Assembly (NCBI GenBank): GCA_905209435.1
Contig: CAJLTE010000016.1
Coordinates: 1-44,289, forward strand
DNA length: 44,289 bases
Direction: 5' to 3'
DNA from: an uncultured Blautia sp.
Lineage (GTDB): Bacteria; Bacillota_A; Clostridia; Lachnospirales; Lachnospiraceae
Every line of letters starts with the position of its first letter. Within the stretch, counting starts at the first letter, position 1. The notes below the pieces were generated by a model. The model ran no database searches. It was not told where the DNA came from and saw nothing but the letters and a program-made list of their open reading frames with translations. A program made the translations under genes and the position numbers. Shown here in pieces: positions 1-44,289 of this stretch.

Positions 1-184
1 GATACCATGTTCAGTCTGCTATGTCAAGTACTTTTTACATTTTCTTTATTTTTTTCAACCTCATGTATATTTTCTCTCAAACTGCACATCCTATCTCCGA
101 AACTTATTCAATGTAACTGTTCAGTACTCTTGCACTACAGCAGTATTGAATAGTTATCTCAGATTTTTTCAGGAGGGTAACTCT

Positions 185-514
185 ATGACAATTCTTAAAT
201 GTTCAGCAATGACCTGTGTTTACAACAAAGAACAGCTCTGTTCAAAGGGTGATATTGACGTGACAGGCGAAAATGCTACTTCTGCAAATGAGACAAGCTG
301 CGGCAGTTTCCGAGAGAGAACTGGCAGTTCCATGAAAGACAGCTATACAGATGACTGTGGCTGCGACAAAATCCAGATCGACTGCAAAGCCCATAACTGT
401 ACCTATAATGATAACTGCAAATGTACAGCATCCTCCATTCAGGTAGACGGCTCTAATGCACATGCATCTTCCGATACAAGATGTGACACCTTCCAGTGCC
501 ATTGTGGCGCATAA
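185..514 (+). CDS. DUF1540 domain-containing cysteine-rich protein
   Basis: A 109-residue cysteine-rich protein made of two similar modules, at about residues 4-45 and 60-108. Each begins with a LKCSAMTCVYN-like or IDCKAHNCTYN-like segment followed by spaced Cys residues and a C-terminal C-x-C-type ending. This is the DUF1540 pattern, thought to bind a metal, of unknown function; in Clostridia such proteins are often small and sometimes linked to spores. The ATG at 185 is chosen because AGGAGGG at 171-177 lies 7 bases before it; an in-frame ATG at 146 has no ribosome binding site. The gene is alone on the plus strand, convergent with ftsZ, with which it shares a terminator. Family assignment is confident; function is unknown. 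Confidence 0.85.
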   Translation: MTILKCSAMTCVYNKEQLCSKGDIDVTGENATSANETSCGSFRERTGSSMKDSYTDDCGCDKIQIDCKAHNCTYNDNCKCTASSIQVDGSNAHASSDTRCDTFQCHCGA

Positions 515-583
515 TATCAACACCATGGCAACAGGATTTTCACCCGTATATCAGGGATAATGAACTTCCCTGATCTGGTCAAA

Positions 584-622
584 AAAAGAGACATGTCCAT
601 CTATATGGAATATGTCTCTTTT
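584..622. terminator. bidirectional intrinsic terminator between the DUF1540 gene and ftsZ
   Basis: The inverted repeat AAAAGAGACAT (584-594) / ATGTCTCTTTT (612-622) has extra inner pairing TCCAT/ATGGA. A T-rich run follows on the plus strand and a run of seven T on the minus strand (the A run at 581-587). The position suits both convergent genes. Confidence 0.85.
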
Positions 623-660
623 GTCTGTCTGTAAATTATTTCACTACAAAACAGATAATC

Positions 661-1851
661 CTATCTGTTTCTTAAGAAATCCGGAATCTGGATATCCTTC
701 TTCTGAACAGTGCTTGACGGAGTCTTAGATGCTCCAAATGGTGTGGCATTCATAGTTGGAAGGCTGAAGCTAGGCATGTTCATACCGCTTCCTGCTACAG
801 TTCCGGCTGTTGCTGTACCTGTCGTTGCTGTGGAAGAAGGTCTTCTTGCACCAAAGGAAGAAGCTGTGCTTCTTTTTCCGAAAGGGGTCTGCTGAAGATT
901 ATCATCATTCAGTCCTGTTGCGATTACTGTAATTCTGCAATAGTCAGCAACTGTGTCATCATACATAGCACCAAAGATGATGTTTGCTTCCTCACCTGTA
1001 AGCTCCTGAACATAGCTTGCAGCATCATTTGCATCCATAAGAGAAATATCTCCGGAGATGTTGATGATAACATGTGTAGCACCCTTAATGGTTGTCTCAA
1101 GAAGTGGAGAAGATACAGCCTGCTGAACAGCTTCCATAGCTTTGTCGTCTCCTCTTGCCTCACCGATACCGATATGAGCGATACCCTTGTCTGTCATTAC
1201 AGTCTGAACATCTGCAAAGTCAAGGTTGATCAGTGCCGGCAGATTGATCAGGTCTGTGATACCCTGTACTGCCTGCTGCAGAACTTCGTCAGCTTTCTTA
1301 AGAGCTTCCGGCATAGTTGTTCTGCGATCTACAACTTCCAGTAATTTATCATTCGGGATAACGATTAATGTATCCACTGCTTTCTTCAGATTCTCAATGC
1401 CTGCAAGTGCATTATTCATACGAGTTCTTGCTTCAAAACGGAAAGGTTTTGTAACAACGCCAACTGTAAGGATACCCATTTCTTTCGCTGCTGCTGCGAT
1501 AACAGGTGCAGCTCCGGTTCCGGTTCCGCCTCCCATACCACAGGTAACGAATACCATATCCGCACCTTCCATTAACTGTTTTACTTCTTCAATGCTCTCC
1601 TCTGCTGCTTTCTGTCCAACCTCAGGCTGGGCTCCTGCACCAAGACCTTTGGTAATCTTCTCGCCAATCTGAAGTACAGTTGGAGCTTTGCACAGAGTTA
1701 AAGCCTGTTTATCAGTATTTACACCTACAAACTCTACTCCGCCGATGGCCTCTTCCACCATCCTGTTTACTGCATTATTTCCGGCTCCACCTACACCGAT
1801 TACTATAATCTTTGCAGATGATTCAGCCTCATTTGACATAATCTCTAACAA
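661..1851 (-). CDS. ftsZ: cell division protein FtsZ
   Basis: Tubulin-like GTPase that polymerises into the cytokinetic Z ring. The 396 residues show the nucleotide-binding [11 protein letters not shown] segment near 21-31, the tubulin signature GGGTGTG at 107-113 and the T7 synergy loop NLDFAD at 209-214 that completes GTP hydrolysis in the next subunit. A disordered Ser/Thr/Ala linker (about 330-380) leads to the conserved C-terminal peptide IPDFLRNR that binds FtsA/SepF-type tethers. A TTG at 1851 is chosen as start because GGAGG lies 7 bases upstream; the internal ATG at 1839 is too far from it. ftsZ is the last gene of the dcw cluster. It has its own promoter and no ftsA beside it, as is common in Clostridia. 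Confidence 0.98.
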
Positions 1852-1919
1852 TGTACTTCCTCCTTTATTTATATCTGATATCCTTCTCAGTAGTTTATAT
1901 CAAAGTTACATATAGATAT

Positions 1920-1948
1920 ATCATATATTTTTTTCGGAAATTAATCAA
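1920..1948 (-). promoter_or_regulatory. promoter for ftsZ
   Basis: On the minus strand, TTGATT (1943-1948) and TATGAT (1920-1925) are separated by exactly 17 bases. They lie about 70 bases before the ftsZ start, in the 190-base AT-rich gap after divIB. This allows ftsZ to be expressed independently of the upstream dcw genes. Confidence 0.6.
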
Positions 1949-2065
1949 CCACTAATTTCGTTTTTTTATACTTTTTTCACGATTTTTCGGCAGTACCAGC
2001 CTGTCCAAAAGCTGCAGACAGTTGTTTCCATCTGTTTTTATGGTCATTTTTTACACATCTGCAGA

Positions 2066-3244
2066 TCAGTACTCTTCTGAATAGTCGCCGCCGTCTCCAA
2101 TATAATTACCATATTCATCATAACTGTCAGAATTATCATAACTTCCGGAATCATAACCTGAATCATAGCTGTCGGACGAATAATCCGAACCACTGCTGTC
2201 TCCGTTTTCAGAAGAATCTGTCCCCTGGCTGTCCCCTGAACTGTCACCATTTTCTTCAGATGCGGCATCTATCGATTCCTGTGTTGGCTTCGGTCCTACA
2301 TAGTTGCCGGCTTCATCATACTCTCCGGTACCTGTATAATCCCCTTCCTCATCATAACCACCATTCCAGTTTTCGATTGCTTCATCAAGAGCAGTCTTAG
2401 GCTTGGCACCTACATAATTGCCGTTCTCGTCATATTCGCCATCTCCGGTATAGTTTCCATCCTCATCATATCCACCATTCCAGTTATCTGCGGTAATTTC
2501 TTCCTGCTCTTCCTCAAAAGTGTTTGTATCTGTAGACACACTCTCCATGTGAAGGATTCCCTTCTTTCCCTGAATCTTAGGCAAAATAGCAATCACACGG
2601 TTCATCTTTTCCTCCAGATCTTCATCTTTCCCAAGCTGTACGGTAATATCGCCGTAGATCAGACTGATGGAATAACTACTGTCAAACTGGATATGATCCG
2701 GAATTATATCATTCTTCTGAAAGATCGTAGACAATGCCACTGCTGTGTTCAGTACTGTATCTCCTTTAATATCCAGTTTTTCATCCATTACAATGCTGTT
2801 TACCTGGATTCCGTCAAAATACGGAACAGTTTCATCCCTGGTCTGAGATCCCTCTACAAAAGTTCCATTCCTGTCGAAGTATATATAACTGTCAAGATAT
2901 TTGATACAGCCAACTGTCTTTTTTTCCTTAACACTGATACAGATTGTGCTCCTGTTCAGCTGAGTAACCTTAAATGCATCTACATATGCAATATCTCCTG
3001 TATTGGTCGTACTGTAGAGCAAAGGTGCAAGGACCGAGTTTGAAGCCAACGGTCCCCGAAGCACCATTTTCTTTACTTCTTCGTCTGTATAATGAGTGGT
3101 TCCCCTCACCTCTATGGAATCTACTTTATAATAAGAAAAGAAAGCGATCACAGCAACAAGAATCCCTGCTCCTATTACGCCTGCCAGTATCTTCTTTGTC
3201 TCCCTGCTTACAGAAGTTCTTTTCCCATAATTACTTTTTCTCAT
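2066..3244 (-). CDS. ftsQ: division protein DivIB/FtsQ with acidic repeat tail
   Basis: Divisome scaffold of the FtsQ/DivIB family: short basic cytoplasmic N-terminus, one membrane helix (about 19-38), a POTRA domain starting near VDSIEVRG (41-110), then a beta domain to about residue 240. It bridges FtsL/DivIC and the septal synthase outside the membrane. The ATG at 3244 is chosen because it overlaps the murA stop as ATGA and has GGAG just upstream; a longer in-frame start at 3277 lacks support. The protein is 392 residues against about 260 for Bacillus DivIB. The excess is a tail (245-392) with two 38-residue repeats starting NWNGGYDE at 254 and 292, followed by a Ser/Asp/Gly/Tyr-rich end. 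The core is confident; the function of the tail is unknown. Confidence 0.92.
   Translation of the reverse strand: MRKSNYGKRTSVSRETKKILAGVIGAGILVAVIAFFSYYKVDSIEVRGTTHYTDEEVKKMVLRGPLASNSVLAPLLYSTTNTGDIAYVDAFKVTQLNRSTICISVKEKKTVGCIKYLDSYIYFDRNGTFVEGSQTRDETVPYFDGIQVNSIVMDEKLDIKGDTVLNTAVALSTIFQKNDIIPDHIQFDSSYSISLIYGDITVQLGKDEDLEEKMNRVIAILPKIQGKKGILHMESVSTDTNTFEEEQEEITADNWNGGYDEDGNYTGDGEYDENGNYVGAKPKTALDEAIENWNGGYDEEGDYTGTGEYDEAGNYVGPKPTQESIDAASEENGDSSGDSQGTDSSENGDSSGSDYSSDSYDSGYDSGSYDNSDSYDEYGNYIGDGGDYSEEY
2258..2485 (-). repeat. two tandem 114-bp coding repeats in divIB
   Basis: Two consecutive 114-base units (2372-2485 and 2258-2371) encode 38-residue blocks that both begin NWNGGYDE and contain GEYDE and GNYVG. 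The period is visible from the CCATTCCAGT landmarks at 2475 and 2361. This suggests recent tandem duplication inside the extracellular tail. Confidence 0.85.
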
Positions 3245-4524
3245 AAATCTCCAAATCCTCTGCTGGAGGACTGCCATATCCTGCAGCCCAAAGCCTGTAA
3301 ATCTTCACAAATGTGCTCATATCCTCTGTTGATGAAGCCGGCTTCTGCAATACAGGTCTCCCCCTCAGCTATAAGCGCCGCAATAATTAATGCCGCTCCT
3401 CCTCTGAGATCTCCGGCCTGTACCTGCATCCCTGTAAGAGGTCTTCCTCCTGAGATCACAGCCATATCACCATTTATCCTGATATCCGCACCCATTTTAT
3501 TCATCTGAAAAGCGCTGCCAAATCTCCTGTCAAAAATCCGCTCCCTGATCACACTCTGTCCCGGTATTCCCGCCAGTACAGCCATCAGCGGTGCCTGAAG
3601 GTCTGTTGGAAATCCAGGATATGTTCCGGTCTTCACCAGCGACACAGGTCTGACTGCCTTCTTTCCATTGACCTCTAGTGTACCACTATTCGCTTCATAT
3701 TGTCCACCCATTTTCTGATATACTTCCAGGAAGGCCTCTAATTCCTCTGTAGGCACATTTTGCAAAGTAATCTCACTTCTGGCTGCAGCTGCCGCACAAA
3801 TATAAGTTCCGGCTACGATTCTGTCAGGCGGAATCTCATAATCTCCAGGTCCCAGTTCACTGACTCCCTGAATTCTGATTTCTCCGGTTTCTTCCCCTTC
3901 GATCATCGCTCCCATCATTCTGAGATACCGGCAAAGCCAGAAAACCTCCGGTTCTTTGGCACAATTATGCAGATAACTGATTCCGTCCGCCTGCGTTGCA
4001 GCTAATACCGCCTGCTGTGTTGCTCCTACACTTGATTTTGAAAAAAATATCTCTTTTGCATAAAATCTGTTGCACTCCGCATCCAGATAATCTTCAGTTT
4101 CATGGATCTCAGCTCCAAGGCTCCTCAGAGCCATAAGATGGAGATCTATCGGTCTTTTCCCTATGCTACATCCTCCCGGATATCCGATCCTGCATTTCTT
4201 ATTTCTGGAAAGAACTGCTCCAAGCAGGATCACAGAGGAGCGCATTCTTCCTGTATATATATCTGAAATTTCCGTTTTATCTGCATTCTCACAGTCCAGG
4301 TAGAGATCATGGTCCTTCCACCAGGTAACTGCACCAAGACTTTTCAGAATTTCTTCCATACAAAAAACATCAGAAATCTTCGGACAGCCTCTGAGAACAC
4401 TGAGACCTCTGTGCATTAACGATGCAGCCATCATTGGCAATGCTGCGTTTTTGGAGCCCTGTATGAAAATCTCTCCGCTCAGAGAGCCTTTGCCCAGCAC
4501 ATGGATCTCATCCAAAACTTTCAC
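3241..4524 (-). CDS. murA: UDP-N-acetylglucosamine 1-carboxyvinyltransferase (MurA family)
   Basis: First committed step of peptidoglycan precursor synthesis: transfer of enolpyruvate from PEP to UDP-GlcNAc in the cytoplasm. The 427 residues match the MurA fold and length. Visible are K25/N26 in GSKNAALP, the fosfomycin-target Cys119 in the loop GGCSIGKRPIDLH, the FPTDLQAP segment with the catalytic Asp, and the Arg in DLRGGAAL. All key residues are present, so it should be active and, having Cys, fosfomycin-sensitive in principle. It lies between ftsW and divIB, where many Firmicutes have murG (and murB), and overlaps divIB by four bases (ATGA), implying translational coupling. Clostridia often have two MurA paralogues; which one this is cannot be told here. 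Confidence 0.93.
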   Translation of the reverse strand: MKVLDEIHVLGKGSLSGEIFIQGSKNAALPMMAASLMHRGLSVLRGCPKISDVFCMEEILKSLGAVTWWKDHDLYLDCENADKTEISDIYTGRMRSSVILLGAVLSRNKKCRIGYPGGCSIGKRPIDLHLMALRSLGAEIHETEDYLDAECNRFYAKEIFFSKSSVGATQQAVLAATQADGISYLHNCAKEPEVFWLCRYLRMMGAMIEGEETGEIRIQGVSELGPGDYEIPPDRIVAGTYICAAAAARSEITLQNVPTEELEAFLEVYQKMGGQYEANSGTLEVNGKKAVRPVSLVKTGTYPGFPTDLQAPLMAVLAGIPGQSVIRERIFDRRFGSAFQMNKMGADIRINGDMAVISGGRPLTGMQVQAGDLRGGAALIIAALIAEGETCIAEAGFINRGYEHICEDLQALGCRIWQSSSRGFGDL

Positions 4525-4592
4525 TCCTAAAGGGCCTCTTACCTTATAGTATATGTTTTCTCTTCTTATCCGTTACTTTTCCTTATTTTATG

Positions 4593-5681
4593 TCACTTTT
4601 CATGCTGTCGTACTCTTCTGTAACTGCTTACGCTTAATGCAAGCCCCATTTCCCCCAGCAGAAACACTACTGAGGTTCCGCCATAGCTGATAAAGGGCAG
4701 TGTAATCCCTGTATTCGGAATGGTATTGGTCACAACTGCAATATTCAGGATAACCTGAATCGCCAGATGTCCCATAATACCGCCACAGATCAAAGCACCA
4801 GCCAAATCCTCTGCATGCATAGAAATAACACCCAGTCTCCACAAAAGCAATGCAAACATCAGAATCAATATAGCCGCCCCCACAACTCCCAGTTCCTCAC
4901 ATATGATAGAGAAAATCATATCATTCTGTGCTTCCGGTACAAATCCCAGCTTCTGAAGGCTGCTTCCAAAACCTCTGCCAAAAATCCCGCCGCTTCCGAT
5001 AGCATACAGTCCCTGGATAGTCTGAAAGCCTTTTTCATATTTCTCCGGATTTCTCCAGATTGACAGGCGTTCCAGACGATAACTCTCAGCAGCCAGAAAA
5101 ATTGCTATAAACCCTATTCCCGCACTGCCAAGTCCAATAAACTGCATGTATTTCGGATTTGAAGCAAAAATCAGAATAACTCCGATTCCCAATATAATAA
5201 TGGCAGTACTCAGATTATTGGAACCTACCAGGCCAACAATGGGAAGCAGGGTCAACATGGTCCTGCACATAAACCAGAATCCTTCCGTCCGTTTCTGTGA
5301 CTTTTCAATCTGCCATGCAAGAAAAAGGATCACCGCAACTTTTGCAAACTCCGATGGCTGAAAAGATAAAGGTCCCAGATTCAGCCATCTCTTTGACCCA
5401 TTAATTTCCTGTCCGAACAAGAGCACTGCTGTGGAAAGAACCATAGAAAGCAGATATGCAGCCGGCGCCAGTCTGAGAAAGAAATGATAATCCACATTGG
5501 AAACTATATACATAGCCACTATTCCCAATGCTGTAGCAAACAACTGTTTCTTAAAATAATAGGCAGAGTCGCCGAAGCGCACTCTGCCATTATATTCACT
5601 TGTACTGAACAAAACTGCAAGCCCAAAAAGTGCAAGCAGTACAACCAGTACCAGCATCGTTATATCTTTTTTTGATGTCAT
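4593..5681 (-). CDS. ftsW: FtsW/RodA/SpoVE family lipid II polymerase
   Basis: Polytopic SEDS glycosyltransferase that polymerises lipid II in partnership with a class B PBP. The 362 residues carry about ten membrane helices, the extracellular segment NGSKRWLNLGPLSFQPSEFAK with the QPSE motif typical of SEDS proteins, the GSGG-IFGRGFG motif near 230, and the C-terminal TGITLPFISYGGTS motif. It lies after murD and before murA in the dcw cluster, the position of spoVE/ftsW in Bacillus, so it could serve vegetative septation, the spore septum, or both. GGAG lies 8 bases before the ATG. Family is certain; the division versus sporulation role is inferred from location only. Confidence 0.95.
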   Translation of the reverse strand: MTSKKDITMLVLVVLLALFGLAVLFSTSEYNGRVRFGDSAYYFKKQLFATALGIVAMYIVSNVDYHFFLRLAPAAYLLSMVLSTAVLLFGQEINGSKRWLNLGPLSFQPSEFAKVAVILFLAWQIEKSQKRTEGFWFMCRTMLTLLPIVGLVGSNNLSTAIIILGIGVILIFASNPKYMQFIGLGSAGIGFIAIFLAAESYRLERLSIWRNPEKYEKGFQTIQGLYAIGSGGIFGRGFGSSLQKLGFVPEAQNDMIFSIICEELGVVGAAILILMFALLLWRLGVISMHAEDLAGALICGGIMGHLAIQVILNIAVVTNTIPNTGITLPFISYGGTSVVFLLGEMGLALSVSSYRRVRQHEK

Positions 5682-5701
5682 CCGGTTCTCTCCAAATCAT
5701 C

Positions 5702-5747
5702 TATAGCCTGCCGGCTCAGATCTGTTTTCATCTGCCGGATGACTATA
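5702..5747. other. stem-loop in the murD-ftsW gap
   Basis: TATAG (5702-5706) pairs with CTATA (5743-5747), and CCGGC (5711-5715) with GCCGG (5734-5738), around a 4-base internal loop. No T run follows on the minus strand, so it is more likely an mRNA-stability or processing element than a terminator. Confidence 0.4.
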
Positions 5748-5768
5748 AGCACCTTACTTATAGATATT

Positions 5769-7124
5769 CTACAGATTTCTTACATATTCCTTAAACATAT
5801 CTCCACGCTGCTCATAATTATCAAACTGTCCCCAGCTTGCACATGCAGGAGAAAGTAAAACAGCATCACCAGGCTGTGCTTTTTCTGCGCATACCTTTAC
5901 CGCTTCTTTCAGATCCTCACAGAGGATAATATCGTGAAAACCATGTTTCTCAGCTGCTTCTTTTATCTTTTCTCTGGTCTGTCCGATCAGTACCAGGTAA
6001 CGGACTTTTCCGTCAAAAGCTTCAATCCATTCATCATAACTTGACTGTTTATCATAACCGCCGCCAATCAGAAGTGTCGGACGATTCATTGCCTGAATTC
6101 CTTTGATAGCAGCATCCGGATTAGTTCCTTTGGAATCGTTATAATAAGCAACTCCGTTCTTTTCTGTTACATACTCGATTCTATGTGCAACCGCGGTAAA
6201 CTCACAGATACTCTTACGGATACTGTCCATGGATACTCCGTCATAATAAGCCATTGCAACAGCAGCCATTACATTCTCAAAATTGTGTTTGCCAAGAAGT
6301 TTCAGATCTTCTGTCTTTACTACTTCGATTTCTTTTGCTCCATCCCTGAGAACAATAGTGTTTCCATCCAGATAAATACCCTCATCCAGTTTACGCTCGC
6401 TGGAGAAATATACCACTCTCGGAGTCAGATTCTCTCCAAACTTACGAAGTACTTCATCCTCATAATTCAGAACACAGACATCTTCAGTTCCCTGATTCTC
6501 AGTGATCAGTTCTTTCACACGAATGTACTCTTCCATTGTATGGTGACGATTCAGATGATCCTCTGTGATATTTAAGATTGCGGATACCTTTGGTGCAAAC
6601 TCTTCGATTGTTTCAAGCTGGAAACTGCTGATTTCTGCAACAGTTACAGAATTCGGTTTCATTTCCAGAGCTTTGGAAGTATACGGAGTTCCGATATTTC
6701 CTACAACAAATACAGACTCACGGGCATCCTGCATGATTTTTCCCAGAAGTGCTGTAGTAGTTGTCTTTCCATTAGTTCCTGTAATGGCAAGTACTTCACC
6801 GTCTCCCACTCTGTATGCCAGTTCCACTTCTCCCCATACAGGAAGCCCCTGTTCATAAAAATTCTTCACAATCGGAAGATCCGTCGGTACACCAGGACTC
6901 AGGACTACAAGATCAAGGCTCTCCTGTACTTCTTTTGGGAGTTCTCCGGCATATACTTCCACCGGATAAGTTCCATCTGTTTTATGTACAACTGCCTCTT
7001 TATCAATTTCTGCATTCCCGTCATAAATAATCGGAGATGCTCCTACTTTTGCAAGAAGGTCAGATGCTCCGATTCCGCTCTTTCCGGAACCGAATACAAG
7101 GACCTTTTTTCCCTGTAATTCCAT
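5769..7124 (-). CDS. murD: UDP-N-acetylmuramoyl-L-alanine--D-glutamate ligase
   Basis: Adds D-glutamate to UDP-MurNAc-L-Ala with ATP, in the cytoplasm. The 451 residues show the N-terminal dinucleotide-like fold (KVLVFGSGKSGIGAS, 7-21), the Mur ligase P-loop GTNGKTT at 116-122, the NITEDHLNRH motif with its metal/ATP-binding His, and the C-terminal domain with NDSKGTNPDA and LLSPACASWGQFD. Length and motifs fit MurD rather than the other Mur ligases. TAGGAGG lies 7 bases before the ATG. It is preceded by mraY and followed by ftsW after an 87-base gap holding a stem-loop. Confidence 0.97.
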   Translation of the reverse strand: MELQGKKVLVFGSGKSGIGASDLLAKVGASPIIYDGNAEIDKEAVVHKTDGTYPVEVYAGELPKEVQESLDLVVLSPGVPTDLPIVKNFYEQGLPVWGEVELAYRVGDGEVLAITGTNGKTTTTALLGKIMQDARESVFVVGNIGTPYTSKALEMKPNSVTVAEISSFQLETIEEFAPKVSAILNITEDHLNRHHTMEEYIRVKELITENQGTEDVCVLNYEDEVLRKFGENLTPRVVYFSSERKLDEGIYLDGNTIVLRDGAKEIEVVKTEDLKLLGKHNFENVMAAVAMAYYDGVSMDSIRKSICEFTAVAHRIEYVTEKNGVAYYNDSKGTNPDAAIKGIQAMNRPTLLIGGGYDKQSSYDEWIEAFDGKVRYLVLIGQTREKIKEAAEKHGFHDIILCEDLKEAVKVCAEKAQPGDAVLLSPACASWGQFDNYEQRGDMFKEYVRNL

Positions 7125-7177
7125 AATAATTTCCTCCTATTACCAGCCCACTGCCGGACTTACAGATATATTTTATA

Positions 7178-8134
7178 TTACAGCGCAAGCAGTGCGATCA
7201 TGCACATAACAGCTGTAATTACTGAGAACACTGCAACTACACGTGTCTCAGACCATCCGCATAATTCAAAATGATGATGGATCGGTGCCATCTTAAAGAT
7301 ACGTTTGCCATGTGTTGCCTTGAAGTAAGTTACCTGAATCATAACAGAAAGTACCTCGATCAGGTAGATCAAACCTACGATCAGGATAAATAATGGCATC
7401 TGCATCACATATGCTGTACCTGCTACAAATCCTCCAAGTGCCAGAGAACCGGTATCTCCCATAAATACTTTTGCAGGATATACGTTAAATAACAGGAATC
7501 CCATCAGACTTCCTACAACTGCACAGGTAATCGGTTCAATTCCGGATTTCATTCCGATAGAAACCACAGAGAAGAATACCGCTACGATCAAAGTCACACT
7601 GGAAGCGAGGCCGTCAAGACCATCTGTAAAGTTTACGCCGTTTACTGTACCAATCACTGCAAAAAAAAGTACCGGGATTGCCAGCCATCCGAGATTCAGG
7701 AAATGTCCGCTCCAGAACGGGATTCTCATTGTCAGAGAAATATCTGTATACTTAACAATATAAAATACAAAGATTGCTGTCAGCACTACCTGAAGAGAGA
7801 ACTTCTGCCACGGGAGCAGTCCATCTGAACGTTTCAGAACTACCTTCAGATAATCATCCAGAAATCCGATAATTCCAAATCCCAGAGTCAGGAATAATAC
7901 CGGAATGATCTTCGGATAGTCACCTACATAAAACAACGCAGTAACAGCTGTAGCGATCAGAAAAATCACACCGCCCATTGTAGGAGTTCCGGCTTTCTTT
8001 AAGTGGGACTGTACGCCCTCTGTTCTTTCCGTCTGGCCCATCTTCAGTTTCCTAAGAAACGGAATGATGATCGGTCCTAATACAACGCTGATTGCAAACG
8101 CGATCAGCACAGGGATTACAACTTGAAATTCCAT
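7178..8134 (-). CDS. mraY: phospho-N-acetylmuramoyl-pentapeptide transferase
   Basis: Integral membrane enzyme that transfers phospho-MurNAc-pentapeptide from UDP to undecaprenyl phosphate, giving lipid I. The 318 residues carry about ten membrane segments. Diagnostic motifs are TPTMGG near the N-terminus, the catalytic Asp pair in GFLDDYLK, NGVNFTDGLDGLA, the magnesium-binding GDTGSLALGG, and the C-terminal APIHHHFELCGWSE histidine cluster. GAGGTG lies just before the ATG. It is the first gene after an internal promoter, so lipid-linked precursor genes can be transcribed without the upstream PBPs. Confidence 0.97.
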   Translation of the reverse strand: MEFQVVIPVLIAFAISVVLGPIIIPFLRKLKMGQTERTEGVQSHLKKAGTPTMGGVIFLIATAVTALFYVGDYPKIIPVLFLTLGFGIIGFLDDYLKVVLKRSDGLLPWQKFSLQVVLTAIFVFYIVKYTDISLTMRIPFWSGHFLNLGWLAIPVLFFAVIGTVNGVNFTDGLDGLASSVTLIVAVFFSVVSIGMKSGIEPITCAVVGSLMGFLLFNVYPAKVFMGDTGSLALGGFVAGTAYVMQMPLFILIVGLIYLIEVLSVMIQVTYFKATHGKRIFKMAPIHHHFELCGWSETRVVAVFSVITAVMCMIALLAL

Positions 8135-8235
8135 CTCACACCTCGTTCATTCTTTCGTTTTTTTACTGAAAGTATTTTGATGCTGCCGGCAAAAGTGAAC
8201 AGCAACATTTTGTCATATTCTTTCAGATTGCTTTT

Positions 8236-8264
8236 AGTATACGGCTTTTTTGCTTATTTATCAA
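8236..8264 (-). promoter_or_regulatory. internal dcw promoter upstream of mraY
   Basis: TTGATA (8259-8264) and TATACT (8236-8241) on the minus strand are separated by 17 bases, a near-consensus sigma-A promoter, about 100 bases before mraY. The 235-base gap between the spoVD-like gene and mraY holds nothing else that I recognise and no clear terminator. Confidence 0.7.
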
Positions 8265-8369
8265 CCCTGGCAGTACGATTTTAACCAATTCCGGAAAGTC
8301 CGTCTGATCTGAGTCAAACAGATATTCGCAATTGAAGCAGGAGGCTTACCTGATTCAGTTAAGAACCGC

Positions 8370-10154
8370 TCAGTTTACTGTGGTATCTTTTTCTATTCCC
8401 AGATATGGCAAAATATTTTCGAATATGCTGCGTATTACCGGAGCAGCAATTGTTCCACCATAATAAATCCCCTGCGGATCATGAATGATACATAATCCCA
8501 GAACTGTAGGATTTTCCGCAGGTGCAAAACCGAGGAATGAAGAAATATAACGGTTAGCACTTCTGGGAAGTGTCTGTGATGTTGCAGTCTTTCCGCCGAT
8601 GGAATACCCTTCAATCTTTGCGTTTCTTCCTGAACCCTGAGAGACTACTGTTTCCAATATATTCCTTACTTCTCTGGATGTCTCCTGCGAAACAATTCCC
8701 TCCTGTACCGGAAATTCCAGTTTTTCCCCCTGGGTTCCATCCGAATTTAAAACTGCTACTCCAAAATGCGGCGTAACACGTCTTCCTCCGTTGATCAGAG
8801 AACTTACTGTTGTTGCCAGCTGAACAGGTGTGATCTGAAAAGACTGCCCAAAAGAAACTGTTGCCAGCTCTACCTCTCCCATATTTTTCTTCTGATGCAT
8901 GATTGTTCCTGCTTCTCCCGGAAGATCGATACCGGTTTTATTCAAAAGACCAAATTGTCTGAAGTATTGATAATAACGTTCCACGCCAAGCCGGAGTCCT
9001 ACTTCAATAAACACAGGGTTGCAGGAATTTTGTGCTCCTTCTACGAAATTCTGAGCTCCGTGACCGGTTCTCTTGGCACAATGTATCCTGCGATCCTCTA
9101 CCAGCTTATATCCCGGACAGTAGAAACGATCGTTTGCAGAGACAACACCTGCTTCCAGTCCAGCGGACATAGTAATAATCTTAAATGTAGACCCTGGCTC
9201 ATAAGTATCATTCAGACACGGATTGCGCCACATCTGGTTTAACAGATCCTGTTTTCTTTCAGCCTCTGTTTTTTGATCAGTCTCCTGAATTTGTGAATCC
9301 TGCGAAGCAGCTGTCTCCTGCACCTGTAAAGCATCAGTCAAAGTAAATGGATCATTCAGGTCAAATTCCGGTACATTTACACATGCATATATTTCGCCGT
9401 TCTGTGGATTCATTATGAGTATAGATACTCTCTCTGCCTGTTTTTCTTCCATTACTTTCAGCGCTGCCTGTTGAGCAAATTCCTGAATATTCGCATCCAG
9501 ACTAAGCAACAAACTTTTTCCCTCCACAGGATCCTCTCTGGTCTCTCCCAGCTTATCAATTTCTACGCCTCTGGCATCTGTAGTTGTTAATATTTTTCCC
9601 GGCTCACCTTTTAATATCTCTTCATATTTTACTTCAAGACCTATGATTCCCTGATTATCTCCGCCGGTAAAGCCAATCACCTTGGAGGCCAGACTCCCAT
9701 ATGGATAATAACGTTTATAGTCCTCATCTACTTTCACTCCTGCCAGATTGCTTTCTCTGATCGAATCTCCTACACTTTTCTCCACATTTGTCTTAACCCT
9801 TTCTATGGAAGAAACCTTTTCCACACGCTTACGTACTGCTGCTTCGTCCATTCCCAGTTTCTCTGTCAGCATTGCGATTACTTTCTCTGGTTCTTTAATC
9901 TGACTGTGAATCACAGATATCGTACAAACAGTCCTGTTGGATGCCAGAACTTTTCCTTTTGCGTCCAGAATCTTGCCGCGTGCTGCCTTAATATCCCGTT
10001 CTCTCTCATGGAGATCTTTTGCCTTCTCATAATAATAGTCAGACCGAAAGCACATCAGATACACAAGTCTTCCGATCAACCCCACCATCAGCAGGATGCA
10101 GCAGATAAATACCACCCATATTTTCTTCTTATGAAATGTCATATTCTTTTTCAT
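8370..10154 (-). CDS. class B penicillin-binding protein, SpoVD-like transpeptidase
   Basis: Membrane-anchored D,D-transpeptidase that crosslinks septal or cortex peptidoglycan, partner of the SEDS protein. N-terminal helix at about 12-34, dimerisation/pedestal domain, then the transpeptidase domain with nucleophile S322 in STFK (322-325), SCN at 377-379 and the third motif as KTA at 522-524 instead of the usual KTG. It has 594 residues and no C-terminal PASTA domain, unlike Bacillus SpoVD. It follows another class B PBP, as ftsI/spoVD pairs do in Firmicutes; the SpoVD role is inferred from order. The only Shine-Dalgarno candidate, GGGG, lies within a hairpin just before the ATG. Confidence 0.92.
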   Translation of the reverse strand: MKKNMTFHKKKIWVVFICCILLMVGLIGRLVYLMCFRSDYYYEKAKDLHERERDIKAARGKILDAKGKVLASNRTVCTISVIHSQIKEPEKVIAMLTEKLGMDEAAVRKRVEKVSSIERVKTNVEKSVGDSIRESNLAGVKVDEDYKRYYPYGSLASKVIGFTGGDNQGIIGLEVKYEEILKGEPGKILTTTDARGVEIDKLGETREDPVEGKSLLLSLDANIQEFAQQAALKVMEEKQAERVSILIMNPQNGEIYACVNVPEFDLNDPFTLTDALQVQETAASQDSQIQETDQKTEAERKQDLLNQMWRNPCLNDTYEPGSTFKIITMSAGLEAGVVSANDRFYCPGYKLVEDRRIHCAKRTGHGAQNFVEGAQNSCNPVFIEVGLRLGVERYYQYFRQFGLLNKTGIDLPGEAGTIMHQKKNMGEVELATVSFGQSFQITPVQLATTVSSLINGGRRVTPHFGVAVLNSDGTQGEKLEFPVQEGIVSQETSREVRNILETVVSQGSGRNAKIEGYSIGGKTATSQTLPRSANRYISSFLGFAPAENPTVLGLCIIHDPQGIYYGGTIAAPVIRSIFENILPYLGIEKDTTVN

Positions 10155-10206
10155 AAAAAATCCCCGCAGAGATTGTCATAATAATATATGACAAATCCCC
10201 GCGGGG
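10155..10206 (-). promoter_or_regulatory. terminator-like hairpin holding the Shine-Dalgarno of the spoVD-like gene
   Basis: Read on the minus strand, CCCCGC (plus 10201-10206) can pair with GCGGGG (plus 10162-10167), enclosing a perfect TTGTCATA/TATGACAA hairpin (10173-10180 / 10187-10194). The 3' arm is followed by ATTTTTT and immediately by the ATG at 10154. The only ribosome-binding candidate, GGGGA, is part of the 3' arm. The 5' arm is also a self-complementary CCCCGCGGGG, so two exclusive folds are possible. This could attenuate transcription or gate translation. Confidence 0.45.
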
Positions 10207-10232
10207 GTATGTTCTTTATTCCTGTTGAGCCT

Positions 10233-12470
10233 TTATTCCAGACCTGCCTCTTCGTTAGTGATTCCGTCAGATTCTGCGTTATTGTCCTCCGTAGTCTCTG
10301 CTTCATCATCCTCCAGGGGAGCAGGTGCGTCCGGATTGGACACCGCATCTCCTGAAGCATCTGCTTCTGTGCTTCCTGAACCGGCAACCAGGTTTGTAGA
10401 CATCTTATAATTACCGCTATCGTCCAGAATATGGTCACCGTTAGAATCCAGCAGATATCCATTTTCATCGATTCTGTTTCCATCCCAGTCGATCAGATTA
10501 CCGTCTGCATCTACCAGATTACCGTCACTGTTCAGTGAACTGCTTGACGTCGTGCTCTTTAAGTGACCTTTGAAACCTTCCCACAACTCGGTTTCCGGTA
10601 CCGTTCCGTTTTCAGCTTCATCTGGTGTTACATTCAGATACGGCAGAAGTTCGGAAAGAATTCCCTGTGCGATATACTGTGCGTAAGTACTGTTGGCCTG
10701 ATCATCTACATTCGGCTCATCTACTACCACATAAATCACAACTGCCGGATCATCTACTGGTGCAAATCCGATAAAAGAAACCAGATACTTGCCGTTTCCT
10801 CGAGGATATTTTTCGGCTGTACCTGTTTTTCCGCCTGAACTGTAACCCTGTACTTTTGAATGACGGCTGGTACCCTGCTGTACACTTAATTCCATGTAAC
10901 TTCGAATATCACTGGAAATTGCAGATGAAATTGTCTGTTTCAGGAGCGTTGGTGTAATAGTCTTTACTGTTCCTCCACTGCTGTCAAGAATTTTGGTAAC
11001 CAGATGCGGCTGATAATAATATCCTCCATTGATAACAGAGCTCATAGCATTGATTTCCTGGATCATAGTAGACGTAAATCCCTGACCGAATGTAGAACAC
11101 GCAAGCTCTGTCTCTCCCATAGAATCCTTTGTATGAATAATACCAGTGCCTTCATTTGGAAGATCAATTCCGGTTCTGGTTCCAAAGTTAAAGAGACTTT
11201 GTGCTTTGATAAACTGTGTAGCTCCCATTTTGGCACCGATCTGCATCATAGCGTCATTACAGGAATTGGCAATTACCTCACCCAGTGTCTCAGTCCCGTG
11301 TGCATCCGGATATACTGCACACTTAATCATGGTATCACCAAAAGTCTGCGCACCGTCACATACGAATGTATCAGTTTCCTGTATTGCACCTTTCTCAAGT
11401 GCAGATGCCATAACAATCGGTTTCACAACAGACCCCGGCTCATAAGCATCTGTAACACAGAAGTTACTCCACATACCGTTTAGTGCATCCACAGTCTCCT
11501 CGTCATTCATTGCCTTAATCTCGTCTTCAGAATATACATTTGAAAGATCTCGCGGATTATTCAGATCATAACGATCGCCTCCATCCATAGCAATAATCTC
11601 ACCTGTTGACGGATTTTCGACAATAACACCTATGTTCTTGGCTCCCATAGCTTCCTTAAAACCATTAACATATTTCTCAACGATCTGCTGAGCACCGATA
11701 TCAAGACTGGTCTGAATGCTCTTGCCGTTTACTGCAGCAATGATAGTCTGTTCCACATCAGAATCATTATTGATGTAACCATACTGTCTTCCGTCTACAC
11801 CGGTAAGAGTACTGTTGTAATATCCTTCCAGTCCGATATCAGCAACATCTCGATCCAGAGTAAAACCTATCGTATCACATGCAGTTTCATTGAATGGATA
11901 GCTCCTCAGGTAATCCTCTTCAAACCAGATACCTTTTATATTAGCTCTCTCTTTTGCCTGTTCAGCGGTAAGTCCGGAATCCTCATCTTCCGCCACGTAT
12001 TTTTCAAATTCTTTCTTCTGATCCATAGGTAACTGTTTCATCAATATCTGATACTGGCTCTGACTGGTTCGCGAATCTGACAGAAGTGAACGTACCGTTT
12101 CTTCATCAATTCCCAGCTGTTCATTTAATGCACGTATCGTCGGTTCTACATAATCACTGTCCGAATTTACAGTTTTACAATCCAGGATCACATTATAAAC
12201 CTTATTGCTGGTTGCAAGTATATTCCCATTCTTATCGTAAATATCGCCTCTCTTGGCTGGCAGAACCTGGCTTTCATATTTTTGCTGTGCCTGGCTTAAT
12301 ACCTGTTTCTTGTATTTGCTGCCACTTATTGCATTAATATAAGTAATTCTTACTATTAATACTACTAAAGCCAGTAACACTATCGTAAATAGCATTACCA
12401 GCTTTTTTTTCATGTTATAATTTATTTTTCTCTGTGGTCTCTTCTGACCTTTTTTTCTTGTATTGCTCAA
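10233..12470 (-). CDS. ftsI: class B penicillin-binding protein 2 (FtsI type) with acidic tail
   Basis: Septal transpeptidase of the FtsI/PBP2B class. Membrane helix at about 22-42, then a pedestal domain, then the catalytic domain with S347-x-x-K350 (SVVK), SCN at 403-405 and KTG at 548-550. All three motifs are intact. It has 745 residues; the catalytic domain ends near 635, and the rest is an extracellular tail with five or six copies of a heptad such as DGNLIDW (648-688) followed by an Asp/Glu/Ala/Ser-rich end. Start is TTG at 12470, preceded by AGGTGAT 3 bases upstream, 8 bases after the ftsL stop, so the two are coupled. The tail resembles that of DivIB in composition and in its Gly-Asn repeats. 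Confidence 0.94.
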   Translation of the reverse strand: MSNTRKKGQKRPQRKINYNMKKKLVMLFTIVLLALVVLIVRITYINAISGSKYKKQVLSQAQQKYESQVLPAKRGDIYDKNGNILATSNKVYNVILDCKTVNSDSDYVEPTIRALNEQLGIDEETVRSLLSDSRTSQSQYQILMKQLPMDQKKEFEKYVAEDEDSGLTAEQAKERANIKGIWFEEDYLRSYPFNETACDTIGFTLDRDVADIGLEGYYNSTLTGVDGRQYGYINNDSDVEQTIIAAVNGKSIQTSLDIGAQQIVEKYVNGFKEAMGAKNIGVIVENPSTGEIIAMDGGDRYDLNNPRDLSNVYSEDEIKAMNDEETVDALNGMWSNFCVTDAYEPGSVVKPIVMASALEKGAIQETDTFVCDGAQTFGDTMIKCAVYPDAHGTETLGEVIANSCNDAMMQIGAKMGATQFIKAQSLFNFGTRTGIDLPNEGTGIIHTKDSMGETELACSTFGQGFTSTMIQEINAMSSVINGGYYYQPHLVTKILDSSGGTVKTITPTLLKQTISSAISSDIRSYMELSVQQGTSRHSKVQGYSSGGKTGTAEKYPRGNGKYLVSFIGFAPVDDPAVVIYVVVDEPNVDDQANSTYAQYIAQGILSELLPYLNVTPDEAENGTVPETELWEGFKGHLKSTTSSSSLNSDGNLVDADGNLIDWDGNRIDENGYLLDSNGDHILDDSGNYKMSTNLVAGSGSTEADASGDAVSNPDAPAPLEDDEAETTEDNNAESDGITNEEAGLE
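10347..10530 (-). repeat. heptad DGN repeats coding for the PBP tail
   Basis: Codons for residues about 648-688 encode consecutive near-heptads DGNLVDA, DGNLIDW, DGNRIDE, NGYLLDS and NGDHILD, ending in SGNY. The D-x-D-G-N spacing resembles a calcium-loop signature but could simply be an acidic linker. Boundaries are approximate. Confidence 0.6.
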
Positions 12471-12478
12471 TTAATCAC

Positions 12479-13048
12479 CTACTTTGAATCTGGTATATCC
12501 TGATACTGTCTCACATAGCTGTTTCCGGATGTAGAATAGGTTACTGTCTGATCGTCTGACGGATATTTCATTCCCAATCGTCCTAATGCTGTCTGTTTAA
12601 TCTGGTTCAGATCTATATTAGATGTTACCTGGCTGTAATATGCGTCATTATCTTCTTTTAAATTTGCCAACTCCTCCTCAAGGGATGCAACAGTACTCAT
12701 CTTAGCTGTAATTTCCGACTTATACTGAAGATATTTTACAGAGCAAAACAAAATCGCTGCGCATACAACTACAAGAAACACAACAAATCCCCAGTTCATA
12801 GCTGTGGCTTTCTGCCTGTTTCTCTGCGCTGCTTTACTCAGCTCATGCTTTTGCTTCTGTACCGGCTGTGCCTGCACTCTGCGGTTTCGATTAGTCTGCG
12901 TTCCCGGATGCTGTCTTTCTGGCTGTCTCGTCCTCTCCGGAACTTCTGCAAGGCGTCTGACCGTGTTTCCTTCAACGTACATTCCTCTGTTTACTCTAGC
13001 ATTGGTTCTGCTTCTTCTTGCTGTTTCAGTCCTGGTCGTCTTCGCCAT
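12479..13048 (-). CDS. ftsL: FtsL-like cell division protein
   Basis: Small bitopic divisome protein that forms the FtsL/DivIC/FtsQ complex activating septal synthesis. From the ATG at 13048 (GTGAGG 6 bases upstream; a GTG at 13060 lacks spacing) it has 189 residues. Features are a long basic, Arg/Gln-rich cytoplasmic N-terminus of about 84 residues, a membrane helix at 85-104, and a leucine-rich coiled coil at about 110-140 followed by a short extracellular segment with the RLGMKYP motif common in FtsL/DivIC proteins. It lies between rsmH and ftsI, the standard ftsL place. Sequence divergence is normal for this family; identity rests on topology, motif and position. Confidence 0.88.
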   Translation of the reverse strand: MAKTTRTETARRSRTNARVNRGMYVEGNTVRRLAEVPERTRQPERQHPGTQTNRNRRVQAQPVQKQKHELSKAAQRNRQKATAMNWGFVVFLVVVCAAILFCSVKYLQYKSEITAKMSTVASLEEELANLKEDNDAYYSQVTSNIDLNQIKQTALGRLGMKYPSDDQTVTYSTSGNSYVRQYQDIPDSK

Positions 13049-13066
13049 TTCATGCCTCACTACTAA

Positions 13067-14002
13067 TTACAATACTCTCTCAAAAATTCTAAGCTTTGCA
13101 CTCTTGGAACGCGGGTTCTCTTCCATTTCCTTCTCCCCGGGAAGAACCGGTTTCCTTGTAATCACTTTACCTTTTGATTTCTTTCCGCATACACATACCG
13201 GAAAGTCTGGCGGACAGGTACAAGGATTCTCATTCTTTCTGAAAATCGTCTTAACAATCCTGTCTTCCAGTGAATGGAAAGTAATGATGCAAAGTCTTCC
13301 GCCGTCATCAAGGATGTCGATCATTCCATCCAGTGACTCTCTCAGTACATCAAGTTCTCTGTTGAGTTCAATGCGGATTGCCTGGAATGTCCTCTTCGCC
13401 GGATGCCCTGACTTCACCTGCATTTTCATCGGAATAGATTCCCTGATGATCTCAGTGAGTTCTCCGGTCGTAGTGATCGGCTTCACCTGTCTGGCTGCTA
13501 CAATATGCTTTGCAATATTCTTTGCAAATTTATCTTCACCGTAATCACGAATGATACGATATAACTCTTTCTCTTCATAACCATTGACAATGTCACTGGC
13601 TGTCTGTGTCTGGCGCTGATCCATGCGCATATCCAATGGTGCATCTACTCTGTAAGTAAATCCACGTTCTTCATTATCAAGCTGATAGGAAGATACCCCT
13701 AGATCAAGGAGAATCCCGTCGACTTTATGGATGCCTCTTGCTGCCAGTTCCTGTACCATGTAACAATAATTGCTGCGAATGATCGTCGCCTGTTTATAGG
13801 GGGCTAACCTCTCACTCGCAGCAATTATCGCATCCTGGTCTTGATCTATGCCAATAAATCTCCCCTTGGCAGAAAGTTTCCTGCATACCTCACCGGCATG
13901 CCCTGCACCTCCTAAAGTACCATCCACGTAGATTCCGTCCGGTTTGATATCCAAACCTTCAATGGTCTCTTCCAGTAATACAGATTTGTGTTTAAATTCC
14001 AT
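13067..14002 (-). CDS. rsmH: 16S rRNA (cytosine1402-N4)-methyltransferase
   Basis: SAM-dependent methyltransferase that modifies C1402 in the 30S decoding centre. The ATG at 14002 (AGGAG 6 bases upstream) gives 311 residues; a start at 14032 would add ten residues without a ribosome binding site. Visible are the N-terminal KHKSVLLEE, the SAM-binding [11 protein letters not shown] segment, [11 protein letters not shown], the RMDQRQ and VNGYEEKEL region, and the C-terminal [13 protein letters not shown] and [22 protein letters not shown] motifs typical of RsmH/MraW. It is the second gene of the dcw cluster. Confidence 0.97.
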
Positions 14003-14052
14003 CTCCGTCTCCTGTCTGGATTTACTTTGCAAGATACTTCAAACGAGACCTG

Positions 14053-14484
14053 TCAGATTGTGATTCCCATGTCCTGCATGCTCTCTGCAATGCTGTCCAT
14101 GTCATCATAATCACAGATCTCATTCCATTTTTCTTTGCTCCAAACTTCAATTCTGTTCAGATTACCTGTCAGAACCACATCTTTCTCCAGACCGGCAAAT
14201 TCGCGCAGTGTCTGCGGTACAAGGATTCGTCCCTGCCTGTCCAGTTCACATGTAGTTGCTCCAGCTACAAAGAATCGTGAAAAAGTTCTGGCATTTTTAT
14301 TTGTAAGTGGTAAAGATCTGAGCTTCATTTCAAAGGATTCCCATTCATCCATCGGATAAATGTAAAGACAGCCATCAAGCCCTCTTGTCAGAACAAACTC
14401 TTCCCCTAAGAGCTCCCTGAATTTAGAAGGAATGATCAGACGCCCCTTCGCGTCGATCGTGTGGTTATACTCTCCCATGAACAT
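14053..14484 (-). CDS. mraZ: transcriptional regulator MraZ
   Basis: AbrB-fold DNA-binding protein that autoregulates the dcw operon. The ATG at 14484 (AGGTGA 5 bases upstream) gives 143 residues beginning [15 protein letters not shown], the same length and start as Bacillus MraZ; a GTG three codons earlier is less likely. Two tandem DXXXR-type half-domains are visible: DAKGR near 11-15 and DRQGR near 85-89. The operator it should bind, four AGTGG decamers, lies just upstream and overlaps the transcription start. Confidence 0.97.
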
Positions 14485-14556
14485 GTTACTCACCTACTCT
14501 CGCAAAATCTGAATCTCCCCTTCAGATTTCTCAGGTGGTAATGGACTCTGCCGTTA

Positions 14557-14600
14557 TTCCCCACTCACCACCACTATTCACCACTTTCTACCACTTATGT
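14557..14600 (-). promoter_or_regulatory. MraZ operator: four decamer boxes
   Basis: On the minus strand AGTGG occurs four times at exact 10-base spacing (plus positions 14591-14595, 14581-14585, 14571-14575, 14561-14565), with boxes of the form AAGTGGTNNN. Repeats of AGTG-containing decamers upstream of mraZ are the known MraZ-binding arrangement. They start 10 bases after the -10 element, so bound MraZ would block initiation. Confidence 0.85.
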
Positions 14601-14604
14601 GCTT

Positions 14605-14633
14605 ATTCTAAACTATTTAGGGTGAAAAAACAA
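14605..14633 (-). promoter_or_regulatory. dcw operon promoter (PmraZ)
   Basis: TTGTTT (14628-14633) and TAGAAT (14605-14610) on the minus strand are separated by 17 bases, directly upstream of the MraZ boxes and about 120 bases before the mraZ start. The leader of roughly 110 bases contains the operator and is otherwise unremarkable. Confidence 0.7.
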
Positions 14634-14719
14634 GGGTCTGAAAAATTTTTTTTAAATTTAGAACTCTGTTAACATTTATGAAACATACTTATTTTACAGC
14701 AAAAATGGGACAATTATAC

Positions 14720-14753
14720 AAAAAAGTGGGTTGAAATCCCACTTTCAACCCAC
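14720..14753 (-). terminator. intrinsic terminator of lgt
   Basis: An 11-bp perfect stem, GTGGGTTGAAA (14726-14736) with TTTCAACCCAC (14743-14753), has a 6-base loop. A run of T follows on the minus strand (A run at 14720-14725). It separates the ychF-lgt transcript from the dcw promoter. Confidence 0.9.
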
Positions 14754-14777
14754 TTCGCTTTTATATATACTGTTTTG

Positions 14778-15995
14778 TTACTGGTCTTCCTCTGAATTTG
14801 TGGGAGATTTTCCCACATGATGTCTCCACTGCTCCGAAATGTGTGCATATTCAGAATCTTCCCAATTTAACATTTCGTCCGGTTCTTCCTTTGCTTTCTG
14901 TCCGGATTTCTTCGACTTAACTGTCTCTTCGAAATCTCCAGGCATCTGATTATGTTCGGATTCTGCACCCACAGTGTTTTCTGTCTGAACATTTTCTTCA
15001 TACTGAAGTTCTGTATCTGACTCTCCATTCACTTCTGTCTGCACTGCATTCTGTGCGTCTTTTCCTTTTTCATAGATGTCACTATGTGCAGTCTCCTGCC
15101 GGGCATCTATAAGTGCTCTTCTTCGCCTGCGTATAGCCGCTCTCTTCTGTGCCATTACCCCACGCACAACTACCATCGGTGCACAGATTACAAACAACAC
15201 TGCAGAAATCACCAATGAAATTCCAATCTTTGTTCCCGGAATATAAAGTTTATCTGTCCTGCACCATTCAAAGAAAAACCTTCCAAGCCCATAACCTGCC
15301 AGATAAATCATGAACAGCTCGCCTTCATATCTCTTCTTCCTGCGAAGTGCAAGAAGCAAAAGGAGCAGGAACAGACACCACAGACTCTCATAAAGAAAGA
15401 CCGGTTGAACCTGAATATAAGAAACCCCATCGATTGTCATTAGATTATCTCTCATGCTTCCCGAAACTTCTCCGGAGCGAACCGCTGAAATCGGAAGCTG
15501 CATTGCCCATGGCAGATTTGTGTATTCGCCAAAAGATTCTCTGTTAAAAAAATTCCCCCAACGCCCTATCATCTGCCCAAGAAGTATTCCAAGACTTGCA
15601 GTATCTGCTATTTTCCAGAAATTCAGCTTTGCGATCCGGCAGAATATCGCAGCAGCAAGAAATCCAGCCAGCAGCCCGCCATAAAATCCATAACCGCCAT
15701 TTCTAAGATCCAGAACCGCTCTCAGATTTTCTCTGTAAAGCTCCCAGGAAAAGATAACATAAAACAATCTGGATCCTACAACAGAAACCAGCAGAGAAAC
15801 AATCATCATATCAAGATATTTATTCTGATTTTCGTTGTTTCGTTTTGCTTCCAGTGTCACCATTCCCATTCCCAGAAGCGCACCAACTGCAATCAATATC
15901 CCATATATGGTAAATTCCATCCCAAATATCTGAAATGACCGGGGCACATAAGATAAAATCAGATTAAGACTCGGAAAACGTATCGACATTTCCAT
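14778..15995 (-). CDS. lgt: prolipoprotein diacylglyceryl transferase with charged C-terminal tail
   Basis: Membrane enzyme that transfers diacylglycerol from phosphatidylglycerol to the lipobox Cys of prolipoproteins. Seven or so membrane helices, the GGYGFYGGLLAG segment (99-111, with Tyr where Escherichia coli has His103), the Lgt signature GRWGNFFNRESFGEYT (about 144-159) and GYGLGRFFFEWCRTD near 234-248 are all visible. The core ends around residue 285. A further roughly 120 residues form a hydrophilic, Glu-rich cytoplasmic tail, starting after an Arg-rich stretch, that the family usually lacks (260-300 residues). AGGTGA lies upstream of the first ATG. It follows ychF by 14 bases. Confidence 0.95.
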   Translation of the reverse strand: MEMSIRFPSLNLILSYVPRSFQIFGMEFTIYGILIAVGALLGMGMVTLEAKRNNENQNKYLDMMIVSLLVSVVGSRLFYVIFSWELYRENLRAVLDLRNGGYGFYGGLLAGFLAAAIFCRIAKLNFWKIADTASLGILLGQMIGRWGNFFNRESFGEYTNLPWAMQLPISAVRSGEVSGSMRDNLMTIDGVSYIQVQPVFLYESLWCLFLLLLLLALRRKKRYEGELFMIYLAGYGLGRFFFEWCRTDKLYIPGTKIGISLVISAVLFVICAPMVVVRGVMAQKRAAIRRRRRALIDARQETAHSDIYEKGKDAQNAVQTEVNGESDTELQYEENVQTENTVGAESEHNQMPGDFEETVKSKKSGQKAKEEPDEMLNWEDSEYAHISEQWRHHVGKSPTNSEEDQ

Positions 15996-16009
15996 ATATC
16001 ACCTGTTTA

Positions 16010-17107
16010 TCATACATTGAATCGGAATAAAATTACGTCTCCATCCTGTACAATGTATTCTTTACCTTCCATTCTTACAAGACCTTTCTCTCTGGCACCT
16101 GCATAAGAACCGCAATCCAGAAGATCCTGATAATTAACAACTTCAGCTTTGATAAATCCTCTTTCAAAATCTGTGTGGATCTTGCCAGCTGCCTGTGGAG
16201 CTTTTGTTCCAATCTTAATAGTCCATGCTCTTGTCTCATCCTCACCGGAAGTAAGAAAGCTCATAAGTCCAAGGAGATGATAGCTTGCCTTTACCAGTTT
16301 CTCAAGTCCGGATTCTGTAAGTCCCAGATCCTCAAGGAACATCTTCTTTTCATCATCATCCAGTTCTGAGATTTCTTCTTCGATTTCTGCACAGATTACA
16401 AAAATTTCACTGTTCTGCTCTGCTGCATATTTGCGAACTGCCTGTACATGTTCATTACTTGCACCATCGTCTGCCAGATCATCTTCTGCAACGTTTGCTG
16501 CATAGATCACCGGTTTCCATGTGAGCAGATTGTAAGTAGCCATCCACGCTTCTTCGTCTTCATTTTCCAGTTCCATTGTGATAGCCATTTTGCCATCTTC
16601 CAGATGAGCTTTTACTTTCTGAAGGAAATCAAGTTCCTTGGCAGCTTCTTTGTCCATACGGGCAGTCTTAGTTACTTTTGCAATTCTTCTCTCAAGAATC
16701 TCAAGGTCAGAGAATACCAGTTCAAGGTTAATAGTTTCAATATCACGAAGAGGATCGATGCTTCCATCTACATGAATAACATTGGAATCCTCAAAGCAGC
16801 GTACAACATGAACGATAGCATCTACCTCACGGATATTTGCAAGGAACTGATTTCCAAGCCCTTCACCTTTAGATGCACCCTTTACAAGTCCTGCAATATC
16901 TACAAACTCGATCACAGCAGGTGTCACTTTTTTAGAATGATAGAAATCTCCCAGAAGTTTCAGTCTTTCATCCGGCACAGTAACAACACCCACATTCGGA
17001 TCAATGGTACAGAACGGATAGTTTGCTGATTCTGCTCCTGCCTTCGTTAATGAGTTAAATAATGTACTTTTTCCAACGTTTGGTAATCCAACTATTCCAA
17101 GTTTCAT
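16010..17107 (-). CDS. ychF: ribosome-binding ATPase YchF
   Basis: Obg-family P-loop protein that prefers ATP and associates with ribosomes. The 365 residues begin MKLGIVGLPNVGKSTLFN (P-loop about 7-15), then NYPFCTIDPN (switch I), DIAGLVKGASKGEGLGN (switch II), an alpha-helical insertion, and the C-terminal TGS domain (from about 280) ending in GDVILFRFNV. Length and motifs are those of YchF (366 in Bacillus). AGGAG lies upstream of the ATG. It is driven by a near-consensus promoter at 17241-17269 and probably co-transcribed with lgt. Confidence 0.97.
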   Translation of the reverse strand: MKLGIVGLPNVGKSTLFNSLTKAGAESANYPFCTIDPNVGVVTVPDERLKLLGDFYHSKKVTPAVIEFVDIAGLVKGASKGEGLGNQFLANIREVDAIVHVVRCFEDSNVIHVDGSIDPLRDIETINLELVFSDLEILERRIAKVTKTARMDKEAAKELDFLQKVKAHLEDGKMAITMELENEDEEAWMATYNLLTWKPVIYAANVAEDDLADDGASNEHVQAVRKYAAEQNSEIFVICAEIEEEISELDDDEKKMFLEDLGLTESGLEKLVKASYHLLGLMSFLTSGEDETRAWTIKIGTKAPQAAGKIHTDFERGFIKAEVVNYQDLLDCGSYAGAREKGLVRMEGKEYIVQDGDVILFRFNV

Positions 17108-17240
17108 CTTTCTCTATATCTCCTTTAAATGTATTGATTTTACGGTGTTTTTCAGATACTCCTTAAGCTCGGGTGTACCACTTAGCAATCCATTCCCGTC
17201 AGCAGCCCAAGCAATGTTCCTCTTTCAAAATACTTTCATC

Positions 17241-17269
17241 ATTTTATCATAACCATTTGTGATGTGCAA
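17241..17269 (-). promoter_or_regulatory. promoter for ychF-lgt
   Basis: TTGCAC (17264-17269) and TAAAAT (17241-17246) on the minus strand have a 17-base spacer. The transcript would have a 5' leader of about 120 bases before ychF. Confidence 0.65.
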
Positions 17270-17293
17270 GGTCACTGTTTCTCCTGTACACAG

Positions 17294-17321
17294 GTTACTA
17301 TTTACTGATTACTGTTCACTC
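17294..17321. repeat. short heptad tandem repeat
   Basis: Four consecutive imperfect heptamers (GTTACTA, TTTACTG, ATTACTG, TTCACTC) lie in the thiN-ychF gap. This type of degenerate array may mark a dispersed intergenic repeat. Confidence 0.5.
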
Positions 17322-17429
17322 CGTACCCAGTAATACGCTTGGCGATGCAGAAATTCTATCGTCTCAGGCAATCTGGAATGAATTTTCACATCGTTACCGA
17401 AAACAGAGTTAACAATAACAAGTATATTG

Positions 17430-18182
17430 TCAGTCTCGGGACATAATCATCAACAAGGATCCTGATTCATACGTTACCTTTGCAATTTCACTACTGATCT
17501 CATTGCTTACAGTAAGTCCGCTGTCTGCAGCTGTCAGATGGTATTCATTTAACGAATATTTAAATCCTTCCAGCGTCAGGCCCGTTACCTCTCCGCCCAG
17601 TGAAAAAAATGATACATATTTCCCAAACTGTTCAGATTTCTTAAGAACTGTCCCACTTGGAATCAGTTTCATATAATTATAGCGATCAAGAAGTGTTACT
17701 GATGCCCTCTGTTTTTGTGCCAGAACAAGAAGTCCAAAATTGGCCATCAGGTGATCCACTCTTTTTCCAGTCACCCCAAGAATAACTATCTCTTTTGCCC
17801 CGGTACGAATCGCATAGTTCATTGCAGACTGCGTATCTGAATCATCTTTCTCTGGTCTCAGACGAATAACATCTATGTCTTTTGGCTTTTTTTCAAATTC
17901 TTTCTGAATTTTCCAGTTTGTCATCCCACCATAAGGAATTTCACTGTCTGCTTTGTTTCTATCCGAAATTTCCAGAAATTCTTTTCCGTCTTCTGACAGA
18001 CTGTCAAAATCTCCGATCACTACATCCGGCATAATCCGACAATCCAGAAAGAATTCCAGGCCTCTGTCTGCTGCAATAAGACGTATATTTTCTTCCCTAC
18101 ATTTTTCTGTATACTTTTTCAAAAAATCGAGGGCAAAATCACACTGGATATCGCCCCCGCTTACAATTATTGTATCTATCAT
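17430..18182 (-). CDS. thiN: thiamine pyrophosphokinase
   Basis: Converts thiamine to thiamine pyrophosphate using ATP. The 250 residues show the N-terminal sugar-phosphate-transferase-like domain with AADRGLEFF and the metal-binding GDFDSL motif, the KDDSDTQSAMNYA segment, and GVTGKRVDHLMANFGLL with its Arg-x-Asp-His; a beta-rich C-terminal domain binds thiamine. A stretch in the middle (NKADSEIPYGGMTNWKIQ) is longer than in Bacillus ThiN. It is the last gene of the long operon, after rpe (8-base gap, AGGAATAG as ribosome binding site). Bacillus has the same order rsgA-rpe-thiN. Confidence 0.93.
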   Translation of the reverse strand: MIDTIIVSGGDIQCDFALDFLKKYTEKCREENIRLIAADRGLEFFLDCRIMPDVVIGDFDSLSEDGKEFLEISDRNKADSEIPYGGMTNWKIQKEFEKKPKDIDVIRLRPEKDDSDTQSAMNYAIRTGAKEIVILGVTGKRVDHLMANFGLLVLAQKQRASVTLLDRYNYMKLIPSGTVLKKSEQFGKYVSFFSLGGEVTGLTLEGFKYSLNEYHLTAADSGLTVSNEISSEIAKVTYESGSLLMIMSRD

Positions 18183-18190
18183 GCTATTCC

Positions 18191-18862
18191 TCAGTCAAGT
18201 GTTCTTATAATTTCATCCATCTTCTCTCTGGCATGCTTTACATTTGCTTCCAGATCACCGTTGAATACATAAGAACCAGCCACCAGCAGATTCGCTCCTG
18301 CTGTCAGTACTGTCTCCATTGTTTCATCATTGATGCCTCCGTCTACCTGAACATCTACATTCAGGTTCTCAGCATCAATCAATTCTCTTACTTCTCTGAT
18401 CTTTTCTGTACATTCATCCATATATTTCTGTCCACCAAATCCCGGCTGTACAGTCATGATCAGAACCATATCCACATCCTCAAGCATATGACTGATGTCA
18501 TTTACCGGTGTAGCAGGTTTGATAGAAATGCCTACTTTTACCCCTGCTTCACGAATCTGCTCAATAGTTCTCTCAATATCCTCACATGCCTCTGCATGAA
18601 CAGTAATGGAATCTGCACCACATGCAACAAAATCCCTGATATATCTTTCAGGTTCTGTAACCATAAGATGTACATCAAAGAACATCTTAGATTCCTTCCT
18701 GATAGATTTAATCACCGGCATACCAAAAGAAATACTTGGCACAAAATCACCGTCCATGACGTCAATATGGAGCCACTCGACCCCCTCTTTTTCCAAAGTC
18801 TTGATCTGTTCGCCCAAACGGTTAAAATCTGCCGACAAAATAGAAGGGCACAACTGATACAT
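18191..18862 (-). CDS. rpe: ribulose-phosphate 3-epimerase
   Basis: Interconverts ribulose 5-phosphate and xylulose 5-phosphate in the pentose phosphate pathway. A 223-residue TIM barrel with all signature stretches: CPSILSADF, HIDVMDGDFVPSISFG with metal-binding His and Asp, MFFDVHLMV, the phosphate-binding VQPGFGGQKY, and VDGGIN near the C-terminal end. AGGAG lies 9 bases before the ATG. It lies between rsgA and thiN. Confidence 0.97.
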   Translation of the reverse strand: MYQLCPSILSADFNRLGEQIKTLEKEGVEWLHIDVMDGDFVPSISFGMPVIKSIRKESKMFFDVHLMVTEPERYIRDFVACGADSITVHAEACEDIERTIEQIREAGVKVGISIKPATPVNDISHMLEDVDMVLIMTVQPGFGGQKYMDECTEKIREVRELIDAENLNVDVQVDGGINDETMETVLTAGANLLVAGSYVFNGDLEANVKHAREKMDEIIRTLD

Positions 18863-18864
18863 AA

Positions 18865-19743
18865 TTAGAATCTCCTTTTCTCTTTTAATTCATTATAAAG
18901 TCCTAAATAATCTTCATACCTGAGCTGGCTGATCTTATGCTCTGCCAACGCTTCCTTTACACCACAGTCCGGCTCATGGATATGTCTGCATCCCTGAAAC
19001 CTGCACTGATCTTCATACTTACGAAACTCCGGAAAATAATCTTTAAGTTCCTGTTCTTCAATATCTGTCAGATACAGGGAAGAAAATCCCGGTGTATCCA
19101 TCAGATAAGTATCATGTCCTACCGGAATCACCTGCGAATGACGTGTAGTATGTTTTCCACGTTTCAGTTTCTTACTGATTTCCCCTGTCTCCATCTGTAC
19201 ATTTTCCTGCAATGCATTGGTAATAGAAGACTTTCCCACACCCGAAGGTCCGGCAACTACTGTTGTCTTTCCACTAAGGATTTCACGAATCTCATCTAAT
19301 CCCTCATTATTAAATGTACTGGAAAAGATTACGTGATATCCGCAGCTCTCATAAGTTTCGGATAAAAGCTCCAGATCTTTCTGTGTTGCCAGATCCTTTT
19401 TGTTAAAACATATAACTGCCGGAACATTCTCCTTTTCCATCATGATCAAAAAGCGATCCAGCAGCATGAAATTCGGTTTTGGATTCTCCATCGCAAAGAT
19501 TACAAAAGCCTGATCCACATTGGCAACCGCCGGGCGAATCAGCGAATTTTTTCTCGGAAGGATGGCAGTCACACTGCCCTCCTTCTCATTTTCATCCAAA
19601 ATTTCAATTTCTACATTATCCCCCACAAGAGGTTTCTGTTTATCTTTTCTGAATATTCCCTTAGCTTTGCATTCATAAATCTCATCATTCTCTGCATAAA
19701 TGTAGTAAAATCCTGCAATGCCTTTAATTATCTTTCCCTGCAT
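18865..19743 (-). CDS. rsgA: ribosome small-subunit GTPase RsgA
   Basis: Late 30S maturation GTPase. The 292 residues carry an N-terminal OB fold, then the GTPase domain in the circularly permuted order typical of this family: NKKDL (G4) precedes GPSGVGKSS (P-loop) and DTPGF (G3). A C-terminal zinc-binding element follows (Cys in YEDQCRFQGCRH, then HEPDCGV). It lies directly after prkC, as yloQ does in Bacillus. Confidence 0.97.
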   Translation of the reverse strand: MQGKIIKGIAGFYYIYAENDEIYECKAKGIFRKDKQKPLVGDNVEIEILDENEKEGSVTAILPRKNSLIRPAVANVDQAFVIFAMENPKPNFMLLDRFLIMMEKENVPAVICFNKKDLATQKDLELLSETYESCGYHVIFSSTFNNEGLDEIREILSGKTTVVAGPSGVGKSSITNALQENVQMETGEISKKLKRGKHTTRHSQVIPVGHDTYLMDTPGFSSLYLTDIEEQELKDYFPEFRKYEDQCRFQGCRHIHEPDCGVKEALAEHKISQLRYEDYLGLYNELKEKRRF

Positions 19744-19746
19744 GAA

Positions 19747-21936
19747 CTACTCTGCCTTAGCAAATGTAATAGAGTAATTTCCAAGTTCCTGATAAGTTCC
19801 GTTAACCTGTTCGGACAGATACAAAGTACCTTCACTGATACCAGGTGCTCCTGTAATATCCAGATCATATGGGAACTGTATTGTCTGATCCTCCAGAACT
19901 ACAGACGCTGTCGGTGTTCCGTTTACATTCTGAACCAGTTCTAGACGCACCGGACCTCCTGTATATCCGGTCGGAGTATTCAGAGTCTGTGTACATTTCC
20001 ATACTTCTCCGGCTGCTACAGCTGCACTGTTATCTGTAGATGTGTTATCAGCAGTCTGAGTTGCGCTGTCTGCTGCCGCAGATTCAGTACTCTGTACAGC
20101 TGCAGGGTCCTGATCTCCTGTACTTACAGTAATCACAACATTAACTGTATCCGGATCCTCCCAGTTTCCCGCTTCCGGTTCCTGCGCAATTACTTCTCCG
20201 GCTGCTACTTCTGTGCTCATTTCCTCTTTTACTTCTACATTAAGGAATTTACCAAAAGTAGTGATCGCGTCGTTCTTTGTCATCCCCACAACACTTGGAA
20301 CTTCTACGCTGTTGCCATAGTCAACTCCACGGCTGACAACCAGTGTAATGGTATCTCCGGCTGAAACAGATGATCCGGCATCCGGAGTTGTAGAATATGC
20401 ATATCCCGGATCAACGATCGGGGTACCATCATCGTTCAGTTCACTGTATTCTTTCTGAACCGTAACATTTAATCCCATATCCTCCAGAGTCTGCTGTGCA
20501 TCCACTCCTGTCTGTCCGTCCACATCAGGAACTGTGATCTGCTGTGCACCCTTACTGATATAATATTTGATAGTAGTATACTGCTCTACTTTGCTTCCTT
20601 TAGGAATATCCTGTGAAGAAATGGTTCCCTTGGCCTGAGTAGAAGCTTCTTCTCCCATTGGCTGAATACCAAGTTTCATATCTTTTGTGATATTCTTTGC
20701 TTCATCCTCTGTCTTACCTAACAGATCCGGTACTGTTACCATTCCATCGTCTGCATCTGAAGTATTGGTCTGTTCTGTCTTTGTCTTGGCTTTGTCACTG
20801 CCTCCGATCAGTCCAGACGCCTTGCCTGCAACAAAAATGATCGCAACTAAAATTATAACTCCCAGTAACAGCATCGCAATAGTCAGTCCGTGACCACCAC
20901 GTTTCTTTGTTTTCTCTTTTTTTGATGATTTCTTTCTGTGTTTCTTTACTTCAGGTTCATCATCATAATCCGTCTCATTAATCTCCTCTTCCAGAGACTC
21001 TGCTTCTGATTTGGAAATCTGTTTCGGCATATGCTTGATCTCGCCAAGTTCCTTGTCCGAGATCACAACTGTTTTTGCCTCGTTATCTACAGATGTCAAT
21101 GTTACAAAATCACCCTGCGGATCGATCAAAGAATGCTTCAGGTCTGCAATCACATCCTCCATATTCTGATAGCGGCGATCCACACTCTTTTGTGTACATT
21201 TCAGGATGATCTGCTCCAGGCTATGCGGCAGGTCCTCTGCAAACACACTCGGTGGAACCATCTCTTCCTGCAAGTGCTTAATAGCGATTGCTACTGTTGT
21301 ATCTCCGTCAAACGGAACTTTTCCCGTAACCATCTCATACATGGTAATACCAAGCGAATAGATATCACTCTTCTCATCGCTATATCCGCCACGAACCTGT
21401 TCCGGAGAACTGTAATGAACAGATCCCATTACGTTTGAACTTATTGTATTGGAAGAAGCAGCCCTTGCAATACCAAAATCAGTTACCTTAACTTTACCAT
21501 CCATGGAAATGATTATGTTCTGAGGTTTTACATCTCTGTGCACAATACCATGGCTATGAGCAGCCTCCAGTCCCATAGATACCTGAATTGCAATACTTGT
21601 TGCTTCTTTTACCGAAAGTCTTCCTTTTTTGGATATATATTCCTTAAGAGTAATTCCCTCGATCAATTCCATAACAATGTAGTAAACTCCATTGTCGTCT
21701 CCTACATCAAATACATTTACAATATTGGGATGCGTCAGAACTGCAGCTGCCTGAGCTTCACTTCTGAACTTACGGATAAACGTCGTATCCTCCCGAAATT
21801 CCGGCTTAAGAACTTTTACAGCAACAAACCGATTCAGCTTATGGTCTTTTGCCTTGTATACGTCCGCCATTCCGCCGGTACCTATTTTTCCTAATATCTC
21901 ATAGCGTTCAGCTATGATCATTCCAGTCTTTAACAT
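19747..21936 (-). CDS. prkC: PASTA-domain Ser/Thr protein kinase (PrkC/Stk1)
   Basis: Hanks-type membrane kinase that senses muropeptides or lipid II and controls growth, wall synthesis and germination. The cytoplasmic kinase domain shows the glycine loop GTGGMADVYKA (19-29), Lys41 in AVKVLK, HRDVKPQN (133-140) and DFG (153-155). A basic juxtamembrane stretch and a membrane helix at about 352-372 follow. Outside there are three PASTA domains, beginning near VTVPDLLG, ITVPDVDG and VEVPSVVG, a Ser/Thr/Ala-rich linker, and a final beta-rich domain of about 85 residues (from VWKCTQTLN). The ATG overlaps the prpC stop by seven bases, with GAGGTG upstream. 729 residues. Confidence 0.96.
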   Translation of the reverse strand: MLKTGMIIAERYEILGKIGTGGMADVYKAKDHKLNRFVAVKVLKPEFREDTTFIRKFRSEAQAAAVLTHPNIVNVFDVGDDNGVYYIVMELIEGITLKEYISKKGRLSVKEATSIAIQVSMGLEAAHSHGIVHRDVKPQNIIISMDGKVKVTDFGIARAASSNTISSNVMGSVHYSSPEQVRGGYSDEKSDIYSLGITMYEMVTGKVPFDGDTTVAIAIKHLQEEMVPPSVFAEDLPHSLEQIILKCTQKSVDRRYQNMEDVIADLKHSLIDPQGDFVTLTSVDNEAKTVVISDKELGEIKHMPKQISKSEAESLEEEINETDYDDEPEVKKHRKKSSKKEKTKKRGGHGLTIAMLLLGVIILVAIIFVAGKASGLIGGSDKAKTKTEQTNTSDADDGMVTVPDLLGKTEDEAKNITKDMKLGIQPMGEEASTQAKGTISSQDIPKGSKVEQYTTIKYYISKGAQQITVPDVDGQTGVDAQQTLEDMGLNVTVQKEYSELNDDGTPIVDPGYAYSTTPDAGSSVSAGDTITLVVSRGVDYGNSVEVPSVVGMTKNDAITTFGKFLNVEVKEEMSTEVAAGEVIAQEPEAGNWEDPDTVNVVITVSTGDQDPAAVQSTESAAADSATQTADNTSTDNSAAVAAGEVWKCTQTLNTPTGYTGGPVRLELVQNVNGTPTASVVLEDQTIQFPYDLDITGAPGISEGTLYLSEQVNGTYQELGNYSITFAKAE

Positions 21937-22676
21937 GCTTTCACCTCATTTGCGAATGGTTCTATCAATACAATTGCAATATTATCCTTGCCGCCGTTGC
22001 GGTTCGCTTCTCTGATAAGTATTCTGCCCTTTTCGTCCAGATCTGTATCAGTATCAGTAATAATTTCCTGCAGCTGTCTGTCCTCAACCATATTGCTAAG
22101 TCCATCTGAACACATCAGAACCACATCTCCGGGTTCCAGTTTCAGGTCAAAGAAATCAATATCTACTGTTCTCTCCGCTCCGAGCGCCCTTGTGATGATA
22201 TTCTTCTTAGGATGCTTTCTGGCCTGTTCTGCATCAAGCTCGCCCATCCTTACCATCTCCTGCACTAATGAGTGATCCTTTGTTATCTGCTGAATCTGTT
22301 CTCCAATCACATAAAGTCTACTGTCACCTACATTTGCCACATAAGCGTAATGCCCCACAATTGTGGCTGCTACCATCGTAGTTCCCATTCCTCTCAGCTT
22401 CTCATCCTGCTGGGCCTGCATAAGAATCTCAGTATTCACACATTCAATGGCATGACGGATTACTTTAACAGGATTGAAATCCGCATCGTGACGAATTTCT
22501 TCTACCATGGATGTGACTGCATGAGATGATGCATAATCACCAGCATTATGTCCGCCCATCCCGTCAGCAACAACAAACAGATTCGGAAGATTTCCAACCG
22601 GGTCAGCAGAAGCAAATACATAATCCTGATTCATCTTTCGCTTCTGCCCGACATCAGTAGCTGAATATATCCTCAT
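21930..22676 (-). CDS. prpC: PP2C-type Ser/Thr phosphatase (PrpC/Stp)
   Basis: Metal-dependent phosphatase that counteracts the adjacent PrkC kinase. The 248 residues show the PP2C metal-binding motifs: a DVGQKRKMNQDYV start, FVVADGMGGHNAGD near 36-49, VANVGDSRLYVI near 116-127, DHSLVQEMVRMG, LMCSDGLSNMV and the final GGKDNIAIVLI. Gene order rlmN-prpC-prkC-rsgA is as in Bacillus. It starts two bases after rlmN, with only a weak ribosome binding site, implying coupling. Confidence 0.96.
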   Translation of the reverse strand: MRIYSATDVGQKRKMNQDYVFASADPVGNLPNLFVVADGMGGHNAGDYASSHAVTSMVEEIRHDADFNPVKVIRHAIECVNTEILMQAQQDEKLRGMGTTMVAATIVGHYAYVANVGDSRLYVIGEQIQQITKDHSLVQEMVRMGELDAEQARKHPKKNIITRALGAERTVDIDFFDLKLEPGDVVLMCSDGLSNMVEDRQLQEIITDTDTDLDEKGRILIREANRNGGKDNIAIVLIEPFANEVKAC

Positions 22677-22677
22677 G

Positions 22678-23718
22678 TCAATTCTCGCTTTCTGTTTTTT
22701 CCATATAACTTTTTCTCAACTGTCCACAGGCACCGTCTATATCGCTGCCCATTTCTCTTCTAATAGTAACATTAATTCCACATTTTTCAAGTTTTATTTT
22801 AAAATTCTCCACAGCCTGTCGTGTAGACCTTACGTAGGAACGTTCCTTGATCGGATTCACGGGAATCAAGTTTACGTGGCAGTTTATATCCCTGATTCTG
22901 CCGGAAAGTTCCCTGGCATCTTCATCACTGTCATTTACTCCAGCAACCAAACTGTACTCAAAAGTAATCCTGCGTCCTGTCTCTTCAAAATAATGCCGAC
23001 ATGCCTCCAGCACCTCATCCATGCTGTATTTGTTTGCAATTGGCATCAGTTCCCGGCGCTTTACATCATTTGGTGCATGCAGAGAAAGCGCCAGTGTCAT
23101 CTGAAGCTTCTCTTTTGAAAGATCATAGATCTTTGGTACAAGTCCGCATGTAGATACAGTCAGATTCCTCTGACTGATATGAAGTCCGCCATCCTCTGTC
23201 AGGATATGTATAAATCTCAACAGATTTTCATAATTATCCAGAGGTTCTCCGGTTCCCATCACTACCACATTCGATACTCTTTCTCCTGTCATAGACTGAA
23301 TCCTGTAGATCTGGTCCAGCATCTCTGAAGGCAGAAGGCATCTGGTCAGTCCGCCAATAGTGGATGCACAGAATCTGCATCCCATGCGGCATCCTACCTG
23401 TGAAGAAATGCAAACAGAATTTCCATGTTTATATCTCATCAAAACACTTTCGATCACATTTCCGTCACTGAGACGAAACAGATATTTCTGTGTACCGTCA
23501 ATCTTAGATGTCTGCACATCCACCATTTCCAGTGCTGTGATCGGATATTCCTTCAGCTTCTCCCTCAGACTCTTAGAAAGATTGGTCATCTCATCATAAG
23601 AAGTAACAAGGTGTTCGTGCAGCCAGCTGTAAATCTGTTTTGCACGAAATGGCTTGTCTCCCAGGGAAATCATCAGTTCTTTTAATTCATCGATTGTCAT
23701 TGACTTAATATCTGTCAT
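22678..23718 (-). CDS. rlmN: dual-specificity 23S rRNA/tRNA adenine-C2 methyltransferase
   Basis: Radical-SAM enzyme that makes m2A2503 in 23S rRNA and m2A37 in some tRNAs. The 346 residues show the iron-sulfur motif CRMGCRFC (C-x3-C-x2-C), GEPLDN, the SLHAPND segment, and the C-terminal Cys in GACGQL that forms the methylene-bearing intermediate together with the conserved Cys in VSTCGL-type loops. AGGAG lies upstream of the ATG. It sits between rsmB and prpC. Confidence 0.97.
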   Translation of the reverse strand: MTDIKSMTIDELKELMISLGDKPFRAKQIYSWLHEHLVTSYDEMTNLSKSLREKLKEYPITALEMVDVQTSKIDGTQKYLFRLSDGNVIESVLMRYKHGNSVCISSQVGCRMGCRFCASTIGGLTRCLLPSEMLDQIYRIQSMTGERVSNVVVMGTGEPLDNYENLLRFIHILTEDGGLHISQRNLTVSTCGLVPKIYDLSKEKLQMTLALSLHAPNDVKRRELMPIANKYSMDEVLEACRHYFEETGRRITFEYSLVAGVNDSDEDARELSGRIRDINCHVNLIPVNPIKERSYVRSTRQAVENFKIKLEKCGINVTIRREMGSDIDGACGQLRKSYMEKTESEN

Positions 23719-23721
23719 TAT

Positions 23722-25074
23722 TTATTTTCTCCTGAATTTCGCAATAAAGAAGCCATCTGTTTTGTTTATTCCCGGCAAAAGCTGGAGATACCCAAGAGCT
23801 GTTGTCTCTGAATGCAGTTCCTCCGGCAGATATGGATCAATGCTTTCCAGTTTAAACGGATGATTATTCATGAACCACATCATATTCTCTTCATTCTCTT
23901 CTTTCGCAATAGTACAGGTACTGAATACCAGAGCTCCTCCCGGTTTTACATACTCTGCTGCCCGGTCCAGGATTGTTCTCTGAAGTATCACGATTTCTTC
24001 CTGTTTCTGCTGAGTCACTCTGTATTTAATCTCAGGCTTCTTACCGATGACTCCGTATCCGGAACATGGAACATCAGCAATCACAATGTCTGCCTTCAGT
24101 TCTGAATCTACATCAAACACAGTAGCATCCATTACCCTTGCCTGGACATTAATAGAATCTGTTCTGTGAATGTTCTCCTCTATCATATCAACCTTATACT
24201 GACTAATATCTCTGGCATCCACAGTTCCGTAATCGCCCATCTTGTCACCAACATGAAGACTCTTTCCGCCCGGTGCCGCACACATATCTATAATGTAGTT
24301 TCCCTTCTGTGGGTTTGCTATCTCCGCAACAAGCATGGAACTGACATCCTGCACCTGAATCTTGCCCTGGATAAAAGCATCCAGAGCCAGAATATGGTTA
24401 TAATTAGAAATCTCATACGCATATGGCAGATACGGTGCAGGTTTTACCTCTACCCCCTGGTCAACAAGGCTCTGGTAAATTTCCTCCTGAGAAAATTTGT
24501 GCGTTCTGCAACGCACAGTGATAGGTTTCTCCTCAAGAAAAGCGGCCAGGATTTTCTCTGTCTTTTCCTCGCCATAGTCCTCAAGCCAACGTTTTACCAA
24601 TGGCTCAGGCATAGAATATCTGACAGATAAATATTTGACCAGATTTTCCTCTTTTGATGGCAATTCCAGATTCTTGCATTCTCTGGCAATGGTACGCAGC
24701 ACTCCGTTAACAAACGGTTTCAGATTATAAAAACCTTTTCTCTGTGCCAGCTTCACTGCTTCATTGCATACTGCACTGTCCGGTACACTGTCCATAAATT
24801 TAATCTGATATACTGCACTTCTCAGGATTTCCCTGATAGCAGGCTTCATTTTGTCTACAGTTACTTTTGAATAAGAATCAATAATATAATCTATTAAAAT
24901 CCGATATTCCAGTGTTCCTTCACAGACTCTTGTGATAAAAGCTCTCTCTTGTCTTGGAAGGAACTGATACTTGGAAAGTGCATTACGAATTGCAATATGG
25001 CTGTGCTTTCCCTCTTCTTCGATTTCCAGTAATATCTGTAATATCAGTTCTCTGGTATTTATTCCATTAGTCAC
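23722..25074 (-). CDS. rsmB: 16S rRNA (cytosine967-C5)-methyltransferase
   Basis: Methylates C967 of 16S rRNA. The 450 residues have an N-terminal NusB-like RNA-binding domain (about 1-140, with FVNGVLRTI) and a C-terminal Rossmann domain with the SAM motif DMCAAPGGKSLHV, the DVPCSGYGVIGKKPEIKYR motif and the catalytic-Cys motif VFSTCTI. Both cysteines of the m5C mechanism are present. Start is GTG at 25074, with GGAGG 8-9 bases upstream inside the yugP end; the genes overlap by eight bases. Confidence 0.96.
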   Translation of the reverse strand: MTNGINTRELILQILLEIEEEGKHSHIAIRNALSKYQFLPRQERAFITRVCEGTLEYRILIDYIIDSYSKVTVDKMKPAIREILRSAVYQIKFMDSVPDSAVCNEAVKLAQRKGFYNLKPFVNGVLRTIARECKNLELPSKEENLVKYLSVRYSMPEPLVKRWLEDYGEEKTEKILAAFLEEKPITVRCRTHKFSQEEIYQSLVDQGVEVKPAPYLPYAYEISNYNHILALDAFIQGKIQVQDVSSMLVAEIANPQKGNYIIDMCAAPGGKSLHVGDKMGDYGTVDARDISQYKVDMIEENIHRTDSINVQARVMDATVFDVDSELKADIVIADVPCSGYGVIGKKPEIKYRVTQQKQEEIVILQRTILDRAAEYVKPGGALVFSTCTIAKEENEENMMWFMNNHPFKLESIDPYLPEELHSETTALGYLQLLPGINKTDGFFIAKFRRK

Positions 25075-25759
25075 GGTCTCTTCCTCCGGCCAGTATGATC
25101 AGTCTTAAAAGCTGCAGAATAGATGATGCAAGTGCTGCCACATAAGTAAGGGCTGCTGCTGTAAGAACTTTCTTTGCGCTTTTTACTTCATCAGTTCCAA
25201 GCATGCCTGAACTTCCCAGCATCTTCAGTGCTCTTGCAGAGGCATTAAACTCTACAGGAAGAGTCACAAGCTGAAAAAGAACAGCAAAGCTGAACAGCAG
25301 AATTCCCAGTGTCAGCAACGGACGAATAGAAAGGATCAGTCCTGCCAGAAATAATGGCCAGGAAAGAGTTGAACCGATATTCGCCACAGGTACAATTGCT
25401 GAACGCAGATTCAGCGGCACATAATTCTGCGCATCCTGAATGGCATGTCCACATTCATGAGCTGCCACCCCAATGGCTGCCACAGAAGTTCTGTCATATA
25501 CATCCTGTGAAAGAGCCAGCTGCTTATTTCTCGGATCATAATGGTCTGTCAGGCTTCCGGAGATCGGTACGACTGTAACATCCGTAATTCCTGCCATATG
25601 AAGGATCCTTCTGGCAGCCTCAGCCCCAGTAAGTCCGGACGCACTTCGTACTCTGCTGTAAATTGAAAATGTGCTCTTTACTCTTGCGGAAGCAGCCATA
25701 GACAGTATCATTCCAATAATCAGAAGAAAATAAGTAGGGTCAAAATAGTATCCGTACAT
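25067..25759 (-). CDS. yugP: YugP-family membrane zinc metallopeptidase
   Basis: A 230-residue membrane protein with an N-terminal helix, the zinc-peptidase motif AAHECGHAIQ (HExxH form HECGH, about residues 92-96), and three further hydrophobic segments after it. This matches the YugP/DUF zinc-metallopeptidase family found next to fmt and rsmB in many Firmicutes. The substrate is not known for the family. It is translationally coupled to rsmB by an eight-base overlap. Confidence 0.9.
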   Translation of the reverse strand: MYGYYFDPTYFLLIIGMILSMAASARVKSTFSIYSRVRSASGLTGAEAARRILHMAGITDVTVVPISGSLTDHYDPRNKQLALSQDVYDRTSVAAIGVAAHECGHAIQDAQNYVPLNLRSAIVPVANIGSTLSWPLFLAGLILSIRPLLTLGILLFSFAVLFQLVTLPVEFNASARALKMLGSSGMLGTDEVKSAKKVLTAAALTYVAALASSILQLLRLIILAGGRDRD

Positions 25760-25763
25760 CTAA

Positions 25764-26711
25764 TCACTCCTTATGATCTGTAAAACATGTTCCTTTTTCA
25801 ATATGATATCCTCGCAGAAAAGCCTCTGTATCCATTCTTTTCTTACCTTCCAACTGCACTTCTGTAAGAATCAATGTTCCTTTTTCACAGGCTACATGAA
25901 TTCCTTCTTTATCTGTAAGAAAAACAGTTCCGGGAATTGCGTCCGTCTGTTCCCCGCTGACCTTGCATTTCCACACTTTTAAAGTCTTTCCGTTAATAAA
26001 AGTATAAGCACTCGGCCATGGATTCATTCCTCGTACAAGACGTTCCAACTCCTCTGCCGGTTTACTAAAATTCATCAGTCCCATCTGCTTGGTGATCATT
26101 GCCGCATAGGGTGTCGGACTCTCTTCCGGCTGTTTTTCACGTTCTGCAGTTCCCTGTTCGATAGACGGAAGTGTCTTGATCAGTAATTCCGCACCTGCCT
26201 GTGCAAGCTTACCAAACAGGCTTCCTCCTGTTTCATCCTGTGCCAGAGGAATAATGATCTTGGAGATCATGTCACCTGTGTCAAGTCCCTCTCCCATCTG
26301 CATGATCGTAACACCGGATTCCTTTTCTCCGTCAATTACTGCCTGCTGGATTGGTGCCGCACCTCTGTACTTCGGCAGAAGTGATGCGTGAATATTAATA
26401 CATCCAAACTTCGGAAGCTCCAGGATCTCTTTCGGAATGATCTGACCAAACGCAGCAACAATAATAATGTCCGGATCAATCTCTTTTAAAGTTTCCAGAA
26501 ATTCTGGATTTTTTCTTACTCTCTGCGGCTGATATACAGGAATCTCATGCATAAGAGCCTCTTCTTTAACAGGAGTCGGAAGTAAAGTCTTGCCTCTTCC
26601 CTTTGGTTTATCAGGCTGAGTAACTACTGCAGCAACTTCATATCCGGCTTCGATCAGTGCATGTAACGGCGGCACTGCGAAATCCGGTGTCCCCATAAAT
26701 ACTGTTTTCAT
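25764..26711 (-). CDS. fmt: methionyl-tRNA formyltransferase
   Basis: Formylates initiator Met-tRNA using 10-formyltetrahydrofolate. The 315 residues show FMGTPDFAVPPL at the N-terminus, the catalytic segment INIHASLLPKYRGAAPIQ (Asn, His and the SLLPKYRG signature), GEGLDTGDMI with the catalytic Asp, and a C-terminal OB-like tRNA-binding domain from about 210 (NPWPSAYT). It follows def, the functional partner that removes the formyl group. Confidence 0.97.
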   Translation of the reverse strand: MKTVFMGTPDFAVPPLHALIEAGYEVAAVVTQPDKPKGRGKTLLPTPVKEEALMHEIPVYQPQRVRKNPEFLETLKEIDPDIIIVAAFGQIIPKEILELPKFGCINIHASLLPKYRGAAPIQQAVIDGEKESGVTIMQMGEGLDTGDMISKIIIPLAQDETGGSLFGKLAQAGAELLIKTLPSIEQGTAEREKQPEESPTPYAAMITKQMGLMNFSKPAEELERLVRGMNPWPSAYTFINGKTLKVWKCKVSGEQTDAIPGTVFLTDKEGIHVACEKGTLILTEVQLEGKKRMDTEAFLRGYHIEKGTCFTDHKE

Positions 26712-26795
26712 ATATAGGATATCACCTCTTCTTTCTGTTGTATCTTTCCACTAATATATTCAACATATGATATCAAAGTCCAAAAACTATACGTA

Positions 26796-27272
26796 CTATT
26801 CTTCATCCTCATCATAGGATACATGGTGAAGTTCACCTTCTACCAGTTCTGTATACATATGTCCGTCCAGATGATCCAGTTCATGACAGAAGGCACGTGC
26901 AAGAAGTCCTTCTCCTTCATATACAACTTCATCCATATCTTCATTCAGTGCCTTTACCTTTACATAATTCGGCCGTGTTACCTGTCCTGCCATTCCCGGA
27001 ACGCTTAAACATCCCTCATCTCCTGTCTGCTCGCCGGATGTCTCAAGAATCTCAGGATTGATCAGTACGATCGGTCCTTCCCCTATATCGATCACAACAA
27101 TACGTTTCAGGATTCCTACCTGTGGTGCAGCAAGACCAACACCCATTGCATCATACATGGTGTCAAGCATATCTGTAATCAGATCATGGATACGTGGTGT
27201 CATTTTGTCTACCGGTCTGCTGACTTTTGTAAGTACTTCGTCGCCTTCTACTCTGATTGTTCTAAGTGCCAT
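26796..27272 (-). CDS. def: peptide deformylase
   Basis: Removes the formyl group from nascent proteins; metal-dependent. From the ATG at 27272 (AGGAG 9 bases upstream; an upstream start at 27305 would intrude on priA) it has 158 residues. The three deformylase motifs are present: [18 protein letters not shown] with the metal-binding Cys, and HELDHLDG with two metal-binding His and the catalytic Glu. A short acidic C-terminus ends in DEDEE. It lies between priA and fmt. Confidence 0.97.
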
Positions 27273-27291
27273 TTCTTTCTTCTCCTTTTCT

Positions 27292-29511
27292 CTAACTGAA
27301 ATCAAACTGTATATACATTTTCCGGAAACCGGAATTTATCTCTATGTATTTTTCAAGCTGGTCCTTGATTTTGACCAATACCTGATAATCTTCATGTTTT
27401 AAATAAATGACCTGTCTGTAAATATCTTTTACCTTTCCGACTGCAGCATATGCCGGCCCTATTACATGTAAATCATTTCCTTTATAAATTCTCTGAATGT
27501 ACAATTTCAGGTAATGCATCGCCTGCACCAGGCTTTCGTCCTCCGGCCCTGATCCCAGAACAGCCAGCATATGAGAAGCAGGGGGATAATCAAGAAGCAT
27601 CCTGTAACTCATCTCTTCTTCATAAAATGCCTGATAATCCTGTACCGCAGCTGCCTGGATACTGTAGTGATCCGGATGATAGGTCTGTATCACAGCCTCT
27701 CCTGGCTTATTCCCGCGCCCTCCCCGTCCTGCAGCCTGACACAGAAGCTGAAAAGTACGTTCTGAGCACCTGTAATCCTCTGCGTTCAGCGAAAGATCTG
27801 CTGCAATCACTCCTACAAGTGTTACATCCGGAAAGTCATGTCCCTTGACGATCATCTGGGTTCCGATCAGTACATCGGCATCGTGAGCTGCAAAAGATGC
27901 AAGAATCCTCTCATAACTGCCTTTTGTTCTGGTGGTATCAAAATCCATTCTGAGAGTCCGGATCCCTGGAAAAGATTCCCGCACAACTTTCTCTATCTGC
28001 TGTGTCCCTGCCTTAAATCCTCCAATATAAGGCGATCCGCATACAGGACAGGATTGTGGCTTTCTTGTTTCATATCCGCAATAATGGCATAACAATCTGT
28101 CATTATTATGCTCTGAAAGTGAAACATCACAGTGTGGACATTTCATAACATGACCACAGGAACGACAGGAAACAAACCCAGCATACCCTCGTCGGTTCAG
28201 AAACAGCATTACCTGCTCCTTTTTCTCAAATCTGGTCTTCATCTTTTCTCTTAATTCCCGACTCAGAACAGAACGATTTCCTGCTTTTAATTCCTCTCTC
28301 AGATCTACAACCGAAACCTGCGGCATGGGCCTGCTTCCATATCTTGCATTCAATCTGACCAGACCATAATTCCCCCGCATTGCCTGACTGTAAGCTTCCA
28401 TAGAAGGCGTCGCAGATCCCATAACTACTTTTGCATGCTCCAGAATGCTCCTTTGTACAGCAGTCTCCCTTGCATGATAACGGGGACTGTTTTCACTTTT
28501 GTAACTGGGTTCATGTTCTTCATCTATGACAATAAGTCCCAGATTGGAAAATGGAGTAAATAAGGCCGATCTTGGTCCTATCATAACCTGCACTTCTCCA
28601 CGCTTTGCCCTTCTGAACTGATCATAACGTTCTCCCTGAGATTGTCTTGAATTAATAACCGATACCTTATCTCCGAATCTGGCATAAAATCTGCGTACTG
28701 TCTGGTATGTCAGAGCAATCTCCGGAATCAGCACGATTGCCTGCTCTCCTCTGGAAACAGTCCATTCTATCAGTTTCATATAAACCTGAGTCTTACCGCT
28801 TCCGGTTACCCCTTCTATCAGTACAGGACGTGGAAACGGTTTTTCCCATTCTTCCATGATTTGTCTGACCGCAGTTTCCTGCTCCTCTGTCAGAAGTTTT
28901 TCGTCTTCTTTTGGAATATCGCTGGTATCAAGAGAATTTCTCATTATTTCATCATATTCTATACGGATGATTCCCTGTTCCTGCATTTTCTTTACAACAG
29001 CAGAAGTAGTTCCCAGCTCTTTAGATGCCAAGGTAAACTCCAGTCTCTTCTTTTCCAGAAGTTCTTTCAAAAGCCTCGTCCTGGCTTTAAATCTTGTTTT
29101 CTCAAGATCTGCCAGTATCTGATATCCGGTATCTTCTGGAATATTCAGACATATATATTTTTTTTCTTTTGCTTTTACCCTTTCCTGGATAGGGAGTACA
29201 GTCTTAAGTGCCTGGATCATCGTAGAACCATAATTCTCTTTCATCCATGCAGCCAATGCTATCAGACGAGACTCTGTCGTCTCTTCTCCACTGCAGATTC
29301 CGCAAATATCTTTCAGCCTTCCTGAAGAAATCTTAAGCTTATCTGAAAGACCTGTTACATACCCTTTGCGCAGCTGATTACCATTTCCAAAGGGGATGGA
29401 TACCACCATCCCCACCTTTATCTCCCGTTCCAGTTTCTCCGGTACACGATATTGAAAACTCCGGTCCAGCTTATCACTGGAAATATCAATTATTATATCA
29501 GCATATATCAT
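27292..29511 (-). CDS. priA: primosomal protein N' (replication restart helicase PriA)
   Basis: 3'-5' superfamily 2 helicase that reloads the replisome at stalled forks. The 739 residues have an N-terminal DNA-binding domain, Walker A GVTGSGKT, the DEEH box, helicase motif III GSATPS, a zinc-binding insertion with paired cysteines ([26 protein letters not shown]), [18 protein letters not shown], and QAAGRGGRG. It follows murE by a few bases. Confidence 0.97.
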
Positions 29512-29516
29512 GAACT

Positions 29517-30974
29517 CTATTTTCCTGCAAGAATATCCGCGATCAGAACGCGTTCATCCATAGGATATTTCTTTCCCTTGATTTCCTGATAATCTTCATG
29601 TCCTTTACCAGCCAGAACAATAATATCGCCAGGTTCTCCATGATGGATCGCATAAGCAATTGCTTCTTTTCTGTCTGCAATTTCTACATATTTACCATCT
29701 GTTTTGGCCATACCGACTTTGATATCATCAATAATTGCCTGTGGCTCTTCATCACGCGGATTGTCAGATGTAATGATCGTAAGATCCGCAAGCTTTCCTG
29801 AAACCTCTCCCATTTCATAACGTCGAAGTTTAGATCTGTTTCCACCGCATCCAAACAGGCATACCAGTCTGTGCGGATTGTATTCTTTCAGAGTCGTCAG
29901 AAGGCTTTCCAGAGCCATCGCATTATGTGCATAATCAATCATCAATGTAAAGTCATCAGATACTTTTACCATTTCGATACGCCCTTTTACTTTGGCCACT
30001 TTTAAAGCTTTGAGAATATTTTCCTCTGAAACTTTAAAATGACGGCAAATTGCAATAGCTGTAAGTGAATTATAGATGCTGAATTTACCAGGGATATCAA
30101 TCTCTACATGGAAATCCAAAAGTCCCTTCAAATGATAAGAAATTCCCAGATAGCCTTTGCCGCCTACCAGCTTGGCATCCTCAGCCCGAAGATCAGCCTC
30201 CGGTGAAAATCCATAGGTTTCCAGGCTGCAGGTATGTCCGTCAATAATTTTCTCAAAGTGCTCATCATCTCTGTTTACAATTCCAACTCTGCACTGTTTC
30301 AGCAGTAAAGATTTACATCTGAGATAATCGTCGAAATCTTTATGTTCGTTTGGTCCGATATGATCCGGTTCAATATTGGTAAAAATACCAAAATCAAAGA
30401 CAAATCCCTGTGTTCTGTGAAGCATCAGCCCCTGTGAGGATACTTCCATAACAACACAGTCACATCCTGCCTCTACCATTTCATGGAAATATTCCTGAAT
30501 CATGTAAGATTCCGGTGTTGTATTCTTGGCAGGGATCACCTTATCACCAATAATAGCTTCAATGGTTCCGATCAGGCCCACTTTATATCCGGCATTCTCC
30601 AGAATGGATTTCACCATATAAGTAGTTGTTGTCTTTCCCTTGGTTCCGGTAATTCCAATAGTTTTCAGCTTATCTGCAGGATGTCCGAAATATGCGGCAG
30701 AGATAAATGCCATTGCATATCTTGTGTCCTTTACAAGGATTACTGTTACATCTTCCGGTGCTTCTACGGCTTCCTCTACAACCAGTACCTTTGCACCTTT
30801 TGCAATTACATCCGGCACAAACTTATGGCCGTCTACTACTGCACCGCGAATGCAGATAAAAAGAGAGCCTTCTTCTACTTTTCGAGAATCATAGATCACA
30901 TTCTTTACTTCCTGGTCTGTACTGCCCTGAAGGCATGTATATTCCAGTTTTTCTAATAAGGATACTAATTTCAT
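29517..30974 (-). CDS. murE: UDP-MurNAc-L-alanyl-D-glutamate--meso-2,6-diaminopimelate ligase
   Basis: Adds the third amino acid of the stem peptide. From the ATG at 30974 (GGAGG 6 bases upstream; the upstream start at 30992 has no site) it has 485 residues. P-loop GTKGKTTTTY lies at about 110-119, and there are NIEPDHIGPNEHKDF, DYAHNAMALESLL and the substrate-selective motif SDNPRDEEP. The Arg in DNPR is the known mark of meso-diaminopimelate specificity, so this organism should have DAP-type peptidoglycan, consistent with dapF at 43305. It heads the long murE-thiN operon. Confidence 0.96.
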   Translation of the reverse strand: MKLVSLLEKLEYTCLQGSTDQEVKNVIYDSRKVEEGSLFICIRGAVVDGHKFVPDVIAKGAKVLVVEEAVEAPEDVTVILVKDTRYAMAFISAAYFGHPADKLKTIGITGTKGKTTTTYMVKSILENAGYKVGLIGTIEAIIGDKVIPAKNTTPESYMIQEYFHEMVEAGCDCVVMEVSSQGLMLHRTQGFVFDFGIFTNIEPDHIGPNEHKDFDDYLRCKSLLLKQCRVGIVNRDDEHFEKIIDGHTCSLETYGFSPEADLRAEDAKLVGGKGYLGISYHLKGLLDFHVEIDIPGKFSIYNSLTAIAICRHFKVSEENILKALKVAKVKGRIEMVKVSDDFTLMIDYAHNAMALESLLTTLKEYNPHRLVCLFGCGGNRSKLRRYEMGEVSGKLADLTIITSDNPRDEEPQAIIDDIKVGMAKTDGKYVEIADRKEAIAYAIHHGEPGDIIVLAGKGHEDYQEIKGKKYPMDERVLIADILAGK

Positions 30975-31042
30975 TTTAATCCTCCATATCATTTCCTGCC
31001 GTCCCGGAATTTATTCATCAGAAGCTTCACAAAATCCCAAGC

Positions 31043-31106
31043 GGAGGTGTTTTTTACTAAAGCGTATATTCTATATAAGAATAGCACACCTCCACAACCG
31101 TTTCAA
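31043..31106 (-). promoter_or_regulatory. murE operon promoter within an inverted repeat
   Basis: TTGAAA (31101-31106) and TATTCT (31078-31083) on the minus strand have a 17-base spacer, about 100 bases before murE. A perfect 8-base inverted repeat, GGAGGTGT (31043-31050) / ACACCTCC (31086-31093), places one arm in the promoter spacer and the other in the early transcribed region. It could be a repressor site. Confidence 0.5.
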
Positions 31107-31124
31107 TGTTGTTTTTTCGTTATC

Positions 31125-32894
31125 TTAACGGCCTTTTCTATGAACAAATGCCCCAATCCCCGACATCACAGCAAAAATCCCCAACACAATATACAACATA
31201 GTTTCTGTCTCGTCTCCTGTACGCGGTTTGGACGCAGTTGCATAGGCATTTGCAGTTTTTGATGCATATCCGTATCCATCTCCATAAGTCTGTGTTGCTA
31301 CAGCTGTAGGCCCCGGTGTAACTGTCATTATATTTTCATTTCCTGTCAGTGCAACATTTGAACGTGATTTCTTCGTCTGTGTGCCGGTTTCATCAGAGAT
31401 TACCGTTACCTCATTAATCAATTCCTGACTTGCGAAATACTGCGGAATCGTTACTGTCGCATAAAGAGCAACTACTTCTCCCGGTGCAATCTGCGGAATC
31501 AATGCCTGTGTACCATTACTGCTTAAAGTTATTCCTTCTTTACTGACAAATTTCGCCTGAATACCCGCATTCTGAAATCTTTCTGTACTAAGCACAGAAT
31601 GCAGGGTACGTTCTCCTGTGTTTCGGATACAGATCTGATATGTAATGGTATCTCCTGGATATGCCTGGGTTCTGTCAGCAGTTTTCTCTACTTCAAAGGC
31701 TGCTTTTAATTGTGAAACCCTTATTTCAGTTGAAGTCTGGCATCCGATTTCCTCATCTTTTCCGGGATGCTTCGATTTTACGGTTACTGTATGAATCAGT
31801 TTGCCTGACTGATTTTCTGTAAGCTGTGCTGTTGCCCGAAGCATTCTGGTCTCTCCCGGCTGCAGAGCTGTAAGAACTCCCTGCAGACCATTTACCGTAA
31901 ATCCGGTATCTGATTCCCATTCTGCTTTTACATCATTTATTGAAAATGTGCTGGATATCACTATATTCTCCAGCGAAAGTTCTCCTGTATTCCTGACTTC
32001 CAGTACATAAGGTACCGACTGTCCGGCACGCACTTCTGAGATGGATTGTTTCAGTACTGCCGTAATCCCTGTCTTCGCCGCCGCTACCTCCAAAGATGCA
32101 GACGGGCTTACTGCAAGCACTTCATCACTATCTCCTGTTCTGGATATAAAATACACACCTGTGGAGTTTGGACTATCCAGATCTTTTTCAAGAGGTTCGT
32201 CCTGGCACACAGGATAAGATACAGATACCGGTGAAATACGGTACTCTTCTCTCAAAGTAACCGGTATTCTGAGACTAAAGGTATCTTTTTCATCATCTGT
32301 AAACTGTACTTCACAGGTTAGTTTCGTTATTTCTGTTTCTTTACCTTTCTGATTCTGAATATGCACAGACTCTGCCTGCATATCATACTTCAATCCTGAC
32401 TCCTCCACCTGGAAATATTCTGAAATGTAGGCAGTGAGAAAATATCTGGCAGTTTCATCTTTCTCCGCTTTATCATCATCCGGTTCAGGAGTCTCCCCCT
32501 GCCGTGCATTTTTATCCGACCAATCATTCACATCTTCCTTGATATTTCCATCTGACAGTTCATTCTCTTCCGGCCAGACATTCTCATATGATAAATCATT
32601 CTCTTCTGGATGAGCTGCATCCGCTGGATTTCCATCATTCTTCTGCTCTGCAGATACAGTTTTATCTTCCTGCATATTTCTGTACAATTTTTTCAGTCCG
32701 CTCACTTCCAACAGCAGCTCTGCCTGAAAATTCTCTGGATCTGTCCACTGAGCGCTCTGCTGAAGCAATACCTCCGCTGCTACGGATTCCTTTGTATCAA
32801 ATTCTGATGCCGAAACTGTAAGATTTCCCATAAGCCCAGCCAGAACAGTTACCACAGCAGCTTTCTTTAACTGATGCCATATTCTTTTTTTCAT
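31125..32894 (-). CDS. sortase-anchored surface protein with DUF11/CARDB-like repeats
   Basis: A 589-residue secreted protein. A basic N-terminus and hydrophobic core end at a signal-peptidase site after SASA (about 29). An acidic Asn/Glu-rich stretch (about 80-150) contains repeats around PEEN and LSDGN. Two Ig-like DUF11/CARDB-type modules start near VRAGQSVPYVLEVRNTGE and YPGDTITYQICIRNTGE. A Thr/Ala-rich spacer leads to a sorting signal: SKPRTGD (555-561, an LPxTG variant), a membrane helix, and the tail HRKGR. It should be a cell-wall-anchored structural or adhesive protein. AGGAG lies 9 bases before the ATG. It is preceded by a long leader region with a possible leader peptide. No catalytic motif is visible and the ligand is unknown. 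Confidence 0.8.
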   Translation of the reverse strand: MKKRIWHQLKKAAVVTVLAGLMGNLTVSASEFDTKESVAAEVLLQQSAQWTDPENFQAELLLEVSGLKKLYRNMQEDKTVSAEQKNDGNPADAAHPEENDLSYENVWPEENELSDGNIKEDVNDWSDKNARQGETPEPDDDKAEKDETARYFLTAYISEYFQVEESGLKYDMQAESVHIQNQKGKETEITKLTCEVQFTDDEKDTFSLRIPVTLREEYRISPVSVSYPVCQDEPLEKDLDSPNSTGVYFISRTGDSDEVLAVSPSASLEVAAAKTGITAVLKQSISEVRAGQSVPYVLEVRNTGELSLENIVISSTFSINDVKAEWESDTGFTVNGLQGVLTALQPGETRMLRATAQLTENQSGKLIHTVTVKSKHPGKDEEIGCQTSTEIRVSQLKAAFEVEKTADRTQAYPGDTITYQICIRNTGERTLHSVLSTERFQNAGIQAKFVSKEGITLSSNGTQALIPQIAPGEVVALYATVTIPQYFASQELINEVTVISDETGTQTKKSRSNVALTGNENIMTVTPGPTAVATQTYGDGYGYASKTANAYATASKPRTGDETETMLYIVLGIFAVMSGIGAFVHRKGR

Positions 32895-32952
32895 TGTCCT
32901 ATTCTCCTGAAATTCTATTTAATTTTAGCTATCTTAAGTATTCAGGCATTCT

Positions 32953-32985
32953 TCATCTTATAAGTGAAACTGCGGACACAAACAT
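32953..32985 (-). CDS. candidate leader peptide of the surface-protein transcript
   Basis: A ten-codon ORF (MFVSAVSLIR, stop TGA) has a strong Shine-Dalgarno AGGGGAG 6 bases before its ATG, about 60 bases upstream of the surface-protein start. An alternative in-frame ATG two codons earlier lacks spacing. Tiny ORFs with good sites in long leaders can regulate the downstream gene. No family is recognised; it may be chance. Confidence 0.3.
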   Translation of the reverse strand: MFVSAVSLIR

Positions 32986-33236
32986 ACGCATCTCCCCTCT
33001 CTTCTATTCTTTAACCAGTCCAGGTAATTTCTCCTGCTTCCAGTCAGCGGCTAAGATCATCCGCTTTACTACTTGCTCATAACCAATGGGAAACTGTTTG
33101 TATCAGGACAGATACAAGCTTCTCCTGAAAAACTGCAAGGCAATTGTCTGGTTCTGAGCAAATAACTAAACGGATGATTTTATTCACTTAACTTACGCAG
33201 TAAATAAATTGAAACACTGCACCGATCTGGTGCATG

Positions 33237-33357
33237 AAAAAGCTGTTTATAAAAACAGCGATAAGAAATATCATTTCTGCAGAATACAGAAACAGATTTT
33301 TCGTTACTTATATGTAACGATGCATTTACTTTAGCACGACTTTCTCACAAAAACAAG
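33237..33357 (-). ncRNA. candidate small RNA or attenuated leader (minus strand)
   Basis: A promoter-like pair, TTGTTT (33351-33356) and TAAAGT (33328-33333) with a 17-base spacer, would start a transcript near 33322. It would contain a CGTTAC/GTAACG hairpin, a TTTCTG/CAGAAA hairpin, and end at an intrinsic terminator GCTGTTT/AAACAGC followed by TTTTT (33237-33241 on the plus strand). The RNA would be about 85 nt. It could be a free sRNA or the aborted leader of the surface-protein gene downstream. Confidence 0.35.
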
Positions 33358-33463
33358 ATACCTCTTTTTCTTTTTCGTTTTTGTTTATAATTCTTTTAGA
33401 AATTTACCGTTTCTTTCAGAAATTCGACATACTTTGAACATAATTTCCACATATAATAAGTCT

Positions 33464-33545
33464 TGGATAGATGAAAAACCACTCTCTATCTCCCCCCTCA
33501 AAAAAACGACGGTCCTCGCAGAAATGCGGGGACTGTTTGTTTCTC
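33464..33545 (+). ncRNA. candidate C-rich small RNA (plus strand)
   Basis: A perfect -10 hexamer TATAAT (33452-33457), without a good -35, precedes an 80-base segment. It has a GATAG/CTATC hairpin (33466-33470 / 33486-33490), a single-stranded tract with six C (33492-33497) and a terminator hairpin GTCCTCGCA/TGCGGGGAC (33512-33520 / 33525-33533) followed by a T-rich tail. C-rich loops that pair with Shine-Dalgarno sequences are typical of Firmicute sRNAs. Confidence 0.35.
33509..33545. terminator. GAAA-loop terminator upstream of the carbamate kinase promoter
   Basis: A nine-pair stem (one G-T pair) with a GAAA loop, followed on the plus strand by TGTTTGTTTCT and on the minus strand, after five bases, by a run of seven T (33500-33506). 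It isolates the downstream promoter from upstream transcription. Confidence 0.65.
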
Positions 33546-33558
33546 AGACACTTTTCTA

Positions 33559-33587
33559 TTGCAATTCTTCTGGCAGTCTTTTATAAT
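33559..33587 (+). promoter_or_regulatory. promoter for the carbamate kinase-like gene
   Basis: TTGCAA (33559-33564) and a perfect TATAAT (33582-33587) with a 17-base spacer, giving a leader of about 65 bases. A strong constitutive-looking sigma-A promoter. Confidence 0.8.
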
Positions 33588-33657
33588 GTAATGTATCAAT
33601 GTGATTGAATATTTAGACATTACACCATTATATTTTTAAAGAATCGAGGTATTTCCC

Positions 33658-34590
33658 ATGAGCGAGAAAATTACAGTAGTTGCACTGGGTCACAGAGCAT
33701 TAGGAACCACCTTACCAGAACAGAAAATCGCTACAAAGAAAGCTGCCAAGGCTATCGCAGACCTTGTAGAAGCAGGAAACCGTGTAGTAGTCTCACACAG
33801 CAATGGTCCACAGATTGGAATGATCCATACAGCCATGAATGAATTTGGAAAGGCACACCCGGATTACACTTTTGCCCCTATGTCCGTATGTTCAGCCATG
33901 AGTCAGGGTTACATCGGATATGACCTTCAGACTGCCATCCGCGCAGAGCTGATTTCCCGCGGTATCTATAAACCGGTAGCAACCATTCTTACACAGGTTG
34001 TGATCGATCCATATGATGATGCTTTTGCAGAACCGGAGAAGATCATTGGTCGTGTACTCACAGAAGAGGAAGCTGAAGCTGAAGAACATAAAGGAAACTT
34101 TGTTACCAAACTTGCAGATGGAACTTACAAGAGAATCGTTGCAGCTCCAAAGCCGCAGAAAATTGTAGAACTCGAAACCATCCGTACTCTTGTTGATGCC
34201 GGTCAGGTAGTCATCGCAGCAGGCGGCGGCGGTATTCCGGTTATGGAACAGGGAATCGATCTCCACGGTGCAAGTGCGATTATCGAAAAAGACCTTGCCA
34301 GCGGACTTCTCGCTCAGGAATTGCAGGCAGATACTCTGCTGATTCTCACAAGCGTAGAAAAAGTAAGCTTAAATCTCGGTCAGGACAACGAAGAATATCT
34401 TGACACAATTTCTGTAGATGAAGCCAAAAAATACATGGATGAAAACCAGTTCGCACCAGGTTCTATGCTTCCTAAATTTGAAGCAGGCATTTCTTTCATC
34501 GAAAAAGGTGAGAACCGTCGAACAATCATCACAGATATTTCTCATGCCAAAGACGGATACTTCGAAAAAACCGGAACCATTATTAAATAA
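33658..34590 (+). CDS. arcC: carbamate kinase-like amino-acid kinase family protein
   Basis: Amino-acid-kinase-fold protein of carbamate kinase length (310 residues). Shared with carbamate kinases: SNGPQIG (about 49-55), YDLQTAI and LTQVVIDPYDDAF, the PSPKP-like AAPKPQKIVE, AAGGGGIPV near 185, KDLASGLLAQEL, ILTSVEKV and FAPGSMLPKFEAG. Carbamate kinases normally make ATP from carbamoyl phosphate at the end of arginine, agmatine or purine catabolism. Differences: the phosphate-binding N-terminal GGNA is GHRA, and GNGPQ is SNGPQ. No arcA, arcB or other catabolic partner is adjacent and it is monocistronic. The exact substrate is therefore less certain than the family. GAGG lies upstream of the ATG. 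Confidence 0.82.
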   Translation: MSEKITVVALGHRALGTTLPEQKIATKKAAKAIADLVEAGNRVVVSHSNGPQIGMIHTAMNEFGKAHPDYTFAPMSVCSAMSQGYIGYDLQTAIRAELISRGIYKPVATILTQVVIDPYDDAFAEPEKIIGRVLTEEEAEAEEHKGNFVTKLADGTYKRIVAAPKPQKIVELETIRTLVDAGQVVIAAGGGGIPVMEQGIDLHGASAIIEKDLASGLLAQELQADTLLILTSVEKVSLNLGQDNEEYLDTISVDEAKKYMDENQFAPGSMLPKFEAGISFIEKGENRRTIITDISHAKDGYFEKTGTIIK

Positions 34591-34606
34591 TATTCTATTA
34601 AAACTG

Positions 34607-34660
34607 AAAGAACTGAATCATACAGGTTGTAGCCGATCTGTACGATTCAGTTCTTTTTAT
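34607..34660 (+). terminator. terminator of the carbamate kinase-like gene
   Basis: AAAGAACTGAATC (34607-34619) pairs with GATTCAGTTCTTT (34644-34656); the stem continues inward through ACAG/CTGT with one mismatch and is followed by a T-rich run. Confidence 0.85.
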
Positions 34661-34685
34661 TATATAATCAGTTTATAAATAAACC

Positions 34686-34740
34686 AAAGGACATATACCA
34701 CAGATTACAATATCATCTGCAGTATATGTCCTTTTATATT
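34686..34740. terminator. bidirectional terminator after nrdD
   Basis: AAAGGACATATAC (34686-34698) pairs with GTATATGTCCTTT (34722-34734), with an inner CAGAT/ATCTG helix. The T tract is better on the plus strand than on the minus strand. It lies 16 bases beyond the nrdD stop. Confidence 0.7.
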
Positions 34741-34750
34741 TCTGTATATT

Positions 34751-36886
34751 TTACATAGATTTACGTTCTGCAATCTCCGCCATCTTCGCTTCATTCAGTC
34801 GTGTATCTCCATGCACACGGCTATAAGAAAGATATCCGTTCATACGGTCAATCTTGGTAAGGTTCTTGGAACCACATACCGGGCATACATCCATCTCAAG
34901 TTCCTCATGACCACAGTCATCGCAGTAAGCAAGCGACAGGTTTACACCCTCATAATATCCCAAAGACATCGCTCTGCGGATCAGTGTACGGATTGCTTCA
35001 CGATTATAATCGATCGGATAACGTACATACTGGATCTTACCACCGTTGCAGAGTTCCCAGAAACGTCCCTCCAGATCCTGTTTCTCAATCGGAGTTACAT
35101 CCTCTGTTACATGGCAGTGGAAACTGTTGCTTACATACGGACGGTCGGAAACACCTTTCACAATTCCGTACATCTTACGGAACTGCTCAACCTGCAGACC
35201 GCAGAGACTCTCTGCCGGAGTTCCGTAGATTGCATACAGGTAACCATCCTGCTCCTTGAACTCCTCTACTTTCTTGTTGATATATTTCAGAACTTCCAGT
35301 GCAAACTGTCCATCCTCTGCAATAGATTTGCCATTGTAAAGTTCCTGAAGTTCATTTAAAGCTGTGATTCCGAAAGATGCAGTCATCGGTTTCAGAATCT
35401 TGCCTATCTTCTCATTCGGTTTCAGATGTCCGCCATAAAAACCGCCCTCACAATATGCCAGCGGGTTGGTAGATGCACGCATCTGACCCAGATAATCATA
35501 CGTACGGATATGAAGATTACGGATCATCTCAAGATAGAAATCCAGTACCTCATAGAAGTCTCTGCTCTCCGCTCTCGCTTTCGCAAGGATCATCGGAAGA
35601 TGAAGACTTACCGCACCAATATTAAATCGCCCTACAAATACAGGCACATCCTTGTCATCTGCCGGGTGCATTCCGCCTCTCTCATACCATGGGCTTAAGA
35701 AAGCACGGCATCCCATCGGGCTGATCACTTTTCCATACTGTTTATACATGCTGGAAATATAACCTTTTCCCGACATGGACAGCCAGTCCGGATACATAGT
35801 CTTTGCAGAACAGTCAACACCTGCCTCAAATACATCCTCGCTGATCTTGCCCTTTCCATGGATATTCTCATCATAAAGAAATACAATCTTAGGAAAAAGA
35901 ACAGGTTTCTTTCGACCTTTCTTACCCTGTCCTCCCTTGTGTACTTCAAGAAGAGAAATACTTGCCATCTTTTCGAAACGGCTGGTTCCCAGACCAAGGG
36001 TTACTGTTACAAACGGATAATCTCCTCTGGATGATCCGACTGTATTCAGCTTGTACTCAATGCCCTGCCATCCCTGGTCAAATTCTCTGCGGACCTTATC
36101 AAGCGCATACTCAATAGCACGCTCTTCACGTCCTTCCCAACTCTCATCCGCATATTTCAGGAATTCCTGAATATATTTGTCGTAACTCTTCTGCGCATAC
36201 GGCGCAAGGATCTTATCTACCTCAGGTACTGTAAATCCGCCATACTGCTGCGCTGCAGTACTAAGGATAATATCACCCATAACATCAAATGCAGTATCCA
36301 GTGTCTTAGGCTCATTGTACCATACATTTCCCATCTCAAATCCGCCGCTGAGTACAGATGCCACATCAAAGAGACAGCAGTTCATGGTATCCAGACGTGC
36401 AGACTGGTCATGAATATAAATATAACCATCCTTACATGCCTGAAGTTCATTACGGTTCATAAAGAATTTACGGTAAAGTTCCTTATTCAGCTCATTAAAA
36501 ATCAGGCTTCGCTTCGTAGCAACCAGAGCACTGTCTGTATTGGCATTGCTCTTATCACCAATGTAACGGATTGCCTGACTCTTGGTATATACGTCATCCA
36601 TCATATGGATAAAGTCAAGTTTATAATTTCTGTAATCACGGTAGCTCTTGGCTACAGCCGGATTCACTCTCTCAAGTGCTCCCTCTACAATATTATGCAT
36701 CTCCTGGATCTGAATTTCATTCTTTCCCAGTGCCTCTGCATGTTCCTCTGCAAAACGGCAGATAAATTCATTCTCCTTGTCAGAAAACTTATATAAGATT
36801 CTGGCTGCTGATTTGTTTACTGCCGCTACAATTTTCTTCGAATCAAACTCTTCTCTTGTGCCGTCTTTCTTTATTACATATATCAT
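34751..36886 (-). CDS. nrdD: anaerobic ribonucleoside-triphosphate reductase (class III)
   Basis: Oxygen-sensitive glycyl-radical enzyme that makes deoxyribonucleotides for DNA synthesis without oxygen. From the ATG at 36886 (GGGAG 8 bases upstream) it has 711 residues. An N-terminal ATP-cone allosteric domain (IYVIKKDGTREEFD..., about 1-95) precedes the ten-stranded barrel with NTVGSSRGDYPF-type motifs. The C-terminal zinc site has two CxxC pairs (CDDCG and CPVCGS), and the radical glycine lies in RMNGYLSYSR near the C-terminus. Activation needs NrdG, which is not adjacent here. Tandem NrdR boxes precede it. Confidence 0.95.
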   Translation of the reverse strand: MIYVIKKDGTREEFDSKKIVAAVNKSAARILYKFSDKENEFICRFAEEHAEALGKNEIQIQEMHNIVEGALERVNPAVAKSYRDYRNYKLDFIHMMDDVYTKSQAIRYIGDKSNANTDSALVATKRSLIFNELNKELYRKFFMNRNELQACKDGYIYIHDQSARLDTMNCCLFDVASVLSGGFEMGNVWYNEPKTLDTAFDVMGDIILSTAAQQYGGFTVPEVDKILAPYAQKSYDKYIQEFLKYADESWEGREERAIEYALDKVRREFDQGWQGIEYKLNTVGSSRGDYPFVTVTLGLGTSRFEKMASISLLEVHKGGQGKKGRKKPVLFPKIVFLYDENIHGKGKISEDVFEAGVDCSAKTMYPDWLSMSGKGYISSMYKQYGKVISPMGCRAFLSPWYERGGMHPADDKDVPVFVGRFNIGAVSLHLPMILAKARAESRDFYEVLDFYLEMIRNLHIRTYDYLGQMRASTNPLAYCEGGFYGGHLKPNEKIGKILKPMTASFGITALNELQELYNGKSIAEDGQFALEVLKYINKKVEEFKEQDGYLYAIYGTPAESLCGLQVEQFRKMYGIVKGVSDRPYVSNSFHCHVTEDVTPIEKQDLEGRFWELCNGGKIQYVRYPIDYNREAIRTLIRRAMSLGYYEGVNLSLAYCDDCGHEELEMDVCPVCGSKNLTKIDRMNGYLSYSRVHGDTRLNEAKMAEIAERKSM

Positions 36887-36901
36887 ACTTTCCGCTCCCA
36901 T

Positions 36902-36949
36902 ATACAATATATAGTATTATCTTCCTTTGTTAGCCACAATTTATTCTAT
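36902..36949 (-). promoter_or_regulatory. tandem NrdR boxes upstream of nrdD
   Basis: The proximal box ATACTATATATTGTAT (36902-36917) differs from the NrdR consensus ACACTATATNTTGTGT at only two symmetrical positions. A weaker box, ATAGAATAAATTGTGG (36934-36949), lies 16 bases farther upstream. Two 16-base boxes with a 15-16 base linker are the standard NrdR arrangement. Candidate promoter elements TTGATA and ATAAAT (17-base spacer) overlap the distal box. Confidence 0.75.
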
Positions 36950-37006
36950 ATGTGGTACGCTTATCAAGTATAGCACAGTCTCTGTCAAAAAGAAAGGGGC
37001 AAAAAA

Positions 37007-37945
37007 TTATTCGTCATATTGCTGAATTTGATACATTACCAGATAATTATCTTGACCTTCCGGAGAGGCCGCAGACACTTTATCTCCTGTATATAATTCT
37101 ACTTTTTCCTGCTGTCCTGCTTCGTCAAATTTTACAGTTGCATCCTTTCCTGAAGAACTTTTGATTTTTAAAACAATTGCACCTCCCCAGCTGCACTCCA
37201 ATATGTATTCTCCAGGTTCTATCGTTAGTTCATCCTCCAGATTCTCCTCATCCATGTCATCTTTCTCAGTTATGAAATAGTTTTGCCCGACAACATAATC
37301 CACTCCATTGAAAATATAATAGTCCGGATAATTTTCCTGATCATCCTGTCCATCCCAAGCAATACTGACAGCCTCATCCAAGTTACTCTCATTTATTTTA
37401 TCAGCACTGCTGCCACTGAAAAAACTGCTGAGATCTATATCAAATTCATCATTGATAAAGTCCTCTATCCTGTATCTGGCAGTGTCCCAATATTCCGCAA
37501 TCTGTCCCGCCGCCAGCATCAGAACAATTACAACGATCCAGAAAACTTTGCCCGTCCCTCTATTCTTTTTCTTATGCTCCTGTGATGTTTGTCTTGTACT
37601 ATATGTACGGGTAGTCTGCGTACTATAAGACTGTCCTGCAGTTCTTTTTATTCCTGATGTCTGTACTCTTGATGTCTGTGTTCTGCCAGCTTTTGTTCCT
37701 GATGTTGCTTTCTGCATCCTGACTGCTGCTGATTTTCCTGTCTTTTTCACCGTTCTATTTCTGTCAGCCAGAGGTATTTCACTCTCTGCCATAACTTTCC
37801 TCACCTTTTCCGAAGCATGACGGTAATGCTCTGACCGATCTTCATTCAAATGATATAATTCCATATCATTTCTATACGGCATCCCACAATATTTACATCT
37901 GCCGTTTACTACCGGACCATCGCATACCTGGCATCTCTTTCCCAT
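37007..37945 (-). CDS. zinc-ribbon, single-pass membrane protein of unknown function
   Basis: Not recognised. The 312 residues begin with a zinc ribbon (Cys5, Cys8, Cys17, Cys20, in CQVCDGPVVNGRCKYCG). A region with a conserved-looking helix (EHYRHASEKVRKVM) and a long basic Ser/Thr/Arg/Gln linker (about 60-130) follows, then one membrane helix at 132-150. The acidic C-terminal domain of about 160 residues ends in a beta-rich stretch (GEYILECSWGGAIVLKIKSS... LYTGDKVSA). Topology predicts a cytoplasmic ribbon and an outside domain. GGGGGA lies 7 bases before the ATG. It has its own promoter, divergent from asnA. Such zinc-ribbon plus membrane proteins are common in Lachnospiraceae and uncharacterised. 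Confidence 0.8.
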   Translation of the reverse strand: MGKRCQVCDGPVVNGRCKYCGMPYRNDMELYHLNEDRSEHYRHASEKVRKVMAESEIPLADRNRTVKKTGKSAAVRMQKATSGTKAGRTQTSRVQTSGIKRTAGQSYSTQTTRTYSTRQTSQEHKKKNRGTGKVFWIVVIVLMLAAGQIAEYWDTARYRIEDFINDEFDIDLSSFFSGSSADKINESNLDEAVSIAWDGQDDQENYPDYYIFNGVDYVVGQNYFITEKDDMDEENLEDELTIEPGEYILECSWGGAIVLKIKSSSGKDATVKFDEAGQQEKVELYTGDKVSAASPEGQDNYLVMYQIQQYDE

Positions 37946-37999
37946 ATATTTTCCCCCTGAACCTGATATATTTGTTCACTTCTATTTGTATCTAAAATT

Positions 38000-38027
38000 A
38001 TTTTAACATTTTGCCCCAATCTTGCAA
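38000..38027 (-). promoter_or_regulatory. promoter for the zinc-ribbon membrane protein
   Basis: TTGCAA (38022-38027) and TAAAAT (38000-38005) on the minus strand with a 16-base spacer; the -35 lies back to back with that of asnA, 8 bases away. Confidence 0.6.
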
Positions 38028-38035
38028 GGTGGAAA

Positions 38036-38064
38036 TTGTCAAACGGCCAGTTTCCTGTTATAAT
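38036..38064 (+). promoter_or_regulatory. promoter for asnA
   Basis: TTGTCA (38036-38041) and perfect TATAAT (38059-38064) with a 17-base spacer. The leader of about 65 bases holds a ten-codon ORF (38081-38113) with a weak ribosome binding site. Confidence 0.8.
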
Positions 38065-38135
38065 AGCCAAGGAAAAGATAATGGATATTCAATTATGGAA
38101 TATGCAAATATAGAAATTGTAGGAGGAATCCAATA

Positions 38136-39143
38136 ATGGAACAGATTAAAATTCCTGACGGGTATCAGTCAGCTTTAAATCTTCATGATACCCAGATTGC
38201 CATTAAGACTGTGAAAGATTTCTTTCAGCAGACACTGGCTCAGAAGCTGAATCTGCTGCGTGTTTCCGCCCCGGTATTCGTCAATCCGTCATCCGGTCTT
38301 AACGATAACTTAAACGGTGTGGAACGTCCGGTAAGCTTTGACATCAAGGGACAGCCTGAGAACGCTGAAATCGTACACTCTCTCGCAAAATGGAAAAGAT
38401 ACGCATTAAAGAAATATGGTTTCGCACACGGAGAAGGTCTTTACACAGATATGATCGCCATAAGACGTGACGAAGATCTTGACAATATCCACTCAGTATA
38501 CGTAGACCAGTGGGACTGGGAAAAGATCATCAGCAAAGAAGAACGCAATATGGACACACTGGTATCAACAGTACGTGCCATCTACAGCGTTCTCCGCAAA
38601 ACCGAGAAATACATGGCTGTTCAGTACGATTATATCGAAGAGATTCTTCCACGTGAAATCGCATTTGTAAGCACTCAGGAACTTGTTGATATGTATCCGG
38701 AACTCACTCCTAAGGAACGTGAATACCAGATTGTTAAGGAAAAAGGCGCTGTATTCCTTATGCAGGTCGGCAAGACGCTGACAAACGGAGAACGCCACGA
38801 CGGACGTGCCCCGGACTATGATGACTGGGAATTAAATGGTGATATCCTTGTTTACTATCCTGTTCTCGACATCGCACTGGAACTTTCTTCCATGGGTATC
38901 CGTGTTGATGAAGACTCACTTGACAAACAGCTCACTCTCGCAGGCTGTGACGACAGACGTGAGCTTGATTTCCAGAAAGCAATTCTGAATAAAGAGCTTC
39001 CATATACTATCGGCGGTGGTATCGGTCAGTCCCGTATCTGTATGTTCTTCCTCAGAAAAGCTCACATCGGTGAAGTACATGCTTCCCTGTGGCCGGAAGA
39101 AGTAATGAAAGAAGCTGAAGCAAAGGGTGTACAGCTTCTGTAA
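38136..39143 (+). CDS. asnA: aspartate--ammonia ligase (asparagine synthetase A)
   Basis: Makes asparagine from aspartate, ammonia and ATP; class II aminoacyl-tRNA-synthetase-like fold. The 335 residues match Escherichia coli AsnA closely by eye: VVHSLAKWKR-like IVHSLAKWKRYALK, GEGLYTDM, HSVYVDQWDWE, RHDGRAPDYDDW, ELSSMGIRVD and the final IGGGIGQSRICMF. AGGAGG lies 8-9 bases before the ATG. It is followed by a CBS-domain gene and a strong terminator. Confidence 0.97.
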   Translation: MEQIKIPDGYQSALNLHDTQIAIKTVKDFFQQTLAQKLNLLRVSAPVFVNPSSGLNDNLNGVERPVSFDIKGQPENAEIVHSLAKWKRYALKKYGFAHGEGLYTDMIAIRRDEDLDNIHSVYVDQWDWEKIISKEERNMDTLVSTVRAIYSVLRKTEKYMAVQYDYIEEILPREIAFVSTQELVDMYPELTPKEREYQIVKEKGAVFLMQVGKTLTNGERHDGRAPDYDDWELNGDILVYYPVLDIALELSSMGIRVDEDSLDKQLTLAGCDDRRELDFQKAILNKELPYTIGGGIGQSRICMFFLRKAHIGEVHASLWPEEVMKEAEAKGVQLL

Positions 39144-39196
39144 GCAGTCAGTACTTAACAGTAATAATCAATAAATGTAATGGGGTGAATACGAAA

Positions 39197-39643
39197 GTGA
39201 ATATTTTGTTTTTTTTAACACCCAAAAGTGATGTAGCATATATCTTTGAAGACGAAACTCTCCGTCAGACGCTGGAGAAAATGGAGCACAGAAAGTTTTC
39301 CTGTATCCCGCTTCTGAGTCTGGATGGAAAATATAAAGGAACTATTTCCGAAGGCGATCTGCTTTGGGGAATGAAAACATTGAACGTACCGAATCTTAAA
39401 GCTGCCGAGGGTGTCTCCATCATGGCAATTCCACGCAGAGCCACGTACAAGGCAGTTCACGCAGACTCTGACATGGAAGATCTGCTGGACAAGGCGATCA
39501 ATCAGAATTATGTTCCTGTTGTGGATGATCAGGGATACTTTATCGGTATCATTACCCGTAAAGAGATCATCAAATACTGCTACAAAGAACTAAAAAAATA
39601 TGCAGAAGCCTCAGGAAATCCTGAAGTTTCTGAAACCAAATAG
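39197..39643 (+). CDS. CBS-domain-pair protein
   Basis: A 148-residue protein made of two CBS domains (about 5-65 and 70-132: HRKFSCIPLLSLDGKYKGTISEGDLLW and NYVPVVDDQGYFIGIITRKEII). CBS pairs bind adenine nucleotides and act as regulatory modules; there is no effector domain. GTG at 39197 is preferred because GGGGTGA (39183-39189) lies 7 bases upstream; a GTG at 39185 falls inside that site. It lies 53 bases after asnA and is likely co-transcribed, suggesting but not proving a link to asparagine or energy status. Confidence 0.85.
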   Translation: MNILFFLTPKSDVAYIFEDETLRQTLEKMEHRKFSCIPLLSLDGKYKGTISEGDLLWGMKTLNVPNLKAAEGVSIMAIPRRATYKAVHADSDMEDLLDKAINQNYVPVVDDQGYFIGIITRKEIIKYCYKELKKYAEASGNPEVSETK

Positions 39644-39691
39644 AACAGGAGACTGCCGGATTCCCAAAAAGAATCCTGGCAGTCTCCTGTT
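39644..39691. terminator. strong bidirectional terminator
   Basis: A 20-pair interrupted stem: AACAGGAGACTGCC (39644-39657) with GGCAGTCTCCTGTT (39678-39691), and inner GGATTC/GAATCC. A T run follows on the plus strand. It directly abuts the stop of the minus-strand transporter. Confidence 0.9.
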
Positions 39692-40627
39692 TTACTCTCT
39701 CTTCTGTGCCAGCAATTTTCCAAATAATGCAGCCAGCACCTGCTGAAACAATGTTCCGATCATAACCGGAAACATTACCTCTCCCGGAAAATACGCAGCT
39801 GCGATCACTGCTCCTGCACTGATATTTCTCATTCCTGTGCCATACATCATAGAAACTGCCGTACTGCGGTCTCTTCTGAATACATAAGCCACCAGCCATC
39901 CCAGCACATATCCCGAAGCAGCAAGCACCAGTATCGTCATTGCAACCTTTACCCTCTGCATATTCATATCCCGGATATAAGGGGCAACCTTAGATGAATT
40001 AGAGGTTACCACAAACATTAATGCCAGTTTTGAAAAAGGCGCCAGTTTACCTGGCCATGTTTTCATTACCTTTCCATCTGTAAACTGATTCAGAGTCATA
40101 GCTGCAATCGCAGGCAGCGCCACCATAAATACCAGTTCCCGCATCATCTTCGTCGGATCCATTGTCACTGCAGAACCGATCAGAATCTGCAGCGTCGCCG
40201 GTATCAGAAATGGTGCCAGCACTGTATCCAGCACTACCAGAGATAGAGACAAAGGACTGTTTCCCTCATAAATAGTGACCCACATCAGGCTCACAACTGC
40301 AGTAGGAACAGCAAACTCCAACACCATTCCTGTGATCAGCTCCATATTATCGCCAAAGAAAAGATGTCCTGCTCCACATGCTGCCGCGGGAATGACTACA
40401 TGAAGCAAAATCATGATCGTAACCAGCGGACCCGGATGACGAAATACATTCGCCACATCTCTAAACCGGGATTTCAATGCCCCGGCAAATGTCATAAATG
40501 CAAACACGGCCGGCACATATGGCAGACCGTGTTTAGCAATATCGGGAAAGCACACTCCCAGTAACAGACAGGTTGGTGTTACCAGTGCCATCCACTTTTC
40601 TATAAAACTGTTAAATCTTTTCAGCAT
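39692..40627 (-). CDS. BASS (bile acid:sodium symporter) family transporter
   Basis: A 311-residue polytopic membrane protein with about ten hydrophobic segments. The stretches FMTFAGALKSRFRDV, EFAVPTAVVSLMWVTIYEGN and SMMYGTGMRNISAGAVIAAAYF resemble the BASS family, whose crossover helices carry an Asn/Gly-rich motif. Members move organic anions such as bile acids, pantoate or keto acids with sodium; the substrate here is unknown. It starts 26 bases after the ABC ATPase with AGGA as ribosome binding site, so it is probably the last gene of that operon. Confidence 0.82.
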   Translation of the reverse strand: MLKRFNSFIEKWMALVTPTCLLLGVCFPDIAKHGLPYVPAVFAFMTFAGALKSRFRDVANVFRHPGPLVTIMILLHVVIPAAACGAGHLFFGDNMELITGMVLEFAVPTAVVSLMWVTIYEGNSPLSLSLVVLDTVLAPFLIPATLQILIGSAVTMDPTKMMRELVFMVALPAIAAMTLNQFTDGKVMKTWPGKLAPFSKLALMFVVTSNSSKVAPYIRDMNMQRVKVAMTILVLAASGYVLGWLVAYVFRRDRSTAVSMMYGTGMRNISAGAVIAAAYFPGEVMFPVMIGTLFQQVLAALFGKLLAQKRE

Positions 40628-40652
40628 CTTAAATTCCTGTTATTAAGCCTTA

Positions 40653-41393
40653 TTACAAAACTTTTGAAAGAAAATCTTTCAGTCTCTGGTTCTTCGGATT
40701 CTCAAAGAATTCTTTCGGAGCATTTTCCTCCTGAATCTTACCGTCATCAATAAAAAGAACTCTGGTAGCTACTTCTCTGGCAAAGCCCATCTCATGGGTA
40801 ACTACCACCATTGTCATACCAGACTGTGCAAGCTCTTTCATTAACTCCAGAACCTCTCCAACCATCTCGGGGTCAAGCGCGGAAGTCGGTTCATCGAAGA
40901 GCATCACATCCGGATTCATAGCCAGTGCACGTGCAATGGCTATACGCTGTTTCTGTCCGCCTGAAAGCATATTCGGATAGGAATCTGCCTTATCCGGAAG
41001 GCCTACACGTTCCAGAAGCTCATCTGCTTTCTTGGAAGCTTCCTCTTTTGTCATCAGTTTCAATTCTACAGGTGCCAGCATAATATTTTCTTTTACTGTT
41101 TTATGAGGAAAAAGATTAAACTGCTGGAACACCATACCTATCTTCTGACGATGTCTGTTAATGTCAACTTTCGGGTCTGTAATATCAGTCCCCTCAAAAA
41201 GGATCTGCCCACCCGTAGGGATCTCCAGAAGATTTAAGGATCTCAGGAAAGTAGATTTACCGGAACCGGACGGACCGATGATGGCAACTACTTCTCCCTG
41301 ACAGATATCTGTTGTAATTCCGTCCAGAACCTGATTGGCGCCAAAGGCTTTTTTCAGATCCTTGACCTGGATCAGTACATTCTTATCGCTCAC
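40653..41393 (-). CDS. polar amino-acid ABC transporter ATPase
   Basis: GlnQ/HisP-type ATPase of 246 residues: Walker [10 protein letters not shown] (40-48), Q-loop [10 protein letters not shown], signature LSGGQKQR, Walker B VMLFDEP, D-loop SALD and switch His in VVTHEMG. The GTG start at 41393 overlaps the permease stop by eleven bases. It energises uptake of an amino acid delivered by the binding protein at 42156-42944. Confidence 0.95.
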
Positions 41394-42090
41394 TGGTTCT
41401 CAGTCTCCTTTCCAGTTTATTCATACCCCATGTAAGGATTCCAACGATTACAAGGTAGATTACCGCTGCTGCCATTAATGGCCAGAACGCGTTATAGGTA
41501 CGACTCTGGATCAGCATAGCACCCTTTGTCAGATCCATCATACCGATGTAACCGATAATGGATGTCTCTTTGATCAGCACGATAAATTCATTTACCAATG
41601 CCGGAAGAACATTCTTAAATGCCTGTGGAATAATGATCAGACGCATGGTCTGGCTGAAATTCAGTCCAAGGCTTCGTCCTGCTTCTGTCTGTCCCTGATC
41701 AATAGACATGATACCGGAACGAACAATTTCAGCAACATAAGCACCTGAGTTGATACCAAAGGCAAGTCCGCCTACAATGATCTTATTAATGCTTACAGAA
41801 CCAAAAATTACAAAGTTCATGATCAACAGCTGAATCATAGTCGGTGTTCCACGGATCACTGTCAGATAAACTCTGCAGATTGCATTAAGAATCTTAAAAG
41901 ACCCTGACTTATCGTGTGCGGAACGAATGATCGCTACAAGGAAACCGATGATCAGACCAACAATTACCGCAAATACAGTGATAATAAGAGTTGTTTTCAA
42001 ACCATCCAGAAGCCAGAGATAACGGTCATCTTTAATAAAGTTCAGATAAAAATCATTTTTTATACTTGCTAATATCATAGGATTATTCAT
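41383..42090 (-). CDS. polar amino-acid ABC transporter permease
   Basis: HisM/GlnP-type permease of 235 residues with about five membrane helices. It contains the family motif for ATPase coupling, [22 protein letters not shown] (EAA loop), and the N-terminal GTPTMIQLL segment. AGAGG lies 5 bases before the ATG. Only one permease gene is present, so the channel is presumably a homodimer. Confidence 0.95.
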
Positions 42091-42112
42091 AAAAACCTCT
42101 GTCTCGTAAAGA

Positions 42113-42139
42113 GAGCTGTTGGCAGATCGTCAACAGCTC
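42113..42139. other. stem-loop between binding protein and permease
   Basis: A nine-pair perfect stem, GAGCTGTTG (42113-42121) / CAACAGCTC (42131-42139), with a 9-base loop and no T tract. Such hairpins after binding-protein genes usually stabilise the upstream mRNA or allow partial termination, giving more binding protein than permease. Confidence 0.55.
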
Positions 42140-42155
42140 CGTTGTATTGTATCAA

Positions 42156-42944
42156 TTATTTCTTTACAATGATAACCTGGCTTGCGTTTGCATAAGTATC
42201 TGTGAAATCAACGCTGGATTTACGATCTTCTGTTACAGTCATACCTGCTGCACCGAAGTCAGCCTTACCGGACTGTACTGCCGGAAGAATAGAGTCAAAC
42301 TCCATATCCTCAATCTTCAGTTCATATCCAAGCTTATCACAGATTGCCTGAGCGATATCTGCATCGATACCTACGATATCATCGCCTTCATGATACTCAT
42401 ATGGCTCAAACTCAGCATTAGTAGCCATTACCAGTGTTCCATTGGAACGATCAACATCTTCCGGAGATTCATACGGAGTTTTTCCTGCATCATCGCCAAT
42501 GTAGTTATCCATAATGCTGTCAATTGTTCCGTCATCTTTCAGTTCTTTCAGAGCTCCGTTGATCTTATCAAGAAGTTCGTCATTGCCTTTCTTTAAGCAA
42601 ATAGCATATTCTTCTTCCTCGAATGGCTCATCCAGGATCTTGAGGTCATCATTGTTCTCAACAAATTTCTCAGCAGGCTGTGAATCAATGATCACACAGT
42701 CGATCTGACCTGCTTTTAATGCCTGAACAGCTTCGCTTCCTTTATTGTAACGTTCTACTGTAGAGCCGTCTTTCTCATAGTCAGATGCATCAAGGTCACC
42801 TGTTGTACCAAGCTGAACACCGATAGTTGCTCCTGCAAGGTCATCCTTAGATTCAACTTTCTGAGCTGCTGATACGCTTCCAGCCATGGAAACTACCATG
42901 ATCGCACTGAGTGCAAGAGCTGCAAATCTCTTCTGATCTTTCAT
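42156..42944 (-). CDS. amino-acid ABC transporter binding protein, circularly permuted SBP fold
   Basis: Extracellular solute-binding protein of the bacterial family 3 (polar amino acid) type, but with the halves swapped. The ATG at 42944 (AGGAGG 7-8 bases upstream) gives 262 residues. Signal peptide 1-26 or so (ends SVSA). Residues 31-150 (SKDDLAGATIGVQLGTTG ... LKDDGTIDSIMDNYIG) correspond to the middle and C-terminal part of ordinary family members. After a linker (151-167), residues 168-262 (NGTLVMATNAEFEPYEY ... GMTVTEDRKSSVDFTDTY ... QVIIVKK) correspond to the canonical N-terminal half. All segments of a complete fold are present once. There is no lipobox Cys, although Gram-positive binding proteins are usually lipoproteins. 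Confidence 0.92.
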   Translation of the reverse strand: MKDQKRFAALALSAIMVVSMAGSVSAAQKVESKDDLAGATIGVQLGTTGDLDASDYEKDGSTVERYNKGSEAVQALKAGQIDCVIIDSQPAEKFVENNDDLKILDEPFEEEEYAICLKKGNDELLDKINGALKELKDDGTIDSIMDNYIGDDAGKTPYESPEDVDRSNGTLVMATNAEFEPYEYHEGDDIVGIDADIAQAICDKLGYELKIEDMEFDSILPAVQSGKADFGAAGMTVTEDRKSSVDFTDTYANASQVIIVKK

Positions 42945-43050
42945 CTTTCTTCCTCCTCGCATCCGAAAGTATAGTTACTGCCGCTGTCATTTTTCCTTAC
43001 AAAACAGCAACGTATAATTATGCGTTTCGGTTGTATATTTTTTGTTTTTA

Positions 43051-43078
43051 ATTTTAACATACTTTCTATAAAATGCAA
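43051..43078 (-). promoter_or_regulatory. promoter for the ABC transporter operon
   Basis: TTGCAT (43073-43078) and TAAAAT (43051-43056) on the minus strand with a 16-base spacer, about 105 bases before the binding-protein start. Confidence 0.6.
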
Positions 43079-43086
43079 GGTAAAAC

Positions 43087-43115
43087 TTGAATGACAGAAG
43101 CATTTTCCATATAAT
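43087..43115 (+). promoter_or_regulatory. promoter for dapF
   Basis: TTGAAT (43087-43092) and perfect TATAAT (43110-43115) with a 17-base spacer. It is divergent from the ABC promoter, 8 bases apart, and implies a 5' leader of about 180 bases. Confidence 0.7.
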
Positions 43116-43304
43116 GTATAATGATTCTTATGGTCAGGAGAACTTTTATTATTGAATTTTTTAATCCTGTTCCGAAACTTTCCATTATTTCACTTTTTCA
43201 TAACATTTTTCCTTTATAGTAACATGTGACAGAGAAAGCGAGCATAACTGGAAATTAAGAGGTGTATAAATATTATCTTAAATATAAATAAGGAGGACTT
43301 GCTA

Positions 43305-44156
43305 ATGAAATTCACTAAAATGCATGGCATTGGAAATGATTATGTATATGTAAACTGTTTTAAGGAAACTGTAACAAACCCGTCAGCGGTTGCCAGATAT
43401 GTCAGTGACCGTCACTTTGGAATCGGTTCAGACGGTCTGATCCTGATTAAACCATCCGATGTAGCAGATTGTGAGATGGACATGTATAATCTGGATGGTT
43501 CCCAGGGCGCCATGTGCGGAAATGGTATTCGATGTGTTGCCAAATATGCTTATGATTACGGAATCGTGAACAAAGAACATATCTCTGTTGCCACTAAAAG
43601 TGGTATCAAATATCTGGACCTTACTGTAGAAAACGGAAAAGTATCTCAGGTAAAAGTAAACATGGGTTCCCCCATCCTGACAGCCAGACAGATTCCTGTC
43701 GTATCCGAAAAAGAGGAAGTTATCAACGAACCTCTCAAAGTTAACGGTGAAACTTACTATATAACCGCAGTCTCCATGGGAAATCCTCATGCTATTGTAT
43801 ATATGACAGATATTGACAATCTGGAAATTGAAAAAATTGGTCCTTCTTTTGAAAATCACGTTGCATTCCCGGACCGTGTGAATACAGAATTTGTAGAAGT
43901 GATCGACAGCCATACTCTGAAGATGCGTGTATGGGAACGCGGATCAGGTGAGACACTTGCATGCGGTACAGGTGCATGTGCCGTTGCTGTTGCTTCCATC
44001 TTAAATGGACATGTAGACGGCGAGAAACCAGTTACCGTGAAACTTCTTGGGGGAGATCTGCAGATTTTCTGGAACAGACAGGAGAACCTGGTCTACATGA
44101 CAGGTCCGGCTGCTACTGTATTTGATGGCGAAATTGATGTCAGCTTTCTGAAATAA
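43305..44156 (+). CDS. dapF: diaminopimelate epimerase
   Basis: Converts LL- to meso-diaminopimelate, for lysine and for the DAP used by MurE. The ATG at 43305 (AGGAGG 8 bases upstream) gives 283 residues; a TTG two codons before is less well placed. Both catalytic cysteine motifs are visible, MCGNGIRC and ACGTGACA, as are the N-terminal KMHGIGNDY and GNPHAIVY. Lysine-pathway neighbours are not present in the window. Confidence 0.97.
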
Positions 44157-44227
44157 AAGACACCACTTCAAAAAAACGCAGGCAAATTTACCAAAAGTAT
44201 TACAAAATAACTTTTAAGACAATATAC

Positions 44228-44284
44228 ATAAAACGGGGCTGTCGCATTAGCAAATATTTTTGCTGGGCGGCAGCCCTGTTTTAT
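44228..44284 (+). terminator. terminator after dapF
   Basis: An imperfect stem, AAAACGGGGCTG against CAGCCCTGTTTT, with an inner AGCAAA/TTTGCT helix, lies 70 bases after dapF at the window edge. The arms carry A and T tracts, so it could work in both directions. Confidence 0.7.
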
Positions 44285-44289
44285 GCCAA

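Follow-up and report, generated by a model that had tools for sequence, protein, structure and literature searches.

Solute-binding proteins of family 3 (PF00497), including GlnBP, TmArgBP and AncQR (4zv1), are composed of two halves, here termed A and B, and are partnered by a permease and an ATPase. A comprises the first part of the large lobe and the first hinge strand, while B comprises the small lobe and the C-terminal part of the large lobe; in canonical members A precedes B. In GlnPQ, the binding domains are fused to the permease. The isolated domain 1 of TmArgBP (6gpc, 6y16 and 7a99), which we take to be an engineered, man-made construct, has its large lobe in one continuous chain. To our knowledge, natural circular permutations have mostly been recognised between proteins too distant to show their origin. 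Circular permutation between distant type II binding-protein families has already been published (PMC2395249); the proteins concerned are less than 24% identical, whereas the canonical and permuted proteins described here reach ∼80% identity. No report of a natural permutation within family 3 was found in the full-text literature searched, a body of text that excludes most subscription papers and bioRxiv.

The window, that is, the whole stretch of 44,289 nucleotides analysed, derives from an uncultured Blautia sp. and carries on its minus strand, as for all window features given below, an open reading frame of 262 codons (42156–42944), with an ATG start at 42944 and a TAA stop at 42156–42158. 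An alternative in-frame ATG upstream, at 42962, would add six residues. The reading frame, together with Pfam and PDB alignments, identifies the product as a circularly permuted family 3 protein consisting of a signal peptide, B, a linker and A. The signal peptide (residues 1 to ∼27; 42864–42944) is recognised from its sequence, is modelled at a pLDDT of ∼50 over residues 1–20 and shows no lipobox cysteine in a pattern scan. B follows (residues 29–151; 42492–42860), then a linker that connects the two former termini (residues 152–167; 42444–42491), delimited by an alignment of 35 B-A proteins, and finally A (residues 168–262; 42159–42443), in which the first hinge strand now forms a free C-terminal end, as indicated by Pfam, PDB alignments and the predicted model.

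The SBP_bac_3 profile (PF00497) matches the protein with 127.1 bits against a cut-off of 26.4, in two separate stretches, the best of which places residues 171–262 on profile positions 1–92. The canonical order of PF00497 is not found, residues 29–151 corresponding to the later part of canonical chains. The best relative in the PDB is AncQR (4zv1; E 3e-50 over the whole sequence), to which residues 168–262 align at positions 9–104 (85.6 bits) and residues 29–151 at positions 108–233 (88.2 bits); the B half also superposes on this structure and is 42% identical to it over 122 residues. Among the best 60 of 117 PDB matches, only the tandem GlnPQ SBD1-SBD2 (6h30), with its canonical A-B-A-B order, has a best stretch spanning both halves, as expected for a permutant. 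All segments of the family are present in swapped order with the old ends linked, and these sequence alignments confirm that the 262-residue protein is a family 3 (PF00497) solute-binding protein that has been circularly permuted. This bears out the swapped order proposed in the earlier note: the second half of the family (residues 29–151) stands before the first (residues 165–262), and a linker at about residues 152–167 joins the old termini. The collinear HMM alignment that would have spoken for the ordinary fold order was not obtained, as Pfam gives two swapped pieces and no collinear coverage.

The same note had placed the cut at the hinge crossover, which is nearly right, although the exact site lies slightly further on. 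Residue 261, where A ends, corresponds to residue 95 of GlnBP (1ggg), and residue 28, where B begins, to residue 96 (8hnj). In a GlnBP study (PMC13229503), the first hinge strand is given as residues 85–89 and the small domain as residues 90–180, and on these borders the cut falls about six residues beyond the first hinge strand. The window protein shares its halves, its ligand-site residues and its permease and ATPase partners with canonical family 3 proteins and differs from them in the order of the halves, the linked old ends and this cut. Of the 14 NCBIfam families listed, seven match in two stretches, six in one and one in none. None of their curated whole-protein cut-offs (TIGR01096, GlnH, ArtJ and others) is reached, the highest score being that of TIGR01096 (152.6 bits against 256.35), and a ligand assignment through NCBIfam was therefore dropped. 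The OpuAC glycine betaine-binding protein (2b4l) belongs to a different sequence family, and its profile PF04069 gave no match to the window protein up to E 0.001.

A monomer model was predicted with a pLDDT of 88.3 and a pTM of 0.78. Its B half superposes on 4zv1 with 1.9 Å over 122 residues (28–150 on 107–232), and its strand 252–261 forms the C-terminal hinge strand. When whole canonical proteins are compared with the model by a sequential aligner, only partial superpositions are obtained (about 165–172 residues at 3.5–5 Å), as must be so for a permutant. Foldseek, run against fold libraries other than the viral one, gives TM-scores, normalised by query length, no higher than 0.47 in the best 50 rows, which is explained by its alignment in sequence order.

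Taken together, sequence and model make it likely, with a probability of roughly 0.85, that the swapped-half protein adopts the two-lobed clamp typical of the family, captures a polar amino acid between the lobes and passes it to the adjacent importer. The large lobe would be formed by one continuous stretch running from the end of B through the linker into A, instead of by two separate segments as in canonical proteins, with the rest of B forming the small lobe. This resembles the continuous large lobe of the isolated TmArgBP domain 1, to which the A half matches, although that construct has one lobe only and the window protein two. One covalent crossover between the lobes would be left instead of the canonical two, and the first hinge strand, now a free C-terminus, would insert into the small lobe with no peptide bond linking the two. 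As in canonical receptors, binding of ligand would shut the lobes, and this closed state would dock on the permease. Both chain ends are expected next to the hinge, on the side of the small lobe, and an N-terminal anchor or a fused permease would be tethered at this position. With regard to origin, the gene may descend from an in-frame tandem (A-B-A-B) trimmed of A at the front and of B at the rear, in which case the former junction of the two copies would now serve as the linker.

The genomic context is that of a polar amino-acid ABC importer. Directly behind the permuted gene lie an amino-acid ABC transporter permease (41383–42090; BPD_transp_1, 75.9 bits, and HEQRo_perm_3TM above its cut-off) and the ATPase of the same importer (40653–41393), for which the closest NCBIfam family is GlnQ at 329.4 bits, below its cut-off of 379. 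These are followed by a gene for an SBF/PanS-like (SBF-family) transporter (39692–40627), identified by profile matches. A permease and then an ATPase stand behind the B-A gene at 64 of 72 loci, some genomes being counted twice; at the remaining eight, the permease or ATPase match is missing, the permease match is doubled or a second B-A gene intervenes. In one such arrangement (L125:1924-3684), two adjacent B-A genes precede one permease–ATPase pair.

Relatives with B-A fused to the permease (B-A-TMD) resemble GlnPQ-type transporters in this fusion, but the binding domains of the latter are canonical. The fusion occurs in 26 of the at least 81 Lachnospiraceae genomes with a B-A gene; all 26 frames of 500–597 residues, G201 aside, are B-A-TMD, and an ATPase adjoins the fusion in the examples whose loci were retrieved. 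Longer frames were also observed, with B-A-B-A fused to the permease in L149:592-2928 and with B-A-B-A, permease and ATPase in a single frame in Blautia schinkii (L081:964-3678); the binding units of these two may be either the inner A-B or two B-A pairs.

A Gram-positive binding receptor should need an anchor. Of 43 B-A proteins, 22 have a lipobox in front of B in a pattern scan. The other 21 are the window protein, which lacks the lipobox cysteine that follows the signal peptide of Gram-positive binding lipoproteins, and 20 relatives, one of which (L020) is truncated at a contig end. The loss is seen within a Blautia group comprising the window signal peptide (42864–42944) and L001–L015, L017, L021, L024 and L040, while other genera keep the lipobox.

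A survey of homologues, as suggested by the earlier note, shows that the swapped order is conserved. In a first scan with one genome per species, 53 related loci were obtained, of which 42 are B-A and the other 11 canonical A-B. The B-A loci bear the names Blautia, Fusicatenibacter, Oliverpabstia, Drancourtella and Sellimonas and include one complete chromosome, that of Blautia parvula (L023). Full-length collinear matches to the window protein were counted by hand in 82 of 397 Lachnospiraceae genomes among the matches listed; with at most six candidates scored per genome and G201 (A-B-A-B-A-B-TMD) subtracted, at least 81 carry B-A. A PF00497 search of eight genomes found, in all eight, a B-A gene alongside a full-length canonical match.

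The permuted gene is under purifying selection. Its dN/dS is 0.017 and 0.015 against the two nearest loci, those of Blautia sp. MSJ-9 (98%) and Blautia wexlerae (97%), in a comparison of 10 loci in which farther pairs are saturated at synonymous sites; for the linker alone the two values are 0.021 and 0.030. The high identities to these two loci agree with a Blautia as the source of the window. T47, T48, D87, T236 and R241 are invariant in all 35 aligned B-A proteins, as are the linker residues G154, Y158 and P161. GTTG 46–49, D87, T236 and R241 are invariant and located where the family binds its ligand, and we take these positions, which lie in both lobes, to hold the ligand in canonical relatives. 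The linker pattern Y-x-S/T-P is found in 95 of 113 B-A frames, with duplicates of the same gene counted, and is common to stand-alone and fused proteins of this main type, which points to one origin of the main type.

Other explanations of the locus can be weighed against these observations. An assembly or frame artefact might be suspected since three-piece proteins from metagenomes (43 BAB and 9 ABA among 121) resemble assembly chimeras. However, three-piece forms are found at none of the 53 loci, and 42 other loci, including one from a complete chromosome, each have a single open B-A frame; the comparison of the 53 loci refutes this reading for the window gene, and its probability is negligible. 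The frame or assembly error joining head-to-tail copies that the earlier note had raised is ruled out by the same B-A order in these 42 genome loci. It is also highly improbable that the gene is a decaying, functionless head-to-tail remnant of two binding-protein genes. Canonical paralogues alongside the B-A gene (in 8 of 8 genomes searched) and the lost lipobox of the Blautia group would agree with decay, but a dN/dS of ∼0.016, the invariant ligand-site positions across the 35-row alignment, and the conserved operon and occurrence of B-A in at least 81 of 397 genomes argue against it.

Two further possibilities accept a permuted, folded protein. In a domain-swapped dimer, A of one chain would pair with B of another; swapped elements are described for circularly permuted ribose-binding protein constructs (PMC10601554), and the single covalent crossover implied by the PDB alignment would favour such an exchange. 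We regard this as improbable, since the monomer, the one state modelled, is itself predicted at a pLDDT of 88.3 and a pTM of 0.78, and the common B-A-permease fusion favours an intrachain unit. Alternatively, the protein may be a free or membrane-held sensor or scavenger instead of the importer's receptor, as the window protein and its 20 relatives without a lipobox might diffuse from a Gram-positive cell. This is very unlikely given the lipobox in 22 relatives, the permease fusion in 26 genomes, and the permease and ATPase directly downstream. An intrachain clamp serving the adjacent importer is the reading that we retain.

The permutation posited by the earlier note is real, but it is not a lone case, being one among several in family 3. 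Among the loci retrieved, permuted genes occur in at least 14 of 398 Bacillota genomes: three of the main type, one with a B-A of the L137 type, five with B-A and a 34-residue linker, one with a second cut, three with a third cut and one with B-A-B-A-TMD; a possible fifteenth (G443) is truncated at a contig end. Cut 2 (L139:1216-2103; P0122–P0241) lies inside the small lobe, at position ∼63 of the B profile, and is present in all 120 homologues of the L139 protein among the matches listed, with source names including Coprococcus, Wujia and Agathobacter. Its model (pLDDT 84.6) fits TmArgBP (6ggp) over 172 residues at 3.0 Å. Cut 3 (L143, L148 and L157; P0242–P0300) lies at B-profile position ∼24, and named carriers are Serpentinicella and Desulfitispora; a lipobox is present in the examples inspected. 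Of the 120 homologues listed for the L157 protein, 55 have this cut, three lack the last piece, 61 are canonical and one is a tandem. Since related bacteria carry the family cut at two other places, it seems that evolution has opened this fold at new positions repeatedly.

In an 83-row tree, with A and B placed in one order for all rows and a bootstrap that had not settled, the permuted label requires nine changes on the best tree, at least four of which are forced by well-supported branches; a single origin of all permuted proteins is rejected on these forced changes. Four topology tests with uncorrected p values gave 0.034 for the main type with the L137 and cut 3 rows as one clade, 0.055 for the main type with the 34-residue-linker type (L164/L166), and 0.204 for the main type with the cut 2 rows. 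For the 29 main-type rows taken alone, the test does not reject a single clade (p 0.374), yet this clade is absent from the recovered tree, and a FastTree version shows weak support around the main clade. Nested within this clade (95/84) is a canonical A-B protein (L043:3851-4696), 76% identical to the window protein in its A half and 59% in its B half. Gain and loss of the permuted order therefore cannot be polarised there, and L043 is possibly a reversal, a recombinant or a remnant of the parent lineage. L137 falls with the cut 3 rows (97/26) in the 83-row tree but among canonical proteins (97/97) in a closer tree to which closer canonical relatives were added, so that the count of origins depends on sampling.

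The cut 3 proteins group separately (99/97) in the closer tree, on which three changes are forced. The canonical protein P0292, which matches PF00497 in one stretch, is nested in this group beside P0283 (100/97); it shares 80% identity with P0279 across 203 columns, and by eye the signal peptides of P0292 and P0283 look alike. The simplest reading is that P0292 is likely a reversal to the canonical order, the alternative being several separate gains of cut 3. Tandem canonical genes (ABAB-TMD in L150, ABAB in L153 and P0303) are possible intermediates of permutation, as is a 973-residue frame in L114 (913-3831) with three canonical binding domains and a permease (A-B-A-B-A-B-TMD); in the trees built, no tandem gene is placed as a supported direct sister of the window's clade. 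The BAB and ABA proteins (entries within P0002–P0118) were set aside as evolutionary intermediates, being likely chimeras of permuted and canonical genes. Among the 20 of 43 BAB proteins compared, several with differing N-termini have an identical C-terminal stretch (for example, 192 residues in P0040 versus P0025 and P0026; 156 in P0002 versus P0040) and some have no long stretch in common; the identical C-termini fit chimeras joined at conserved DNA, and in vivo recombination may also produce them.

On balance, we consider it fairly probable that the order of the halves is labile in Bacillota family 3, with at least four separate permutations at three cut sites that arose via in-frame tandem genes of a kind still extant, at least one full reversal (P0292, ∼80% identical to its permuted neighbours and with a look-alike signal peptide) and receptor–permease fusions tethered at the hinge. 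Profile-based annotation labels the permuted proteins as plain family 3. For the engineering of amino-acid sensors, they provide naturally evolved templates whose new termini lie close to the hinge. Permuted and canonical close homologues occur in the same genomes, together with candidate tandem intermediates and three cut sites that can be compared, and this makes two questions testable with natural material: by what route a permutation can spread while function is maintained, and what the second hinge crossover adds to the affinity of a Venus-flytrap receptor and to the speed at which it closes.
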